64,000 nt of DNA from Nitrospirota bacterium (GTDB taxonomy: Bacteria > Nitrospirota > 9FT-COMBO-42-15 > HDB-SIOI813). Positions 1-64,000 of this stretch are shown here, piece after piece (within the stretch, counting starts at the first letter, position 1; every line of letters starts with the position of its first letter). The notes beneath the pieces were generated by a model. It had not been told where the DNA came from. It did not search any database and was given only the letters and a program-made list of their open reading frames with translations. The stretch lies in contig JADZCV010000005.1 of the NCBI GenBank assembly GCA_020851375.1, positions 62,001-126,000 on the forward strand, in the 5' to 3' direction. A program made the translations under genes and the position numbers.

Positions 1-17
1 ATTAACGGTTTTGCCAT
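1..17 (-). CDS. Start of next gene, probably DNA topoisomerase I (partial)
   Basis: An ATG at 15-17 on the minus strand is preceded by a clear GGAG ribosome-binding site and opens the peptide MAKPL before the window ends. TopA proteins often begin this way, and topA often follows dprA, which ends 13 bases upstream. Only five codons are visible, so the identity is inferred from context. Confidence 0.4.
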
Positions 18-29
18 TCTTTTTTCTCC

Positions 30-1139
30 TTAATTCAGGGTTGACCTTGTATAACAACTTCCGGGCAGTTGTTCTATCAGGCCGCTAAGTTCAAGATTTA
101 ATAAAAGTTGTGTCACCTTACGCGTCTCAATTCCACACTCTGTAATTACCTGATCAATATGTTTTGGTTCAAGTGTTAAGACCCTGTAAATATTTTTTTC
201 TTCCTCTGACATGGATTTATGTTTCACAGGCATACTGTTGATACCATGTTTTGGCCTGAGCGTCAACAATTGATCAAATTCCTCCAGTATATCATTGACA
301 TTCGTGACAGCCTTTGCCCCCTGCTGAATAAGATTATTCGTCCCACTGCTTAAAGGTGAGTTGATATTCCCGGGTATGGCAAATATTTCCCGGCCCTGCT
401 CCAATGCAAATCTCGCAGTGATGAGAGAGCCGCTTTTTTCCGCTGCCTCTACGACTATGACCCCAAGGGAGATGCCGCTTATAATCCTGTTTCTTTGAGG
501 GAAGTTTCTTTTATCAGGCAATGTGCCGATGGGAAACTCTGAGATTACTGCCCCGTTCCCTGTGATCTCGCGCATGAGTTTTTCGTTTTCAGGAGGATAG
601 GCTATATCAGCCCCGCATCCCAATACGGCAATACTTCTTCCTCCTGCGTTTAAGGCAGCCCTGTGTGCAGAGCTGTCTATCCCTCTTGCCATGCCGCTCA
701 CAATGGTAAAACCAGCAGATGACAGTTCTGCAGAGAGCATTTCTGATACCTTTTTACCATAAGGTGACGGATTCCTCGTTCCAACTATAGCCAGCGCATT
801 TATATCGTCAGGACTTACAGAACCATTCATATAGAAATATAACGGCGGATCATATATGTCTTTTAACCTGTCTGGATAATCCGGATGGTTGATGTGAATA
901 AATTTGATGCCGGCATTGTTTATCCTGCTTATTTCATCCTCAACTTCCGGAGAAGGATGCCGCACTGATATTATTTCCCATGCCATTGAAGGTGTAAGAC
1001 CATCTACGCTGCACAGGTCTTCAAACGAGGATGCAAATACCTTTTCAGGTGTGGAAAATCTTTCAATAAGCCTTCTGCATAGTGAATACTTGTTAGATAA
1101 TATATGCGCAAGCGCCAGCCATGTATAGTGTTCGTTCAT
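30..1139 (-). CDS. dprA: DNA processing protein DprA
   Basis: DprA (Smf) binds incoming single-stranded DNA and loads RecA during natural transformation. The 369-residue protein has an N-terminal helix-hairpin-helix-like part (about 1-70). A Rossmann-type DprA domain follows (about 115-290), with the motifs IVGTRNPSPYG, SGMARGID, GCGADIAYPPEN, FPQRNRIISG and EAAEKSGSLITA. A C-terminal winged helix (about 310-365) completes the usual three-domain layout. The length is normal. The gene is followed by the start of a probable topA, a common pairing. DprA is very widespread, so its presence alone does not show that the organism is competent. Confidence 0.95.
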   Translation of the reverse strand: MNEHYTWLALAHILSNKYSLCRRLIERFSTPEKVFASSFEDLCSVDGLTPSMAWEIISVRHPSPEVEDEISRINNAGIKFIHINHPDYPDRLKDIYDPPLYFYMNGSVSPDDINALAIVGTRNPSPYGKKVSEMLSAELSSAGFTIVSGMARGIDSSAHRAALNAGGRSIAVLGCGADIAYPPENEKLMREITGNGAVISEFPIGTLPDKRNFPQRNRIISGISLGVIVVEAAEKSGSLITARFALEQGREIFAIPGNINSPLSSGTNNLIQQGAKAVTNVNDILEEFDQLLTLRPKHGINSMPVKHKSMSEEEKNIYRVLTLEPKHIDQVITECGIETRKVTQLLLNLELSGLIEQLPGSCYTRSTLN

Positions 1140-1206
1140 AAATAGTAATTGACCCTGTGACTTCTGGTTTAGCGGACTGCTTGTGATTAAGGTTGAAAGG
1201 GGTTTG

Positions 1207-2319
1207 TTATTTTATTACTGTTGTAACCTTACTGCCGGTTCCAAATGGTTCAGCACTTTTTTTGACAAAAGCAGCAGAGGTGTTATCCTGCACTGAGAGT
1301 ACCCGAAGTTCAGCGATAACATCATCTTTTCTGTCTCCGGTTACATAGAGAATCGTCCCGGGTATAATGCCGTCTGCCGCACCTTTATCCACATAAACCA
1401 CGCTATATTGCGCGCTTAGGGCAGACTTCTCCTGTGCCTCAATTATATATCCCTCGATTTCTGTGGAAGACTTTGAGATTTCATTAACCGGCTGAGCAGG
1501 GATATATGGCTGTATCTGATCCCCGATTGAGGCATAGTTGTATGATCTTATTATCATTCCTGATGCATCATATCCCTGCAGCCTGTTGATCTCAACTACC
1601 CCTATAGGTGTAAAGAGATAACCTGACGTTTTCTTTGTAATTGGATGAATAACAGGCCCCGATGTCCTGAAGATTGTGAATTTTTGACCCAATAACACCT
1701 TGTTAGCATGGACTTTTGACAGGTCCAGATAAACGATGTCTCCCTGCGCAAAGATAGTCCTGTCTTCCCTTGTCCCCTTTATGACCCCATAGCTTTCAAT
1801 ATTATTTATAATATGTCCGCCAGCCTCGATTGTATTGGCTGCTATGGCCGGTTTCACAACAGACGGCGCAGCTGGTCCGGCAGTTCTCTTATGAGGCTGT
1901 GCAATATCCGGTGGCAGGAGCAATGGGGCTTCTTCCCCTGGCTCAGTTGCAGCCTGCTCAGGAAGTGTGGCTTCGGCTGCTGAAACAGGCGCTTCTTCCG
2001 TTGCTGCCTCTTGCCCAGACTCAGGTCCTGTGACAATAACAGATGGTATGATTAATTTTTTGCCTGGAAATATGAGGTCAGGGTTTTTTATGTATTTATT
2101 ATTCTCCCATATATTGGGCCAAAGGAATGGATTCTTCAGGAAATCCCCTGAAATGTCCCAGAGTGTGTCGCCTTTAATTATAGTATAAACAGATGTGTCG
2201 CCTTCCTTAACCTCCCCGTTGCGATTGCCTTCGGAAGGCTGGCTGAAACTATAAGAAGCTGCATTGATGATAAGCACTCCTGTCAGAGTGATGATACTTA
2301 GTGATTTTTTTATCTTCAT
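1207..2319 (-). CDS. Secreted LysM-domain protein
   Basis: The ATG at 2317-2319 is chosen because AGGAG lies about 7 bases upstream and it opens a signal peptide (MKIKKSLSIITLTG, ending near SYSFSQ); the frame is open 20 codons further back without such a signal. A LysM domain (about residues 45-92, motif KGDTLWDISG) should bind peptidoglycan. It is followed by a Pro/Ala/Glu-rich linker (about 110-165) and a C-terminal region of about 200 residues rich in beta strand with repeated VIKG/VVEI-type blocks. The domain order suggests a periplasmic or outer-envelope protein tethered to the cell wall. The C-terminal half has no function I can name. Confidence 0.85.
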   Translation of the reverse strand: MKIKKSLSIITLTGVLIINAASYSFSQPSEGNRNGEVKEGDTSVYTIIKGDTLWDISGDFLKNPFLWPNIWENNKYIKNPDLIFPGKKLIIPSVIVTGPESGQEAATEEAPVSAAEATLPEQAATEPGEEAPLLLPPDIAQPHKRTAGPAAPSVVKPAIAANTIEAGGHIINNIESYGVIKGTREDRTIFAQGDIVYLDLSKVHANKVLLGQKFTIFRTSGPVIHPITKKTSGYLFTPIGVVEINRLQGYDASGMIIRSYNYASIGDQIQPYIPAQPVNEISKSSTEIEGYIIEAQEKSALSAQYSVVYVDKGAADGIIPGTILYVTGDRKDDVIAELRVLSVQDNTSAAFVKKSAEPFGTGSKVTTVIK

Positions 2320-2390
2320 AAGTCTCCTTTTCCCATCCTTTAAGGATTTATCAAAGAGTGCCAGGTTTGTCAATAACAATTTATAAAAAT

Positions 2391-2450
2391 CAGGCTGAAG
2401 GCTGAAGGCTGAAGACTGAAGGTGGTAATCTCAATTACCTTTAGTCTTCG
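2391..2450. repeat. GGCTGAA tandem repeat and inverted repeat downstream of the transporter
   Basis: Tandem copies of a GGCTGAA-type heptamer are followed by an imperfect inverted repeat (arms 2411-2429 and 2434-2449). The site lies at the 3' end of the DASS gene and could fold in its transcript, but no uridine tract follows directly. A related string of GACTGAAGGT units lies at 4690-4735 after tRNA-Leu. Confidence 0.5.
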
Positions 2451-2467
2451 GTCTTTCCAACTTCAGA

Positions 2468-4252
2468 CTATAGTGGCCATAAGACAGGTATCATCAACAT
2501 TGAAATAATAAAGACAACAATCGTAAGGGGAAGTCCTACTCTTATGAAGTCAAAAAAACGGTATCTTCCAGGGCCATAAATAAGGACAGAGGCTGGTTCA
2601 AGGGGTGTTATAAACGAGCAGGAGGCGGCTATTGCTATGGTGATAGCAAATGTCCTTGGATTTACTGCAAGGTTTTCGGCAGCATGAATGGCAATCGGGA
2701 GGACCAGGAGTGCGGCAGCTACGTTAGACATGGGCTGAGTCAATATCACTGTCAGGATAAAGAAACTGCCTAATAAGGCATAAGGGCCATATCCTGCTGT
2801 AGCATTCGTTATGATGTCTGCAAGGAATTGCGCTGTGCCTGTCTGTACAACAGCAATTCCAAGTGATATCATCCCTCCAATCAGTATAAGGAGATGCCAG
2901 TTTACAGATTTGTATACCTCATCTGCATAGAGGCACTTGCCAAGTACCATTAGTACGGCTCCAGTGAGGAAGGAGACTGATATGGGTACTATACCCGATA
3001 CTCCTGCAATAATGCTGGCAAGGAAGATGATTGTCGCAATGCCTGCCTTATTTGCACGGAACTTCTCAGGGGTAACGTCCCCGATTATGATCAGACGCAG
3101 TACATCTCCAAGTGCATTTATACGGTCTCTTTCTCCCTGCAGCAGAAGAACATCTCCGACACGCAGGTGGACTCTTCCCACTTTCTCCCGAAGGCATATG
3201 CCGTGCCTGTAGAGTGCGATTGCAGACAGTCCGTAAGTATGTCTGAAATTGACGTCTTTCAGGGTCTTTCCTTCAAGAAGTGAATCCGGTGATATTACTG
3301 CCTCTGCCATACGCACATCTCCGGGTTCAAGGTCTTTGCCCGTATGCTTGAATCCGGATTTAATCTCGACCCCATCTGTCTGGCCTGCCTTTGCAAGGTT
3401 TTCGATACTCCCTACAACGAGGAGTGAATCTCCGCTTTCAATGGTAAAATGGTCTCCAGGGATATAAATGTTATGCCCTTTGCGGTAAATGCCCACTATT
3501 GACATGTCATGCATATTGCCAAAGGCCCCCTCAGACACCTTTACTCCTACAAGTGGAGAAGCTGGCAGAATCTTGAGTTCAGAAAGATATTCTCTTATGC
3601 CGTAATCTTCCATTACCTCTTCTTTTTCTCTTGCAGGAAGCATAAAATACCCGATTGTCATGAAAAAGGACAATCCGCCCAGAAAAATGATAAGACCGAT
3701 GGGAGTGAATTCAAACAATGAGAAAGGCGCTAAATTATATGCAGGCAGAGCCTCTGAAACTGCTATATTTGTTGATGTCCCGATCAGTGTGCACATCCCT
3801 CCGAGCATTGATCCGAAGGATAACGGCATCAGTAGTTTTGAAGGATTAATCTTTGCCACCCTGGCAATGCTGACTGATGACGGCAGGAGAATGGCAGTGG
3901 CAGCCACATTGTTTATAAATGATGAGATGATACCGACTGTAATCAGGAAGATACAGAGAAGGCGTATCGGACTTTGTCCGGCCCATCTCAGGATATAGTG
4001 TGCAATCCTGTCTGCAACACCGCTCCTGACCAGCGCCGCAGTCATGATAAGAACGCTTCCAATCATTACAAGGGCCGTATTGCTGAATCCCAGAAATGCC
4101 TGCTCTGGCGAGAGCAGGCCGAAAAAGATCAGAGCGAGAACAACAATTACAGATACGATATCAACAGGCACCACTTCTATAGAAAAGAGGATTATGGCAA
4201 AGAGCATTATCAGCAGGGTTATTACAATATTCATATCAGGCATGGATGGCAT
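2468..4252 (-). CDS. DASS/SLC13-type transporter with two TrkA-C domains
   Basis: This is a membrane carrier of the divalent anion:sodium symporter family; substrates of relatives include sulfate, dicarboxylates and citrate. Hydrophobic helices run at both ends (about 1-205 and 400-594). The family's paired motifs are seen as SSFINNVAATAILLP in the N-terminal half and TQPMSNVAAALLVLP in the C-terminal half. Two soluble TrkA-C (RCK-C) domains lie between them (about 215-290 and 300-380), an arrangement typical of bacterial SLC13 members proposed to sense ligands. The ATG at 4252 is preferred because AGGGG lies about 12 bases upstream; a TTG at 4264 and ATGs at 4243 and 4234 are alternatives. 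The substrate cannot be told from sequence. Confidence 0.88.
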   Translation of the reverse strand: MPSMPDMNIVITLLIMLFAIILFSIEVVPVDIVSVIVVLALIFFGLLSPEQAFLGFSNTALVMIGSVLIMTAALVRSGVADRIAHYILRWAGQSPIRLLCIFLITVGIISSFINNVAATAILLPSSVSIARVAKINPSKLLMPLSFGSMLGGMCTLIGTSTNIAVSEALPAYNLAPFSLFEFTPIGLIIFLGGLSFFMTIGYFMLPAREKEEVMEDYGIREYLSELKILPASPLVGVKVSEGAFGNMHDMSIVGIYRKGHNIYIPGDHFTIESGDSLLVVGSIENLAKAGQTDGVEIKSGFKHTGKDLEPGDVRMAEAVISPDSLLEGKTLKDVNFRHTYGLSAIALYRHGICLREKVGRVHLRVGDVLLLQGERDRINALGDVLRLIIIGDVTPEKFRANKAGIATIIFLASIIAGVSGIVPISVSFLTGAVLMVLGKCLYADEVYKSVNWHLLILIGGMISLGIAVVQTGTAQFLADIITNATAGYGPYALLGSFFILTVILTQPMSNVAAALLVLPIAIHAAENLAVNPRTFAITIAIAASCSFITPLEPASVLIYGPGRYRFFDFIRVGLPLTIVVFIISMLMIPVLWPL

Positions 4253-4294
4253 TATACTTGACAACCCCTGATGTATTCAAGTAAATTAGCATGT

Positions 4295-4421
4295 GACGAA
4301 TTCGTAAAAAGCCCATCTGCGGCGTTGCGCTGCATCCTTCGTCACTGCGGCGTACATAAAGAAGTACGCCTTATTCCTCAGGATTTGCGCGCCTTGCATA
4401 TGGGTCTTTTACGAATTCGTC
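4295..4421. repeat. Palindromic repeat element A (127 bp)
   Basis: The 22-base terminal arms (4295-4316 and 4400-4421) are inverted copies matching at 20 of 22 positions. The centre is a GCGTAC ... GTACGC hairpin at about 4353-4373. Its architecture matches elements B, C and D in this window: long outer arms with an A- or T-rich run, and a GTAC-containing central hairpin. No coding potential is evident. It fills the region between the DASS gene and tRNA-Leu together with element B. Confidence 0.8.
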
Positions 4422-4470
4422 CGTTGCAGGGCGTTCATGAAGAGTTCATGTAATTTTGTCCAACAGATTG

Positions 4471-4598
4471 CGATTGTGTTCAAAAAGGTTCAGATGCAAG
4501 GAAGGAGAGAAAATTTGAGCTGAGGACGTACTGTGTCGTACGTTGAAGCTCAAATTTTCTCTCCTGACGCCGCAGATGGGCCTTTTTCAACACAATCG
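4471..4598. repeat. Palindromic repeat element B (128 bp), abutting tRNA-Leu
   Basis: The outer arms (4471-4497 and 4572-4598) match at 22 of 27 positions as inverted repeats. The inner arms (4504-4521 and 4547-4564) are a perfect 18-base inverted repeat around a CGTAC ... GTACG centre. The element ends one base before the mature 5' end of tRNA-Leu, so the tRNA precursor could carry it as a folded leader if transcription starts upstream. Confidence 0.8.
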
Positions 4599-4599
4599 C

Positions 4600-4682
4600 G
4601 CGAGAGTGGCGGAACTGGCAGACGCACTGGACTTAGGATCCAGCGGGCAACCATGGGGGTTCAACTCCCCCCTCTCGCACCA
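4600..4682 (+). tRNA. tRNA-Leu (anticodon UAG)
   Basis: Class II tRNA of 83 bases including encoded CCA. The acceptor stem GCGAGAG (4600-4606) pairs with CTCTCGC (4672-4678). The anticodon arm is CTGGA-CTTAGGA-TCCAG, with anticodon TAG at 4634-4636. A long variable arm and a GGTTCAACTCC T arm are present. Element B lies directly upstream. Confidence 0.95.
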
Positions 4683-4808
4683 GGGAGAAGAAAGGCTGAA
4701 GGTGATAAGACTGAAGGTGATAAGACTGAAGTCTGATGGTACTAACCCTGATTACCCTCGGTCTTAAGTCTTACTTAATATCTTAGCAAAGAGAGGAAAA
4801 AGAAAGAA

Positions 4809-6047
4809 ATGAAGATTGACATCGAAGAAGTCTCAAAAATCAAACGTATATTCAAGATTGAAGTGCCGTCAGACGTGGTATCAAAGGAATATTCAGAGGC
4901 ATATGACAATGTGCGTAAGAACGCAAAGGTGCCTGGGTTTAGAAAGGGCAAGTTGCCTGCTGCTGTAATAGAACGCAGATTCAAAGATGACGTCGAGTCG
5001 GAAATAATCAAGAAGCTGGTCCCTGAATATTATTTCAAGGCCATCAAAGAAAGCGGCGTTACGCCGGTTGATATGCCGAGTATAGATAATGTGGAGGTAA
5101 AAAAGGGGAGCCCGCTGACATTTACGGCAACGGTAGAGATAAGGCCGAAGATCGGGAGTGTTGATTACGGGGGAATAGAGCTGAAAAAAGAGGAGTCAAC
5201 GGTAACTGATGAAGACGTTGCCGCCGGTATTGAGGAAATAAGGGAGAGGAATGCGCAATTGGAGATTTGCGATGAGGGGCATGCCATTGCCAAAGGGGAT
5301 CATATCAGGGTTGATTATGAGGGATTTGCAGGGGGGAAGCCGGTAAAAGAGCTGAAGAAAGAAGGGGTGGAGTTTCAGACCGGAGCAGAGATGGTGGCTC
5401 CGGAGATTGACAACGGCCTCATCGGTGCACACCCTGGGGAAGAAAGGGAGATTAAGATTCCTGAAGGAGATGTATTGTTTAAGGTCAGGATTACCGAGGT
5501 AAAGAAGAAGGTGTTGCCGGAGATAAATGATGACCTTGCAAAGGATGCAGGTGAGGGTGAGACCCTCGCCGTATTAAAGGAGAAGGTCAGGGAGCGGGTT
5601 AGGGTGCGCAAGGAAGATGAACTCAGGTCTCAGTATAGAAACAGTGTCATAAAGAAGCTCATTGAATTGAATCCTGTAGACTTGCCGCCTTCGCTTGTAG
5701 AAAAAGAGATGAGAAATTTTCTTTCAAGGACAAAGAAATTCATGGGTAAAAAGGATAATTTCGAACCTGATGAAGAAAAGGCGCTTAGAGAGAAATATAC
5801 ATCTCATGCTGAAGAGCTGGTGAAGAGCGGTCTTCTGCTCACAGCAATAGCTGAGATTGAAGGGATTAATGCGACTGATGAGGATGCGGATGCTGAGATA
5901 AAGAGGATGGCAGCGAAAAGTCAGCAGGATGAGGTATTAATAAGGCGTTATATATCATCTGTAGAAGGCGGCATGGATAATATGAAAGATAAGATTCGTG
6001 AGGACAAGGTAATTGCCCATATCCTTGAAAAAGTCAAATGGACATGA
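4809..6047 (+). CDS. tig: Trigger factor, ribosome-associated chaperone
   Basis: Trigger factor binds ribosomal protein L23 and shields nascent chains. The 412-residue protein has the N-terminal ribosome-binding domain with the signature GFRKGKLP near residue 45. A central FKBP-type peptidyl-prolyl isomerase domain follows (about 155-235, motif GDHIRVDYEGFAGG), then the helical C-terminal chaperone arms. Length and order fit the family. It is the first gene of a tig-clpP-clpX block on the plus strand, a very common bacterial arrangement linking folding and degradation. The gap to clpP is 17 bases. Confidence 0.97.
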   Translation: MKIDIEEVSKIKRIFKIEVPSDVVSKEYSEAYDNVRKNAKVPGFRKGKLPAAVIERRFKDDVESEIIKKLVPEYYFKAIKESGVTPVDMPSIDNVEVKKGSPLTFTATVEIRPKIGSVDYGGIELKKEESTVTDEDVAAGIEEIRERNAQLEICDEGHAIAKGDHIRVDYEGFAGGKPVKELKKEGVEFQTGAEMVAPEIDNGLIGAHPGEEREIKIPEGDVLFKVRITEVKKKVLPEINDDLAKDAGEGETLAVLKEKVRERVRVRKEDELRSQYRNSVIKKLIELNPVDLPPSLVEKEMRNFLSRTKKFMGKKDNFEPDEEKALREKYTSHAEELVKSGLLLTAIAEIEGINATDEDADAEIKRMAAKSQQDEVLIRRYISSVEGGMDNMKDKIREDKVIAHILEKVKWT

Positions 6048-6064
6048 ACGGAGGGTAAGACGAT

Positions 6065-6658
6065 ATGTTAGTGCCAATAGTAGTGGAGCAGACGAGCAGG
6101 GGAGAGCGGTCCTATGATATTTATTCAAGGCTCCTCAAGGACAGGATTATCTTTGTTGGTTCAGCAATAGATGACAATGTGTCTAACATAATTATTGCCC
6201 AGCTCCTGTTTCTGGAGGCTGATGATCCTGATAAGGATATTCATCTTTATATAAACAGTCCTGGGGGGGTGGTTACTGCCGGTCTTGCAATCTACGACAC
6301 GATGCAATATATAAAGCCTGATGTCTCAACTATATGCATTGGACAGGCATCAAGTATGGGAGCGCTGCTGCTTGCCGCCGGTGCAAGCGGGAAGAGATAT
6401 GCACTGCCGAATGCAAGGATTATGATTCACCAGCCTATGGGCGGTTTTCAGGGGCAGGCTACAGATATTGAGATCCATGCCAAAGAGATATTGAGGATGA
6501 AAGAATCCCTGAATAATATTCTTGCATTTCACACCGGTCAGTCCCTGGAGCGGATACGGCAGGACACCGATAGGGATTTTTTTATGTCTGGTGATGAAGC
6601 AAAGAATTATGGTATAATCAACGAAGTTATAAAAGAAAGAACGCCAAAGAGGAGTTAA
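6065..6658 (+). CDS. clpP: ATP-dependent Clp protease proteolytic subunit
   Basis: ClpP forms a double heptameric barrel that degrades proteins fed by ClpX. The catalytic triad is visible at Ser97 (in GQASSMGA), His122 (in IMIHQP) and Asp171 (in DTDRDFFM). The 197-residue length is typical, with a short N-terminal part and no long propeptide. It lies 17 bases after tig and 7 bases before clpX, so one transcript is likely. Confidence 0.97.
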
Positions 6659-6665
6659 GAATCTA

Positions 6666-7922
6666 ATGAGTCAAAACAGGACAAAAGAGGGTGATGCACG
6701 CTGTTCATTCTGCGGAAAGAGCAGGAATGAGGTTAGAAAGATTATAGCAGGTCCGACAGTATTTATCTGTAACGAGTGTGTAGACCTTTGCAATGACATT
6801 ATTTCTGAGGAGTGGGAAGAGGATAAGGGGCAGAAGCCGTTAAAACTCCCCAAGCCGTCAGAGATTAAGGACATCCTCGATAATTATGTTGTAGGTCAGG
6901 ACCGGGCAAAGAAAATCCTTTCCGTTGCTGTGCACAATCACTATAAGAGGCTTTTTGCAGATGTGCGGATAATGACCGATGTTGAGCTTCAGAAAGGAAA
7001 TATACTTCTTATAGGTCCATCTGGAACCGGTAAGACCCTGCTGGCCCAGACGCTTGCACGGATACTTGACGTCCCGTTTACTATAGCTGATGCAACCACC
7101 CTGACAGAGGCCGGATATGTTGGGGAGGATGTCGAGAATATCATACTGCGGCTTCTTCAGGCAGCAGACTATGATGTTGAAAGGGCTGAAAGGGGAATTG
7201 TCTATATAGATGAGATAGACAAGATCAGCAGAAAGAGTGAAAATCCTTCAATTACAAGGGATGTATCAGGTGAGGGGGTTCAGCAGGCGCTGTTGAAGAT
7301 TATAGAGGGTACTGTCGCAAGTGTTCCTCCGCAGGGCGGGCGAAAACACCCTCAGCAGGAGTTTGTTCAGGTAGATACCTCGAATATCCTGTTCATATGC
7401 GGCGGCACGTTTGTCGGCCTTGAAGGCATAATTCAGAACAGGCTTGGCAAGTCTTCAATGGGGTTTGGTGCAGACGTAAAAAGCAGGCAGGAGTTGAGGG
7501 CAGGGGAAATACTTCCCCATGCCCAGACAGAGGACTTGCTGAAGATTGGGCTTATCCCTGAATTCATAGGCCGTCTCCCTATTATTGCCACACTTGAAGA
7601 CCTCGACCACAATGCATTAATCAGAGTGCTTACAGAGCCGCGCAATGCCATTATAAGGCAGTACCAGAAATTGTTTGCGCTTGAGAGAGTGACTCTGCGG
7701 TTTACAGACAGCGCAGTAAATGCGATAGCAAAAAAGGCCGTTGCCCGCAAGACCGGAGCGCGCGGATTACGGGCAATTCTGGAAGAAGTCATGCTCGAGC
7801 TTATGTATGACATCCCATCGCAGACAGACATTCATGAGTGCATTGTAAATGAGGATGTAATTACCGGTAAAGCAAAACCAATCCTTATTTATGCAAATGA
7901 CCAGAATATAAAATCTGCATAG
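6666..7922 (+). CDS. clpX: ATP-dependent Clp protease ATP-binding subunit ClpX
   Basis: ClpX is the AAA+ unfoldase partner of ClpP. The 418-residue protein carries the N-terminal zinc-binding domain, with cysteine pairs CSFC and CNEC in the first 45 residues, that recruits substrates and adaptors. The AAA+ core follows, with Walker A GPSGTGKT and Walker [11 protein letters not shown], and a C-terminal small domain with the sensor-2 region KTGARGLRA. It ends the tig-clpP-clpX run; the next gene starts 46 bases later and is unrelated in function. Confidence 0.97.
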
Positions 7923-7968
7923 ACTTCCTCTTCCGGCCAGGTAATTTTTTACAGCAGGAAATAATCAA

Positions 7969-8754
7969 ATGATACCTCTTATCCCGGTCAAAAAGATAAT
8001 GAGCAGGGAGATAGTTGCGGTAGAGGCGCACGAGCCTGTTATTGCCGCGACTAAGATCATGCGTGAGTTAAAGACCGGGAGTGTCCTTGTCAGAAAGAAT
8101 AACAACCTGGTTGGAATAGTCACTGATGTGGACATGACAAGAAAAGTCCTGGCAGGTGGTCTTGATCCTTATACAACACCTGCTGAAAATGTGATGAGTT
8201 CACCCTTCTATTCCATCAACTCAGATGCGTCTGTAGCGAATGCCAATGAGATGATGACTCAAAGTAATATAAGACATCTCGTAGTTGTAGAAGACGGTAC
8301 ACCCGTAGGGGTCATTTCTGCGAGGGATATTCTGGAACCTGTATATGAAGAAGAGGGGGGGAGTATACCCTTCTGGCCCAATCATGCACTTAAGGAGATA
8401 GGCGGGGCATTTCTTATGATTGGCCTGCTTGCTATTATTACCCTTATGTCGCCTGCACCAATGCTTCCAAAGGCTGATCCGCTTGCAACTCCCGAACATA
8501 TCAAGCCTGAATGGTTCTTCCTTGCCGCCTATCAGCTTTTAAAGGTTGCGGATATCCTGAGGTTTTTAGGTGACTGGGCTCCCAAGACAATAGGTGTCGT
8601 GTTTGAGATCGTCTTTATCTTCCTTCTGTACGCAATTCCGTTTATTGACAGGAATCCCGACAGGGCGTACAGGAAAAGACCGGTTGCAATAGCCCTTGGC
8701 ATATTTGTGACACTGTTATTCGCACTTTTTACTGTATGGGGACATATTTCATGA
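7969..8754 (+). CDS. CBS domain pair fused to cytochrome b subunit IV (PetD-like)
   Basis: Residues 1-125 form two CBS domains (motifs VGIVTDVDMTR at about 48-58 and PVGVISARD at 112-120), which in known proteins bind adenine nucleotides and regulate attached domains. Residues 135-261 match the C-terminal part of cytochrome b, equivalent to b6f subunit IV: FWPNHALKEI, a membrane helix at about 144-162, PEWF at 180-183 in place of the quinol-site PEWY motif, and two further helices (about 207-226 and 238-258). No N-terminal haem-binding cytochrome b part is present here; a matching b6-type gene lies at 43301-44050. The stop codon overlaps the start of the following cytochrome c as ATGA. The fusion is read directly from one open frame with no sign of a frameshift. 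Nucleotide control of quinol oxidation is inference. Confidence 0.88.
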   Translation: MIPLIPVKKIMSREIVAVEAHEPVIAATKIMRELKTGSVLVRKNNNLVGIVTDVDMTRKVLAGGLDPYTTPAENVMSSPFYSINSDASVANANEMMTQSNIRHLVVVEDGTPVGVISARDILEPVYEEEGGSIPFWPNHALKEIGGAFLMIGLLAIITLMSPAPMLPKADPLATPEHIKPEWFFLAAYQLLKVADILRFLGDWAPKTIGVVFEIVFIFLLYAIPFIDRNPDRAYRKRPVAIALGIFVTLLFALFTVWGHIS

Positions 8755-9491
8755 TGATGGCCGGAAGGTCAGCAGACAGCGGTGATAAGACGGCCGGGGT
8801 CGTCATTATTTTATCAATTGCTTTCTCTGCTGTTATTTTCTTCAGTAATAAGGTCTGTGCAGATGTACAACCTTTGAATACTGATGAGCATATATCAACA
8901 GGCAGGGAGATATATGACAGGAAAGGCTGTTCAGGTTGTCATAAGATAGCAGGCGCTGGCGGAAACGTTGGGCCGGACCTGACTAATGAGGGAAATGTCC
9001 TTCTGCATACTGTTGAATGGCACAAGAGTCACTTTAAAGACCCATCATCGGTTGTTCCAGGTTCAATGATGCCGAAGATTGATCTCCTTGAAAAGGAGGC
9101 TGAGGCATTGGCTGTGTATTTGACAAGCCTTAAGAGTACGGACTTGCCAAAGGATATTGAGCTCCTGATCAAGACAGCCCATGAAAAGCTTGATGAGGCA
9201 AGAAAGGGCGTTGATGGGATAAAAAAGAGCGGATTTAACGTTGATGCACTGGAAGTGAAATATGTCCAGGGATGGACCCGGCTTGAGACGATCAATAATA
9301 TGATTTATACACACAACCTGGCAGGTGTATCAACGGAGACAGAGGAAGCGATAACTATCGCAAAGGAGATAATGCAGGATGTCCTTTCTTATCAGAAGGA
9401 GCTTGAACACCGCGTAATTGTCTCTATTGTTTTTATAGTAATGATTGTTATAATAGTAGTCCTTGTGTTTTTAAAGGTACTAACTGTATAA
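8751..9491 (+). CDS. Membrane-anchored mono-haem cytochrome c
   Basis: The ATG at 8751 overlaps the upstream stop codon (ATGA) and is preferred to an ATG at 8736. Residues 15-36 are an N-terminal hydrophobic segment acting as signal or anchor. One haem site CSGCH lies at residues 60-64, and a methionine in PGSMMPKID is a likely axial ligand; this region resembles class I cytochrome c. It is followed by about 90 mainly helical residues and a strong C-terminal membrane helix. Translational coupling to the CBS-subunit IV gene suggests it is the electron-accepting cytochrome of the same quinol-oxidising complex, in the place of cytochrome f or c1. That role is inferred. Confidence 0.87.
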   Translation: MMMAGRSADSGDKTAGVVIILSIAFSAVIFFSNKVCADVQPLNTDEHISTGREIYDRKGCSGCHKIAGAGGNVGPDLTNEGNVLLHTVEWHKSHFKDPSSVVPGSMMPKIDLLEKEAEALAVYLTSLKSTDLPKDIELLIKTAHEKLDEARKGVDGIKKSGFNVDALEVKYVQGWTRLETINNMIYTHNLAGVSTETEEAITIAKEIMQDVLSYQKELEHRVIVSIVFIVMIVIIVVLVFLKVLTV

Positions 9492-9532
9492 CCGTGTTAC
9501 GCGGGGTCACTGACCCGGCATGAGGACTTCAG

Positions 9533-10540
9533 GTGAGAAAAATCGAGATCTGTGCCCCTGCAGGTAACCTGCCTTCTCTTAAGGCCGCAGTTGACAATGG
9601 CGCTGATGCTGTATATATGGGCTTCTCCGGGGATACCAATCTCAGGAACTTCCCTGCACTGAACTTTACAGATGACGAGGTCTGTAAGGCAATAAAATAT
9701 GCCCACAGCCGGAAATCCAGGGTCTACATTACAGTAAATGCCTACCCTCAGCAGAGGGAACTTCCACTTGCATATCAGGTAGTTGACAGGGCATATGAAT
9801 ACGGTGCTGATGCGGTAATTGCATCTGACATCGCTGTCCTTTCCTATGTCAGGGAAAAATATCCTGACAAAAGGCTTCATCTCTCTGTTCAGGCAAGCGC
9901 TTCGAATGCGCACGCAATTGAGTTCTGCCGCAGGCACTTCGGAATAAAAAGAGTTGTGCTGCCGAGGGTCCTGACGATAGAAGAAATAAGGGCATTGCGG
10001 GAACGAACCAGTGTGGAGCTTGAGATATTTGCCCTTGGGCTTCTATGCATCAACAGCGAGGGGCAGTGTTTCCTGTCTTCATATCTTACCAGTGAATCAA
10101 TCAATACGTACGGTGCATGTTCTCATCCAAAGTTTATCAACTTTGAGGAGGATGAGGACGAAGGCATCATGAAGATATTGTCAGGAAGCGTGCTTCTTAA
10201 TAAATGTTCTTCAATGGAGGAGATGGCATATCCGACTCCATGCAAGGGGCGTTATCATAACACGGCAACAGGGGAGCTGGGTTACTCAATACAGGATCCG
10301 GAATCACTCAATGTCCTTGAGATACTGCCGGAGATTATACGGTCAGGCATAGATTCAATTAAGATTGAAGGCCGCCAGAGGAGCAGGACGTACGTAGAGA
10401 AGGTAGTCAGGACATTCAGGGAGGCAGTAGACAGGTACTATGATAATGGGGTTCCCAGGGCCGGCTCAGGTGCGGGAGAGGAACTGCAATCATTATTCGA
10501 AGGCCTCGCGCCGAGTGCAGGGTGTTACAAGGGCAAGTGA
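9533..10540 (+). CDS. ubiU: U32 family protein UbiU, oxygen-independent quinone hydroxylation
   Basis: In proteobacteria UbiU forms a heterodimer with UbiV, each holding a 4Fe-4S cluster, and hydroxylates ubiquinone precursors without O2. The four cluster cysteines are present at C172, C179, C196 and C237; the 7- and 17-residue spacings equal those known in Escherichia coli UbiU. Other U32 hallmarks are the N-terminal EICAPAG and the IDSIKIEGR segment near residue 295. GTG at 9533 is the start, with AGGA about 7 bases upstream. ubiV and ubiT homologues follow. Because the host is probably not a proteobacterium, the product could be another quinone (for example plastoquinone-like); related U32 peptidases or TrhP are less likely given the partner genes. 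Confidence 0.85.
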   Translation: MRKIEICAPAGNLPSLKAAVDNGADAVYMGFSGDTNLRNFPALNFTDDEVCKAIKYAHSRKSRVYITVNAYPQQRELPLAYQVVDRAYEYGADAVIASDIAVLSYVREKYPDKRLHLSVQASASNAHAIEFCRRHFGIKRVVLPRVLTIEEIRALRERTSVELEIFALGLLCINSEGQCFLSSYLTSESINTYGACSHPKFINFEEDEDEGIMKILSGSVLLNKCSSMEEMAYPTPCKGRYHNTATGELGYSIQDPESLNVLEILPEIIRSGIDSIKIEGRQRSRTYVEKVVRTFREAVDRYYDNGVPRAGSGAGEELQSLFEGLAPSAGCYKGK

Positions 10541-10556
10541 GCCGTCATTAGCCGGA

Positions 10557-10672
10557 GGCTCACAAAGGGCAATGAAAACGTCATTCCCGCGAAAGCGGGA
10601 ATCCAGACCGAGGCCTGGTTCTGGATTCCCACTTCCGTGGGAATGACGGGTACTTAGGAGTATTTTCGAGTG
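10557..10672. repeat. Inverted repeat of the CATTCCCGC ... GGGAATGACGGG class, reaching into ubiV
   Basis: The core at 10580-10650 contains the arms TCATTCCCGCGAAAGCGGGAATCCAG and a complementary GGATTCCCAC ... GTGGGAATGA. The 5' flank (10557-10578) recurs with one mismatch before the different repeat at 12808-12829. The last 42 bases (10633-10674) recur exactly at 53216-53257 before prmC. The repeat supplies TTAGGAG and the GTG start used by ubiV. Confidence 0.85.
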
Positions 10673-11596
10673 AAACTATCTCTTGGTCCCATCCCATTCT
10701 TATGGGAAAAGAATAAGATAATCTCCTTTTATAAGGAGATTGCAGGTACTCCTGTCTCTGCCGTCTATATAGGTGAAGTGGTGTGCAGCAAGCGCGCCAT
10801 ACTTGGCATTGACACTCTGAGGACAATCGCCGGGATGCTTGCTGATGCAGGTAAAGAGGTGGTTGTTTCCACTTTCGGCCTTATGACGAACAATGAAGAA
10901 CTTGAGCTTGCGGAGGCTCTGTGTAAGCTGCCTGTACCTGTCGAGATCAACAATATGGGCATCCTGAATTTCTGTGAGGGGAAGGAGACTGTTGCCGGCC
11001 CTCATCTTGCCATATACAATGCCCCGACAGCAGGGTTTTACTCGTCCATAGGTGTGAAACGGATAGTATTCATGCCGGAACTGAGCATGGATGCTATTAA
11101 GTCAATCTCATCTGACGTCCCGGAGGTTGAGAAAGAGATAATAGCGTTTGGGAATCTCCCTTTGGCATTTTCATGGAGGTGTTACACAGCGCGTGCACTT
11201 GGCATGTCAAAGTCAAATTGCGCAATCTCCTGTATTAAATATCCTGAGGGGATGCCTCTTGAGACTATGGACAGGAAGCCTGTTTATAACATAAACGGCA
11301 CACAGATTGTAAGTGCGCAGAAGGTTTGCATGATCGGGGAGATAGAATTATTTAAGGACATGGGCCTGAGTTTCCTGCGCATTATACCGCATGCAACTGC
11401 TACGTCAGAAATAATTGACATCTTTAACAGGGTCATTGAAGGAAGTCTTACAAAGTCGAAGGCACTTGAAGATTTACGAAGATTTGCACCGGAGGGTATT
11501 AGTAATGGCTGGTTCTACGGACAACCGGGCTGGCAATATGTGGGTAAAGAATCTGCTGCGGCTTATGCCAGCGGCATTTCACAACCACATATTTAA
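10670..11596 (+). CDS. ubiV: U32 family protein UbiV, partner of UbiU
   Basis: UbiV is the second Fe-S subunit of the O2-independent quinone hydroxylase. The cluster cysteines C39, C171, C184 and C188 are all present; C39 and the 13- and 4-residue spacings of the last three match Escherichia coli UbiV. The 308-residue length fits. The GTG start at 10670 lies inside the tail of an inverted repeat whose GGAG sits 9 bases upstream. The reading frame runs 92 bases into ubiT. UbiV shares the U32 fold with UbiU but lacks the fuller C-terminal part. Confidence 0.87.
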   Translation: MKLSLGPIPFLWEKNKIISFYKEIAGTPVSAVYIGEVVCSKRAILGIDTLRTIAGMLADAGKEVVVSTFGLMTNNEELELAEALCKLPVPVEINNMGILNFCEGKETVAGPHLAIYNAPTAGFYSSIGVKRIVFMPELSMDAIKSISSDVPEVEKEIIAFGNLPLAFSWRCYTARALGMSKSNCAISCIKYPEGMPLETMDRKPVYNINGTQIVSAQKVCMIGEIELFKDMGLSFLRIIPHATATSEIIDIFNRVIEGSLTKSKALEDLRRFAPEGISNGWFYGQPGWQYVGKESAAAYASGISQPHI

Positions 11597-11912
11597 GATT
11601 ATCATTGACCGGACAATCAATAGTAACCCCGGTGTCTGTCAGAGACTGGCAGACATAAACGGAAAGGTTTTCCGTCTGCATGCAAGTGATATTGACAGGA
11701 GTTATCTCTTTTATGTGAATGACGGGAGAATCTCGGTAATGTATGATGGCAGCAGGAAACCTGACGTCGTGCTGCAGGGAGACTTTGATACCTTTGTCAA
11801 GTTGTTACGCCATAAGGCGGATGCAGACAGCCTCTTTTTCTCAAGAAAGCTTACGATCAAAGGGGATGTAAAGACGTCAGTGTTTTTTAAAAATCTCCTT
11901 GAACATTTGTAA
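11505..11912 (+). CDS. ubiT: UbiT-like SCP2 domain lipid-binding accessory protein
   Basis: UbiT is an SCP2-fold protein thought to present isoprenoid quinone intermediates to the enzymes of the O2-independent pathway. The 135-residue product has the SCP2 core (about 30-130), including FRLHASDIDRSYLFYVNDG, a PDVVLQGDFDTFVKLL segment and a conserved FFSRKLTIKGD near the C-terminus. The ATG at 11505 is chosen because GGAGG lies 9 bases upstream; the frame opens earlier, at 11415, without such a site. The start lies inside ubiV (92-base overlap), so the two are probably translationally coupled. The ubiU-V-T order supports the assignment. Confidence 0.82.
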   Translation: MAGSTDNRAGNMWVKNLLRLMPAAFHNHIFKIIIDRTINSNPGVCQRLADINGKVFRLHASDIDRSYLFYVNDGRISVMYDGSRKPDVVLQGDFDTFVKLLRHKADADSLFFSRKLTIKGDVKTSVFFKNLLEHL

Positions 11913-11919
11913 AGAAGTT

Positions 11920-12753
11920 CTACTCAACCCGTCTATCTTTCCCTATAATCAGTGTCAGGATTTCACTTGCAACCTCTTCAACTGCCCTGTTGGTGACATC
12001 TATGATAGGCCACTTGCTTTTCCGGCAGATGTTTTTGCAATAAACTACTTCCTGTGAAACGTGGTCAATGTCGGCGTAGGCTGATTGTTCCTGTCCTAAA
12101 TGTCTGAGTCTGACTTTCCGTATATTGGATAGTTTCTCCGGGTCTACGGTAAGGCCTACTATCTTGCTCTGGTTTATGAAAAATAGTTCATGAGGCAGGG
12201 GGATATCGAGGACTATGGGGATATTGGCCACCTTCCATCCCTCTTTTGCAAGGTAAACACTCAGAGGGGTCTTTGTGCTTCTTGAGACACCTACCAGCAC
12301 TATGTCAGCCTCTCCGATAGTCCTTAGGTTCTGTCCGTCGTCATGCTTAACTGTAAACTCGATGGCCTCTATCCTCTTAAAATACAATTCATCTACTTTG
12401 TGAATGAGTCCAGGTTTAGCCTGCGGGGATTTCCCCAGATAAGAGGTGAGGGTATCCAGTATGGGACCGATGATGTCAATTGTCGGGACATCACAATTAT
12501 ATGCCTCCTCTTTTAGTGCATCCCTCAGCCGTTCTGAGACCAGGGTGTACACGATTAGCCCCTTTAACTCGACGGCGTCTTTTACAATACTGCGTATATG
12601 CTCTTCAGTCCTTACATTGCTGATGCGTGTTATTATCATGTCCTTCTTTTTAAATTGTGACAGGGCGGCAAGCATAACGGTCTCGGCTGTTTCGCCGGTG
12701 GCATCGGACACGATAAATATCTGAAACTCGGCTTTCTTGGTCTCCTCTGACAT
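11920..12753 (-). CDS. ppsR: Bifunctional kinase/pyrophosphorylase regulating PEP synthase or pyruvate phosphate dikinase
   Basis: This DUF299 family enzyme phosphorylates and dephosphorylates a threonine of PEP synthase or pyruvate, phosphate dikinase, switching flux between pyruvate and PEP. The 277-residue protein shows the N-terminal FIVSDATGETAETV signature and the phosphate-binding loop GVSRSTKTPLSVYLA at about residue 155, both typical. It is convergent with ubiT, with 7 bases between the stop codons. The target enzyme is not in the window. Confidence 0.93.
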   Translation of the reverse strand: MSEETKKAEFQIFIVSDATGETAETVMLAALSQFKKKDMIITRISNVRTEEHIRSIVKDAVELKGLIVYTLVSERLRDALKEEAYNCDVPTIDIIGPILDTLTSYLGKSPQAKPGLIHKVDELYFKRIEAIEFTVKHDDGQNLRTIGEADIVLVGVSRSTKTPLSVYLAKEGWKVANIPIVLDIPLPHELFFINQSKIVGLTVDPEKLSNIRKVRLRHLGQEQSAYADIDHVSQEVVYCKNICRKSKWPIIDVTNRAVEEVASEILTLIIGKDRRVE

Positions 12754-12807
12754 GGAGACGATTATATATTAATCCTGAATTGCAGGCAATGGACATCTTG
12801 CTTCCCT

Positions 12808-12975
12808 GGCTCACAAAGGACAATGAAAATCCCCCTTAATCCCCCTTTTTCAAAGGGGGAAATTAGTTTCCTTTTCAAAGGGGAAAAATAGTTTCCTTTT
12901 CAAAGGGGAAAAAAGTTCCCCCCTTTAGTAAAGGGGGGCGAGGGGGGATTTGAAGCGGGATTTTCGAAAGAAAAT
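12808..12975. repeat. C/G-run palindromic repeat with 25-bp tandem unit, upstream of pyrF
   Basis: The outer arms are near 12828-12850 (AAATCCCCC, TTAATCCCCC) and 12919-12952 (CCCCCCTTTAGTAAAGGGGGG, then GGGGGATTT). Two perfect tandem 25-base units lie at 12864-12888 and 12889-12913. The 22-base 5' flank at 12808-12829 repeats the flank of the repeat upstream of ubiV with one mismatch. The 3' flank GGGATTTTCGAA resembles that repeat's tail. This fills most of the gap between ppsR and pyrF. Confidence 0.8.
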
Positions 12976-12992
12976 ATGTTATATTGCAGTTT

Positions 12993-13697
12993 ATGTCAAC
13001 TCAGCTTATTTTTCCGCTCGACTTTGCTGACTTAAATTCGGCATTAAAATATGTCAGCCTTTTAAGAGACCATGTTCATGTATTCAAGATAGGTCTGGAG
13101 CTGTTTGTCAGCGCTGGGCCGGATGCCATAAAGGGGGTGCTTGAGGCCGGCGGCAGAAGGATCTTCCTTGATATGAAGTTTCACGACATCCCTGAGACTG
13201 TACGCAGGGCGCTTAAAACGCCATATATTAAGGATGTGGAGTTCATTACTGTCCACAGCAGTGACGGGCCTGGTATATTAAATGCGGCTGTTGGCAGCGT
13301 GTCTGATAAAGTGAAGATCCTGGCAGTTACTGTACTGACAAGCCAGGGGGAAGCAGATCTAAGAAAAATACTGCTTCTGAGAGACGGCGTGTCATTGACA
13401 GATCTCGTGATTCACAGGGCAAAGATGGCAAAGGAATCGGGCTGTGCCGGGATCGTATGCTCGGGACACGAGATATCAATCATCAGAGAAAATCTCGGAA
13501 GAGATTTCATTATCGTTGCTCCGGGTGTCAGACCGTCATGGTCTCTTATTCCTGGAGATGATCAAAAGAGGGTAGTGACACCGGCAGATGCCGCAAGGCT
13601 TGGTTCTGACTATATCGTTGTTGGACGGCCCATACGCGATGCAAAAGATCCTGTTGAGGCTGCTGTTAAGATTGTCGAAGAGATGGTAAATCTTTAG
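12993..13697 (+). CDS. pyrF: Orotidine 5'-phosphate decarboxylase
   Basis: PyrF catalyses the last step of UMP synthesis. The 234-residue protein has the DxKxxD catalytic signature as LDMKFHDIP near residue 58, and the phosphate-binding segments VAPGVRP and SDYIVVGRPI. The ATG at 12993 is preferred to a TTG at 12984; neither has a strong ribosome-binding site. The gene lies just after a palindromic repeat and overlaps the end of a convergent small gene by four bases. Confidence 0.95.
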   Translation: MSTQLIFPLDFADLNSALKYVSLLRDHVHVFKIGLELFVSAGPDAIKGVLEAGGRRIFLDMKFHDIPETVRRALKTPYIKDVEFITVHSSDGPGILNAAVGSVSDKVKILAVTVLTSQGEADLRKILLLRDGVSLTDLVIHRAKMAKESGCAGIVCSGHEISIIRENLGRDFIIVAPGVRPSWSLIPGDDQKRVVTPADAARLGSDYIVVGRPIRDAKDPVEAAVKIVEEMVNL

Positions 13698-13888
13698 TTG
13701 ACCACAAAGTATATCTTGGACTTCATCGCATAGATAAGTCCTGTACACTTGTTGCATGGCGGGAGGACAACCGGGTTTTCATTTCCTGGCTTTTTAGTCT
13801 GATGCAGCTCAACGCAGAAATTGCAATAAAGCTCATCTGCTACAAATACCTCATCCACTTTACGGTCTTCGAGAAGCTGTTTGAACAT
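13694..13888 (-). CDS. Small zinc-ribbon protein
   Basis: 64 residues with two CxxC pairs, YCNFC at about 21-25 and PPCNKC at about 43-48, spaced as in a single zinc ribbon. AGGGG lies about 5 bases before the ATG. It is convergent with pyrF (4-base overlap) and lies on the strand of the amidotransferase upstream. I do not recognise the family; metal binding is inferred from the cysteines only. Confidence 0.55.
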   Translation of the reverse strand: MFKQLLEDRKVDEVFVADELYCNFCVELHQTKKPGNENPVVLPPCNKCTGLIYAMKSKIYFVVN

Positions 13889-13977
13889 TGCGGCCCCTGA
13901 TTTTCTTAGTTTTTTGTATTGTCTTCCACGTTTCAGATTGTTTATCGGATATGGCAGAAATGTTCTTTAGCCAGGCG

Positions 13978-14673
13978 TTATTCAAAGAATTTATCAAAGA
14001 AGAGGCCGGCCCAGCGGTTAAGATTACCTATATTTTCTGGCGTTCCTGAAATTATCCTGCCGGCATTGATATAATCAAGTGTTAAGAGTTCATCCCTGTA
14101 TTCCGAAATCCACCGGTTTATCATTTTTTCTGTCACCTCGAAATGGAACTGCAGGCCGTAAGTCCTTCTCCCTATACGATAAGCCTGGTTTGGAAATAGA
14201 CCTGAGCCGGCAAGCCTGGTTGCGCCCTTCGGGATATCAAAGGTGTCTCCATGCCATTGGAATACAACAAGTTCATCAGGAAGGGCACTGAAGAGATTAT
14301 CCTGCCTGCTGTCTTCTGTGAGACTTAGTTTGTACCACCCTATCTCTTTTTTTGTACCTTTAGTTACTCTTGCACCGGTTGCTTTTGCTATTAATTGACT
14401 GCCGAGGCAGATACCGAGTACCGGCAAATCTCTTTTTACAGCCTTTTTTATCAGGATGTCCTCATCTTTAAGAAATGGGTACCTGTCTTCCTCATAGACA
14501 TTCATGGGGCCGCCAAGTATTATGATGCCGGAGTATTTCCCTATGTCAGGAGGGACAGTCTCACCATCAAAGAGTCTTACATACTTGTATCCGATGCCTC
14601 TCTTTGACATTACGCCGGCAATTGTGCCGAGGTCTTCACATTCTATATGCTGCAGTACGAGAAAGCCTGACAC
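13978..14673 (-). CDS. Class I glutamine amidotransferase (GATase1)
   Basis: A stand-alone 231-residue GATase1 domain of the GMP synthase/YfeJ-like group. The nucleophile is Cys89 in LGICLGSQL; the His-Glu pair is His177 and Glu179 in QFHFEVT. An oxyanion GGPMNVYEE segment lies near residue 54. No synthase domain is fused or adjacent, so its acceptor substrate is unknown; relatives include gamma-glutamyl hydrolase-type and general amidotransferase proteins. It is separated by 12 bases from the lipoprotein gene upstream and is probably cotranscribed with it. Confidence 0.88.
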   Translation of the reverse strand: MSGFLVLQHIECEDLGTIAGVMSKRGIGYKYVRLFDGETVPPDIGKYSGIIILGGPMNVYEEDRYPFLKDEDILIKKAVKRDLPVLGICLGSQLIAKATGARVTKGTKKEIGWYKLSLTEDSRQDNLFSALPDELVVFQWHGDTFDIPKGATRLAGSGLFPNQAYRIGRRTYGLQFHFEVTEKMINRWISEYRDELLTLDYINAGRIISGTPENIGNLNRWAGLFFDKFFE

Positions 14674-14685
14674 ATGTAACCTCTT

Positions 14686-15201
14686 TTACAAAGCAGAAAC
14701 AGGTTCTTTTAGTGAAAGAAAAAAACGCTCGTGTTTGAATGGATGGACAGTTGGATATTTTTGGAATAACCAACCTTTGAAGATCTCTTTCCCGCCCTCT
14801 GTTACCTCGACCTGTATTGCCGGATTGTTCAATTCGGCAGAAGCTGTGGAATAGACATTATCTGTAATCTGAAAGTCAGGCAGGAATGTGCCGGTCTGAA
14901 CCTCAATGTTGCTGCCAGATATGGTAAACTTGCCGCCGATTGGTACATTGTAATCCTTTCCACTCATCGTCTGTTTGTCCATTACAGTTAATACAACAAC
15001 CTTCCATTTACCCTTTATCTCATCGGATATGACGATCTTCATCTGTCCTGCCGATGGCATCTGAACATTGCTGTGTCCCGGAAGCATTGATTGCTGTTCT
15101 GGTGCCTGCGGCCGGGGTTGCTCCTTCTTCGCGCATGCGCCAAGGTTCAACAGAAAAATGATAGAGAGTGCAATAATGATTAAATTGTTGTTATATTTCA
15201 T
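14686..15201 (-). CDS. Lipoprotein of the DUF2155 type
   Basis: 171 residues with a lipoprotein signal peptide ending in the lipobox LGAC (Cys23), a Pro/Gln-rich spacer, and a folded domain (about 55-165) containing GKWKVVVLTVMDKQT and a conserved FKGWLFQKYP ... HPFKHERFF segment. This pattern matches DUF2155, whose members are envelope proteins of unknown role. It probably forms an operon with the amidotransferase. Confidence 0.75.
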   Translation of the reverse strand: MKYNNNLIIIALSIIFLLNLGACAKKEQPRPQAPEQQSMLPGHSNVQMPSAGQMKIVISDEIKGKWKVVVLTVMDKQTMSGKDYNVPIGGKFTISGSNIEVQTGTFLPDFQITDNVYSTASAELNNPAIQVEVTEGGKEIFKGWLFQKYPTVHPFKHERFFLSLKEPVSAL

Positions 15202-15290
15202 ATTGTCTAAATATTCCTCTATTGCTTTTCTTTTTTCAGCTATAAGTTATAAGCTATTAGCTATCAGTGGAAATTGCTATGCAATTTCCT

Positions 15291-15384
<94 letters not shown>

Positions 15385-15393
15385 TTTGGCTAC

Positions 15394-15510
15394 GAACGCC
15401 ATAAATGTCTTTCTACGGCGTTGGACTCCTTAGGAAATCCTCAGCGTACTTAATAGTACGCCTCCGGTTTCCTTCGTCGTCCGCCTTGTAGAAAGGCATT
15501 TCTGACGTTC
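15394..15510. repeat. Palindromic repeat element C (117 bp), upstream of tRNA-Ser(GCU)
   Basis: The outer arms GAACGCCATAAATG ... and ... CATTTCTGACGTTC form an imperfect inverted repeat, with a central GCGTACTTAATAGTACGC hairpin. It is identical to element D apart from one base near the right arm. The remaining bases of the 15202-15797 region hold only short AT-rich repeats (near 15239-15268) and the two tRNAs. Confidence 0.85.
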
Positions 15511-15563
15511 TAACTTGCTGAAAACACAATTACGTTCCTAACTACGTATTCTGCAAACATAAT

Positions 15564-15650
15564 TGGCGGAGGGGGTAGGATTTGAACCCACGGTGCTCAT
15601 CACACAACGGTTTTCAAGACCGCCGCCTTAAGCCACTCGGCCACCCCTCC
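15564..15650 (-). tRNA. tRNA-Ser (anticodon UGA)
   Basis: Class II tRNA with encoded CCA. The acceptor stem GGAGGGG (plus-strand 15644-15650) pairs with the matching 3' strand. The anticodon arm reads CGGT-CTTGAAA-ACCG, with anticodon TGA. A long variable arm and a GGTTCAAATCC T arm are present. Element D begins 7 bases upstream of its 5' end. Confidence 0.95.
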
Positions 15651-15657
15651 TTGCTAC

Positions 15658-15774
15658 GAACGCCATAAATGTCTTTCTACGGCGTTGGACTCCTTAGGAA
15701 ATCCTCAGCGTACTTAATAGTACGCCTCCGGTTTCCTTCGTCGTCCGCCTTGTAGAAAGCCATTTCTGACGTTC
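15658..15774. repeat. Palindromic repeat element D (117 bp), upstream of tRNA-Ser(UGA)
   Basis: A direct copy of element C, 264 bases away, with one base difference (AAGCC for AAGGC in the right arm). It has the same outer inverted arms and GTAC-centred hairpin. It lies between the 3' end of serS and tRNA-Ser(UGA). Confidence 0.85.
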
Positions 15775-15797
15775 TTAGTTGCCAGGAAATTTTGGGC

Positions 15798-18171
<2,374 letters not shown>

Positions 18172-18410
18172 ATTTAATAATACCCTTATTTTGCCTCTAT
18201 CAGCCTTCCATTCAAAAAAAATATGAATTATGCCTGAAGCATATGTCTGATAAGGTAATCCTTAGACCGGAACCCACTCGCCTTTTTCATAACTCTCCAG
18301 TATTCCCTGTTCTTCTATTGTCAATTTTATATGCTTCATCTTTTGACATGGTAATACATTGTGTGCTTTGTGGCAACATAGGAGGGGCGCACAGACTGGC
18401 AGTGGGCTGA

Positions 18411-18584
18411 GCCGGGGGCAGGAGCAGCAATGCCTCCTCACATCTCGGGCATATTTATCCTGACGGACCTCAGCCGACCGGTCAGCGTTACTGCATTAAT
18501 TCCGCCGCCCTACGCTTTATTCCCAAAGATGACATGGGCAAAGAGGGATATGGTGAGTACATGGGGCTGTTTTACAAGAAATAA
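18411..18584 (+). pseudogene. msrB: msrB remnant (C-terminal half of peptide-methionine (R)-S-oxide reductase)
   Basis: The frame reads [20 protein letters not shown] followed by [20 protein letters not shown], the hallmark C-terminal half of MsrB including the catalytic cysteine in [12 protein letters not shown] stop codon lies just upstream (18408-18410), and the N-terminal zinc-binding half is missing from all frames, so only about 57 codons remain. No start codon or ribosome-binding site is evident. The rest of 18172-18594 shows nothing recognisable. Confidence 0.8.
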
Positions 18585-18594
18585 ATGACAAAGG

Positions 18595-19053
18595 TTATTG
18601 CTGATCTTCCAGGGAGTGTTTCTCGTTCTGGTAAGTTTTGACGAAGGCCAGGATTTCCCGGTTAAATTTATCGAAATTGGTTTTAACTATCTGATAAAGC
18701 TCCAGCGGGGTAATTTCTCTGTAAAAATGTACCATGCGATTCCTGTAGCCGGCCATTTTAATGAGGACTTCTGAAAGTCCTTCTGAAATGACTTTTCTTT
18801 TGCCAAGTTCTCCTGCAATGGCCTTGTATTCTATTTCCTTGAAACCATAGTTCTTTGCAAGGATGTGCCTTCCAATGTCAAACACAGACTCAAGTGCTCT
18901 CCTGAGATAGCTTTCAACAAACGGAGGATTTTTCCTGTCTGACAGAAATTCTTTTTCTATCATTCCTGAAAATGGTTTTAACTCTTCAACACAGCCCTCA
19001 ATAAACCTGATCAACTCAAGAACGCGGGTTGTATTCAAATTCGAAATAACCAT
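18595..19053 (-). CDS. hepT: HepT-like HEPN toxin (DUF86)
   Basis: HEPN-domain RNase toxin of the HepT/MntA type. The 152-residue all-helical protein carries the active-site motif Rx4HxY as R104-NRMV-H109-F-Y111. In characterised pairs the MntA partner blocks HepT by transferring AMP to this tyrosine. The start lies 38 bases inside the upstream mntA gene, as expected for a coupled antitoxin-toxin operon. Gene remnants flank it on both sides, consistent with a mobile-gene hotspot. Confidence 0.85.
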   Translation of the reverse strand: MVISNLNTTRVLELIRFIEGCVEELKPFSGMIEKEFLSDRKNPPFVESYLRRALESVFDIGRHILAKNYGFKEIEYKAIAGELGKRKVISEGLSEVLIKMAGYRNRMVHFYREITPLELYQIVKTNFDKFNREILAFVKTYQNEKHSLEDQQ

Positions 19054-19465
19054 CTTCTATGGCCTCCATGACATCTTTATCAAATTCCTTTTTCTTGAAC
19101 AGGTCTCCGGCCCTCTTCATTATGTCCTCTTCAAATTCATCTGCATGATTTATCTCCCGCTCGTATATTCTAACGCCCTTTATTATCTCGTATTGGAATA
19201 AGGTGCTGACCTCATGCATAAATAAAAGGTCTATGTTGAAGGGTTCGAATATGCCGGAAATTTCCTTATAAAGGTTTCCGTAAGTTTTGATGACCTCCTG
19301 AGGGGGAGCTTCAAAGGCAACGGCTACATCAAGATCGGAAAAAATATCAGGTGTAACATCTTCTCCCTCAATGTATCTTTTTCCTTTATCTGCCTGTGAA
19401 CCAAAGAGATAAATGATATGAATCCCGTATCTGACGGCAAGCTCTTCTATATATTTGTTTTGCAT
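19016..19465 (-). CDS. mntA: MntA-like minimal nucleotidyltransferase antitoxin
   Basis: 149 residues of the polymerase-beta-like nucleotidyltransferase fold. The signature starts at G22-S23 (YLFGSQADKGKR) and ends at the metal-binding pair D44-L-D46 (FSDLDVAVAF). A further acidic strand NIDLLF would supply the third carboxylate. The spacing between GS and DxD is about ten residues longer than the usual GSx10DxD, caused by the segment RYIEGEDVTPD. It is transcribed before hepT and overlaps it by 38 bases, supporting a type VII toxin-antitoxin pair in which it AMPylates the HEPN toxin. Confidence 0.82.
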   Translation of the reverse strand: MQNKYIEELAVRYGIHIIYLFGSQADKGKRYIEGEDVTPDIFSDLDVAVAFEAPPQEVIKTYGNLYKEISGIFEPFNIDLLFMHEVSTLFQYEIIKGVRIYEREINHADEFEEDIMKRAGDLFKKKEFDKDVMEAIEDGYFEFEYNPRS

Positions 19466-19511
19466 GAATTACAATATAGCATAGGGGGCTTATGGGGTAA
19501 AGGAAGAAACA

Positions 19512-19662
19512 ATGATAAATCAACTTGAGGCAGGGGCGTTCGAATATTATATGGCGAATCAGACAAATTTTGAAAAGGTTGTTCCGGAGAAATACAGGCA
19601 TCAGGCAAAGCTGACAGTCAAGGACGAATACTCGTTTGATTTTCTGGAGCCTGGGGAAGAAC
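19512..19662 (+). pseudogene. Fragment of a YhcG/DUF1016 PDDEXK nuclease gene
   Basis: About 50 codons read NFEKVVPEKYRHQAKLTVKD and YSFDFLEPGEEH, closely resembling the conserved segment of DUF1016 (YhcG-like) proteins just before their nuclease domain. Similarity stops abruptly after GEEH near 19662, where the frame soon meets a stop. Both the N-terminal part and the nuclease domain are missing. Confidence 0.6.
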
Positions 19663-19809
19663 ATTTACCACATCTTTCATAAAGTTGTAGATGCGAGTGC
19701 GTATGTACCGCAGCATCGCAAACGCATTATTATCGTTTGCTTTGACCTCAAGATTTCCGGTGAAGATGTTCCCTTTTGAATTGACAAGGCTCCGCAAGCC
19801 TGATAGCAT
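19663..19809 (-). pseudogene. Unrecognised gene fragment abutting the DUF1016 fragment
   Basis: An open minus-strand frame begins MLSGLRSLVNSKGNIFTG and continues through LEVKANDNNAFAMLRYIRTR to MKDVVN, where it runs into the antisense of the DUF1016 fragment. The composition looks protein-like, but I do not recognise the family. The two fragments meet tail to tail at about 19662, suggesting a deletion junction. 19810-19898 shows nothing further. Confidence 0.35.
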
Positions 19810-19898
19810 TTAAATCATCCAGAGGAACCATCTGGATGCCAACCTTATGCTCTACCCATATATGACTGTAAAAATAAACCGATAGGGAGGGTACACTC

Positions 19899-20282
19899 AT
19901 GAAATGGCTTTCAAAGTACGCGGACCATGCTTACGCCTTGATGCGGATAATTGTGGGATTCATGTTCTCATTCCACGGTGTCCAGAAAATCCTTGGGATA
20001 CTTTCCGGGTTCCAGCCGCCGGTTGGCTCCCAGCTCTGGTTCGGCGGGATCATCGAACTCCTGGGAGGAATAGCGGTAATGCTGGGGTTTCAAACGCGCA
20101 TTGTGGCGTTTATTTGCAGCGGCATGATGGCCGTGGCCTATTTCCAATACCACTGGAGGTTCCAGATGGGATCTGGTTTCTTTCCGACGATCAACAAGGG
20201 CGAATTGGCAGCGCTCTATAGCTTTGTTTTCCTCTACATCGCCAGCCGGGGCGGTGTAAAATGGAAGTTGGACAAAGACTAA
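19899..20282 (+). CDS. DoxX family membrane protein
   Basis: 127 residues with four predicted membrane helices (about 10-30, 48-67, 72-92, 105-120). The DoxX-type signature is FMFSFHGVQKI near the N-terminus and GGIIELLGGIAVMLGFQTR in the centre. DoxX proteins are small inner-membrane proteins linked in some bacteria to thiosulfate oxidation or oxidative stress defence; the specific role is unknown here. AGGGAGGGTACACTC precedes the ATG. Codon use is G+C-rich like the nor operon to its right. Confidence 0.9.
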   Translation: MKWLSKYADHAYALMRIIVGFMFSFHGVQKILGILSGFQPPVGSQLWFGGIIELLGGIAVMLGFQTRIVAFICSGMMAVAYFQYHWRFQMGSGFFPTINKGELAALYSFVFLYIASRGGVKWKLDKD

Positions 20283-20427
20283 GGCGGGAACATGGCTGGA
20301 AGGAATTCGTCATCCTGATGGTAATTATTTACTGAGTCCTCTATACTGAGGGTACCTGTGAACAGCATTTCACTGACATGATTGAAGACGTATTAACATG
20401 GGGCGCCGATACGCAGAGGAGACACGC

Positions 20428-20610
20428 ATGGCAATTGAAACAAGAATCGAAGGGAACAAGCTGATTATCACCTGCGACCTGGAAACACCTACGCCGAGCG
20501 CATCCGGGAAAACGCTTGTAGTAGCCAGCACCAGAGGCAATATGAAAACATCCTGCATCGTGGAAGGAAAACCTTTAACAATCGGGCTTAACGCCTATAT
20601 CCCCAGATAG
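20428..20610 (+). CDS. Conserved hypothetical protein, 60 residues
   Basis: The ATG at 20428 has GGAGA six bases upstream and is preferred to an ATG at 20398. The protein begins MAIETRIEGNKLIITCDLE and continues TPTPSASGKTLVVASTRGNM with a C-terminal VEGKPLTIGLNAYIP. It has no membrane segment or metal motif, and alternating hydrophobic residues suggest a small beta sheet. I recall similar short proteins near stress genes but cannot name a function. Confidence 0.65.
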   Translation: MAIETRIEGNKLIITCDLETPTPSASGKTLVVASTRGNMKTSCIVEGKPLTIGLNAYIPR

Positions 20611-20913
20611 TGATACTCAAGGCCAACTCAGTGCAGACTTTTAATGCCCGCAACATGCATTATATTACTCTCAGGGTCAGTAAATAGTCGAGGGTCTTTG
20701 GTCCGACACCCTTGTCAATTATGATTTCATGATGATCTCAGATATATCTTCTTATGTAACCGCTGTTTGATTACTTTAGACGATGCTGTCTCAGAACCGT
20801 CAGGTGTTTCAAGCCACCGCCTGTAAGGTTCACAGTGCATCATTTGCGGGGGAGGCAGTGAAACTGATAAGACAGACACGATGTGCTATAGAGAGGACTA
20901 TTTCACAGTTTCT
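20611..20913. other. Intergenic region with no recognised feature
   Basis: About 300 bases between the 60-residue protein and the convergent end of norD. I see no open frame with a ribosome-binding site, no tRNA, no strong hairpin with a thymidine tract and no copy of the repeats found elsewhere in the window. Confidence 0.6.
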
Positions 20914-22956
20914 TCAAAGCTGCCGGATGATCCTTGCGTAAAGGTCGGGGAGTCTTCTGGCCAGCTTGTCCGCCCGCGATGATACCGCGTAATTACCTTT
21001 GCCGAAGAGGCGCGGCAGATACTCCTGCGCCTTGTTGTCCACTGTGAGGCAGAAGGGGATGATCCCTTCCCGCCCGGCTTCTTTAATGGCCATGCGCGTG
21101 TCTTCCAGCCCGTAGCGTCCCTCATAGGCGTCAATGTCATTCGGCTTTCCATCCGAGAGCATAAAGAGGAGGCGCACCTTTGAAGACTCTTTCTTCAGGA
21201 TGCCTGCCGCATGCCGGATGGCAGGACCCATCCTGGTGTAGTGGTAGGGAATCAGCGAGCCGATGCGCTCTTTGACTATGCTGCCGTAGTTTTCGTTGAA
21301 GCCCTTGATGTGGTAGAAGCGGCAATCCCTCGCCGTCTTTCCTGAAAAACCGTATATCGCGTGTCTGTCCCTCAGTTTGACCATCGCCTCACACAGGATC
21401 ACAAGGGCCTCTCTTTCATGATCAATGATCCTCCGGCCGTCCACCCAACCGTCTGTTGACATACTGAGGTCCACGAGAAAGAGCACGGCAATGTCCCGTT
21501 CATTTCGCGTGTATGATGCGTAGAGTCTGTCGTCTGGCGTCTTGCCAGCCTCAAAGTCTGAAAAGGCCTCTACCGCGGCATTAAAGTCTATGAAGTCGCC
21601 GTCCAGCTGCCGGCTTTTGAGTGTAGCGGCCGGGGTGATCGCCTCGAACTTGCGCGTTACCTCTTTGATTACCCGCTTCTTCTCTCTAAGGATGTTGTCT
21701 ACGGCATCTGCCCTGGCCCCGGCCGCAATAAATTCACTTAGTCTGGAGGCGTCCGCTGTGTAGGCCCCTTTGCGGTAGTCCCATTCCTTATATGAAAATA
21801 CCCTCTTTGTGTCTACTTCCTTAGCCGGCGCCGGAGGATGATCATCGACCCTTTCAATGTCGGCGTCAAAGAAAGAGGTGGTCGTCTTTCTGATCTCCGC
21901 GGTCGTCAGCTCTTCCATGCAGTCAGCCGCCTCACCCGCGTCTTCATCAGGGTCATCATCAAACGGCCGGGAGACATTTACAAACTCTGCCCATGAGAGG
22001 AGCTTGTCGTAGATGTTTAGTGTGAGTCCCTGCCCGTTCTCCTCCTCATCAACAACGGTTTTCTTCGCAGCGTATCGGTTACGGGTCTCGGATCCGGGCC
22101 CTGGTCTCTTCGTATCCGCGGGTTTGGCTGCCTCAGAAGATGGGGCCTTGTCAGCGGCCCTCTCATCCTGATATAGAAGCCCTTCCCTTATCCTGCCGGG
22201 TATGAGCTTGCCCCACGGCGTAAAAGGTACCATACCCCGGTATCTTTTCAGCGGCACGCCGGCCTCCTGCCACTGGCCTTTGATGGCCTGCGCCATCCTG
22301 AGGCTCTCCTCTGGCCCGTTTGAAGCCGAAACCCCGGCAGATACACCAGTGAAAGCGTCTCTTAAAAACTGCTCGATCCTTTGCTCCGGCGCGTTGATGT
22401 GCCTGTGGCCAGGCCGCCTGCTGAGCAGATAGTGAACGATATCCTCCCAGTCGCGAAAGACGCCCGGAAATGTTCCCTTGATGATAGGGGCAATTCTGAC
22501 ATTTTCAGTGATCCAGTAGAGGTCTGCGACGAGCCTGTCCTGTTCCAGTAACACCCGGTTCTCGAACGCTGTCTTCAGGGTATTAAGGCGTATATGGCTT
22601 GAAAGGAAAAAGATGATGAGCCTGACCAGCTTCTCCTGTCCTTCGCTGTCGGGCATATCCACCAGCGAGTGTGGCAGGAATATGGTCTCTCCGTCGCTCC
22701 AGCCGAATCCATGGTCCGCCAGGATGGCTGGATGCCCCATCCTGTTCAGTGTCTTAAGATAGGGTCTGGGAGGCGTGTCTCCCCTGATGCAGGCCGCACG
22801 CACAGTTTTGCCGGCAGCCATTGAAGCCAGGATGCCGAACCTCCTCAGGTGTCCTGCGAGGAGATAGGGGGCCTTGTCAGCCCCCCATTTTCGCATTCGC
22901 CTGCCTGAGAAAAACTGTATGGCCTTATCGAAGCCCTTTCCTGCGAGATGTTCCAT
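20914..22956 (-). CDS. norD: NorD, von Willebrand factor A domain protein for NO reductase activation
   Basis: NorD works with the AAA+ ATPase NorQ to mature or insert metal into cytochrome c-dependent NO reductase. The 680-residue protein has a long helical N-terminal region, a low-complexity acidic/polar middle (about 265-390), and a C-terminal von Willebrand A domain (about 480-680). The MIDAS motif is FLVDLSMSTDGW (DxSxS). Helical repeats near 150-200 fit the CbbO/NorD family. It starts one base after the norQ stop. Codons are richer in G+C than in the flanking housekeeping genes. Confidence 0.93.
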   Translation of the reverse strand: MEHLAGKGFDKAIQFFSGRRMRKWGADKAPYLLAGHLRRFGILASMAAGKTVRAACIRGDTPPRPYLKTLNRMGHPAILADHGFGWSDGETIFLPHSLVDMPDSEGQEKLVRLIIFFLSSHIRLNTLKTAFENRVLLEQDRLVADLYWITENVRIAPIIKGTFPGVFRDWEDIVHYLLSRRPGHRHINAPEQRIEQFLRDAFTGVSAGVSASNGPEESLRMAQAIKGQWQEAGVPLKRYRGMVPFTPWGKLIPGRIREGLLYQDERAADKAPSSEAAKPADTKRPGPGSETRNRYAAKKTVVDEEENGQGLTLNIYDKLLSWAEFVNVSRPFDDDPDEDAGEAADCMEELTTAEIRKTTTSFFDADIERVDDHPPAPAKEVDTKRVFSYKEWDYRKGAYTADASRLSEFIAAGARADAVDNILREKKRVIKEVTRKFEAITPAATLKSRQLDGDFIDFNAAVEAFSDFEAGKTPDDRLYASYTRNERDIAVLFLVDLSMSTDGWVDGRRIIDHEREALVILCEAMVKLRDRHAIYGFSGKTARDCRFYHIKGFNENYGSIVKERIGSLIPYHYTRMGPAIRHAAGILKKESSKVRLLFMLSDGKPNDIDAYEGRYGLEDTRMAIKEAGREGIIPFCLTVDNKAQEYLPRLFGKGNYAVSSRADKLARRLPDLYARIIRQL

Positions 22957-22957
22957 C

Positions 22958-23777
<820 letters not shown>

Positions 23778-23794
<17 letters not shown>

Positions 23795-25145
23795 GTGAGT
23801 ATTCTCCATAGGCCTCAACCCCAGCGTGCACAGTCTTGCCGGGGAAGAAGAAGTCGTAGAGATAGATGACAAGCCCGGCAGCAAACGTGCAGCCGAAGAA
23901 CAGCCTGAGACCGTAGAAGATTTCCATATGTCCCTGCGTTTCCATAAAGGGCATTCCGAGGATGCGCTGCAGGTAGACCTGGACGATGCCAGCGCCTGTG
24001 AGCGAAAGCGCGATGAACATCATGGATACCACCATGATCCAGAAGGCAAGTATCTCGGCCTTTTGATGCGTTGGTCTGCGCTTCCGGATGTTAGGCATGG
24101 CATAAGATGCCATCGCCAGAACGATCATCGCGTACGCGCCGAAAAAGGCCAGGTGTCCGTGACTTGCCGTGATCTGTGTGCCATGTGTATAGTAGTTGAT
24201 TTGAGGCAGCGTGTGCATGAAACCCCATAGACCTGCGCCGAGGAACGATACGATCGCTGTGCCGGCCGTCCACAGGATGGCCGCGCGATTCGGATGATTG
24301 CGCGTCCTCTTGCTGACCATCCGGAAGGTGAAGGCTACCATCGCTGCAAACGGAAGCACCTCAAACGCTGAGAACCAGAGCCCCCATGTCTGCCAGAATG
24401 TCGGTGTACCGATCCAGTAGTAGTGATGCCCGGTGCCGATGACGCCTGAGATGAAGGTCAGGCCTATGATGACATAGAGCCACTTTTCGGCGACCTCACG
24501 ATCGATGCCTGTAAGCTTGATCAGAAGGAAGGATAGCAGCGCAGCCATGATCAGCTCCCATACCCCTTCGACCCAGAGATGCACAACCCACCACCAGTAA
24601 TACTTGTCCACCACCATGTTTTCCGGCTTGAAGAAGGCAAAGAGATAGAAGACGGCAAGTCCAAGAAATCCGAAAAGGAGGACGAGGGACACGCTCGTCC
24701 TCTTTCTACCCCTTATCATCGTCATGATCATGTTGAAGATGAACATCAGTACGACAATAACGATCGCCACCTTGATCACGAACGGCTGTTCGAGGAACTC
24801 CCTGCCGTCATGCCACCTGAAGAGATAGCCGACTACAGCGGTCGCACCGCCTATCAGAAAAAGCCAGAACTGCGTCAGCGCAAGCCTGACACTGTATATC
24901 TCACCTTCGACCTCTTCAGGGAGCAGATAATAGGCCGAGCCCATAAAACCAAAAATAAGCCAGACTACCAGCAGGTTGATGTGCACCATGCGGGCTATGT
25001 TGAACGGTATGGCCGGAAACAGCATGTCAGGCCACAGGTACTGCGCGCCTATGATCAGGCCGAAGAGGATCTGGCCTGCGAAAAGCAACATGGCGGCGAA
25101 AAAAAACGGATAGGCTACACGCTGTGATTCATACTTGTATTCCAT
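23778..25145 (-). CDS. norB: Nitric oxide reductase large subunit NorB (cytochrome c-dependent)
   Basis: NorB reduces two NO to N2O at a haem b3/FeB centre in the membrane. The 455-residue protein has about 12 membrane helices. Metal and haem ligand candidates are His55 (RMVHINLL), His189 with Glu193 and Glu197 (HLWVEGVWE), His240-His241 (GTGHHYYWIG), and His329 and His331 (ASHGHLAFF). The glutamate pattern and the lack of a fused N-terminal extension mark it as cNOR rather than quinol-dependent qNOR, in agreement with the separate norC upstream. Confidence 0.96.
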
Positions 25146-25205
25146 GAATTTCCTCTCTTTCAGATGGTTGTTATTTTATTCAAGATGCACGATAAGAATG
25201 GGCCG

Positions 25206-25622
25206 TCAGCCCTCTTTATTGGGCGGCCAGTTGTCGGTGTTTACCTGCCCCATCCATTTAAAGAACGCGATCAGCGAGTCAATGTCTTTCTCCGACAGGT
25301 CGAACTGCGGCATTTTTCTGATGCTTCCCCAGCCCTGGACCGCCGTTACCTGAAGCACTGTGCGCACATACGGCTCACCGCGTCTGGCAATGACGTTGCC
25401 AAGTTCAGGTGCATAGTAGGCCCCTTCTCCGAGGAGTGTGTGACAGTCAATACATGCGTGTTTCTCCCACACCTTCTTTCCCCACGCGACAGAGGGGGAA
25501 ATGTTTTCAGGGTGGGTCCTTTCCGGATACGACTGGTGTGACATGACTGTGAGTACCAGCAGTATCGCGGACACCACTACAGTTGACCCAATGAACATGT
25601 TTCGTGCCGAAGCCTTTGTCAT
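25206..25622 (-). CDS. norC: Nitric oxide reductase cytochrome c subunit NorC
   Basis: 138 residues: an N-terminal membrane anchor (about 10-28) and a periplasmic cytochrome c domain with haem motif CIDCH at 57-61, followed by GEGAYYAPELGNV, characteristic of NorC. A methionine in IRKMPQF is the likely axial ligand. It passes electrons from soluble or membrane cytochromes to NorB. It is first in the norCBQD operon; GGAGGGTTAG precedes the ATG. The upstream gap carries a direct repeat that could be regulatory. Confidence 0.95.
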   Translation of the reverse strand: MTKASARNMFIGSTVVVSAILLVLTVMSHQSYPERTHPENISPSVAWGKKVWEKHACIDCHTLLGEGAYYAPELGNVIARRGEPYVRTVLQVTAVQGWGSIRKMPQFDLSEKDIDSLIAFFKWMGQVNTDNWPPNKEG

Positions 25623-25723
25623 CTAACCCTCCTTTGTTGCCAGCATTGACAATAACGCTGGATCTGACGGACATTGTGTTCAAAACCATACATGAACCCT
25701 GGGCGTGCACGAACCCATGGCTT

Positions 25724-25848
25724 TTTTACAATGCTGACACGGTATACAGGATTCTGGTATGACGGAGATCATACTGATCAGCATCGGGCGCATACAGGAC
25801 AGCGCCCGTTTTACGATACTGACACGTACATGCGGATTATGGGTATGA
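25724..25848. repeat. Imperfect direct repeat upstream of norC
   Basis: Copy 1 (25724-25762) and copy 2 (25809-25848) start with TTTTAC(A/G)AT(G/A)CTGACAC, 15 of 17 identical, and end with GGATT(C/A)TGG(G)TATGA. They are 85 bases apart, about 100-225 bases upstream of the norC start, between norC and the 3' end of the rubrerythrin gene. The placement would suit operators, but no known NorR, FNR or NsrR site is recognisable. Confidence 0.5.
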
Positions 25849-25883
25849 TATATATCAGCTCTGGTTTTACAACTTTAAATTCC

Positions 25884-26381
25884 CTAAACCTGTATAAACT
25901 TCTCACCCTTTGCATTGCAGATGGGACACGACTGTGGCGGGTTGCCTATCTCAATATGTCCGCAGACAGGACAAAGATAAAAATTGGTTTCGCTCAGGTC
26001 TTCACCCCGCTGAACAGCCTCCAGCGCCATTTTGTAAAGTCTTGCGTGTACCTCCTCTGCCCTGACTGCATAACCAAACATGCGCTTTGCCCTGTGACCT
26101 TCAGATTCAGCCTCCCGTAGCATGGGCGGATACATCTCCTTGTACTCATATGTCTCACCGTCTATGGCTGCCTGAAGGTTCCTGGATGTTGAACCTACTG
26201 CATCAAGTGAATTCAGGTGTCCCTCGGCATGAATCCTCTCTGCCTCTGCTGTTGTACGGAATAAACGTCCAATGTTTGGGAACCCTTCCTGCTCTGCTTT
26301 TTTTGCAAATGCCCGGTACTTCTGGTTTGCCTGGCTCTCACCGGCGAATGCCTCCTTAAGACTTCTCAGTGTATTCGACAT
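25884..26381 (-). CDS. Rubrerythrin
   Basis: A non-haem di-iron peroxidase that removes H2O2 using electrons from NAD(P)H or ferredoxin in anaerobes. The ferritin-like four-helix domain (about 1-125) carries Glu ligands in FAGESQANQKYR, EAERIHAEGHLN and RAEEVHARLY. A C-terminal rubredoxin-like ribbon has CPVCGH and CPICN. The ATG at 26379-26381 has GGAGG five bases upstream; an earlier in-frame start at 26396 lacks one. The 165-residue length is normal. It is next to the nor operon but has its own start region. Confidence 0.94.
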   Translation of the reverse strand: MSNTLRSLKEAFAGESQANQKYRAFAKKAEQEGFPNIGRLFRTTAEAERIHAEGHLNSLDAVGSTSRNLQAAIDGETYEYKEMYPPMLREAESEGHRAKRMFGYAVRAEEVHARLYKMALEAVQRGEDLSETNFYLCPVCGHIEIGNPPQSCPICNAKGEKFIQV

Positions 26382-26480
26382 TGTCACCTCCATCAATTTT
26401 TATGGAATTTACACTATCCATAAGATTATTTCAATAAACTTCTTGACCCCGATGGTTCCGGAGTTTATTATTCATTCGAA

Positions 26481-27200
26481 ATGGAAAAAGTCCTTTGCCA
26501 GATCAGTAAGAAAGATGTGGAAATTACCCATGCGTATAGATGCGACTCCCTCAGCGAAGGATTATATCAGTTCATCAGGAAAGATTTTCCCGATCTGAAC
26601 AGGGATAACTATATATCGCTGGTGGAGTTAAACCGGTACCGCAGAAGATACCTGACTTCAATCATGGTGGATGAAACAGGCGAGTTGACGAGCCTCGAAA
26701 GGGATGTGCTCGATGCTATTCATAAAAACAAGATACTCTCGGAAAACATTGAGCCGGATATCGAGGAACAGCTGACAGCCGGTCAGAAAGTGGCAGACAT
26801 TATCGCAAGGTTTGGCGGAAGCTGGACCTTCATAGGATTATTCTTCCTTCTGATCTTCCTGTGGGTGGCCATTAACGTATTCGTATTTGTCACGCGTGCC
26901 TTTGATCCCTACCCGTTCATCCTGCTGAACCTTATACTTTCCTGTCTTGCCGCTGTTCAGGCGCCTGTCATAATGATGAGTCAGAACCGGGTTGAACAGA
27001 AAGACCGGTTGCGCGGTGAACATGACTATAAGGTAAACCTGAAGGCTGAACTGGAGATCAGGCTGCTTCATGATAAACTGGACCACCTGATTATTCATCA
27101 GAATAAACGTCTGCTCGAGATCCAGGAGATCCAGTCGGACTACCTGAACGATATTCTAAGTGAACTCAAATCCATGTTAGAAAACGAGGATGAGGGATAG
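26481..27200 (+). CDS. DUF1003 family membrane protein
   Basis: 239 residues. The N-terminal 100 residues are soluble, with CQISKKDVEI and a C-containing YRCDSLSE segment. The DUF1003 core follows (about 105-180), with two membrane helices (FGGSWTFIGLFFLLIFLWVAIN and FILLNLILSCLAAVQAPVIMMSQNR) and a charged C-terminal coiled coil. DUF1003 proteins resemble cyclic-nucleotide-free channel fragments; no function is established. It is convergent with pgi, with 9 bases between the ends. Confidence 0.85.
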   Translation: MEKVLCQISKKDVEITHAYRCDSLSEGLYQFIRKDFPDLNRDNYISLVELNRYRRRYLTSIMVDETGELTSLERDVLDAIHKNKILSENIEPDIEEQLTAGQKVADIIARFGGSWTFIGLFFLLIFLWVAINVFVFVTRAFDPYPFILLNLILSCLAAVQAPVIMMSQNRVEQKDRLRGEHDYKVNLKAELEIRLLHDKLDHLIIHQNKRLLEIQEIQSDYLNDILSELKSMLENEDEG

Positions 27201-27209
27201 CAGGACAAG

Positions 27210-28610
27210 TCAGATTATATAACTCTTGTTTTTGCCTATTCCTTCGACCTTTTTTTTCTTGTCTTCGTATCCCTTTCTTCCCATCATGCCGAATGTGAGT
27301 TTCTTGCCTTCTTCAACGCCTGGCTGGTCAAATGCGTTTATCCTGTAAAGTCCGCCTGCAAAGGCGGTTTGCACCTCAAACAGGTAAAACAACTGCCCTA
27401 TTACCGAAGGCGTTATTGCCGGGATGTCTATGCGGCAGCTGGGCCTTCCGTTCATGGCAAGCGCTACCTCCGTTGCCCTTTGCTCAGCGAGTATCAGCTC
27501 ATTTAATGTGTGGCCGCCGAGATAACTTATGCCCTCTGCGTCACTGAAGTCTGCCGGGATAGGGACAGTGGAATTAAATCTGTTGACCCGCAGAAATGTT
27601 ATTGTCTTGTCATGCGGCCCTTCCACATACAACTGTAATTGGGAGTGCTGATCCGTTGCGCCAACTGCCTTCACCGGTGTCTGGCCGGTAAATACTGTCC
27701 GGCCGTCAATACCATGTTTCTTTCCGAGACTTTCCGCCCATAACTGTACGAACCACTCAATAATAGTGCCGAGCGCCTCTGAGTAGGCCATCATTACGGA
27801 GATATGCCGGCCCTGCCTTGTCTGAAAAATATATTCGAGCATCCCCTTCATGTACGCAGGATTTTTCCATATGTCAGGATTGCTGCACCGTTTATCCATA
27901 AGGGCAGCCCCTTGCAGCATCTCGTCTATATCAATCCCTGAGACAGCAGCAGACAGCAGGCCCACAGGGGTCAGAACAGAGAATCTGCCGCCTACCCCTG
28001 GAGGTATCTCAAGTGTCCTGTATCCATTCTGTCTCGCAATCTGCAACAGGTCTCCCTTAGCAGGGTCAGTAATAGCAATAACCTGCGATGGATCAACCTT
28101 CCCGGCTGCCTTTTTAATAGCGTCTTTTAGCACAAGGAAGCTTGCCATAGTCTCAGCAGTGCCGCCTGACTTGGTAATCACGACTACGACCGTTTTCTTA
28201 AGGTCAAGGACTTCAAGTAGTGCAGTTGTTTCATCAGGGTCAACATTATCGAGGAAATAGAGGCGTGGTCTTCCCTTCCCTTTGCCTGCGTACAAACTGT
28301 TATAGAATGGCGAATGCAGGGCATTATGTATGGACAGGGGGCCGAGAGCTGAGCCGCCTATGCCGATAAGAAGTAAGTTTTCAAAATTGTGAGATATGTC
28401 CCTGGCGATCGCCTTGAGTCCGCCTGTGTCCTGATAGGGGAGGTCAAAGAAGGGCAGCGCGCCGTTCTTCCTCTTGTTCAAAAGCTCTTCATGGGTCGTC
28501 TTTATTGCGCCAGAGTAAAAATCTATGTCCCCGGGGTCTATACCGGAATCATCACCAATCTGTTCTTTCATCATGAAGTTGAAGTCAAGACGCACCTCAT
28601 TTTGTTCCAT
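27210..28610 (-). CDS. pgi: Glucose-6-phosphate isomerase
   Basis: Interconverts glucose 6-phosphate and fructose 6-phosphate. The 466-residue length is that of the shorter bacterial Pgi form. Signatures include the SIS fold segments LLIGIGGSALG near residue 80 and VVITKSGGTAETM, the GGRFSVLTPVGLL box, and the second PGI signature GVEEGKKLTFGM near the C-terminus. The ATG at 28610 has GGAGG 9 bases upstream; a frame extension to 28667 is unlikely. The start overlaps the end of the TIGR02757 gene by 14 bases. Confidence 0.95.
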   Translation of the reverse strand: MEQNEVRLDFNFMMKEQIGDDSGIDPGDIDFYSGAIKTTHEELLNKRKNGALPFFDLPYQDTGGLKAIARDISHNFENLLLIGIGGSALGPLSIHNALHSPFYNSLYAGKGKGRPRLYFLDNVDPDETTALLEVLDLKKTVVVVITKSGGTAETMASFLVLKDAIKKAAGKVDPSQVIAITDPAKGDLLQIARQNGYRTLEIPPGVGGRFSVLTPVGLLSAAVSGIDIDEMLQGAALMDKRCSNPDIWKNPAYMKGMLEYIFQTRQGRHISVMMAYSEALGTIIEWFVQLWAESLGKKHGIDGRTVFTGQTPVKAVGATDQHSQLQLYVEGPHDKTITFLRVNRFNSTVPIPADFSDAEGISYLGGHTLNELILAEQRATEVALAMNGRPSCRIDIPAITPSVIGQLFYLFEVQTAFAGGLYRINAFDQPGVEEGKKLTFGMMGRKGYEDKKKKVEGIGKNKSYII

Positions 28611-29412
28611 CAGATAAAACCTCCTTCCATTTACCCGATATGCCAAGGTGGCAGAGGGCGAAGTCATATTTTAGCGGATCGTCCGGCGATATCAGACGGA
28701 AATTATCTGTAATCTCCTGAGCCATTGCCCAGTTTGCAGATTTCCGGCTTGTCATGTTCAGTTCTTTGCTAATCCTCTCGATGTGGGTATCAAGGGGATA
28801 GATAAGGATAGAGGGTGGAATATGTTTCCACAGACCAAAGTCAATGCCGTCATCACCCCTGACCATCCATCTCAGATACATATTCAGGCGTTTACATGGA
28901 CCACCGTTATCCGGTGATGGTATTAACTGAAGCAGTCCACGCGTAGTTATTGTCTTGCCGTATACCGGGCTGGTGTCTGTCTCTCTGAGGCGGCTTACAA
29001 ATCTGCCGAGTGTGGTTCGCAGAGTATTGTGATTGTCATGGCATGATTGAAAGAGACTGCCGATAGTGCCGTATTTTCTGAGGACTTCTCTCAGTATGAA
29101 TATGAGCGCTGCCATGTCTTCCCCCCTGCACATCCTGTAGTAGAGACCCTGGTAGCGTTTCTCATCCCTGTGAGGTTCAAAATTTATCACATATTCATAA
29201 AGACTGCCGTCTGCAAAAGAAAGAATCTTTCTGATTGCCGGCTTGAATAAAGTGATCCGTCCAAAGGCAAGTGAAGAGGCAATTAACCCTGCAAGTTCAA
29301 TATCCCGGGGATCAGTATAAAGGTGGGGAAATTCAACAGGATCATCCTTTATGTAAGTCTTGAGACGAGGTATATCACAGAGAGAATCGAGGACATCTTT
29401 GAGAAGGGCCAT
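28597..29412 (-). CDS. TIGR02757/DUF2400 family protein
   Basis: About 271 residues. Conserved blocks include DPVEFPHLYTDPRDIELAGL near the N-terminus, LASSLAFGR, KRLNMYLRWMVRGDDGIDFG and LIYPLDTHIERISKELN. These match TIGR02757, a family distantly related to helix-hairpin-helix DNA glycosylase folds but of unproven function. The ATG at 29412 is chosen; a GTG at 29424 is possible and neither has a strong ribosome-binding site. It lies between the FmdB-like gene and pgi with short overlaps, suggesting one transcript. Confidence 0.85.
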   Translation of the reverse strand: MALLKDVLDSLCDIPRLKTYIKDDPVEFPHLYTDPRDIELAGLIASSLAFGRITLFKPAIRKILSFADGSLYEYVINFEPHRDEKRYQGLYYRMCRGEDMAALIFILREVLRKYGTIGSLFQSCHDNHNTLRTTLGRFVSRLRETDTSPVYGKTITTRGLLQLIPSPDNGGPCKRLNMYLRWMVRGDDGIDFGLWKHIPPSILIYPLDTHIERISKELNMTSRKSANWAMAQEITDNFRLISPDDPLKYDFALCHLGISGKWKEVLSDGTK

Positions 29413-29417
29413 CTGTA

Positions 29418-29594
29418 TTAACACTCGTCTTCTAAGAGCGTTTCATCATCTCTCATTACGGGGTCAGCTACCGCGAATAGTTTTTTCACGTTTTGACTCC
29501 CGCAGAAATCGCAGTAAAATGTGGAGCTATTCCGGTCTGACATCGCTTCGAACAATACGCCACAGTCAACGCATTTGAACTGATACGATTGCAT
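29418..29594 (-). CDS. FmdB-type small zinc-ribbon regulatory protein
   Basis: 58 residues starting at the ATG at 29592-29594, with GGAG eight bases upstream. The FmdB/CxxC_CxxC pattern is clear: QFKCVDCGVLFE at the start and FYCDFCGSQNVKKLF about 20 residues on. Members occur widely as single-ribbon proteins of poorly known regulatory function. The gene lies 5 bases before the TIGR02757 gene. Confidence 0.85.
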   Translation of the reverse strand: MQSYQFKCVDCGVLFEAMSDRNSSTFYCDFCGSQNVKKLFAVADPVMRDDETLLEDEC

Positions 29595-29726
29595 TCTGTT
29601 TCTCCTTTCCGTCAAGGAATATTCTATCACCTGACAATGCACTGAGTCAATTCATTAAGCCGGTCCGGATCTCCATGCACAGTTTTATTCTTGACATGAA
29701 ACGAAAAACAATGTTACTGATTATTC

Positions 29727-30761
29727 ATGAAGGCAGTTGTATTTCATGAATTTGGCGGGCCGGACAGACTTGTTTATGAAGATGTCCCTGTCCCCTCGAT
29801 TGGCAGCGGTGAAGTCCTGGTTCGGGTAGAGGCCTGTGCACTTAATCATCTTGATATATGGGTCAGGCAGGGTATACCGGCATACAAGTTAACGCTGCCG
29901 CATATATCAGGTTGTGACATTGCAGGGGTAGTTGAGGCTGTTGGGGATGATGTTGACAAAGGAAGCATCAAGTCCGGGGACAGGGTCATTATTGCCCCTG
30001 GGCTCAGCTGTTTCAAGTGTTCATATTGCCTTTCAGGTATGGACAATCTGTGTGAGACCTTCAGGATCATCGGCGGTCAGGTGGATGGCGGGTATGCCGG
30101 TTATGCGAAGGCTCCGGCCATAAATATTATCCGGGTTCCGGACGGAATAACGTTTGAAGAGGCTGCTGCATTTCCCCTGACATTTGTTACCTCCTGGCAT
30201 ATGCTGATTGAAAGGGCGCATCTCGCCCCGGGGGAGGATGTGCTGATTATTGGTGCAGGCAGCGGCATAGGAACTGCCGCTGTGCAGATAGCAAAGCTTG
30301 CCGGCGCCCGTGTTATTGCCACTGCAGGGAGCGATGAAAAGCTCGAACAGGCCAAAAAACTTGGTGCGGATGAGACCATAAATCACACTCAGGTGGACTT
30401 CTCCCACAAAGTAAAGGAGATTACAAATGGGAGGGGAGTTGATGTTGTCTATGAGCACGTTGGTCCTGCCACCTGGGATAAAAGCATTTCATCACTTGCC
30501 AAAAATGGCAGGCTTGTAACATGCGGAGCAACTACAGGACCTGATGTAAGGCTTGATCTCAGATACATATTTATGCGGCAGCAGACTATTATGGGTTCTG
30601 TAATGGGTACGCGCCGGGACCTTCTAAGCATAACAAAACTTATTGGCCGGAAGAAGCTGAGGCCTGTGATTGACGCGACATTTCCATTATCAGAGGCACG
30701 AATGGCCCAGGAGCACATGCTCAACAGGGAAAACTTCGGCAAGATAATTCTTAAGCCGTAG
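29727..30761 (+). CDS. Zinc-binding medium-chain alcohol dehydrogenase/quinone reductase family protein
   Basis: 344 residues of the MDR superfamily. The GroES-like N-terminal domain has GCDIAGVVEAVGD, and the four structural-zinc cysteines lie in SCFKCSYCLSGMDNLC. The Rossmann domain has the dinucleotide motif GAGSGIGTAAVQIAK, then ELGA-like KKLGADETINH and a GRGVDVVYEHVG segment. The catalytic zinc site is less certain: the first ligand position is altered (ACALNHLDIW rather than the usual Cys-Gly-Thr/Ser-Asp), closer to quinone oxidoreductase-like MDRs that keep only structural zinc. The substrate is unknown. Confidence 0.87.
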   Translation: MKAVVFHEFGGPDRLVYEDVPVPSIGSGEVLVRVEACALNHLDIWVRQGIPAYKLTLPHISGCDIAGVVEAVGDDVDKGSIKSGDRVIIAPGLSCFKCSYCLSGMDNLCETFRIIGGQVDGGYAGYAKAPAINIIRVPDGITFEEAAAFPLTFVTSWHMLIERAHLAPGEDVLIIGAGSGIGTAAVQIAKLAGARVIATAGSDEKLEQAKKLGADETINHTQVDFSHKVKEITNGRGVDVVYEHVGPATWDKSISSLAKNGRLVTCGATTGPDVRLDLRYIFMRQQTIMGSVMGTRRDLLSITKLIGRKKLRPVIDATFPLSEARMAQEHMLNRENFGKIILKP

Positions 30762-30816
30762 CGTTGCCCTTTGTTACAACCTCTGTTAACATATTGTTTA
30801 AATTTGGAACATTGCT

Positions 30817-32154
30817 ATGGAAGAACGTATAATTCTAAATTGTATCAGTGATGGTGTCCTTACAATTGACCTTTCCGGCCGGATAAACTATGTCAACAAG
30901 GCTATGCAGGAACTTCTGGGTTATCCGGAGAGTGCCCTGATAGGCAAGAGGTGCGAGAATTTTATCAGGAGTAATATTTGCGCTTCTGAAGACTGTGTCC
31001 TTCGCCGTACCCTTGCAAAAAAGGAACGGCTGTCAAATTATGAGAGTTTTGTAGAGAACAGGGAAGGCCGCCGGGTGCCAGTTAACATTAATACCGACCT
31101 TCTGTTTGATGAAACAGGGAGCCTGATAGGAATTGTTGAAGTATTCAGGGACATTTCCCAGATAAAGGAATTGAAAGAACGTCTTGCAGATGTGTACGAT
31201 TTTGGCAATATTATTACCAAAGACAGGAGAATGAAAGAGATTTTATCTATCCTCCCCTCTGTTGCTCAGACCAAGAGTACAGTATTGATTGAGGGAGAGA
31301 GCGGAACAGGGAAAGAACTTATTGCAAAGGCGATACACAACAACGGCAACAGGAAGGATAAACCTTTTATTGCTGTTAATTGCGCAGCAATCCCGGATAC
31401 CCTCATTGAAAGTGAGTTGTTTGGACATGTAAAGGGGGCTTTTACCGGCGCGCATCAGGACAGGGTCGGCCGTTTTGAACTGGCCAACCATGGCACTATA
31501 TTCCTGGATGAGATTGCTGACATGAGTCTGTCAACGCAGGCAAAACTCCTCAGAGTAATCCAGGAAGAGAAGTTTGAACGGGTCGGCGGCACCAGGACCA
31601 TATCTGTGGATGTACATATAATTGCCGCCACTAATAAGGGGCTCCTTAAAGAGGTAAAAGAGGGCAGATTCAGAGAGGACCTTTACTACAGGATCAGCGT
31701 TTTTCCCATTTTCCTGCCGCCTTTAAGGGAACGCAAGGAAGATATCCCCCTTCTTATTACGCACTTTGTAGAAAAATTCAACAGAGAGATAGGAAAGGAG
31801 ATTGACAATATTTCTCCTCAGGCCATGAAAGTACTGCTCAATTACTTCTATCCAGGCAATATTCGTGAACTGAGGAATATAGTTGAGCATGCATTTATCT
31901 GCAGTAAAGACAACACTATCCTTCCCGAGCACCTCCCTGGCGAGTTGCTTCGGGAAGGAGAGCGTCTCAATATTACCGCTGCACAGACCTCATCACTTGA
32001 CAAGGTGGAAAAAGAATGGATCCTCAGAACGCTTGAAGAGAACGGTTGGAGATATGCTGAGACTGCCAGAAGATTAGGCATAAGCAGGACCACTCTATGG
32101 AGAAAGATCAAGTTGTTTGGTATTGAAGATCATACATCAGTAGTTCATAAATGA
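30817..32154 (+). CDS. Sigma-54-dependent transcriptional activator with PAS sensor domain
   Basis: 445 residues. An N-terminal PAS domain (about 1-115) contains three cysteines, C46, C55 and C60, the last two in SNICASEDC, which suggests metal, Fe-S or redox sensing. The AAA+ domain (about 135-365) has Walker A GESGTGKE and the sigma-54-contacting loop GAFTGA. A C-terminal Fis-type helix-turn-helix (about 405-435, RYAETARRLGISRTTLWRKI) binds DNA. There is no receiver domain, so it is not a classical response regulator. Four TGAAACA-type half sites and a -24/-12 promoter follow directly, so the adjacent zinc-ribbon and ferredoxin oxidoreductase genes are its likely targets. Confidence 0.93.
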   Translation: MEERIILNCISDGVLTIDLSGRINYVNKAMQELLGYPESALIGKRCENFIRSNICASEDCVLRRTLAKKERLSNYESFVENREGRRVPVNINTDLLFDETGSLIGIVEVFRDISQIKELKERLADVYDFGNIITKDRRMKEILSILPSVAQTKSTVLIEGESGTGKELIAKAIHNNGNRKDKPFIAVNCAAIPDTLIESELFGHVKGAFTGAHQDRVGRFELANHGTIFLDEIADMSLSTQAKLLRVIQEEKFERVGGTRTISVDVHIIAATNKGLLKEVKEGRFREDLYYRISVFPIFLPPLRERKEDIPLLITHFVEKFNREIGKEIDNISPQAMKVLLNYFYPGNIRELRNIVEHAFICSKDNTILPEHLPGELLREGERLNITAAQTSSLDKVEKEWILRTLEENGWRYAETARRLGISRTTLWRKIKLFGIEDHTSVVHK

Positions 32155-32247
32155 AACATATAGTTGCTTATTGAAACATTGCCTGTTTATTAGGTATTTG
32201 TTTCACCTTATGTCTTTTGATAGGTCATAAACTCAGTCACTGTTTCA
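32152..32247. promoter_or_regulatory. Candidate enhancer array of four TGAAACA half sites
   Basis: TGAAACA occurs at 32152-32158 and 32172-32178; its complement TGTTTCA occurs at 32199-32205 and 32241-32247. The first copy overlaps the activator's stop codon. The sites lie roughly 70-160 bases upstream of the -24 element at 32314, the usual distance for enhancers bound by sigma-54 activators. Binding by the adjacent activator is inferred. Confidence 0.65.
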
Positions 32248-32312
32248 TTATGGAACGCAAGCTGCATCCATAAGTAATTCATAACTCATTGAATTATAAT
32301 ACTAAAGTGTTT

Positions 32313-32328
32313 TGGCAAGCGGATTGCA
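32313..32328 (+). promoter_or_regulatory. Sigma-54 (-24/-12) promoter
   Basis: TGGCAAGCGGATTGCA matches the consensus TGGCACGN4TTGCW at all fixed positions but one, with GG and GC ten bases apart. It lies 42 bases before the small zinc-ribbon gene and directly downstream of a sigma-54 activator gene. Confidence 0.8.
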
Positions 32329-32369
32329 AAGTTATTACCATTAGGTGGAAGAAAGGAATGGTGATAAAA

Positions 32370-32567
32370 ATGAAATGTCCAAAATGTAATGGCCTGATGA
32401 TTTACGAGAAGTTCCTGGATATGGGAGAATCCAGCAACTACTTTTTCTATGGCTGGCGTTGTATTGCTTGCGGAACCATTGTTGATTCTACTATAATAGA
32501 GAACAAGATCAGCCCGGCTGCGTTATTAAAGAGTCATCGCAGGCGTCGGTTAAAGAAGGTTTCGTAA
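32370..32567 (+). CDS. Small zinc-ribbon protein under the sigma-54 promoter
   Basis: 65 residues beginning MKCPKCNGLMIYEKF, with a second pair WRCIACGTIVD about 30 residues on, so a single CxxC/CxxC zinc ribbon, and a basic C-terminal tail (KSHRRRRLKKVS). The ATG at 32370 has GGTGA five bases upstream; ATG 32358 is an alternative. It is the first gene after the sigma-54 promoter and lies 31 bases before the 2-oxoacid:ferredoxin oxidoreductase. The basic tail suggests nucleic acid binding, but no function is known to me. Confidence 0.75.
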   Translation: MKCPKCNGLMIYEKFLDMGESSNYFFYGWRCIACGTIVDSTIIENKISPAALLKSHRRRRLKKVS

Positions 32568-32598
32568 TAGGAAAGTAATAACACGAAGGAGGTAAGCC

Positions 32599-34335
32599 GT
32601 GGCAATAGATATAATCATGCGTATAGCCGGAGAGGGAGGAGAAGGCGTTATAAGCTCCGGAGATTTTTTAATGCAGGCCGCTACAAGGGCAGGCATGGAG
32701 GTGGTAACTTTCAAGACATTCCCTTCAGAGATTAAGGGTGGATATGCCCTGAGCCAGGTGAGGATCTCGGATAACAAAATACATTCGCAGGGAGATACTT
32801 TTGATATCCTGGTTGCCTTTAACGGCGAGGCGTACGCAATAAATAGGAAAGAGCTTACCCCTGGTAAAATTATGGTGTATGACTTTCCGGGCGGAGATTT
32901 TGAGCCTGAAGAGCACAAGGATGTTCATATGTACCCGGTGCCAATGTCAAAAATTGCAAAATTTGAGCTGCAAGCCCCTATTGTAAAGAATATGGTTGCC
33001 CTGGGCGCTGTGTCGGAGCTGTTTAAAGTTCCTATGGAAAGCCTGAGGCAGAGTATTATAGATAAATTTATTAAAAAAGGTCAGGCAGTTGTAGATAAAA
33101 ATCTTGAGGCGATAGAGGCAGGCGCAAGGTATGTCAGAGAAAATATTAAAAAGACAGATACGATTGTTTTCCCCTCTCCGACACCTCAGAAAAATGTAAT
33201 TATCGTAGAAGGCAGTGAGGCCGTTGCACTTGGGGGTATGGCAGCTGGTTGCAGGTTTTTCTCCTGTTATCCGATTACACCGGCTACGTCAATCGCAAAC
33301 TATATGTCTTCCATGATACTTAAGGCTAATGGCTTTGTTTATCAGGCTGAAGATGAGATTGCATCCATTGCCAATTGCCTTGGCGCCTCCTTTGCGGGCG
33401 TTAAAACAATGACATCCACATCAGGTCCGGGTATGGACCTGATGTGCGAGCTCCTGGGGCTTGGTTCAATGGCAGAGCTGCCTGTTGTTGTTGTAAATGT
33501 TCAAAGGGGTGGGCCATCAACCGGTATGCCTACAAAACATGATCAGGCAGATCTTCTTTCAACAGCTTACAACTCTCACGGTGACACTCCAAAGATAATT
33601 CTTGCAGCATCCAATGTTGAAGAAAACTTCTACCTTACGGTAGATGCCTTTAACCTGGCGGAAAGATACCAGATGCCTGTATTTTTGTTATCAGATGCAT
33701 CCCTGGCTATCAGAACAGAGGCCATACCTGTTCCTGATATATCTAAAATAAAAATAGAAAACAGGGTTACGTATGCAGGTCAGAAGGAAGAGCAGGAGAA
33801 ATTCTTAAGATATGCAAATACCCAGTCAGGTATTTCTCCTATGGGTATACCGGGCACGTGTGGTGCAAGCTATGCTGCAACAGGTCTTGAGCACTCAGAA
33901 GACTCCGGTCCGAGAACAAATCCAGAGACGAGAAACATGATGACAGAAAAAAGATGGAGAAAGCTTGAAAACATAGAAGAAGAATATACAAATATAGAGG
34001 TAGACGAACAAAAGGGCGCAGAAGTGGGTATTATTGCATGGGGTTTAACAGCTTCTATTACAAAAGAGGCGGTACAAAGATTAAGGAACAAAGGATATAA
34101 AGTCTCTGCCCTGTATCCTAAAATGGTATACCCGGTGCCTGTGAAGGGCATAGAGAAATTTGCATCTAAGATTAAAACAGTTATTATACCTGAGGCCAAT
34201 TATCAGGGGCAATTTGCTCAGCTTGTAAAGGCCAAAACAGATCATGTCAATCCTGTAAAATTGAATATCTACAGAGGTGAGCCGTTTATCCCCAGAGAGA
34301 TTGAGGAATTTGCGGAAAAATATCTTAAAAAATGA
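32599..34335 (+). CDS. korA: 2-oxoacid:ferredoxin oxidoreductase, fused gamma-alpha subunit
   Basis: The enzyme interconverts a 2-oxoacid plus CoA and acyl-CoA plus CO2 using ferredoxin. Residues 1-190 are the gamma domain (GEGGEGVISSGDFLMQAA); residues about 200-575 are the alpha domain, with FFSCYPITPATSIANYMSS and TMTSTSGPGMDLMCELLGLG. The fused layout is that of KorA-type enzymes acting on 2-oxoglutarate or pyruvate; the substrate cannot be fixed from sequence. The GTG start at 32599 has GGAGG six to eight bases upstream. The beta subunit follows. No ferredoxin-like delta subunit is adjacent. In reductive TCA organisms this enzyme fixes CO2. Confidence 0.92.
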   Translation: MAIDIIMRIAGEGGEGVISSGDFLMQAATRAGMEVVTFKTFPSEIKGGYALSQVRISDNKIHSQGDTFDILVAFNGEAYAINRKELTPGKIMVYDFPGGDFEPEEHKDVHMYPVPMSKIAKFELQAPIVKNMVALGAVSELFKVPMESLRQSIIDKFIKKGQAVVDKNLEAIEAGARYVRENIKKTDTIVFPSPTPQKNVIIVEGSEAVALGGMAAGCRFFSCYPITPATSIANYMSSMILKANGFVYQAEDEIASIANCLGASFAGVKTMTSTSGPGMDLMCELLGLGSMAELPVVVVNVQRGGPSTGMPTKHDQADLLSTAYNSHGDTPKIILAASNVEENFYLTVDAFNLAERYQMPVFLLSDASLAIRTEAIPVPDISKIKIENRVTYAGQKEEQEKFLRYANTQSGISPMGIPGTCGASYAATGLEHSEDSGPRTNPETRNMMTEKRWRKLENIEEEYTNIEVDEQKGAEVGIIAWGLTASITKEAVQRLRNKGYKVSALYPKMVYPVPVKGIEKFASKIKTVIIPEANYQGQFAQLVKAKTDHVNPVKLNIYRGEPFIPREIEEFAEKYLKK

Positions 34336-34402
34336 AGCCGTTAAACAGCAGGAATGAAAATACAAGAACTATCAGAAGTTATATTATAAAAGGAGTAGAT
34401 AA

Positions 34403-35296
34403 ATGGCAATAGCGATGGAATTAAAACCTAAAGATTACAGAAGTGATATAGAACCAACCTGGTGCCCAGGATGCGGAGACTTTTCCGTAACCTCTGCTAT
34501 ATGTTCAGCTTACAGTAAACTCAAACTTGATCCATATCAAATCACGACGGTTTCTGGTATCGGATGCTCAAGCAGGCTTCCGCTGTGGCTCAAAACCTTT
34601 GGCTTTCACTCCTGCCACGGAAGGGCAGTGCCTGTTGCAGCAGGCATAAAAATGGCAAAACCAGAGATGACTGTTGTTATAACTATCGGAGACGGCGATG
34701 CCTTCTCTATCGGCGGCGGTCATAATGCGCATGTAGCAAGAAGAAATATGGATTTAACGCTTATTGTCATGGATAACAACATATACGCCCTTACAAAAAA
34801 ACAGGTTTCTCCTACAAGCCGTCTCGGGATGAAAGGCTCAACAACGCCCTATGGAACACTTGATGAGCCTATGAATACAATACGCCTGATGCTTGCTTAC
34901 GGAGCTACATTCGTAGCCCAGACCTATGCAGGCAACCCCAGACACTCAGGTGAAGTAATAGAGCAGGCAATTCTTCACAAGGGCTTTTCCTTCGTTAACA
35001 TCCTTTCCCCGTGCCCCACTTACAACCAGGATGAAACATTTGAGTACTATAAAGGCAGAACAGAAAATATCCAGGAAGTTTACGGTCACACTAATCTCGA
35101 AGACAAGGCAAAGGCATTTGAATTTTCTGAGAAAGTAATGGGACACAGAACAGATCCGAATGCAAAAGTCCCTGTGGGTATATTTTACAAAAAAGCGCAG
35201 GAAACATTTGAAGAGAAGGTTGCCAAACTTAAAAAAAGAAACAACGGCAATGACAACTTTGACGTTGCCAGCCTTTTTGAAGATTACAAGCCATAA
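34403..35296 (+). CDS. korB: 2-oxoacid:ferredoxin oxidoreductase, beta subunit
   Basis: 297 residues carrying the thiamine diphosphate site: GDGDAFSIGGGHNAHVARRN with DNNIYALTKKQ, and the cysteines of a 4Fe-4S cluster in EPTWCPGCGDFS and GIGCSSRLP, with a further cysteine in LSPCPTYNQ. It partners the gamma-alpha fusion encoded 67 bases upstream to complete a two-gene enzyme. An AAAAGGAG ribosome-binding site precedes the ATG. Confidence 0.93.
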   Translation: MAIAMELKPKDYRSDIEPTWCPGCGDFSVTSAICSAYSKLKLDPYQITTVSGIGCSSRLPLWLKTFGFHSCHGRAVPVAAGIKMAKPEMTVVITIGDGDAFSIGGGHNAHVARRNMDLTLIVMDNNIYALTKKQVSPTSRLGMKGSTTPYGTLDEPMNTIRLMLAYGATFVAQTYAGNPRHSGEVIEQAILHKGFSFVNILSPCPTYNQDETFEYYKGRTENIQEVYGHTNLEDKAKAFEFSEKVMGHRTDPNAKVPVGIFYKKAQETFEEKVAKLKKRNNGNDNFDVASLFEDYKP

Positions 35297-35307
35297 ATGA
35301 CGACAAG

Positions 35308-35943
35308 ATGACAGATTTTCCTATGACGGAAACTGAAGCGCTCGCAAAATATAAAAGGGGTGAGAGCCTGGAGGGTTGTGATTTAAGCTACCTTAATTTT
35401 GACAACCAGGATTTGACAGGTATTGATTTTACGGCTGCTACGCTTACTTGTACCTCCTTTGTGAACGCAAGGCTCGATAACGCCATGTTAAACGACGCTT
35501 TTATGCCTGAATGCAGGCTCGTCAATGCAAGCCTAAAAAATGTAAAAGCGAGGAGGGTGTTTTTTCAGAGGACGCGGTTAAATAACGCTGTTATAGAGAA
35601 CTCAGACTTTACAGGGGCAAGGTTTCAGGTAAGCGATCTGACAGGCATTAAAATCATAAACTCTGACCTGACAGGAGCAAATCTTGAGGATTCTATAATA
35701 CACAAGGCCGTAATAAGAAAAGTTAATCTTTTTAACTCTAACTTTCGGGGCGCAGATATAAAAGAAGCCACGTTGGAGGAGACAGATTTTAGCCATTCTG
35801 ATTTTAGAAAGGTGCAGACTCAGGGGGCTGTTTTTAAGAATATAAAGGCTGATGATGTTTTATTCTATGGTAAAACTCCATGGGATAAGTCTGTTATTGA
35901 TATGGATTGGAAGAAGATGCTTCCTGCTTGTCAGGATGATTAG
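35308..35943 (+). CDS. Pentapeptide repeat protein
   Basis: 211 residues with about 25 tandem A(D/N)LXX-like pentapeptides from residue 20 to 185 (for example LTGIDF, ARLDNAML, LTGANLED, FRGADIKEA), which fold as a right-handed beta helix. There is no signal peptide. It starts 11 bases after the ferredoxin oxidoreductase beta subunit, so it may share the sigma-54-controlled transcript. Pentapeptide proteins include DNA-gyrase mimics and many of unknown function; none is claimed. Confidence 0.88.
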   Translation: MTDFPMTETEALAKYKRGESLEGCDLSYLNFDNQDLTGIDFTAATLTCTSFVNARLDNAMLNDAFMPECRLVNASLKNVKARRVFFQRTRLNNAVIENSDFTGARFQVSDLTGIKIINSDLTGANLEDSIIHKAVIRKVNLFNSNFRGADIKEATLEETDFSHSDFRKVQTQGAVFKNIKADDVLFYGKTPWDKSVIDMDWKKMLPACQDD

Positions 35944-35990
35944 CAGATGAAGTTCCTATAGAGTAGTAAAATATGCAGTATTTAATTGAG

Positions 35991-36530
35991 TCAGCCTGTG
36001 TCTTCCTTGTCCAATTCAACGTTCCAGTACAGGTAATCACGCCAACTATCAGGTTTGTTTTTTATCCCGAGCGTGACAGTAATGTGTGGGAGCCACTTAG
36101 GTTCAGAAGGTGTTTTTATGAGATGCATGCCGCTCTCTGACGGTGTCCTGCCGCTTTTCTTATTATTGCACATCCAACATGCTGTAACTATGTTTTCCCA
36201 GTTTTTCTTTCCACCCCGCGCAACGGGAATAATATGGTCAAACGTCAAGTCTCTGACATCAAATCTATGACCGCAGTACTGGCAAGTGTGGTTGTCCCTG
36301 GTGAAGATATTGGCCCGTGAAAATTTAACCGCATGAATGTTGCGGGTCTTTATAATCTTTAGCAGTCTCAGGACAGACGGAAGGTGAAAGCTGAATCTTA
36401 TACCACGAACCTCGCGGTCATAGACTTCAAGCACCTCAACTTTTCCCTGAAAAAGGAGTGTTACCGCCCTCTTCCATGGTATGACCTTTAGTGGTTCATA
36501 TGTAGCATTAAGAAGTAGAGTATGCTCCAT
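35991..36530 (-). CDS. HNH endonuclease family protein
   Basis: 179 residues. The HNH domain (about 80-140) is framed by zinc-binding pairs CQYCG and CWMCN. The catalytic motif reads TFDHIIPVARGGKKNWENIVTACW, with DHI supplying the first His and NIV the Asn. The N-terminal 75 residues (LLNATYEPLKVIPWKRAVTLL) are the conserved leader seen in stand-alone bacterial HNH proteins of this group. There is no nearby intron, phage gene or restriction partner; the role is unknown. Confidence 0.9.
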   Translation of the reverse strand: MEHTLLLNATYEPLKVIPWKRAVTLLFQGKVEVLEVYDREVRGIRFSFHLPSVLRLLKIIKTRNIHAVKFSRANIFTRDNHTCQYCGHRFDVRDLTFDHIIPVARGGKKNWENIVTACWMCNNKKSGRTPSESGMHLIKTPSEPKWLPHITVTLGIKNKPDSWRDYLYWNVELDKEDTG

Positions 36531-36589
36531 ATTTTTTAAATTATCACATAAAACTTATTAAAAAGCAATATGTTTGGAGAAAAGAATAC

Positions 36590-36619
36590 TTGACACATGC
36601 AACTACTGTCTGCTATATT
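36590..36619 (+). promoter_or_regulatory. Sigma-70 promoter of the macromolecular synthesis operon
   Basis: A perfect -35 box TTGACA (36590-36595) and a -10 box TATATT (36614-36619) are separated by 18 bases, about 70 bases before rpsU. The region is AT-rich. No LexA-like box was recognised. Confidence 0.75.
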
Positions 36620-36688
36620 TAACAATCCAAGAAATCTGCTAAAAAAACTTATAAATATAATCTGTTAGGGTAAGGGGGTGGATAAAAT

Positions 36689-36877
36689 ATGCTGGGGGTA
36701 AAGGTTAAGGACAATGAGTCCTTTGAAAGCGTCCTCCGCCGGTTCAAAAAACAGTGTGAAAAATCGGGTATTCTCTCTGAAATGAGGAAAAGAGAGCACT
36801 ATGAAAAACCAAGTGTACGGCGTAAACGCAAGGCATTAGCTGCAAAAAAGAAGGCAGCAAAACGCCAGAAGGTATAA
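36689..36877 (+). CDS. rpsU: 30S ribosomal protein S21
   Basis: 62 residues, basic, with the S21 core [21 protein letters not shown] and a Lys/Arg-rich C-terminus. First gene of the conserved rpsU-yqeY-dnaG-rpoD order; GGGG before the ATG acts as ribosome-binding site. yqeY starts 4 bases after its stop. Confidence 0.96.
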
Positions 36878-36881
36878 TTCT

Positions 36882-37337
36882 ATGACGCTGCTCGACAGAC
36901 TCTCAGGGGACCTAAAGGAATCATTAAAAGGCGGAGACAGTGTCAGGTCTTCTGTGATCCGGCTATTAAAGTCAACCATAAAGTACAGGGAGATTGAAAA
37001 GAAGGCTCAGCTGTCAGATGACGAAATAATTGACGTAATAATGTCCGGTATTAAGCAGAGAAGGGAGTCTATAGAGCAGTTTAATAAGGGTGGAAGAAGC
37101 GACCTCGTTAAAAAAGAGAGCGAGGAAATAGAGATACTGCAGGCGTATTTGCCCAAACCTCTCAGTGATGAAGAGCTTGCAGAAGAAATCAGGATGGTTA
37201 TAAAAGAAGTAGGCGCTGCTTCTGTCAGGGATATGGGAAAGGTTATGAAGGCATTAATGCCACGTGTGAAGGGAAGGGCTGAAGGCACAAAGGTAAGTTC
37301 AATTGTCAAAGAACTTATGGATGCAGCGGCACATTAA
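36882..37337 (+). CDS. GatB/YqeY domain-containing protein
   Basis: 151 residues of the YqeY family, related to the tRNA-binding tail domain of GatB. Visible blocks are SSVIRLLKSTIKYREIEKK, RRESIEQFNKGGRSDLV, EEIEILQAYLPKPLSDEEL and the C-terminal DMGKVMKALMPRVKGRA. It is commonly found between rpsU and dnaG, as here. The cellular function is not established. Confidence 0.92.
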   Translation: MTLLDRLSGDLKESLKGGDSVRSSVIRLLKSTIKYREIEKKAQLSDDEIIDVIMSGIKQRRESIEQFNKGGRSDLVKKESEEIEILQAYLPKPLSDEELAEEIRMVIKEVGAASVRDMGKVMKALMPRVKGRAEGTKVSSIVKELMDAAAH

Positions 37338-37353
37338 TAGGGGGAGTTTCCCC

Positions 37354-39150
37354 TTGGATGGATATATTCCTGAAGAATTATTAGACAGGATAAGAGGAAG
37401 TCAGGATATTGTAGAGGTGATTTCCAGACATCTCTCTCTGAAGAAAGCAGGGCAGAACTTTGTGGGTCTCTGCCCTTTCCATTCTGAGAAGACTCCATCT
37501 TTTATCGTAAGTCCGGCAAAACAGCTTTTCCATTGTTTCGGGTGTGGTACTGGTGGAAACATCATTACCTTTCTTATGAAGTATGAGAATTTGTCTTTTA
37601 TAGATACTGTAAAAAAACTGGCAGGAGATGCTGGTATAAGAATACCTGATAGTGGAGTTGATTCTACAGAGAAGGACAAAAGGAAAAAGGGGCTTTTTGA
37701 GGCTAATAAACTGGCAGCAGAATATTATCATAATATTCTTGTTAAGTCTAAGGAAGGGGCAGCAGCCAGGGCTTATCTGTCAGAGCGGGGCATACTGCCG
37801 GAGACAATCGAGAGGTTTAATATCGGCTATTCCCTGAATTCGTGGGACAGGGCATTTGAGTACCTTGGGATGAAGGGGATTACTGACGGAATAATGGCAG
37901 AGGCAGGTATTGTGGTCCAGAAGGGTAAGGGGGAAGGATACTATGACAGGTTTCGTGGAAGGGTTATGCTGCCAATCCTCGATACTCATAAGATGATAGT
38001 GGGATTCGGTGGCAGGGTGATGGATAATAATACTCCAAAATACCTTAACTCACCGGAAACCCCCCTGTTTAGTAAAAGGCAACTGTTATATGGTCTTGAT
38101 ATTGCGCAAAACTATATTAGAGAGTCAGGTTATGCTATAATAGTGGAAGGCTATATGGACGTTATAGCAGCTCATCAGGCTGGTATACAAAATGTAGTGG
38201 GTACCCTTGGAACTTCATTGACAGGGAGTCACCTTAAAAGTCTAAGCAGGTATACGAGCGAGGTTACTTTAACCTTCGATTCAGACGCTGCCGGTATTAG
38301 CGCTGCAAGAAGGTCTGTTGAGCTTTTTCTTAACAGTGATATGACCGCAAAAGTATTGCTGCTTCCTGCAGGTGAAGACCCTGACAGTTATATAAGGAAG
38401 GCAGGAAAGGCCTCATTCCTGGAATTAGTAAATGGTGCTAAAGGTATTATTGAGTTTGAGATAGACAGAATTATTGAAAAACCGTCAAAATTGAATCAGA
38501 GTGATTCAATCGGCGGAAGGGTTCGTGTTGCAGACGAGTGCCTTGCACTTATAAGGAAGGTCAACAATAGGATTGAAAAGGACTATTATTTAAAAAAGGT
38601 TGCGCGGGACTTGAGGACATCAGAAGAAGTATTAAGATCTGAGCTGGCAAGAAAAGGGAAGTTGACAGTCAAATCATCTGCTACGGGAATAAGTGACAGG
38701 GTCTCGGGACCGGAAGGGTTAAAGAATAAGCCAGGAGTGGAAGAGGTGATACTTTGCTTAATCCTGAAAGATACAAATCTCAGGAGGATTGCGAGGGGCG
38801 TTATAGCTGATGAAGATTTTACTGATATAAAGCTGCGTAAGGCCGGCAGATACATTTTAAACAGTGAAAAAGGATTTCATGACATTATTAACGACTCTTC
38901 ATGCGAGGATGCAGTCAAAAACATCATTTCAGGATTAGGTGTATGTGACTTGCATATTGAGTCCCCTGAGAAGACTTTAATTGATTGCACAAAGGTGCTG
39001 CAGCGTAACAGGCTTGAGAGTGAGTTAAAGCGCCTTGAAAGGGAAATATCATCCGCAGAGAGCAGCGGCATGCTTGACAGGATCAGGGGGCTGCAGGTTG
39101 AGATGCAGCAGATTCACCGGAAGAGACGGTTTTTATTTGAAAATAACTAA
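37354..39150 (+). CDS. dnaG: DNA primase
   Basis: DnaG makes RNA primers at replication forks. A TTG at 37354 is chosen as start because GGGGGAG lies 7-8 bases upstream and it puts the first zinc cysteine at residue 40, as in other primases; an ATG at 37321 would overlap yqeY. The N-terminal CHC2 zinc ribbon reads CPFHSEKTPSF with FHCFGCG. The TOPRIM core has VEGYMDVIAAH and LTFDSDAAGI. The C-terminal part (about 440-598) is the DnaB-binding helical domain. The length of 598 residues is normal. Confidence 0.95.
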   Translation: MDGYIPEELLDRIRGSQDIVEVISRHLSLKKAGQNFVGLCPFHSEKTPSFIVSPAKQLFHCFGCGTGGNIITFLMKYENLSFIDTVKKLAGDAGIRIPDSGVDSTEKDKRKKGLFEANKLAAEYYHNILVKSKEGAAARAYLSERGILPETIERFNIGYSLNSWDRAFEYLGMKGITDGIMAEAGIVVQKGKGEGYYDRFRGRVMLPILDTHKMIVGFGGRVMDNNTPKYLNSPETPLFSKRQLLYGLDIAQNYIRESGYAIIVEGYMDVIAAHQAGIQNVVGTLGTSLTGSHLKSLSRYTSEVTLTFDSDAAGISAARRSVELFLNSDMTAKVLLLPAGEDPDSYIRKAGKASFLELVNGAKGIIEFEIDRIIEKPSKLNQSDSIGGRVRVADECLALIRKVNNRIEKDYYLKKVARDLRTSEEVLRSELARKGKLTVKSSATGISDRVSGPEGLKNKPGVEEVILCLILKDTNLRRIARGVIADEDFTDIKLRKAGRYILNSEKGFHDIINDSSCEDAVKNIISGLGVCDLHIESPEKTLIDCTKVLQRNRLESELKRLEREISSAESSGMLDRIRGLQVEMQQIHRKRRFLFENN

Positions 39151-39169
39151 GGGAGGGGTGAGATAAAAC

Positions 39170-40936
39170 ATGGCAAAAGATGAGAAAATAGCTGAAGTTC
39201 AGCATCTTATTTCAGTAGGCAAGGAAAAGGGATATCTTACATATGACGAACTTAACAATGCCTTGCCTGAAGATTTTGTCTCCTCTGATGAGATGGATAG
39301 CATTATGATGATGTTTGGCGAGATGGAGATTGACATCGTTGATCAGATAGAGGAAGAAAATTATCAGAAGCTTGTCAATGAGGAAGAGACAGAGGAAGAA
39401 GAAAAGGAAGAGAGAGACCTTGGTGTCGGAGTAGCAAGGCTTGACGACCCGGTAAGGTTGTATTTAAAGGAAATGGGAGATGTATCCCTCCTGAGCCGGG
39501 AAGGCGAGATAGAAATAGCCAAGAGGATAGAGGAAGGCAAGAGACAGATTGAGTCCATAATTTTTGGCATGCCTTTTACCATTAGTCAGATAATTTCATT
39601 TGGTGACAAGCTGAAAACAGGCAAGGTGACACTTCATGAGTTTATATCTACTTATGAGGAGGAGGATGTAGAATTTGAGGAGATTGTAGAGCAGGATGTG
39701 GAGGAGTTGAAGGATAAGACATTAGCTGCCATTGAAAGACTTAAAAGGACTTATCGTGATTACAGAAATCAGCATAAAAAGGTCAGCTCCGGCACATTGA
39801 AGGTTAAAGAGCTACTAAAGGCCAGGGAGAGGGTTGTTGCAATAAAGGCCAGGATAGTTGATATGGTGGTGTCCCTTAATCTTAATGCAAAGTTTGTTGA
39901 TATGATAGTTGAGTGCCTCAAAGAGTATAATAAGGAGATTCACCGCAGGGAGAATGAAATACAGGTATGCAGCAGGAAGATGAAGTGCAAGGCCGATGAA
40001 CTTCCTGCAATTTTCGGCAGGATCCAGGGGAACAAATTAAAGTTAAAGAGACTTGCAGACAAGATCAATAAGCGGGAAGAAGATATATTGAGCCTTGAGA
40101 GGACATGGACTGCTGCTTCGGAAGCCCTTAGAAGGATTGAAGGTGATGTTGTAATACCTGCTCAGGAACTCAAGGAGTCTGTAAAGGCCCTGGAGATGGC
40201 AGAGTTGCGGAGCAGGATTGCCAAGAGTGAGCTAATTGAGGCTAACCTGCGTCTCGTAGTCAGCATTGCAAAGAAATATACTAATCGCGGTTTACAGTTC
40301 CTTGATCTTATACAGGAGGGGAACATTGGCCTTATGAAGGCTGTAGACAAGTTTGAATACAGGCGAGGATACAAGTTTAGCACTTATGCCACATGGTGGA
40401 TTCGTCAGGCAATTACAAGGGCTATTGCTGATCAGGCCCGTACTATCAGGATCCCTGTGCACATGATTGAAACAATCAACAAACTGATCCGTACCTCGAG
40501 ACAGCTTGTTCAGGAGATCGGCAGGGAACCTACACCGGAAGAGATAGCTGCAGAAATGAAACTCCCTGTTGACAAGGTCAGGAAGGTTTTAAAGATTGCA
40601 AAAGAGCCTATTTCTCTTGAGACACCGGTAGGAGAGGAAGAGGACAGTCATCTTGGTGATTTTATTGAGGACAAAAAGGTTGTGTCTCCTCTTGAGGCTG
40701 CTGTGAAGGCAAACCTGCATGGGCAGATTGACTCTGTATTGAAGACCCTTACACCAAGGGAGGAAAAGGTGTTGAGACTCAGGTTTGGCATCGGTGAGAT
40801 TACAGATCACACACTTGAGGAGGTGGGGCAGAACTTTGATGTTACACGTGAAAGGATACGCCAGATTGAGGCAAAGGCATTGAGGAAGCTCAGACACCCA
40901 AGCCGGAGTAAACGCCTTAAGAGCTTTATAGAGTAG
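39170..40936 (+). CDS. rpoD: RNA polymerase primary sigma factor RpoD
   Basis: 588 residues. Region 1.1 (about 1-80) is present. The region 1.2 motif [22 protein letters not shown] follows, then a long non-conserved insert. Region 2 has [41 protein letters not shown] and [12 protein letters not shown]; region 3 has [11 protein letters not shown]; region 4.2 has [30 protein letters not shown]. This is the housekeeping sigma factor. It is followed after 7 bases by a tRNA-Met gene on the same strand, probably on the same transcript. Confidence 0.97.
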
Positions 40937-40943
40937 GATTGCA

Positions 40944-41019
40944 GGGCCCATAGCTCAGTTGGTAGAGCTACCGGCTCATAACCGGTTGGTCCCAGGTTCA
41001 AGTCCTGGTGGGCCCACCA
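40944..41019 (+). tRNA. tRNA-Met (anticodon CAU)
   Basis: 76 bases including CCA. The acceptor GGGCCCA (40944-40950) pairs with TGGGCCC (41009-41015). The anticodon arm CCGG-CTCATAA-CCGG gives CAU, with T arm GGTTCAAGTCC. The fully paired acceptor end suggests an elongator rather than initiator tRNA; tRNA-Ile with a modified CAU cannot be ruled out. Its CCA lies inside the 5' arm of the terminator that follows. Confidence 0.93.
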
Positions 41020-41041
41020 TGTTTAATAACATGGTGTTTTT
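41016..41041 (+). terminator. Rho-independent terminator after tRNA-Met
   Basis: The stem ACCATGTT (41016-41023) pairs perfectly with AACATGGT (41028-41035) across a TAAT loop and is followed by GTTTTTT. The 5' arm includes the ACCA end of the tRNA, so tRNA 3' processing and terminator folding compete for the same bases. Confidence 0.85.
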
Positions 41042-41084
41042 TGTTGTAAGTTTTAATAAGTATGATATAATTTGAAGTTCAGTG

Positions 41085-41816
41085 ATGGATTTTATTAAAA
41101 ATGACCAGTTAAAAATCCTTGTTCAAATTCAGGAAAAAGACTTCCGCATTGCAGAAATAGTAGAAAAGCAAAATAACCTGCCATCAATCATAGCTTCCAT
41201 AAGGGGTAAGCTCGACAAGGCCCAAAAGGAACTATCTGAATCATCCAATAATTTTGATTCTGCAACAAAGGAACGCAAGTCCCTTGAGAGCTTACTTAAG
41301 GATACGGAAACCAGGGTAACCAAACTTAAAGAGAAGATTCCGGAGATAAAAACGAATAAGGAATATCATGCGCTGCTTAAGGAGATTGAGACAGTGGGGC
41401 ATGAGAAGTCTGATATCGAAGAGAAGATATTGATACTGCTTGAGAAACTCGATGAATTAAAGGCAATAAGAACAGAGAAGGAAAATATTGTAAGGGATGA
41501 AGAGAGGATCTTTAACAGTGAGAAGGAAGTAATTGAGAAGGACTTCAGCCAGCTTGCAGAGATGTTAAAGGAGTTGGAAGCACAAAAATCGGGTATCATA
41601 TCTCAAATGGACTCCAGACTTCTTTCAGATTACACCCGGCTGCTTGCAGACAAAAAGGGATTAGCCGTTGTTAGTGTAAAAAATGAACACTGCCTTGGCT
41701 GCCACATGAGAATTCCCCCTCAGATCTTTGCTGAAATAAAAAAGAATGAAAAGGTAAGCTACTGCCTTAGCTGCAAGAGGATACTTTATTGGAAACCACA
41801 AGACACAGCGTCCTGA
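41085..41816 (+). CDS. Coiled-coil protein with C4-type zinc ribbon (CT398/DUF164-like)
   Basis: 243 residues. A long antiparallel coiled coil spans about 5-190. A zinc-ribbon tail has CLGCHMRIPPQ and YCLSCKRILYW. This is the family containing chlamydial CT398 and Helicobacter HP0958, which contact RpoN or flagellar RNAs in studied species. The start could be GTG 41082 or ATG 41085. The end overlaps rnhA by 28 bases. The presence of sigma-54 control elsewhere in this window makes an RpoN link possible but unproven. Confidence 0.87.
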   Translation: MDFIKNDQLKILVQIQEKDFRIAEIVEKQNNLPSIIASIRGKLDKAQKELSESSNNFDSATKERKSLESLLKDTETRVTKLKEKIPEIKTNKEYHALLKEIETVGHEKSDIEEKILILLEKLDELKAIRTEKENIVRDEERIFNSEKEVIEKDFSQLAEMLKELEAQKSGIISQMDSRLLSDYTRLLADKKGLAVVSVKNEHCLGCHMRIPPQIFAEIKKNEKVSYCLSCKRILYWKPQDTAS

Positions 41817-42232
41817 CAATCTATACGGACGGAGTTGCAAGAGGGAATCCCGGTGAAGGTGGTTTTGGGGTAATCATAAAGGATGCAGACGGGACCATAG
41901 TTGAGGAACTCGGCGGGTATATTGGCGTTACTACGAACAATATCGCAGAGTATACGGCCCTGCTTACTGCACTGAAAGCCGCTTTAAAATACAGTGACGG
42001 AAAAATTATTGTATATTCTGATTCTGAGCTTATGGTAAGACAGTTAAACGGGCTTTATAAAGTGAAGAATGAAGGTTTGCTTCCATTGTATCAGGAGGCA
42101 AAAAGGTTGACATCTAATTTCAGGCATTTTATTATTGAACATATACCGCGTGAGAAGAACAAGGAAGCAGATCTGCTGGCCAACAGGGCAGTTAATACAA
42201 AGGCTGCGATTCCTTTTTTCCGGACTAAGTAA
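41789..42232 (+). CDS. rnhA: Ribonuclease HI
   Basis: RNase HI cleaves RNA in RNA-DNA hybrids. The four catalytic carboxylates are visible: Asp in YTDGVARGNP, Glu in NNIAEYTALL, Asp in VYSDSELMVRQL and Asp in NKEADLLANRA. The 147-residue length is typical of the short bacterial form without the basic protrusion. Translation appears to begin at a TTG (41789) inside the upstream gene, with AAGAGGA seven bases before it. The last codons and the TAA lie within the 5' strand of the RNase P RNA P1 helix. Confidence 0.92.
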   Translation: METTRHSVLTIYTDGVARGNPGEGGFGVIIKDADGTIVEELGGYIGVTTNNIAEYTALLTALKAALKYSDGKIIVYSDSELMVRQLNGLYKVKNEGLLPLYQEAKRLTSNFRHFIIEHIPREKNKEADLLANRAVNTKAAIPFFRTK

Positions 42233-42614
42233 GACAGATGATCGCTCTGTCCCGTTTCGTGGATGGAGAGGAAAGTCCGAACTCCGCAGGGCATGGTGCT
42301 GGCTAACGGCCAGTGGGGGTGACCCTAAGGAAAGTGCCACAGAAAACAAACCGCCCGGGAAAGCTGAAAGGCTTTCACCTGTGGTAAGGGTGAAACGGCG
42401 AGGTAAGAGCTCACCGCTCCGTTGGTGACAATGGAGGCACGGTAAACCCCACCAGGAGCAAGACCAAATAGGGAGGCGTTAAGGGCTGCCCGTCCGAGTC
42501 TCCGGGTTAGGTCGCATAAGGCCATGAGCAATCAGGGTCTCAGAGGAATGATCATCACTCCCATCAGGGTAACCTGTTGGGAGAACAGAATTCGGCTTAT
42601 GTCTTACTTGGTCC
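42222..42614 (+). ncRNA. rnpB: RNase P RNA (bacterial type A)
   Basis: The catalytic RNA of RNase P. Universally conserved blocks are present: GGAGAGGAAAGTCCGAACTCC near 42266, ACAGAAAACAAACCGCC near 42339, AAGGGTGAAACGG, and AGAACAGAATTCGGCTTATG near 42585. P1 is formed by 42222-42236 and 42600-42614, which pair along 15 bases with G-U tolerance. The 5' strand of P1 overlaps the rnhA stop codon, so either transcription starts within rnhA or the RNA is cut from a longer transcript. The ends are inferred from P1. Confidence 0.94.
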
Positions 42615-42633
42615 GATAAAAAAATCCGTTAAA

Positions 42634-43185
42634 TTATGCCAGCTCCCTGGCAAGCCTTTCTACAAGGTCTGCATATTTTTGCCAGCCGCCTTCTCCAAGT
42701 TTTTCCTTTTCCACAATTTCAAATTTCTTTAAGAGTTCTTCCTGAAAGGAATCAGGCAGGATGTTATCTGCCATCATGTAGAGTATGCCATCCTCTTTAG
42801 GGATATGCTGTGACAACAGATTTGAATAATTCCGGGAATTCTCAGCAATGTCCTTCTTTGCAGCGCTGTCACCAGAGGCATATCTTTCTACAGCTGCAGC
42901 CAATGCCCTTGTATAAGCGCGTCCTTCATCATGTTCAATGAGCATCACGCCGATTGGTCCGCCTTCTCTTGGGAATCCTCTCTCTTCCATTGCCCTGAAA
43001 AGGAGCTCTTCTTCCTTTCCATGATGATAATTATCTGCGAATATCTTGATAAATCCCGACGCATTATTCAGGGATTCAGCGGGTACATCACCCCCCTGGT
43101 CAAGCTTTTTTGCGACCTTTTGTAAAATATCAAGCATCTTTTCAATCAGTCTGTGGTCCTTTTTCAGCGCTTCTGTTGCAACCAT
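42634..43185 (-). CDS. Hemerythrin domain-containing protein
   Basis: 183 residues. A hemerythrin HHE four-helix bundle (about 5-150) with ligand candidates His in KKDHRLIE, His-His-Glu in NYHHGKEEELLF, His in LIEHDEGRAY and His in LSQHIPKED, arranged as in di-iron O2- or NO-binding hemerythrins. The C-terminal 30 residues are helical. There are no signal peptide or membrane segments. It may bind O2 or NO; rubrerythrin and NO reductase elsewhere in the window fit this theme. Confidence 0.9.
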   Translation of the reverse strand: MVATEALKKDHRLIEKMLDILQKVAKKLDQGGDVPAESLNNASGFIKIFADNYHHGKEEELLFRAMEERGFPREGGPIGVMLIEHDEGRAYTRALAAAVERYASGDSAAKKDIAENSRNYSNLLSQHIPKEDGILYMMADNILPDSFQEELLKKFEIVEKEKLGEGGWQKYADLVERLARELA

Positions 43186-43300
43186 TTCAAATTACCTCCT
43201 GTTTTTCAGTTAAGTTGGTGCCTGTCTATTATAATACTATATTTTAAATAAACATTATATGATATTTGTCATACTGCTGATGCGCAGGTAGTGAGGGGAA

Positions 43301-44050
43301 TTATAATGGACCCGATATGCCGAGTCTTCTGACCATCAGAAAATGCATTGCAAGGAGTCCGACCGTAATCCATGGAAGTATTACTACGTGAAAGGCAAAA
43401 AATCTTGTCAGGGCAAGCTGGCCTACCGAATCCCCGCCTTTCAGGAGATAGGTAAAATATTTCCCAAGAACGGGGAATGTTGACGGGATCTCTGCACCGA
43501 TAGTGGTTGCCCAGAATGAAACCTGATTCCATGGCAACAGGTAGCCTGTGAATCCGAAGGCCATTATGAGTAATAACAGGGTAATCCCTATGACCCAGTT
43601 CATGTCCCTCGGGTGTTTATATGCCCCATGAAAGTATATCCGTATCATGTGTACCAGAACTGTTATTACCATTATATTGGCTGCCCAGTGATGAAAGCCC
43701 CGTACAAGCCATCCAAAAGGCACATTGTTTGTTATGTGGACTATGCTGTCATATGCCTGATCAATTGTCGGCCTGTAATACATCAGCAGAAGGATTCCGG
43801 TTATAATATTTGTCAGGAAAAGAAGAAACGTAAAGCCGCCGAAGCAAAACCAGAAATTTACATGTTTGGGTACAGGTTTCTTGAGTATCTTCTGAAGGGC
43901 TGACCTCAAATCAAGCCTGTCGTCAAGTTCCCCGTACAAAAAACCTGTGGAGAGACCAAACCAGTTTATAATCCACCGAAGGTTTACACTGCGTTCAATC
44001 TGGTCCAGCCAGAAACTTCTTTTCTTATTATTACTGCCGTCAGATTTCAT
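43301..44050 (-). CDS. petB: b6-type cytochrome b (N-terminal haem-binding subunit)
   Basis: 249 residues with four membrane helices. The haem b ligands, numbered from the ATG at 44050, are His120/His134 and His221/His236. The 15-residue step in the second pair is the b6 rather than bc1 spacing. The segment HVNFWFCFGG aligns with the b6 cysteine that covalently binds the extra haem ci. It ends in ISGPL exactly as cytochrome b6 does. The quinol-side GYLLPWNQ motif is present. No subunit IV follows; the CBS-fused subunit IV at 7969-8754 is the obvious candidate partner. GGTGA seven bases before ATG 44050 supports this start over a TTG at 44068. Confidence 0.92.
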   Translation of the reverse strand: MKSDGSNNKKRSFWLDQIERSVNLRWIINWFGLSTGFLYGELDDRLDLRSALQKILKKPVPKHVNFWFCFGGFTFLLFLTNIITGILLLMYYRPTIDQAYDSIVHITNNVPFGWLVRGFHHWAANIMVITVLVHMIRIYFHGAYKHPRDMNWVIGITLLLLIMAFGFTGYLLPWNQVSFWATTIGAEIPSTFPVLGKYFTYLLKGGDSVGQLALTRFFAFHVVILPWITVGLLAMHFLMVRRLGISGPL

Positions 44051-44098
44051 CCGAAAATCACCATTCAAATCCCCTTTGATCCTGCTGGTCGGTCTTGT

Positions 44099-44536
44099 TT
44101 ACCCCACTACCACCTTGTCTCCACTGAGCCTTACGTCATAACTTGGCAGCGGGCGGGGAGGGGGGCCTGCCACGACTGCGCCATTAAGGTCGTATGTGCC
44201 TGCGTGACACGGGCATATGAGGCGATTCTGTTCAGGGTGCCAGTTTACAATGCACCCCAGGTGTGTACAGATAAGAGACAGGGCGTAAATCTTATCATTG
44301 CTCCTGACAATGCCGACCGGCTTTCCACCTATTACGACCTTCTTCATGCCACCATCAGGGAGGTCACTGGCAGGGAACGATATCCTGTCTTCACCTGGAG
44401 ATCCCGCTGTTTTTTCCGTGGGCCAGATATACCTTACTCCTGCAAATCCGGACAACACGGCCGCAGTTGCAGCCCACAGGCCTATCAGGATATTAATTGT
44501 TGCAGTTAAGAAATTCCGCCTTGTTACGTCTTCCAT
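44099..44536 (-). CDS. petC: Rieske iron-sulfur protein of a cytochrome bc/b6f complex
   Basis: 145 residues. A twin-arginine signal-anchor (RRNFLTATINILIGLWAA) is followed by the Rieske domain, with 2Fe-2S ligands Cys90 and His92 in CTHLGC and Cys108 and His111 in CPCHAG; Cys95 and Cys110 could form the usual disulfide. It carries electrons from quinol at the Qo site to a c-type cytochrome. It lies between a cytochrome c gene (6 bases upstream) and the b6-type gene (48 bases downstream), so a three-gene operon is likely. Confidence 0.94.
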   Translation of the reverse strand: MEDVTRRNFLTATINILIGLWAATAAVLSGFAGVRYIWPTEKTAGSPGEDRISFPASDLPDGGMKKVVIGGKPVGIVRSNDKIYALSLICTHLGCIVNWHPEQNRLICPCHAGTYDLNGAVVAGPPPRPLPSYDVRLSGDKVVVG

Positions 44537-44542
44537 CGTTTC

Positions 44543-45001
44543 TTAATTTTGTTGCAAGTCCTTCTTATCCTCTCCCTTTGAAAATGTCCTTATGTAATGT
44601 ATGACTGCCCATCTTTGCTCAGGTTTCATAATCTCTTCCCTGGCGAACATCCTTGTTCCATGAACACCCTTGGAAACAGAATAAAAAAGCATTCCATCCG
44701 ACCTCTTTGTCATTATGGATGAATTGGTAAAATCACGGGGCATTGGTTTATACTTGCCGATTATGGCTGCATTTCCTTTACCATCACCGTTGACGCCGTG
44801 ACATACCTCACAATGACCCTTATAAAGCTTTCTTCCTTCCCTTAAGGCGGCAAGATTAAATTGTACCGGGTTCTTCATGTCTTTGTATTCCTGGGGGTAA
44901 TAACCAGGTTCTAAAGTCGGGTCTTCTTCAGCAGCAGGAGAAATTAAAGGAAATAACAGCATCATTACGGATACTATCAGTGCCATCTTCATTAGTTTCA
45001 T
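44543..45001 (-). CDS. Periplasmic mono-haem cytochrome c
   Basis: 152 residues. A cleaved signal peptide (about 1-23, ending SPAAEE) is followed by a class I cytochrome c domain with haem motif CEVCHGVNGDGKG at 64-76. Methionines near IMTKRSDGMLFYSV are axial ligand candidates. It is first in the cytochrome c-Rieske-cytochrome b operon, in the position of the electron acceptor of the complex. A second cytochrome c (8751-9491) sits with the subunit IV fusion, so the complex may have two c-type partners. Confidence 0.9.
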   Translation of the reverse strand: MKLMKMALIVSVMMLLFPLISPAAEEDPTLEPGYYPQEYKDMKNPVQFNLAALREGRKLYKGHCEVCHGVNGDGKGNAAIIGKYKPMPRDFTNSSIMTKRSDGMLFYSVSKGVHGTRMFAREEIMKPEQRWAVIHYIRTFSKGEDKKDLQQN

Positions 45002-45020
45002 AGTGCCTCCTTACGTTGTG

Positions 45021-46385
45021 TCAGACTATCCCTATATATTCATTTACTGCATCAGAAACAGTTTCAATTATTTCGGAAATTTCTTCGTGCGTCTCTCCCT
45101 CGACCATTATACGCAGAAGGGTCTCGGTACCTGAGTATCTTACAACAATTCGTCCCCTTCCTTCCAGTCTTTTTTCAGACTCTTTTACGACCCTGTTAAA
45201 ATCATGCAGTGTATCCAGGGGTTTCTTTTCTTTTACCTTTAAATTAACCAATTTTTGAGGAAAAGTCTTCATGCCTGAAGCCAGTTCAGAAAGCCTTTTG
45301 CCGGACTTCTTTAACAGAGTCAATACCTGCAGTGCTGTTATCAGGCCGTCACCGGTTGTATTGTAATCAAGGAATATCAGATGTCCTGACTGCTCTCCAC
45401 CCAGGTTGTAGCCGTTTTTGATCATCTCCTCCATGACGTATCTGTCGCCAACCTGTGTCCTGACAACACGTATACCGGCCTCTTTCATCGCTATATCAAG
45501 CCCGAAATTACTCATTACCGTTGCAACGAGAGTATCATGAGACAGCCTGCCGGATCTTTTAAATTCAATGGCACACATTGCCAGCACCTTGTCGCCGTCT
45601 ACTATATCACCATTTTCATCCACCAGTATCAGCCTGTCTGCATCCCCGTCATGGGCGATGCCTATATGGGCATTATTAGCTCTTACAAGAGACTGAACTG
45701 TCTCAGGGTGCAGTGAACCACAATCAAGATTGATATTGACCCCATCAGGCTTGACACCTGTTGTTACAATATCTGCCCCAAGTTCCCTCAACACTGTCGG
45801 GGTAATCTTGTAAGACGCGCCATTTGCGCAATCCACAACTGCCTTAATACCCTCAAAGTCCAGACCTTTTGATATGCTGTTTTTTACGAATTCGATATAC
45901 CTGCCTTCTGCATCATCTATCCTGAAGGCCTTTCCGAGCCCCTCGCCAACAGGCCTCAGATTGTCAATCTCCCCTGAGTAGATAAGCCTTTCTATTTCCA
46001 GTTCATAATCGTCCGGCAGTTTGAAACCGTCCTCAGAAAAGAATTTGATACCGTTATCCTCGAATAAATTATGGGATGCGGATATGACAACGCCTGCATC
46101 TGCCCTGAAGCTGCGGGTTAAAAAGGCAATTGCAGGAGTCGGCATTGGGCCAACCAGCAGCACATCAACACCCATCGAGCAAATACCGGCAGTCAGCGCG
46201 CCTTCAAACATATATCCTGACAGACGTGTGTCCTTTCCAATCACTATCCTGTGATGGCCGATCTTATTCTTTTTCTTTCTAAAGAAATATGCTGCAGCCC
46301 TTCCAAGTCTGACACTCATTTCAGCTGTCAGCGGTTCAACATTTGCCACCCCTCTTATGCCGTCCGTTCCGAATAGTTTTCTCAT
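45021..46385 (-). CDS. glmM: Phosphoglucosamine mutase
   Basis: Converts glucosamine 6-phosphate to glucosamine 1-phosphate for peptidoglycan and lipopolysaccharide. The 454-residue protein has the active phosphoserine loop [17 protein letters not shown] near residue 100, the metal site [14 protein letters not shown], the sugar-binding [10 protein letters not shown] and the C-terminal phosphate loop [15 protein letters not shown]. The start GTG/ATG region overlaps the end of the YbbR gene by 4 bases. The order cdaA-cdaR-glmM is conserved in many bacteria and couples cell wall precursor supply to cyclic di-AMP. Confidence 0.96.
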
Positions 46386-47059
46386 AGTCTGCTTATCTCC
46401 ACATCAACTGTTACAACCCTTTCTCCTGTGATCCTTACATTGTGGAGAGGGGTGTCGATCTTGATTTCTTTTGAAAAACTTCTTCTTCTGCCCGATATAT
46501 CTACGGCTGGCCCTTCGACAACCGACAATGACCTTACATCATTCTCCGGGCCTTCAACTATAATATGAGGCGGACTGATTGAGATTCCGTGGACTTTATA
46601 TCCTGATGCAGGCCTGCCTTTAACATTTATCTGTACCCTGACATCTTTCTTTAATGATTTTACCACATCAATCTTGATTTTATTTGGTTCTATTCTGATG
46701 ACATCCATATTTGTTCCGGGGGGGAAATTGATATTGCTGTTATCAATAGGATAGAATTTCTCACCTGTTTTAACGTTAGACAGATCAAGGCTTACACTCA
46801 ACTGATCAGGGTCTGTAACTCTGAGTATACTCTGTCTCCCCCTTAATCTTACATTTATCCTGTCCTCGAACTTGCCAAGCACCATCATATTTTCAGGTAT
46901 GTTTTTAAGCTCGAGTGGAAGCACATAACTGACCTCAAGGGTATCCCTCATGGATATGGGTGTAATATAGAACCATAAGATAATAGCAAAAAAAAGAGAG
47001 GCTATTTTCAAGAAAGCATTCTCGAATATCAGTGTTCTTATATATGCCATTAATCCCAT
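46382..47059 (-). CDS. cdaR: YbbR-like protein, putative CdaA regulator CdaR
   Basis: 225 residues. One N-terminal membrane helix (about 12-32) precedes at least two extracytoplasmic YbbR repeats (about 40-125 and 130-220), with motifs [12 protein letters not shown] and [15 protein letters not shown]. YbbR/CdaR proteins modulate the diadenylate cyclase encoded next to them. It lies one base after cdaA and overlaps glmM. It is shorter than firmicute CdaR, which has about four repeats. Confidence 0.88.
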
Positions 47060-47060
47060 C

Positions 47061-47933
47061 TTACTTGTTTGATTCCTCGCTTTCGATGATTTTCCTGACC
47101 CTCTTGCGTTCCCCTTTTACGTATAGTTTTTCCACTATTCTCCCATACCATGTTGTTTTATCTCCCCCCTTCTCCTGCTGGAATATGTTTGTCAGGACAC
47201 GGCGTAAGGCAGGAGTATCAAGTTTCCTCATTATGCTGCCGTCAATGCTGACTGAAATGTCGCCAGTTTCTTCAGATACCACTATTACAACTGCATCTGT
47301 CTCTTCTGTAACACCTATGGCCGCCCTGTGCCTTGTCCCTAGTGTCTTGCTGACGTCTGCGCTGATGGTAAGGGGAAGAAAGCATCCTGCAGCTACGATA
47401 CGATCTGCCTTTATAATAACTGCCCCGTCGTGCATGGGGGAGTATGGCAGGAAAATGCTTGTGAGCAGCTCCTTTGTAATTCTTGCATCGAGTTGAGTTC
47501 CCATTTCTATAAGGTCTTTAAGCTCCGTATTTCTTTCTATAACGATTATTGCCCCTATCTTTTTGCTTGCCAGCGACACAGATGCCCTGATAATTTCTTC
47601 TATGTACTTGGATTCCTCCATGGGAGTCAGTCTCTGGGTAAGGGGATTTTGTCCCATTTGAACGAGGGCCTTTCTTATTTCAGGCTGGAATAGAATAATC
47701 AGCGCGAGTACGATGTAGGAGCCAAAGCTCTGTATTAACCAGTCGAGCGTGTATAGCCCGACCCATCTTGAAATGACAAATGTGACAAAAAGGATGACAA
47801 GGCCCATAAGCATATAGAAAGCACGTGTCCCTTTTATCAGGAGTATTAGCCGGTAGAATACAAAGGATACGACAGCTATGTCCACTATGTCCTGCCAGCG
47901 CAGCTCGCTTATTATATCTTTAATGAAATTCAT
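47061..47933 (-). CDS. cdaA: Diadenylate cyclase CdaA
   Basis: Makes the second messenger cyclic di-AMP from two ATP. The 290-residue protein has three N-terminal membrane helices (about 12-85) and a DAC domain (about 100-250), with the catalytic DGA in MHDGAVIIKAD and RHR in GTRHRAAIGVTEETDA. A charged C-terminal tail follows. The neighbours cdaR and glmM form the usual cda operon, here preceded by folP and ftsH. Confidence 0.95.
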   Translation of the reverse strand: MNFIKDIISELRWQDIVDIAVVSFVFYRLILLIKGTRAFYMLMGLVILFVTFVISRWVGLYTLDWLIQSFGSYIVLALIILFQPEIRKALVQMGQNPLTQRLTPMEESKYIEEIIRASVSLASKKIGAIIVIERNTELKDLIEMGTQLDARITKELLTSIFLPYSPMHDGAVIIKADRIVAAGCFLPLTISADVSKTLGTRHRAAIGVTEETDAVVIVVSEETGDISVSIDGSIMRKLDTPALRRVLTNIFQQEKGGDKTTWYGRIVEKLYVKGERKRVRKIIESEESNK

Positions 47934-47936
47934 GAG

Positions 47937-48737
47937 TTATGCATCCTGTATCGCCTCGACCATAGCTGCTACCTGTCTCATTTCTTTTAAATCATGTACC
48001 CTTACAATGTCTGCCCCATTCATAATTGCGACTGCCACAGCCGCTGCTGTTCCTTCCAGCCGTCCCCAGGCAGGCTGATTCAGGATCGTGCCTATGAAAG
48101 ACTTTCTGGAAGGACCTACGAGCAGAGGGCATCCTATATCCTTAAAAGTCCTGAGGTGTTTCATCAACAGCAGGTTGTGAGTCAGGCCCTTTCCAAATCC
48201 GATTCCCGGGTCAATTATAATGTTTGTTTTGCTGATACCGTTATCAACGGCATATTGTATTCGCTCCTTTAAAAAGATGTGCACCTCAGTAACAACATCG
48301 TCATATACAGGGTTTGACTGCATATCCATCGGATTTCCGAGCATATGCATTAAAATGACCGGAACATGCCTGTCCCTTGCAACATTGATCATCTCCGGAT
48401 CAAATCGCAAGGCGCTTACATCATTAATAATAGACGCACCGGCTTCAATGGCCAGTCTTGCAACTCCGGATTTATAAGTATCCACTGATATTGGAATACT
48501 TACACGCCTTGCCAGGGTTTCTATTACAGGTATGACCCGCCTGGCTTCTTCATCAAACGGTACAGCGGGTGCTCCCGGACGTGTAGACTCACCCCCGATA
48601 TCAATAATATCCGCACCGTCATCTTCGAGCTCAATCCCGCGGCTTACTGCCTTTTCGTAATCATAGAAAAGTCCTCCGTCTGAAAAAGAATCAGGGGTAA
48701 CATTTAAAATTCCCATCAGCCGGACGTTATTACTCAT
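47937..48737 (-). CDS. folP: Dihydropteroate synthase
   Basis: Condenses p-aminobenzoate with the pterin pyrophosphate in folate synthesis. The 266-residue TIM-barrel protein shows the two family signatures MGILNVTPDSFSDGG at the N-terminus and GADIIDIGGESTRPGA near residue 40. Further blocks are ISVDTYKSGVARLAIEAGA, IIDPGIGFGKG and LVGPSRKSFIG. It lies 3 bases upstream of cdaA and downstream of ftsH, an order also common in other phyla. Confidence 0.96.
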   Translation of the reverse strand: MSNNVRLMGILNVTPDSFSDGGLFYDYEKAVSRGIELEDDGADIIDIGGESTRPGAPAVPFDEEARRVIPVIETLARRVSIPISVDTYKSGVARLAIEAGASIINDVSALRFDPEMINVARDRHVPVILMHMLGNPMDMQSNPVYDDVVTEVHIFLKERIQYAVDNGISKTNIIIDPGIGFGKGLTHNLLLMKHLRTFKDIGCPLLVGPSRKSFIGTILNQPAWGRLEGTAAAVAVAIMNGADIVRVHDLKEMRQVAAMVEAIQDA

Positions 48738-48790
48738 GTCAGTTAACTACGGTGAGGCACATGAACTGAGTGCAGATAAGATATGTATAA

Positions 48791-50590
48791 TTACACAGTT
48801 GTAGTTGTCAACCGTATGATTTCTTCAATTTCCGGACCGTCGAGGACTTCCTTTTCCAGGAGCGCCTCTGCCAGGGCCTTTAGAGTATTAATGTTGTCTT
48901 TAAGGAGCTTCTTTGCCCTGTCATAGTTTTCCATGACGAGCCGTTTGACTTCATCATCAATCATTATGGCAGTCTGTTCACTGTAATCCCTGTGCTGGGT
49001 AATCTCACGGCCAAGAAATATCTCTTCCTGTTTCTTGCCAAAGGTAAGAGGGCCAAGTCTCTCGCTCATGCCCCACTCACATACCATCTTTCTTGCAAGG
49101 TCAGTTGCCCGTTCAATGTCATTTCCGGCCCCGGTTGTCATGTGATTCAGCATTAACTCCTCAGCGGCCCTCCCACCCAGCAGGACGGCAATATTTGTAT
49201 AAAGGTATTCTTTTGAGTATGTATATTTCTCGTCAACAGGCAGTTGCTGGGTAAGACCGAGCGCCCGTCCCCTTGGGATAATAGTTACCTTGTGAATCGG
49301 GTCTGTCCCTGGCAGAAGTCTTGCCACAAGGGTATGACCTGCTTCATGGTAGGCCGTGTTCTTCTTCTCCTTTTCGCTTATCAGGAGGCTTTTTCTTTCT
49401 ACACCCATCAGAACCTTATCTTTTGCAGCCTCAAAATCACTCATCTCTACCGACTTCTTGTTAATCCTTGCAGCATAGAGGGCGGCCTCATTCACAAGAT
49501 TAGCCAGTTCTGCGCCTGAGAATCCAGGCGTTCCCCGTGCGATAGTCTCCAGGTCCACATCGCTTGACATAGGTATCTTTTTTGTGTGGACCTTCAGTAT
49601 CTCGATCCTCCCGCGTACGTCAGGCCGTCCTACAACGATCTGCCTGTCAAACCTGCCTGGCCTCAGGAGGGCAGGATCAAGGACATCAGGCCTGTTTGTG
49701 GCAGCGATTAGTATGACCCCTTCGCTCGTCTCAAAGCCGTCCATCTCAACAAGGAGCTGGTTCAGTGTCTGCTCACGCTCATCATGTCCGCCGCCAAGTC
49801 CTGCCCCGCGAAGACGTCCGACGGCGTCAATCTCATCAATAAATATTATACAGGGGGCGTTCTTCTTTCCCTGCTCAAAAAGGTCTCTTACCCTTGAGGC
49901 GCCTACTCCGACAAACATTTCCACAAAGTCAGAGCCGCTTATACTGAAGAACGGGACGTTTGCCTCTCCTGCAATAGCCTTTGCAAGAAGGGTCTTGCCT
50001 GTACCAGGAGGCCCCACTATCAAGACCCCCTTGGGAATCCGGCCGCCGAGTTTCTGGAACTTTGGAGGGTCTTTAAGAAACTCAATGATCTCCTGCACCT
50101 CTTCCTTGGCCTCTTCAATACCTGCTACGTCAGCAAAGGTGACTTTCTTGCGATCTTCAGTAAGCATCCGCGCCCGGCTCTTGCCGAAGGAGAGGGCCCT
50201 GTTCCCTCCCATTTGCGTCTGTCTCATAAAAAATATCCATACAGCCACCAGGAGGATGATAGGACCCCATGAGAAGAGGAAAGCGATATACCATGGAGTA
50301 TCATCAGGAGGTTTCACCGTAATCTTTACGTTTTTTGTCCTGAGGTCGGTTACAAGATTGGGGTAATCTATAACATATGTACTAAACTGGGCACCATCCT
50401 TCATTGTCCCGGTTATCTGTTTTTCCTTGATTACAACATCGGCAACTTCTCCGGCCTCAATCTTGTTGAGGAAGTCACTGAATACCATCTCTTTTGAGGT
50501 TGGCGCCCCCTGCTGAGACAGGTAATATAACAGAATCATTACACCGCCGATTATGACCCATAATCCCAAGTTCTTATAAAAAGAATTCAT
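48791..50590 (-). CDS. ftsH: ATP-dependent zinc metalloprotease FtsH
   Basis: A membrane-bound AAA+ protease that removes damaged membrane and short-lived proteins. The 599-residue protein has two N-terminal membrane helices (about 8-25 and 100-120) around a periplasmic domain. The AAA+ module has Walker A GPPGTGKT and Walker [12 protein letters not shown] with the SRH region [18 protein letters not shown]. The zinc site is HEAGH, with a downstream acidic ligand region. AGGAGG lies unusually far (14 bases) before the ATG. Confidence 0.97.
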
Positions 50591-50631
50591 GTCTTATTTA
50601 TATTCCTCCTGTTCATAACTAAGTATTGAAT

Positions 50632-50661
50632 AATATAACACAATTTGTTTTACCTTGACAA
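50632..50661 (-). promoter_or_regulatory. Probable sigma-70 promoter of ftsH
   Basis: On the minus strand, TTGTCA (50656-50661) and TATATT (50632-50637) are separated by 18 bases, about 40 bases upstream of ftsH, in an AT-rich intergenic segment. Confidence 0.5.
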
Positions 50662-50679
50662 CAGCAGATGACTATCAGC

Positions 50680-52677
50680 TTAAAATTCATTTATCTTTGA
50701 ATCAATATATCCCATAGCCCGGCCTATGTCCTCCTTCTTACCGATAAAAAGCAGAATGTCTCCTTCCTGAACGACGAAATCAGACGAAGGATTATGGTGA
50801 ACGGTATCCTTGCGTTTTACTGCTATAATAGTGGCGCCTGTCTCAACCCTCAGGTTGAGGTCCCGCAGGGATAGCCCTATTGCTCCTGATTTGTCCCGTA
50901 CAAGCCAGGTTTCTGTTTCCATACCATTCAGTAGTTCCTGCCGTTCAGTAAGGTCTTTTTGAGGCAGTGTGACTCCCCTTAGAACAAGATAGCAGTCTTT
51001 TTTGATATTTTCTATATGCTCTGAAATGACATTCCTTGGGATATTATAGTGATGGAGAACCCTTGAGAATATTTCCACAGACGTTTCGAATTCTTCAGGG
51101 ATTACCTCATTGGCGCCTGATTCCATCAGGTGGTCAACCTCTGCAACATACCGGGTTCGAACAATGATGTGCAGTTCCGGATTTTCTTTCCTTGCAATCT
51201 GAACTATTCTCCGTGTTGCCGGTGCATCCGATATGGCAACTACAAGAACCTTTGCTGAATGAATGCCAAGTTTATGCAATATTTCACTGCTCGTACCGTC
51301 ACCGTAATAAATAGGTTCTCCCATCCTTTTCATCTTCCTGACCGTATTGTTGTTCATCTCCAGGACTACGTACTGTATGTCCGAATCTCTCAGGACGTGC
51401 GCAAGATTACGTCCGTTGATTCCGAAGCCTGTGATGATAACGTGTCCGCTCCTCCTGGCAGGAATCCCCTCTTTTTCTTCGACCCTGCGCCTCCTCTCAA
51501 GCCTGTTGAATAATGCCCTTGAAATAAACCATACTGCGGCCGGAGACGATGCCCTGATGACAAAGGGCGTTGTGATCATCGTGAGTACTGAGGCTGACAG
51601 GAAAAGCTGATAGAATTCTTCAGTAATAAGCCCGTAGTTTTTACCGGCTACTGCGAGGACAAAGGAAAACTCGCCAATCTGAGAAAGGTAAAAGCCTGTT
51701 TGGATTGAGTTCTGCAGTGTCTGCCCTGATACAGATGCGGATACAGCAGACGTTATGATCTTTAACAGGATAATTACAACTACTATTCCGGAGATTGTCC
51801 AGAGATTCGCACGCAGGAAGTTTATGTTAATCAGCATACCTATGGATATAAAAAACAGGCCTGTAAAACTTTCCTTAAAGGGGAGAATATCTGAAATGGC
51901 CTGAGCTGCATATTCGGACTCTGATATCACAATGCCAGCCAGAAATGCACCCAGTGCAAGGGATAATCCTAATTCTGAAGTTATAAGGGCGGTGCCGAGA
52001 CATAAAATTATTATGGTAATAACAAAAAGCTCACGGCTTCTTGTACTAACCACCTGATGCAGTATCCGTGGAACCCCCCAGTTTGCTGCAAGCAGGACTA
52101 TCCCTATGACAAGGAATGCCCTAAGCATAGTCAGGCTTATATCCTGTATCCCGCCGCCATTTCCTGAAAGGACAGGGATAATGAGCATGAACGGTACAAC
52201 GCACAGATCCTGAAAGATAAGTATGCCGAGTGACATACGGCCATGCGGAGAATATAGATCGCTCTTTTCCTGGAGTAATTTCATGACAATGGCCGTGCTG
52301 CTGAGGGATACAAGAAATCCCTCAAAGATAGCTATATTAAGACTGTGCTGAAAAAAGAAAGAGGTAAGGAAGACTACGGCAGTTATAGTCAGGAATGTCT
52401 GAAGCAGCCCACCCCCGAATATTGATCGGCGCAGGCTCAGGAGATTCTTCAGTGAAAACTCAAGCCCTATGGTAAACATCAGCAGGATGACACCTATCTC
52501 CGCGAACAGTTCGACATCCCTGACATCCTCGATTAAATGTACCCCGTGGGGCCCGGCAATTACACCTGCTATAAGAAAACCTACGATTGAAGATATCTTA
52601 ATCCTTCCGAGGATAAACACTATAATGGCTGAAATGCAAAGGATTATAACGAGTGACTTTAAGAATTCAAGTTCCAT
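50680..52677 (-). CDS. CPA2-type cation:proton antiporter with TrkA-N and TrkA-C domains
   Basis: 665 residues. The N-terminal Na+/H+ exchanger domain has about 12 membrane helices (5-380), with IGVILLMFTIGLEFSL and LALGAFLAGIVISES typical of KefB/KefC/YbaL relatives. A cytoplasmic TrkA-N domain (about 400-520) contains the dinucleotide motif GFGINGRNLAHVLRD. A TrkA-C domain (about 570-655) follows, with GATIIAVKRKDTV. It is probably a K+ or Na+/H+ antiporter gated by nucleotide; cyclic di-AMP made by the nearby cdaA binds TrkA-C domains in other bacteria, but binding here is speculation. Confidence 0.9.
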   Translation of the reverse strand: MELEFLKSLVIILCISAIIVFILGRIKISSIVGFLIAGVIAGPHGVHLIEDVRDVELFAEIGVILLMFTIGLEFSLKNLLSLRRSIFGGGLLQTFLTITAVVFLTSFFFQHSLNIAIFEGFLVSLSSTAIVMKLLQEKSDLYSPHGRMSLGILIFQDLCVVPFMLIIPVLSGNGGGIQDISLTMLRAFLVIGIVLLAANWGVPRILHQVVSTRSRELFVITIIILCLGTALITSELGLSLALGAFLAGIVISESEYAAQAISDILPFKESFTGLFFISIGMLININFLRANLWTISGIVVVIILLKIITSAVSASVSGQTLQNSIQTGFYLSQIGEFSFVLAVAGKNYGLITEEFYQLFLSASVLTMITTPFVIRASSPAAVWFISRALFNRLERRRRVEEKEGIPARRSGHVIITGFGINGRNLAHVLRDSDIQYVVLEMNNNTVRKMKRMGEPIYYGDGTSSEILHKLGIHSAKVLVVAISDAPATRRIVQIARKENPELHIIVRTRYVAEVDHLMESGANEVIPEEFETSVEIFSRVLHHYNIPRNVISEHIENIKKDCYLVLRGVTLPQKDLTERQELLNGMETETWLVRDKSGAIGLSLRDLNLRVETGATIIAVKRKDTVHHNPSSDFVVQEGDILLFIGKKEDIGRAMGYIDSKINEF

Positions 52678-52840
52678 CAGGAGTTATTGCCTTCCTATGA
52701 GGTTATTGTAAATGGAATTAATAATCTATTCTGGATTCTACAGGCTGTTTGCAGTATAGTAATTTAGATTTTGCCGGTCAAGAAAATTCAAGACCTGACG
52801 CCGTTATACGGACTGGCATGATCAGGGGCTGTTTTCGGAG

Positions 52841-53252
52841 GAACCGTCATGAGCCCTTCGACTGTTCGACAAGCTCACAGCTCAGGGCTCACCAGGGTTC
52901 ATGAAAACGTCATTCCCGCGTAAGCGGGAATCCAGACCGGGGCCAGATTCTGGATTCCCACTCCCCGTTTAAATCCTGCGGGGACAGGTTCCGTGGGAAT
53001 GACGGGTGAATAGGAGCATTTTCAGGTGAACCGTCATGAGCCCTTCGACTGTTCGACAAGCTCATAGCTCAGGGCTCACCAGGGTTCATGAAAACGTCAT
53101 TCCCGCGTAAGCGGGAATCCAGACCGGGGCCTGGTTCTGGATTCCCACTCCCCGCTTAAATCCTGCGGGGACAGGTTGTGTGGGAATGACGGGTGAAAAA
53201 TCCTGCAGGGACAGGTTCCGTGGGAATGACGGGTACTTAGGAGTATTTTCGA
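52841..53252. repeat. Tandem repeat region (187-bp unit) containing CATTCCCGC palindromes, upstream of prmC
   Basis: Unit 1 (52841-53027) and unit 2 (from 53028) are nearly identical over 187 bases. Each carries GAGCCCTTCGACTGTTCGAC, AAGCTCA(C/T)AGCTCAGGGCTC and the CATTCCCGCGTAAGCGGGAA palindrome. After unit 2, part of the right arm is repeated again (53197-53240). The final 42 bases equal the tail of the repeat before ubiV and include the ribosome-binding site and GTG start of prmC. 52678-52840 shows nothing recognisable. Confidence 0.9.
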
Positions 53253-54128
53253 GTGAATGAAATTAGTACAGTTGCCGGCCTTCTAAGATGGGCCAATGAT
53301 TATCTCGTCTGCCGCAAAGTGCCTTCTCCATACATAGATGCAGAATACATCCTCGCCCAAATACTCGGATGCCGGCGAAATGACCTGTTGATTTACCCGG
53401 ACAGAATCCTCACTCAGCCTCAGATAGAACAATTTAATGCATCTATTGAAAGGAGAGGCAGGAGAGAACCCCTGCAATATATAACAGGTGAAGTAGAGTT
53501 CAGGGGGCTTATGTTCAAGGTTAACGCAGACGTACTTATTCCAAGACCGGAGACAGAATTGCTGGTGGATGAAGTTGTAAATATCATAAACAAAAAAACG
53601 GTTACAGTACTCGACCTCTGCACAGGCAGCGGCTGTATTGCTGTGTCTATAGCAAAGGAACTGACTGAGGGTAGTGTATATGCAGTTGACATATCTGAAG
53701 GCGCTGTGACAGTGGCAAGAGAAAATGCCTTAAGGAATCAAGTAGAAGAGAGGATAACATTTCTGACAGGTGACCTGTTCAGGGCCACAGATAAGATAAA
53801 CCTCAAAGGCAGAATTGATATCATAGTCTCAAACCCACCGTACGTGTCTGCTGAGGAAATGGAAGAACTCCAGCCTGAAATAAGGGATTATGAACCTGCG
53901 TCAGCGCTGTTTGGAGGAGAAGACGGCCTTGATTTCTACAGAAGTATAATCCGCGAATCACCTTTATACCTTGCGCCCGGTGGCTCTGTGATATTGGAGA
54001 TGGGATATGGGCAGGCAGGCAGGATAAGGGAATTGTTTGACAGGGAGGAAAGATTTCGTAATATAAGGATAGAAAAAGATTTGGCAGGAATTGAGAGGAT
54101 AATAATGGCCATATTTAAATGCAGTTAA
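53253..54128 (+). CDS. prmC: Peptide chain release factor N5-glutamine methyltransferase
   Basis: Methylates the GGQ glutamine of release factors RF1 and RF2. The 291-residue protein has an N-terminal helical domain (about 1-80), then the SAM-binding motif VLDLCTGSGCIAVSIAKE and the catalytic NPPY motif in IIVSNPPYVSAEE. The GTG start at 53253 lies in the last bases of a repeat element, with TTAGGAG ten bases upstream. prfA is not adjacent, unlike in many genomes. Its end overlaps the convergent TonB-like gene by 4 bases. Confidence 0.94.
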   Translation: MNEISTVAGLLRWANDYLVCRKVPSPYIDAEYILAQILGCRRNDLLIYPDRILTQPQIEQFNASIERRGRREPLQYITGEVEFRGLMFKVNADVLIPRPETELLVDEVVNIINKKTVTVLDLCTGSGCIAVSIAKELTEGSVYAVDISEGAVTVARENALRNQVEERITFLTGDLFRATDKINLKGRIDIIVSNPPYVSAEEMEELQPEIRDYEPASALFGGEDGLDFYRSIIRESPLYLAPGGSVILEMGYGQAGRIRELFDREERFRNIRIEKDLAGIERIIMAIFKCS

Positions 54129-55195
54129 GCCGGTGAAAACTCTATTGGATATGTAACAACGGTATTCCCGCTGTCCGGATAGGCCGGAAACTTCCAGGTC
54201 CTGACCCGCTTCAGGACGTCTTCTGCAAAATCCGGGTCGTTTATAGTGCTTGAAGCCACTCGCGCGCTGATTATTGTGCCGTCAGGTGCTATGGTAAATT
54301 CGATATTGATTATGCCTTTAAGTGTCGGGTCACTCCTGAGCGCCTTTCTGTAAGCGAAATCAAGGCTGCCTCGGTGTGTCTTGACTACTTCCTTAATGGA
54401 TTCCTGGCTTCTTGTCTGACGAAGGGTAGTCTTTGCAAATGGGGATGCCCCTTCCTTTCCAGGCGGTACAATGTCTCTTCCCGATATTGTCCTGCTTCCG
54501 CTCAGACTGCCAGGTTGTCCCTGTGCAACACCTGGGGGAGTGTTTCCAATGCCGCTGCTGCCTTTTAAGGCTGGACGCTGTGTGCCGGCTGCTGACCCTG
54601 CTGCGGTGCCTGCCGCACCCTTCTGAGGTTTCACAGGTTTAACCTGTGACTGGGACAGGACATTCCCTATTTCCTCAGTATTGACCAGATTATCAGCGGA
54701 CTTTCCCCTTCCCTGCATTGCCTTCAGGAGACCTGTGTTTTTTGCAACTTCCCTGTTTCTCTCTTTTGCCAGTCGCTGTTCTTCTTCAGCCCGCCTTTTC
54801 TCTTCCTCAGCCATCCTTTTTTCATCTTCACGACGCCTGGCCTCTTCTGTCCTTTTACGCTCTTCAGCAAGCCGTTTTGCCTCGTCCATCTTCTTTTTCT
54901 CTTCTTCCATTTTTTTTGAGGCCTCAGCTTTTTTACGAGCTTCTTCTTGTCTTTTCTGTTCCTGGAGCAGGAGTTGTTTTTCCCTTAGTTTCTCCGGTAT
55001 CACTGCAGGTACAGGCGCCTTTAACGGGATCTCCGTCATCTTCACACCCTTTTTCGGCCTTATAGAAATCTTCTGCAGGTCAGGTTTATACGGTACAAGC
55101 AGGACAAAAAGGGAAAAGACCAAATATGACAGGAGAGATATAATGAGAACCTTCCTGAATAAAGCTTCATCTTTATCCTGAAACTGTGGGAGCAT
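54125..55195 (-). CDS. AgmX/PglI-like TonB/TolA-type energy transducer protein
   Basis: About 356 residues from the ATG at 55193-55195, which lies 14 bases after the upstream stop; the frame is open further back. One N-terminal membrane helix (about 18-38) is followed by a Lys/Glu/Arg-rich coiled-coil of about 90 residues (85-165) typical of TolA, and a Gly/Ser/Pro-rich linker. The C-terminal AgmX/PglI-type domain (about 255-350) has SLDFAYRKALRSDPTLKGII and IEFTIAPDGTIISARVASST. Such proteins span the periplasm and are driven by TolQR-type motors encoded beside them. Relatives act in Myxococcus gliding (GltG/GltJ). Confidence 0.85.
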   Translation of the reverse strand: MLPQFQDKDEALFRKVLIISLLSYLVFSLFVLLVPYKPDLQKISIRPKKGVKMTEIPLKAPVPAVIPEKLREKQLLLQEQKRQEEARKKAEASKKMEEEKKKMDEAKRLAEERKRTEEARRREDEKRMAEEEKRRAEEEQRLAKERNREVAKNTGLLKAMQGRGKSADNLVNTEEIGNVLSQSQVKPVKPQKGAAGTAAGSAAGTQRPALKGSSGIGNTPPGVAQGQPGSLSGSRTISGRDIVPPGKEGASPFAKTTLRQTRSQESIKEVVKTHRGSLDFAYRKALRSDPTLKGIINIEFTIAPDGTIISARVASSTINDPDFAEDVLKRVRTWKFPAYPDSGNTVVTYPIEFSPA

Positions 55196-55209
55196 AATAA
55201 ACTTACTGT

Positions 55210-55698
55210 TTACTCTTTCTGGATGACTGCCAGTGAAAGGGCTTGATACCCGGCCCTTGAACATGCATACGTTACCTTCTTTAACAGTCTGAACGGGATC
55301 ATCTTGTCACCCATTATTATTACCTTTTCTTTAACCCCGTCTTTCATTTCTCCCTGCCTGTTCTGTGAAATCTGCAAAGCAAGCTCCCTTTCAAGGCTGT
55401 CTATACCTTCCTCCCCACTCTTCAGTACATCCCGCGTATCCGCAATCTTCCTGTCACCGACCAATATTGCGTCACCTGTGATATAGACAGTTGTTGCAGG
55501 CACAGGCTTTACAGTAGATACAGATCCTGGGAGCCGTACTATGTCAGGCACAGTAATCGTTTCCTCCTCACCGGATACATGAAACAGCAGAAACAGGAGT
55601 AGTATGGTAAAAATATCCATCAGGGAGACGAGGTTGAGTCCTGTATCCATTGCAAATTTGTGTTTGTGTCTTTTAACCCTTGATGGAACGTATATCAT
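55210..55698 (-). CDS. ExbD/TolR-type motor subunit 1
   Basis: 162 residues with one membrane helix (about 24-42) containing the conserved acidic residue in NLVSLMDIFTILLLFLLF; the Asp is the predicted proton-binding site of ExbD/TolR/AglQS proteins. A periplasmic domain follows. The start overlaps the end of the second TolR-like gene by 4 bases. It belongs to a set of one TolQ and two TolR homologues, like aglR-aglQ-aglS in Myxococcus. Confidence 0.85.
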   Translation of the reverse strand: MIYVPSRVKRHKHKFAMDTGLNLVSLMDIFTILLLFLLFHVSGEEETITVPDIVRLPGSVSTVKPVPATTVYITGDAILVGDRKIADTRDVLKSGEEGIDSLERELALQISQNRQGEMKDGVKEKVIIMGDKMIPFRLLKKVTYACSRAGYQALSLAVIQKE

Positions 55699-56168
55699 AG
55701 CTCATTAAGAGAAATGCCCGGAAATTGTCCGCGCGCCGCATCTATTGTTTCTACAAGTATCATGTAGGGGGTGTCCGGCCTGCTGAGTATAGAGAGGTCA
55801 TTTTCTCCAGGATATCTCGATTTTAACTGGGTGATAAGGGCAGACAGCCCGGAGTAATCATAATTCCCTGCAGTGTCTTTCCTGAATATCCCGAGCAATG
55901 TTTCTCCGTCAAGTACATTGATCTCATTCTCAAGGATGGCGATAGTAAGCCTGAATAATTTTTTCTGATCTTTTACTCCGCTATTCTGCGGCCCTGATTC
56001 CTGAGACGATACCTGAGGGGCTTCCATGTCTATGACTGCCATTTTTGCGAATACTGCGGTCATCAGCAGGAACGGGATAAGGATGACCATCAGGTTCAGG
56101 AAGGCGATTATCTGCAGGTCTTTTTCTGATGCCATCCTGTGTTTTCTTGAAGAAGGTCTTGGCAGCAT
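55695..56168 (-). CDS. ExbD/TolR-type motor subunit 2
   Basis: 157 residues with one membrane helix (about 18-43, DLQIIAFLNLMVILIPFLLM) and a periplasmic domain with a Ser/Gln-rich segment. In place of the usual Asp in the helix the sequence reads NLMVIL, so a proton-binding acid is not evident. This distinguishes it from subunit 1 and suggests a structural rather than proton-carrying role; AglS-like subunits and other paired TolR proteins show similar asymmetry. It lies 2 bases after the TolQ-like gene. Confidence 0.8.
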   Translation of the reverse strand: MLPRPSSRKHRMASEKDLQIIAFLNLMVILIPFLLMTAVFAKMAVIDMEAPQVSSQESGPQNSGVKDQKKLFRLTIAILENEINVLDGETLLGIFRKDTAGNYDYSGLSALITQLKSRYPGENDLSILSRPDTPYMILVETIDAARGQFPGISLNEL

Positions 56169-56170
56169 CG

Positions 56171-56815
56171 TTATTTCTCAGAGGTGAGGACGTTCACAAG
56201 TTTTATGGAATATGCATCAAGGGTATCTACAATCCTGATGGTACGGGATTGTATCCATGAATAACACAGCATTATTGGTATGGCCACTATCAGCCCGAAT
56301 GCCGTGGTGTTCATGGCAACTGAGACGCCCTGTGCGAGGAGGAACGCCTTCTGGGAAGGGTCTGCCACTGCAATTGACTGAAATGACTGGATTAGTCCTA
56401 TAATAGTCCCGAGCAATCCCAGTAATGTTGATACATTTGCAAGTGTAGGCAGATAGTGGGTGCGCCTTTCGAGTTGCGGCATTATATTGAGCATAGCCTC
56501 TTCAAGGTGATTTTCCAGTTCCTCGCGGGACTCTTTTGCAAGTTTGATTGATTTTGCCTTTTCCAAACCTGCAGACAGTACCTCCGGCAGAGCTGCCTCT
56601 GAAAGCCTGCACTCCCTGATCGCGTCCTCGAGACGACTGGCAGTGATGCTGCTTTCAACTTTACTCCACAATATACCGCCGTCTGTCCATGCCTTCTTAA
56701 GGAACTTATACCTTTCAATAATTATTGCCGTACCGATTGCCAGGATGAGCATGATAGGGAACATGAAGAACCCGCCTGCCCTGAAAAACACTATTATGCC
56801 TGTAATCATACCCAT
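56171..56815 (-). CDS. MotA/TolQ/ExbB-type proton channel protein
   Basis: 214 residues with three membrane helices (about 8-28, 108-132 and 155-178). The signature LANVSTLLGLLGTIIGLIQSFQSIA and the SVAMNTTAFGLIVAIPIMLCYSWI segment mark the TolQ/ExbB family, which forms the pentameric ring of proton-driven motors. It is followed by two TolR-type partners and the AgmX/TonB-like transducer, and preceded by a small secreted protein and two TPR proteins. Confidence 0.92.
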   Translation of the reverse strand: MGMITGIIVFFRAGGFFMFPIMLILAIGTAIIIERYKFLKKAWTDGGILWSKVESSITASRLEDAIRECRLSEAALPEVLSAGLEKAKSIKLAKESREELENHLEEAMLNIMPQLERRTHYLPTLANVSTLLGLLGTIIGLIQSFQSIAVADPSQKAFLLAQGVSVAMNTTAFGLIVAIPIMLCYSWIQSRTIRIVDTLDAYSIKLVNVLTSEK

Positions 56816-56833
56816 AAAGTTCCTCCTGACCGA

Positions 56834-57121
56834 TTATTTGTCAATTCCAGCAACTGCAATTTTCTCCATATCAACAAACTCGTATATCTCTGCATCAAAG
56901 CTCCGTTCGAGTATCACGGTCTTAGCCGTACGTCCCTCAGGATACTTCCACCGTACAGGAAATACAACTGCAGGTTTTTCCAGCACGCCAAGTACTTCCG
57001 TTTTTTCAATCTCGATTTTTTTCACTTCATCCTTTTCTTCAGCATATGAAATATAGTTGCCTAAGGACAGTACAAGGACTATAGACAAGGCAGATAGTGC
57101 CGTAATGTAAATTTTCCTCAT
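56834..57121 (-). CDS. Small secreted protein of the envelope-motor operon
   Basis: 95 residues from the ATG at 57119-57121, with GGGTGGG about 9 bases upstream. A signal peptide (about 1-25, MRKIYITALSALSIVLVLS) is followed by a short periplasmic chain rich in Glu, Lys and Val (KKIEIEKTEVLGVLEKP) with ILERSFDAEIYEFVDME near the end. I do not recognise a family, but the position between the large TPR protein and the TolQ-like gene implies a part of the same system. Confidence 0.65.
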   Translation of the reverse strand: MRKIYITALSALSIVLVLSLGNYISYAEEKDEVKKIEIEKTEVLGVLEKPAVVFPVRWKYPEGRTAKTVILERSFDAEIYEFVDMEKIAVAGIDK

Positions 57122-57149
57122 TCTAAAATTCCCACCCTCATTGCTATAT

Positions 57150-60100
57150 TTATTTACTCCCTGTCCTTTTCTCCAGCATTCCGATCCATGATAATACATC
57201 TTTCCTCTCTCCTCCTAACTTAACATATTCTTTATAATTTATTAAGGCATCTGAAAGCCTGCCGAGGTATAGTTCGTAGAGAATGCCAAGGTTAAGTACA
57301 GCGTTGCTGAATTCAGGCTTTAATGCTATGCTCCTCTTGTAATCCTCTTCCGCCTTCCTGAACTCACCATTTTCCCTGAATGTCATTCCCCTGTTGTTAT
57401 AAATATCAGGATCATCCGGTATGTTTGCAGAGAGGTCGCCGGTGAATGGCGTCCCGGCTTCCCCCCTCTTGTATTTTGCAGGCACAAGGGAGGCCAGACG
57501 TTCATAGCTTTTTTTAACCCACGTATTGTAAATCCCTTCCTCTACGGTCCTTTTTACGTTACTCTCGTGAATGCTGATTGCCTTTTCCTCAAACGGATAG
57601 GCCTGTTCTTCCAGGAGGTAATTATACTCCTCCAATTGCCCTGCAGTCAGCTCTGTTGGCCGTTCCGATGTCATGATAGCGTCCTTATGATCTTCAAACA
57701 TCTCACCCATCCGGAACGTTGCCTCAGCAGTAATATCACTTATCCGGTATTTTGCTGCAGCAGTATAATCGGCAAGCGCCTCCTTTAGAAGTCCTTCCTT
57801 TTTCTTCAGATTCACCTCAACCGGGTTTAATATTTTTACTGACTCATAGGACCTCTTTTTATAATCAGCGAGGATCAGTTGTGACCTGGCAGCAGCCACA
57901 GTAGCATCCATTGTTGCTGAGGCGCCAAATCTCCTGTGAAGTGCAATGACCCGCTCGTAAAGTGATTTTGCTGTAGATGTATCTTTGATGGCCTCCCTGC
58001 CCTTTGCGGCCTTAAATGTGAGTTCTATCAGCCGGGGGCTGTCCGGAAACTCCTTCTGAAATCTCTCGAAATGCCTGTAATAATTATTATACATTGTGTC
58101 AACATTCCCGCCCTTTTCATACAGTGTAACAGCCTTATACAGCATATTTTCGCGCACGCTATGCTCTTCCAGCGCTGATGAGGCATTTTCATAAATCTGT
58201 GCGGCGCTGATAAGTGAACCTCTTGACTCAAGTATTTCGCCCCATTCAGATACTGCCACAGGTGTATACCTTGAACCTGGGTATTTCAGGAAGAGCAACT
58301 GGAAGGAATTTATTGCATTGTCATAGTCCTTGTCCTGCTCGTATAATACGCCGGAGTCATACAGCGCTGTCGGGGCAATGTCCGTGTCAGGGGATGTATC
58401 GTAGACCTTTCTGAAGGCTGCCGCTGCCTCTTTAATCTTTCCCCCTGACTTCAGTCCCTCTGCCTGTTTATACAGCGAAGCTGCAAGTGCCCTTTCAAGC
58501 ATCGGCAGGTCCTTTTTATCAGAAGAGGGAACCAGAGCTATGGCCTTTTTAATTTCTTCTTCGCCTTTTCCATATGCTTCTTCTTTAAGAAAACTATCGG
58601 CGATATACCTCTGTGCTGTATATTTATCTTTGTCAGTAGCCAGATTATGCCGGATCAACTGCTGTGCCATCTTCCTGCTGTCTTCGAATTTACCGAGATG
58701 AAAGGATACCTCGGTGCCGTTTAACAGAACTTCAGGTACCCTCCTGTCATCCGGAAAGTTTTCCACAAACTTTTTACTGCTCTCCACGAAGCGCTGGATA
58801 TATTCGTTATCCGCACGGATCTCTCCACCCGGTTTTGCTATTTTTTCAAGTGCGAGCAGGGCGCCATAGCCTGATTCTGTTGTGAAAGTCGAGTGGCTGA
58901 ATTCATACGCAACCTTTTCATACTCTATAGCGGCCCTGTCGTAATATTTCATCTCAAACAGGATCTCTGCAAGTATAAAACTCAATTCAATGGATTCCGC
59001 GTCTTCAGGGAATATGTAGGGGAATCTGTTCAGCCACTTAATGGCCTCGTCAATATCCTCCTTCTTTTTTGATGCCCGTGCCTTTGCGTAATGATACTTT
59101 GCAAGCTGAAACAGGTCATTTCTTACGAGCGGCTTGTTAGTCTGCACAATATCCCTGGCTCTTTTTTGCGCACCCCTCCTGTTGGACTTGAACCAGATAG
59201 TATCTTCCTTGTAAGTTTCTATGAGTCTGACCCTCGCATTAAAGGCAAGGTCGAGCATATTTCCGCGTATATAGGCCTCTACGATCTTTGAGTGGAATAC
59301 GGGTGCATCTTCATGGTATGGGTTCGTATTTATGAATGCCTGATAGATATCAGCCGCCTCCTTATACCTTCCCGTATTCAGATAGATATCCCCAAGTTTC
59401 CTGTAAATATAAGGCTCGAATGACTGCTCACCCCTAACCTTGAAATAGTTTGCTATCCTGTCTGCCCCGCCCATATAGTCGAACAGGAGGACGATGTTCC
59501 TTATCGAATCCCAGACCATGTCCCTGTCTATTATAGAAATATCTCCTGTCTCTTCCATACCCTCAGGCGTGAGTTTTACCTTCCTCCTGTCAAGGAGCAA
59601 TATGAACTTGTCTGCCGCACTCTCATAATCCTTCCCCTGAAAGAGCGCCCATCCGAGTTTGTAGAGCGCCTTATCATAGAAGTTATAATCGTCTTTTCTT
59701 AGAACCTGATAGTAGTAGTGAACAGATTTTGGCACCTGTCCATGACCGTAGTAATATTCTCCGAGGCGGAAGTATGCCTCATGTGCAAAGCTCCCGTCCG
59801 GATACACTTTGATTATCCTGTCAAGCATGGTAACATAGTCTTCCCAGTCGCCTTCATCGAGATAACCACGGGCTAACTGATATAAAATTTCTTCATTGGC
59901 CGGCCTTGCAGGATAGGATGACAGGATTTCATCATATAGTCTGCGTGACCTTGAATGGTCATACTTTCCCTTCCTCTGCATGTATGTGTTTTCTTCCATC
60001 TTCATATAGATATTAGCGAGTTCGTGCATGCTGTCAGCCATTTCTTTGCTCCTGAACTTCTTGTTATCTTTTATGAACTCTTCATATTCCCTGATGGCCT

Positions 60101-60257
60101 TCCAACGGTATTCCCGGCTTGCTGCCTGCGGCCTTTCCTGGAAAGTCAGTATTTCTCTGGTGACTGAGCGTACTTCCTTGTTCTTTATTATTTCCATATT
60201 TTCTCTTGCACAGGATGTGAGCATAAGAGTTAAAAGTAAGAGCAGAATCCTAATCAT
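57150..60257 (-). CDS. Large TPR lipoprotein (GltD/AgmU-like)
   Basis: 1035 residues from the ATG at 60255-60257, which overlaps the upstream stop codon; a TTG six bases earlier is possible. A lipoprotein signal ends LMLTSC (about residue 16). At least twelve TPR-like repeats follow (for example AYFRLGEYYYGHGQVPKSVH, LYKLGWALFQGKDYESAADK, and near the C-terminus NRGMTFRENGEFRKAEEDYK). Such long periplasmic TPR lipoproteins accompany AglRQS-type motors in Myxococcus and in many delta-type and Nitrospirota genomes. The exact partner is unknown. Confidence 0.8.
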   Translation of the reverse strand: MIRILLLLLTLMLTSCARENMEIIKNKEVRSVTREILTFQERPQAASREYRWKAIREYEEFIKDNKKFRSKEMADSMHELANIYMKMEENTYMQRKGKYDHSRSRRLYDEILSSYPARPANEEILYQLARGYLDEGDWEDYVTMLDRIIKVYPDGSFAHEAYFRLGEYYYGHGQVPKSVHYYYQVLRKDDYNFYDKALYKLGWALFQGKDYESAADKFILLLDRRKVKLTPEGMEETGDISIIDRDMVWDSIRNIVLLFDYMGGADRIANYFKVRGEQSFEPYIYRKLGDIYLNTGRYKEAADIYQAFINTNPYHEDAPVFHSKIVEAYIRGNMLDLAFNARVRLIETYKEDTIWFKSNRRGAQKRARDIVQTNKPLVRNDLFQLAKYHYAKARASKKKEDIDEAIKWLNRFPYIFPEDAESIELSFILAEILFEMKYYDRAAIEYEKVAYEFSHSTFTTESGYGALLALEKIAKPGGEIRADNEYIQRFVESSKKFVENFPDDRRVPEVLLNGTEVSFHLGKFEDSRKMAQQLIRHNLATDKDKYTAQRYIADSFLKEEAYGKGEEEIKKAIALVPSSDKKDLPMLERALAASLYKQAEGLKSGGKIKEAAAAFRKVYDTSPDTDIAPTALYDSGVLYEQDKDYDNAINSFQLLFLKYPGSRYTPVAVSEWGEILESRGSLISAAQIYENASSALEEHSVRENMLYKAVTLYEKGGNVDTMYNNYYRHFERFQKEFPDSPRLIELTFKAAKGREAIKDTSTAKSLYERVIALHRRFGASATMDATVAAARSQLILADYKKRSYESVKILNPVEVNLKKKEGLLKEALADYTAAAKYRISDITAEATFRMGEMFEDHKDAIMTSERPTELTAGQLEEYNYLLEEQAYPFEEKAISIHESNVKRTVEEGIYNTWVKKSYERLASLVPAKYKRGEAGTPFTGDLSANIPDDPDIYNNRGMTFRENGEFRKAEEDYKRSIALKPEFSNAVLNLGILYELYLGRLSDALINYKEYVKLGGERKDVLSWIGMLEKRTGSK

Positions 60258-61446
60258 TATCAAGAAAGATCATGTCGCTGCTGATCTGGCCTCCGCCTTC
60301 CAATCTGAGGTATTGGGATATTTTGAGGGTGGTGTAAATTGACGAACTCAGGAACTGTTGTTGTAAATGATCCAGTTGTGAGGCTGCCTTTGATTGCACG
60401 TCATCAAGTATGGCTTCACGACGTTTTTTTGCCATCTTTATTAAGGAGTCTGATTCGGACGATCCGCCGGAATTGGATTGTTCTATATACTCCTCCATGG
60501 ATAACAGTCCTTTATATAATGTCAAAGAGTCAGACAGATCCTCATTCCCCAGAAAATTAACAGCCTTTTCAATTTTATCAAGTTCCTTATCCTGTATCTT
60601 GTTTCGCAAATCTGCTGCACTGGCAGTCATTCTCCTGTAATAGGAGAGGGCTGTTCCATTTTCCTCAATCGCCTTGCCATAGGCATTTAATTCAGCATAT
60701 GCATATCCAAGGTATGGGATTACCTCTCTTGAATAGGGACTCTCAGGGAATACTGAAGTCAGCTCTTCCCAGAAGACAACACTCCTGACCCACCTGCCTG
60801 CCTGTGCATAGGCCCATCCAAGACCAAATAAGGAATCTTCATAGAACGGGCTTTTTTTCGGGATTGATGAATAATAATTTATTGCCTCTGTATGGTTTTT
60901 ATTTTGAAGACTAATGAATCCAAGTGTCAGATTTGCCCTTTGTATGAGGAGTTCCACCTCGTCAATCTGTACTGCTTTTTCACCGGCCTGTTTTACCTTC
61001 TGAGCCAGGACAGGTTTTTTGTATTTAATGATTTCGTCGAAGTCGTCGTGCGCACTCTTTCCATTGCCCTGCCTGAGGTTTATCATTGCCTTTGTGTAAA
61101 GGCTGAAGGGATAGAACCTGCTCCTGTTTGAGACTGCAGCTGCATGGGAAAGTGCTTCATCATATTTACCTGTCTGCATAAGGCAATTTGCCAGAAGATA
61201 TGAGGACTCCTCTGTTATCCCCGAAGGAGCATCATTGCCAATTTTTGAAAATGCTTCAATTGCTGACTTATAATCCTTCTGTTTATACAGGATTTTACCC
61301 TTATCAAACCAGACCTTGAAAGGGTCTCCCTCAACAGACAGGTTCAGAAATTGCGTGGCAATATTATCCTGTTCTGCATGAGTCAGACTGGCAAACAATG
61401 AAAGAGTGATCAATATTGATATAGATATATATTTTTTAAATTCCAT
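60250..61446 (-). CDS. Secreted TPR protein (GltE/AglT-like)
   Basis: 398 residues. The ATG at 61446 opens a signal peptide (MEFKKYISISILITLSLFAS, cleaved near THAEQ); an ATG at 61461 has AAGGAG but too close. TPR units span about 45-260 (FDKGKILYKQKDYKSAIEAF, LFGLGWAYAQAGRWVRSVVF), followed by a charged helical C-terminus. It starts inside the stop region of the upstream deacetylase gene and overlaps the large TPR gene, so the whole run 61446 to 54125 is probably one operon. Confidence 0.8.
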   Translation of the reverse strand: MEFKKYISISILITLSLFASLTHAEQDNIATQFLNLSVEGDPFKVWFDKGKILYKQKDYKSAIEAFSKIGNDAPSGITEESSYLLANCLMQTGKYDEALSHAAAVSNRSRFYPFSLYTKAMINLRQGNGKSAHDDFDEIIKYKKPVLAQKVKQAGEKAVQIDEVELLIQRANLTLGFISLQNKNHTEAINYYSSIPKKSPFYEDSLFGLGWAYAQAGRWVRSVVFWEELTSVFPESPYSREVIPYLGYAYAELNAYGKAIEENGTALSYYRRMTASAADLRNKIQDKELDKIEKAVNFLGNEDLSDSLTLYKGLLSMEEYIEQSNSGGSSESDSLIKMAKKRREAILDDVQSKAASQLDHLQQQFLSSSIYTTLKISQYLRLEGGGQISSDMIFLDND

Positions 61447-62551
61447 GGTATGGAAATACATTCTCCTTAATATAGGCCACATTACCCTCTGCCCATTTTT
61501 GTACGTTATTGTCTTTATCTATTGGCTGGAAATGGTCGCGCAAAGTTGTTCCTGTCAAGCCATATTCCTGAAGATTGACGAGGCAGTTGCCAGGCATCTC
61601 GTCAGGCAGCTCTATCCCGCACATTATTCCAAATGCAAGGGCCCATGACCTTGCTACTGCCGGGACATCGTATCCGCCGCCGCCCAATGCCACCCATGGA
61701 ATGTTGAATGACCGGAATCTCTCTATCATGCGGCAGAAACCGGTTGTTGTAAGGTTCAGATGGGTAAGGGGGTCTGAGGACATTGTATCAGCGCCGAGTT
61801 GTGTTACTATCACATCAGGCTTATATGCCTCAATAAGCGGTGGAACTATTTCATCAAAGCCCCACACGAATACATCATCGCCAGTCCCTGGATAGAATGG
61901 CAGATTCACCGAATAACCTTTACCTTCTCCTTCGCCAATTTCCTCAACGAAACCTGTGCCTGGGAACAGGAACTCACCGCTCTCGTGCAGAGATATGGTA
62001 AGGACTTTATCAGTGTTGTAGAATCCATACTGCACACCATCACCGTGGTGTGCGTCAATATCAATATATGCAATCCTCTTGCCCTGTTTAAGCAGGTACA
62101 TGATGGCAACGGCCGGGTCATTTATATAGCAGAAACCGGATGCTTTTGACGGCATCGCATGATGGAGGCCGCCTGCAATATTAAACGCTGTCGCAGCCTT
62201 ACCCGAGCTTACCATACGTGCTGCCTGAACGGAGGCGCCTGTTGAGAGCATTGACCATTCAAATACACCCTTAAACCTTGGATTATCTCCAAAGCCGAGG
62301 CCAAAATGATATGATGATGAAGGATCAGTATCCGGCTGTTCAAGTGCATTGATATAATCTTCACTGTGAAACAGGGAGAGCTCTTCTCTTGTTGCCGGCA
62401 CAGGTTTTATTAGTTGTACACCTGTTTCTTTAAAGATGTGGTATGAATCAAGGAGTTCGTAGCATAGTTTTAGCCTTACCGTCTTCATGGGATGACCGGC
62501 GCCATAGTCAAAAACGGAAAACTCAGGAGAGTAAATAAATGCGGCTTTCAT
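61436..62551 (-). CDS. Histone deacetylase family hydrolase (AcuC-like)
   Basis: 371 residues of the class I/AcuC branch of zinc-dependent deacetylases. Motifs include FNIAGGLHHAMPSKASGFCY with the catalytic His pair, the metal site DIDAHHGDGVQ, and TQLGADTMSSDPL with the second metal aspartate. Bacterial AcuC deacetylates acetyl-CoA synthetase in Bacillus; other relatives act on polyamines. No acs gene is nearby. Its end overlaps the start of the TPR operon by 11 bases. Confidence 0.9.
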   Translation of the reverse strand: MKAAFIYSPEFSVFDYGAGHPMKTVRLKLCYELLDSYHIFKETGVQLIKPVPATREELSLFHSEDYINALEQPDTDPSSSYHFGLGFGDNPRFKGVFEWSMLSTGASVQAARMVSSGKAATAFNIAGGLHHAMPSKASGFCYINDPAVAIMYLLKQGKRIAYIDIDAHHGDGVQYGFYNTDKVLTISLHESGEFLFPGTGFVEEIGEGEGKGYSVNLPFYPGTGDDVFVWGFDEIVPPLIEAYKPDVIVTQLGADTMSSDPLTHLNLTTTGFCRMIERFRSFNIPWVALGGGGYDVPAVARSWALAFGIMCGIELPDEMPGNCLVNLQEYGLTGTTLRDHFQPIDKDNNVQKWAEGNVAYIKENVFPYHGI

Positions 62552-62701
62552 CCTTAAGGTTAAAATACAATAAAATGGATTGTGTTGTCAAAAAGGAAAG
62601 ACAGGAAGGTTTTGGTGCGGGTATGTAAATATGATATAGTATGATTATTTTGAAGATATTAATTGACTGTAGAAGTAAGGTTTCAGGTGGAATAGGGGGA
62701 T

Positions 62702-64000
62702 ATGATGAGTGGTAGCAATTTCAGTCGCATGACAGCCGGCGAAAGGCGTGCGGTAATGTCGCTGTCAGTGATTTTTGCAATGCGCATGATGGGGTTGTTT
62801 ATGATATACCCTGTATTTTCGGTCTATGCAGAACGTCTGCATGGAGTAACTCCGCTTACCATCGGCATTGCCCTTGGTGGTTACGGGCTTAGCCAGGCAA
62901 TTTTCCAGATCCCATTTGGAATGCTGTCCGATCGTATCGGAAGAAAACCCGTTATAACAGCCGGACTTTTTATATTTGCGCTTGGCAGTGCGATTGCTGC
63001 GATGTCTGATTCCATTTATGGCGTTATTATAGGCCGCATACTGCAGGGGACAGGCGCAGTGGGATCCACAATCCTTGCCATGATAGCCGATCTTACGAGG
63101 GAGGAGCATCGCACGAAGGCCATGGCCGTGCTCGGCATGACAATAGGTACTTCATTTGCATTGGCGCTGGTGCTTGGCCCTGTGCTTAACGGCTGGATCG
63201 GGGTGCATGGCATTTTCTGGCTGACAGGGGGATTGGCCCTGACAGGTGAAGTAGTCCTGATAGCCATTGTTCCAAAGCCGTCGAGGGTACGGTTGCATCG
63301 TGATGCAGAGCCTGTTCCGGCGCTTTTCCGGAAGGTGTTGACTGATGGTCAGTTGTTAAGACTGGATTTTGGTGTGCTGTCACTCCATGCAATACTCACT
63401 GCGAGCTTTGTAGCCCTGCCTATTGCACTCACGGATGCCGCTGGCCTGGATGTCAGGCATCAATGGTATCTCTATTTGCCGGTACTTGTCGCAGCCGTGA
63501 TAATCATGGTGCCGTTCATTATCCTTGCGGAGAAACATCACAAGATAAAACCTGTATTTCTCGGCGCCATCCTTGCATTGTGTTTGGCAGAACTGATGTT
63601 GGTGGAGTGGCATTCCAGCCTGGCCGGTTTGACAGCAGCGTTGATCCTGTTTTTCACTGCATTTACCCTCATGGAGGCAAGTCTGCCTTCACTTATTTCC
63701 AAGGTTGTGCCGCCTGATTCCAAAGGGACGGCCATGGGGGTTTATTCAAGTTCGCAATTCTTTGGTATCTTTATTGGCGGTACGACCGGCGGCTGGTTAT
63801 ACGGACATTTTGGGCTTGAGGGAGTATTTGGCTTTGCAGTGCTTTTGGCTTTATTATGGTTTTTCATTGCTTCTACAATGAAGAAGCCGCGCTTCCTGAC
63901 CAGTTATTTGCTTAATGTCGGCCGGATTGATGAATCCCAGGCGGAATATCTTGTCGGACGGTTACTCAGCATAAGGGGCGTTGCTGAGGCTGTGGTGGTT
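62702..64000 (+). CDS. YajR-like MFS transporter (partial, runs off window)
   Basis: 433 codons without a stop before the window end. Major facilitator motif A is seen as GMLSDRIGRKP after the second helix, and the fold has about 12 helices: IFAMRMMGLFMIYPVF, IALGGYGLSQAIFQIPFG, and later FFTAFTLMEASLPSLIS. From about residue 395 the chain leaves the membrane with KKPRFLTSYLLNVGRIDESQ and LLSIRGVAEAVVV, resembling the small ferredoxin-like YAM domain at the end of YajR. GGGGGA precedes the tandem ATGs. The substrate is unknown. Confidence 0.85.
   Translation, partial: MMSGSNFSRMTAGERRAVMSLSVIFAMRMMGLFMIYPVFSVYAERLHGVTPLTIGIALGGYGLSQAIFQIPFGMLSDRIGRKPVITAGLFIFALGSAIAAMSDSIYGVIIGRILQGTGAVGSTILAMIADLTREEHRTKAMAVLGMTIGTSFALALVLGPVLNGWIGVHGIFWLTGGLALTGEVVLIAIVPKPSRVRLHRDAEPVPALFRKVLTDGQLLRLDFGVLSLHAILTASFVALPIALTDAAGLDVRHQWYLYLPVLVAAVIIMVPFIILAEKHHKIKPVFLGAILALCLAELMLVEWHSSLAGLTAALILFFTAFTLMEASLPSLISKVVPPDSKGTAMGVYSSSQFFGIFIGGTTGGWLYGHFGLEGVFGFAVLLALLWFFIASTMKKPRFLTSYLLNVGRIDESQAEYLVGRLLSIRGVAEAVVV

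Follow-up and report, generated by a model that had tools for sequence, protein, structure and literature searches.

A CBS-domain pair fused to a cytochrome b6f-type subunit IV in two classes of Nitrospirota: a candidate nucleotide sensor on a quinol:cytochrome c oxidoreductase

Control of complex III and the cytochrome b6f complex is usually ascribed to redox poise and membrane potential, and not to nucleotides that bind directly to a core subunit. The closest described counterpart of the protein reported here is PetD (PF00032), subunit IV of the cyanobacterial and chloroplast b6f complex, with which it shares three transmembrane helices, the PEWY/PEWF motif, a predicted N-terminus on the n side of the membrane, and a four-helix cytochrome b6 partner in which the haem cn cysteine position is kept. 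However, the N-terminus of PetD is short, whereas the protein encoded in the window (the whole 64,000-nucleotide stretch of Nitrospirota DNA analysed here) has a CBS pair of ~125 residues, a module with which other proteins sense ATP and AMP, ahead of subunit IV. In the QcrC-type proteins of the Bacillota, subunit IV is fused to a C-terminal cytochrome c haem domain on the p side. These are also subunits IV with an extra domain, but the extra domain in our fusion is instead N-terminal, of a sensor type, and predicted to lie on the n side.

The fusion gene occupies positions 7969–8754 of the plus strand and is preceded by a likely Shine-Dalgarno sequence (AGGAAA, 7956–7961). Its translation gave 261 amino acids plus the stop codon with no interruption, and its homologues agree with this extent. 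Within the one polypeptide, Pfam matched both families, namely two CBS domains (E 4.4e-24, above the curated cut-off) and Cytochrom_B_C (PF00032; E 2.9e-16, 60 bits versus a cut-off of 20.7), which bears out the claim of an earlier note on this DNA that a CBS pair and the C-terminal half of cytochrome b share a single open frame. CBS domain 1 (about residues 5–60; 7981–8148) was placed by Pfam, alignment and a structure model, and CBS domain 2 (residues 73–123; 8185–8337) by Pfam and alignment. The linker that follows (residues ~124–133; 8338–8367), defined by alignment, dN/dS and the model, reads EPxYEEEGG in the alignment of the window's class, and leads into the PetD-like half (residues ~134–261; 8368–8751), which was recognised by Pfam, hydropathy and the model. 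Hydropathy indicated three transmembrane helices in this half, with model helices at residues 136–160, 204–226 and 238–260; the PEW[YF] motif is present and the four N-terminal helices of cytochrome b are absent. Translation placed the motif, PEWF, at residues 180–183 (8506–8517), as had been noted earlier, and it corresponds to the PEWY motif of the quinol oxidation site. As no in-frame ATG, GTG or TTG was found between residues 97 and 149, production of a separate subunit IV by re-initiation at the junction is unlikely. A search of the 261 residues for CxxCH found none, and the cytochrome c is encoded by a separate gene.

Among the 61 Nitrospirota genomes of our first search, the full-length fusion was found in all ten genomes of the window's family and in all four of a second family (f2); by class, these are 10/10 examined genomes of the window's class and 4/4 of the f2 class. 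A wider sample of 396 genomes of the phylum yielded the same 14 full-length fusions and no others. Identity to the window's protein was 73–90% in the nine same-family relatives and 46–48% in the four f2 genomes. The named records that carry the fusion are metagenome-assembled genomes (MAGs) from several independent assemblies, many of them from groundwater, and the gene order tig-clpP-clpX-fusion-cytochrome c-U32 peptidase was kept in the relatives with enough flanking sequence. The 14 genomes and this conserved synteny reject an assembly join or frameshift. The earlier note had named two observations that would refute the finding. A join within residues 125–140 is answered by the recurrence of the fusion in independently assembled MAGs, and absence of the fusion from all relatives by its presence in all 14 genomes of the two classes. 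The fusion of a CBS pair with a genuine b6f-type subunit IV is real.

In a scan of a genome collection, the best 80 subunit IV loci (with 377 weaker candidates beyond them) included 11 with CBS domains, all of them from Nitrospirota, and the subunit IV proteins of Schekmanbacteria, Nitrospinota, Chloroflexi, Desulfuromonadales and others among these 80 had no CBS fusion; a spread of the fusion beyond Nitrospirota was thus rejected for these loci. Partial matches into residues 37–113 at loci L048–L065 were also rejected as CBS, there being no in-frame CBS domains at these places.

In Nei-Gojobori comparisons of CBS domain 1, CBS domain 2, the linker and subunit IV, nearly every pair gave a dN far below dS, with synonymous sites often near saturation, and the dN of the linker was 0 in most pairs. 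These comparisons show that purifying selection acts on both halves of the fusion. Between the two classes the subunit IV half is better conserved than the CBS half, and this weaker conservation could reflect a looser role of the CBS pair. The fused subunit IV sequences formed one clade (bootstrap 98, SH-aLRT 96), so that a single origin, in one fusion event, is likely; the CBS halves of the fusions also grouped together, with lower support (94/86).

The two classes differ in where the partner genes lie. In the f2 class, the genes for the Rieske protein, cytochrome b6, the CBS-subunit IV fusion and cytochrome c are contiguous with almost no gaps. The cytochrome c-Rieske-b6 cluster of the window's class stands apart from the fusion, ~35 kb away on the minus strand in the window (43301–45001), and a cluster of this kind with a matching b6 was found in 8/10 genomes of the class, several of which are incomplete. 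The simplest reading is that the gene separated from Rieske-b6 in the window's class after the fusion had formed. Within the window's cluster, cytochrome b6 (43301–44050, from its ATG start, in a reading frame that opens at 44068 with TTG) is followed by the Rieske iron-sulphur protein (44099–44536, recognised by Pfam and by the motif CTHLGC...CPCHAG) and by an adjoining cytochrome c (44543–45001; Pfam and cluster comparison), all on the minus strand. The earlier note had correctly pointed to a b6-type gene at 43301–44050, to which its strand and its Rieske and cytochrome c neighbours are now added. The whole length of the window's b6 aligned with b6 of cyanobacteria (1.7e-66); its H126, H140, H227 and H242 (numbered from the TTG start) aligned with the haem-ligand histidines of Nostoc b6, and the haem cn cysteine position was kept (the Cys of HVNFWFC).

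Directly downstream of the fusion lies a gene for a membrane-anchored cytochrome c (8751–9491, plus strand; CSGCH by Pfam and a C-terminal transmembrane helix by hydropathy), whose start overlaps the stop codon of the fusion as ATGA (8751–8754). The translational coupling proposed in the earlier note therefore has its overlap in the window, but in the relatives the two genes are just neighbours, with overlaps or short gaps. Before its membrane helix this cytochrome c has a conserved helical region, LEVKYxxGWTxLETINNMIYTHNL, for which Pfam returned no credible family of its own; in the f2 operon, the homologous cytochrome c has two or three haem domains, which precede this region. In the window's class, the fusion and its cytochrome c stand directly behind tig-clpP-clpX (4809–9491 in the window; also L034–L040). 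No cytochrome f was present among the genes examined, which matched class I-type cytochrome c and FixO-like proteins instead, and the c-type cytochrome of the fusion's complex would not be cytochrome f, unlike that of the cyanobacterial and chloroplast b6f complex. At the level of sequence, the operon and the catalytic motifs show the fusion to be a predicted member of a Rieske/cytochrome b6-type complex. Its location outside the Rieske-b6 operon in the window's class weighs against the model proposed below.

The cytochrome b6 proteins of the fused lineages are also extended at the N-terminus, which is about 54–61 residues long, versus 35–45 in the unfused f3 family, and ~40 residues longer than that of Nostoc b6. 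A contact between the b6 extension and the CBS pair would fit these lengths. The extension, present in the b6 gene at 43301–44050 (minus strand) and in L180–L191, has a conserved TGxxYGELDxRLD region with no counterpart in unfused f3.

A second Rieske/b operon is present on another contig of the window's genome (L114, G000:C19:6000-20000; 2690–8177, minus strand). It begins with a CBS pair of 131 amino acids and a pyridine-nucleotide-type flavoenzyme of 610 amino acids with Fe-S domains, and continues with a Rieske protein, a b6-like protein, a subunit IV-like protein of 275 amino acids, and a multihaem cytochrome c. In the subunit IV-like protein (L114, 3768–4592, minus strand), KAPWYF replaces PEWF, and Pfam gave no match. 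With a free CBS pair as its first gene, this operon independently ties CBS modules to such complexes. In every readable f1 genome, and also in f3 and f35, the NAD(P)-type operon had the free CBS gene upstream, and none was seen there in f10, f24, f12 or f2; that it is a general part of such operons was thus rejected. Derivation of the fusion from this CBS gene is not supported, as the tree separated the two with moderate support. The anammox operon Kuste4569-4574 and a relative have a similar gene set. These Rieske/cytochrome b complexes include a putative NAD(P) oxidoreductase and have been proposed to form NAD(P)H, in a paper that makes no mention of CBS (PMC12954380). This likeness concerns the second operon, whose complex is distinct from that of the fusion.

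Both CBS domains of the fusion have the G-x-x-[TS]-x-x-D nucleotide-contact positions. G49-I-x-T52-x-x-D55 in domain 1 and S117-A-R-D120 in domain 2 were invariant in the 14 homologues, and G114 was nearly so. We take T52/D55 and S117/D120 to be the positions that contact phosphate and ribose in known CBS pairs; T/S-x-x-D is common in CBS domains and would not by itself tell which ligand binds. The N-terminus, and with it the CBS pair, is predicted to be cytoplasmic, because the loop at residues 227–240 is positively charged (five K/R versus two D/E; positive-inside rule) and because of the homology with PetD. A first structure model, built from 14 sequences, gave a poor membrane half; a second, from 41 sequences, was better (mean pLDDT 81.7, pTM 0.46), with low confidence at residues 126–132. 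The pTM value indicates that each half was well modelled singly and their relative placement was not. The top 50 Foldseek targets were all CBS-containing proteins, and the search therefore speaks for the CBS half and not for the subunit IV half. Its matches included AMP-bound 2rif (E 1.8e-10), AcuB bound to AMP, ADP or ATP, SAM/MTA-bound MJ0100, and the transporter MgtE, and the SAM/MTA-bound pairs 3kpb and 3kpc and zinc-bound 1xkf matched about as well as the AMP-bound pairs. With such mixed ligands, homology does not select the ligand, which could be other than AMP or ATP. Direct sensing of energy charge, the role suggested in the earlier note, is consistent with the invariant contact positions and the predicted cytoplasmic side.

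We put forward the following model, in which the fusion is subunit IV of a b6f-type quinol:cytochrome c oxidoreductase whose turnover is adjusted when the CBS pair binds an adenine nucleotide. Nucleotide binding and turnover control are the most likely role that we infer for the CBS pair, and we give the model as a whole about an even chance. The cytoplasmic N-terminus of subunit IV would be extended by a Bateman module, that is, the CBS pair, and in the dimeric complex, with its two copies of subunit IV, these modules would pair below the membrane and bind adenine nucleotide, most likely AMP, ADP or ATP. Their shape would shift with the energy charge of the cell, and the short linker would relay this movement to transmembrane helix E and to the neighbouring N-terminal extension of b6, so that quinol turnover in the Q cycle would be raised or lowered at the cytoplasmic quinone/haem cn side. 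As to direction, our guess is that high AMP would speed turnover or that high ATP would inhibit it. A respiratory b6f-type complex may, in this way, read the energy state of the cell directly. In a green alga, electron transfer is disrupted when PetD lacks its first five residues, and STT7 kinase activity is blocked when Thr4 of PetD is replaced by a phosphomimic (PMC13287000); the effect of the deletion indicates that this end of subunit IV can influence function. A broader and somewhat doubtful form of the model has an intrinsic sensor of adenylates (or NAD(P)H) throttling the Q cycle of the fusion's complex, and a detachable CBS subunit that may govern the second Rieske/b complex, with the CBS modules dividing cytoplasmic-side electrons between quinone and NAD(P).

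The CBS pair might alternatively be a structural or assembly module, which would hold the dimer together or recruit a cytoplasmic partner such as an NAD(P)H-linked enzyme or a chaperone/protease, and would not regulate turnover. CBS pairs do dimerise, a matching N-terminal extension lies on the same side in the b6 of the fused lineages, the fusion gene is kept behind clpP-clpX in the window's class, and genes for a CBS protein and an NAD(P) oxidoreductase occur together in the second complex of the lineage. However, a pure scaffold would have no need of invariant nucleotide-contact sites, and both sites are invariant across the two classes; we regard this explanation as unlikely. It also seems to us quite unlikely that the CBS pair senses NAD(P)H, S-adenosylmethionine/methylthioadenosine, a cyclic dinucleotide or a metal ion, which would link the complex to redox or one-carbon state and not to energy charge: the comparable matches to SAM/MTA and zinc pairs and the NAD(P)-type flavoenzyme beside the second operon's CBS gene agree with such a ligand, but no sequence feature singles out any of them and adenylates are the commonest ligands of CBS domains. 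That the fusion is neutral or due to chance, or an artefact of assembly or annotation, leaving the CBS part with no role, has nothing in its favour beyond the rarity of the architecture. It is contradicted by the 14 genomes, the single supported clade, the conserved synteny and the low dN/dS of the CBS half, and we consider it highly improbable.

The nearest unfused relatives are the subunits IV of Rieske-b6-subunit IV loci in other Nitrospirota, Nitrospinota, Schekmanbacteria, Chloroflexi and others (L022, L045–L075), which are ~40–55% identical to the fusion over residues 126–261, and in which no inspected reading frame continues into a CBS pair. MgtE, CLC, CNNM/CorC, IMPDH, the gamma subunit of AMPK, and AcuB have the same CBS module, with its fold and nucleotide-contact positions, and to our knowledge none of them is a subunit of a quinol:cytochrome c oxidoreductase. 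We found no description of a CBS domain on a subunit of a bc, b6f or Rieske complex in the open-access literature searched. Both component families are known. With a conserved sensor built into a core subunit, a single purified complex would be enough to test adenylate control of the Q cycle directly, and such a sensor would show how uncultured Nitrospirota of the subsurface may fit their respiration to the supply of energy.

Follow-up and report, generated by a model that had tools for sequence, protein, structure and literature searches.

We consider it probable that the stretch of 64,000 nucleotides analysed here (the window) and the rest of its source genome carry nonautonomous mobile cassettes which insert at RTGA sequences, chiefly those of translation start regions, and whose right end constitutes a complete translation start. 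The two ends, the insertion at RTGA, the association with gene starts, the different middles and the co-variation of the left-end stem were all shown by comparison of sequences. Use of the cassette start codon in translation is inferred, there being no expression data, as is movement of the cassettes by an unidentified strand- or site-specific recombinase that recognizes the hairpin of the left and right ends. The original prediction of a mobile repeat supplying translation starts was supported.

Cassettes upstream of ubiV and prmC

The 42 bases at 10633-10674 had been predicted to recur at 53216-53257 and to contain TTAGGAG, a short spacer and a GTG that opens ubiV in the first copy and prmC in the second, and each of these points was borne out. 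The 40-mer core (10635-10674 and 53218-53257) was identical in the two copies, the preceding two T residues also matched and no match to the core was detected in 100 shuffles. A 9-base spacer separates TTAGGAG from the GTG in both copies, and the resulting ORFs of 308 (ubiV) and 291 (prmC) codons had profile matches above the cut-off (Table 1). Residue 2 of the UbiV ORF was aligned to position 1 of profile NF047965 and the PrmC ORF matched TIGR03534, both alignments agreeing with a gene start at the cassette start codon. A spurious-looking 68-codon ORF at 10440-10646 (+) reads through the palindrome of the first cassette (SFPRKRESR) and is the kind of false gene that such repeats create in annotations.

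Table 1. Positions of the cassettes and adjoining genes in the window
Feature	Position	Strand	Basis or remark
ubiU, upstream gene	9533..10540	+	338 open codons before TGA; UbiU model best match, below its cut-off
ubiU stop TGA, left copy of the RTGA insertion site	10538-10540	+	Empty-site comparison
Left end of cassette 1	10538..10579	+	TGA + GCCGTCATTAGCC-loop-GGCTCACAAAGG...CAATGAAAAC, imperfect hairpin; fold and empty site
Exchangeable middle of cassette 1	10579..10650	+	CGTC-tagged CATTCCCGC palindrome, folds as one long hairpin
Right end of cassette 1, TACTTAGGAGTATTTTCGAGTGA	10651..10673	+	Repeat search
Shine-Dalgarno-like TTAGGAG from cassette 1	10654..10660	+	Function inferred
ubiV; GTG (10670-10672) from cassette right end, ATG in relatives	10670..11596	+	Relatives and profile
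First cassette of the two-cassette array upstream of prmC	52840..53025	+	Its first TGA reads GGA
GTGA junction between the tandem cassettes	53026..53029	+	Sequence
Second cassette upstream of prmC	53027..53252	+	Left end, CGTC palindrome with internal duplication, right end
Shine-Dalgarno-like TTAGGAG of the second cassette	53237..53243	+	Function inferred
prmC; GTG (53253-53255) from cassette right end	53253..54128	+	ORF and profile

Cassettes are approximately 125 to 240 bp in length and consist of a left end, a palindromic middle and a right end. The left end comprises RTGA followed by ACCGTCATGAGCC, a loop, GGCTCACAAAGG and then CATGAAAA, and forms a hairpin. Co-variation in another genome of the family, G007, in which GCC/GGC, ACC/GGT, GCG/CGC and AAC/GTT stems were found and 23 of 29 were fully paired, indicated that this stem is real. 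The right end, AGGAGNATTTTCGR followed by RTG(A), is made up of AGGAG, an ATTTTCGR spacer and RTG and thereby forms a complete translation start.

The CATTCCCGC core, present in 275 copies in the source genome (G000), was only one of several middles found between the same ends. In G002, which belongs to the same genus, the same left end and a nearly identical right end (TATTTCGA followed by GTGAA) enclose an unrelated middle composed of CCCCCTTT...AAAGGGGG repeats, and in G007 several kinds of middle are arranged head to tail, each unit ending in ATTTTCGG followed by ATGA. Unrelated middles were also detected between these ends in G003 and in part of G000, where cassettes with the CCCCCTTT middle precede, for example, bioD-like and birA-like genes (C4:25592 and C44:29865; named by eye). 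As the same ends surround different middles, the CATTCCCGC repeat is, on this comparison, a passenger, and it was rejected as the carrier of the start. The prediction that a mobile-looking repeat class had installed a translation start was correct in that a repeat installs the start, but the start-bearing part is a separate conserved right end and not the CATTCCCGC repeat.

A shared hairpin leader had also been proposed and was upheld as a predicted fold, with the whole leader of cassette 1 folding far above shuffles (z -5.9 as RNA and z -5.9 as DNA); for imposed regulation there were no data. In the RNA model, the Shine-Dalgarno-like sequence would be partly paired with the beginning of ubiV, and its free accessibility was not settled.

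For prmC, direct empty-site evidence was weak, since relatives differ at the PrmC N terminus. A promoter scan upstream of prmC detected nothing on the strand of this gene, and Rfam gave no match to the two window cassettes examined (L005 and L006). Two direct 130-base copies, 98% identical and 264 bases apart, are present elsewhere in the window (15389-15518 and 15653-15782).

Position at gene starts and the insertion target

All of the genomes used were draft metagenome-assembled genomes, that of the source (G000) comprising 2,496,842 bases in 49 contigs. A genome-wide search for the repeat, with measurement of its distance to gene starts, agreed with the prediction, most tails lying at starts. 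The last 24 bases of the 42-mer were found in 55 copies with no more than 3 mismatches, 26 of them exact, while a reversed-pattern control gave 0. A GTG, ATG or TTG at the set place opened a long ORF (at least 60 codons or, in one case, open to the contig end) in 34 of the 55, in comparison to only 5 for the +2 frame, the +1 frame being closed by the TGA of GTGA. One tail with the codon GTA (L031) was left out of the 34; among those counted, L012 has only 41 codons open, up to the contig end, and for L010 an ATG located five codons downstream may be the start. No long ORF was opened by the other 21 tails. Another cassette begins immediately after seven of the 55 (L045 by eye), and several nonopening tails (L013, L016 and L050, by reading) are located about 10 to 30 bases upstream of a gene with its own ribosome-binding site. 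The genes at these tails are unrelated: a profile search of ten proteins placed alr, queC, hpnE, murJ and rmlD above the cut-off, besides ubiV and prmC, and hisG, hemC, tgt, gatB and purC were named by eye only.

Two other sources of the repeat were considered. That the tail is a common native ribosome-binding site was rejected because the shared sequence spans 24 bases and is missing from the empty sites, and misassembly of the genome is unlikely because copies occur on many contigs and the same design is found in two further species.

Because the 55 copies had been selected by their tails, an additional sample was based on left ends and drawn from 804 kb not chosen by tail (C45 as far as 340 kb, C44 as far as 260 kb and C4 as far as 120 kb, together with 20 kb of C5 and the window). 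This sample contained 47 left ends, of which 44 were paired with a right end within 460 bases. Another cassette directly followed 11 of these 44 cassettes and a third repeat (ATGATGTATCTGAAATATAATTC…) followed 4; the remaining 29 were terminal. An ORF of at least 60 codons was opened by 19 of the 29 terminal cassettes and by 3 in the +2 frame. A crude gene call for the same 804 kb yielded 293 RTGA gene starts versus 1247 RTGA sequences in noncoding DNA on both strands, giving an expectation of ∼19% (293/1540 tolerated RTGA sites), and the observed proportion was 3.5-fold higher (P = 5.6e-8). This null is rough, with promoter and regulatory DNA being counted as tolerant and the gene call being a simple one. 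Among the 42 sampled cassettes whose left end has the TGA, this TGA terminates a long ORF (100 codons or more) in 3 (1 and 0 in the other frames). A stop/start overlap therefore applies to only a minority of cassettes.

A cassette reduced to its left end and lacking the AGGAG right end was observed directly before a gene start (VKQAGALFLLVQ...) at C44:242417 (-) of G000, offering a natural experiment on the need for the right end. The third repeat (ATGATGTATCTGAAATATAATTCTTTGTGTCCTTTGTGTCTTTGTGGTAAATAACGGGG) follows cassettes at an RTGA junction near positions 156003, 161337, 304217 and 308837 of C45, terminates in an ATTTTC-like sequence plus RTGA and may be another family at the same site. 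A CRISPR-like array with the repeat ATTTCATTGCGCCTATAAGGAATTGAAAC is located near position 241029 of the same contig (in L066).

Orthologues without the repeat gave a result in keeping with the prediction, as relatives show an uninterrupted gene start. In four relatives, ubiU and ubiV meet in a 4-base ATGA stop/start overlap (…AAGG(G/A)(A/C)AA-ATGA-A…). The G000 junction reads …AAGGGCAA GTGA (cassette) …TTTTCGA GTGA AACTATC, with TGA on both sides. The stop of ubiU is retained on the left, and on the right ubiV has gained a new Shine-Dalgarno sequence and GTG, the use of which in translation is inferred. At a second junction (L017), G002 has a GTGA overlap and the upstream protein ends in DGEIIFR before the stop in both genomes, and at a third (L002) an RTGA overlap was found in both G001 and G002, with some extra bases in the left flank. 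For queC, the start in G001 reads ATGAACAGG; G000 has at this place an additional stretch resembling the right end, followed by GTGA, the cassette and GTGAACAGG. Clean empty sites numbered only about three, including L002 with its extra left-flank bases. In G005, the end of an ftsI-like gene (578 codons open ahead of its TGA) and the start of a murE-like gene are separated by a cassette, both genes being named by eye. With respect to features of DDE-MITEs, TGA is present on both sides at three empty-site junctions, which a target-site duplication could leave, but the right copy may be the element's own (ATG-to-GTG change), and no terminal inverted repeats were seen by eye between the left and right ends, without a dedicated comparison of termini.

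The orthologue table contained 38 rows, from which 15 with an upstream repeat, 5 whose alignment began at residue 2 with no start codon at that place and 1 concerning an ATG gene were excluded. ATG was present in 14 of the 17 remaining repeat-free orthologues, aligned from residue 1, where G000 has GTG, and hence the cassette is the most likely source of the G in GTG.

The left flanks of 45 cassettes having no recognizable element or repeat in the 110 bases upstream exhibited a consensus, GGGGATTTTCAGR followed by TGA, which was absent from native RTGA starts (n = 230) and random RTGA sequences (n = 784). This consensus resembles the cassette right end itself. It was present prior to insertion at the L017 empty site in G002 and not at ubiV, and at L002 it was apparently acquired. 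The flanks may mean that start-like sites are sought by the element, or they may be what is left of older right ends.

Survivorship alone could produce an association with gene starts if cassettes inserted at any RTGA (or TGA) without preference for starts, copies within genes were purged, intergenic copies decayed and copies at starts were kept because their loss kills the gene. In favour of this reading, RTGA is the only strictly shared feature of the sites, insertions also occur in plain intergenic DNA and native RTGA starts alone would yield the ∼19% given above. The 19 of 29 observed, however, far exceeds this proportion, and the GGGGATTTTCAGR flank that pre-existed at L017 points to a preferred start-like target. 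Yet regulatory DNA is disregarded in the null, and part of the flank could consist of remnants of older right ends (L002). Survivorship alone is considered less likely than the preferred reading.

Under the preferred reading of cassettes that insert chiefly at translation starts, a cassette would enter at RTGA and TGA would then be present on both sides. An upstream gene ending in this TGA would retain its stop, and the downstream gene, parted from its own ribosome-binding site, would receive that of the cassette together with G/ATG. Native ribosome-binding sites would be displaced upstream by approximately 125 to 240 bases or more, and it is inferred that translation of genes such as alr and murJ must begin at the cassette start or fail altogether. 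An otherwise lethal site would be made harmless in this manner, and cassettes could be retained and accumulate in head-to-tail arrays at start codons.

Candidate enzymes and related repeats

The mobilizing enzyme is postulated to be site specific and to recognize the hairpin that arises at the junction of a right end and a left end. Confidence in any one particular enzyme is far lower than that in the cassettes themselves. Integron-like movement, in which a tyrosine recombinase would act on a single strand in folded form and the right end-left end junction would be a long hairpin, would fit the head-to-tail arrays of different middles in one orientation and the palindrome seen by eye at this junction (GATTTTC..ATGAACC..GAGCC/GGCTC..GGTTCAT..GAAAATC). 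An integron integrase was detected above the cut-off in G003, and short fragments were present in other family genomes; however, G003 was the only one of the 10 family genomes with such a match, the gene was unlinked and no cassette ends were found in the fetched flanks. Furthermore, the attC core consensus was not matched by eye and no attI-like platform was seen. Integron-like movement is improbable, and an integron integrase as the mover is unsupported.

That the cassettes are CGTC-tagged REPs mobilized by a RAYT (Y1) transposase, the start-bearing tail being merely incidental, is very doubtful. TCAT just 5' of the left-end stem is complementary to ATGA, and guides of IS200/IS605 elements would be complementary to the target in such a manner. 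The middle, and only the middle, also fits the description of the CGTC-1 REP, which has a CGTC tag, a stem of 8 bp beginning with AT, a loop of 4 bases and a CCA tail (PMC3733652); from 10579 it reads CGTC ATTCCCGC GAAA GCGGGAAT CCAG. Among the G002 and G007 cassettes inspected, however, none contains the CGTC REP, and the ends are retained. A Y1_Tnp family search over the 10 family genomes yielded a single chimeric remnant, in G000, and no match in G001, G004 or G007; left and right ends were not found at the fetched Y1 loci, and no fetched Y1 gene lay between such ends. Because G007 has the most left ends and is rated 100% complete without a Y1_Tnp match, RAYT/Y1 enzymes are unlikely to be the movers. 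In the G000 sequence L053:1030-1890 (-), what is left of a Y1 transposase is joined in frame to a C-terminal sequence that resembles RHS by eye.

An immobile translation leader motif, maintained by selection for common control in the manner of phage Start-Associated Sequences, would account for the strong predicted fold, the conserved Shine-Dalgarno sequence and spacer, the location at starts and the presence of the repeat at the same genes in G000 and G002, but it is highly improbable given the empty sites in relatives, the head-to-tail arrays, the intergenic copies without a gene, the unrelated middles between the same ends and the lack of an evident common function of the genes.

The mobile cassettes were compared with known systems. 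According to the published account, CGTC-tagged REPs (dRS3 in Neisseria) have no known dedicated transposase, GTAG REP termini can supply a TAG stop codon to neighbouring ORFs and uni-REPs lie near gene 3' ends at varying distances from the next start (PMC3733652). The cassettes differ in that the REP is one exchangeable middle and not the mobile repeated unit, separate ends are conserved and one of these ends supplies a Shine-Dalgarno sequence and start codon. Start-Associated Sequences of Cluster K mycobacteriophages (13-bp GGGATAGGAGCCC with AGGAG, some with inverted repeats upstream) likewise place a short AGGAG repeat directly ahead of many start codons; in that account, they belong to phage genomes, are not described as mobile, leave the start codon outside the repeat and have neither empty sites nor an exchangeable middle (PMC3203893). 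The cassette right end does not match this 13-mer, as AGGAGNATTTTCGR differs outside AGGAG. Pneumococcal BOX repeats, which are interspersed, can supply a start codon to an ORF, but the ORFs described there are hypothetical, lack a good Shine-Dalgarno sequence and are not established housekeeping genes (PMC3049150).

Elements that integrate in tRNA genes restore the 3' end, and the rebuilt conserved site makes insertion harmless. Such elements and the cassettes both target and rebuild a conserved functional site; the cassettes differ in rebuilding translation starts of protein genes, in doing so at many genes per genome and in carrying no genes. In a search of the open-access literature, with subscription papers mostly outside its reach, no mobile repeat was found to be described as supplying the Shine-Dalgarno sequence and start codon of established genes. 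The middle is of a known kind (CGTC-tagged REP), while a mobile cassette whose end would provide the start codon of established genes was not encountered in that search and has a fair chance of representing its own class.

With confidence a little short of even, we tentatively propose a new class of mobile element in which an unknown recombinase would target translation start signals and the right end would itself be a start. Insertion, stacking and swapping of middles would give dozens of genes per genome, including essential ones, a rewritten leader and start codon (GTG for ATG) and would uncouple overlapping operon genes. This suggests a new answer to how mobile repeats survive in gene-dense bacterial DNA, by targeting a start codon and bringing a replacement, and it would explain the location of common palindromic repeats in these genomes. 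Dozens of natural leader replacements are available for measurement, and the RTGA site, left-end hairpin and start-bearing right end provide a handle in the search for whatever enzyme mobilizes CGTC REPs and similar repeats.

Distribution in related genomes

Left ends with no more than 2 mismatches numbered 170 in G000, 176 in G007, 65 in G003, 26 in G002 and 2 to 7 in the other six family genomes. With no more than 1 mismatch, they were detected in 18 of 295 genomes of the phylum, namely, 9 of the 10 family genomes (including G000) and 9 outside the family; the latter had one match each, which is about the chance expectation by our estimate, and multiple copies were found only in this family, a group of uncultured Nitrospirota. 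A tail scan of the sequence collection detected 12 contigs versus approximately 2 by a rough chance estimate. These included one Nitrospirae genome (RBG_16_43_11, same site as G001), one Thermodesulfovibrionia and one Nitrospira, the rest being from scattered taxa. A lone right-end tail, without a left end or middle upstream, was observed at a comF-like gene start (named by eye) in G001 (L071:2425-2448).

Association with starts was also observed in other family genomes. G002 cassettes, with their other middle, opened ORFs of at least 60 codons in 12 of 18 cases (0/18 in the +2 frame), and 7 of 14 terminal right ends of G007 opened ORFs (2 in the +2 frame). A loose match to the repeat was present in G002 within 110 bases of the same start in 10 of 16 orthologues examined, among which alr, an oppC-like gene and rmlD had an intact cassette with the other middle at the same start. 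Since G002 has only 26 left ends, the sharing of starts between G000 and G002 looks, from these alignments, to be far above chance. It could reflect either an old insertion followed by exchange of its middle or more than one insertion event at preferred starts.

In two G003 contigs, both of which end within the intron, the 5' part of a group II intron begins inside the left-end hairpin (L211:797-897 and L213:790-871). This part corresponds to Rfam RF02003, with a score above the gathering score in L211 and below it in L213, and the introns of G003 are apparently multicopy and use the cassette hairpin as a target.
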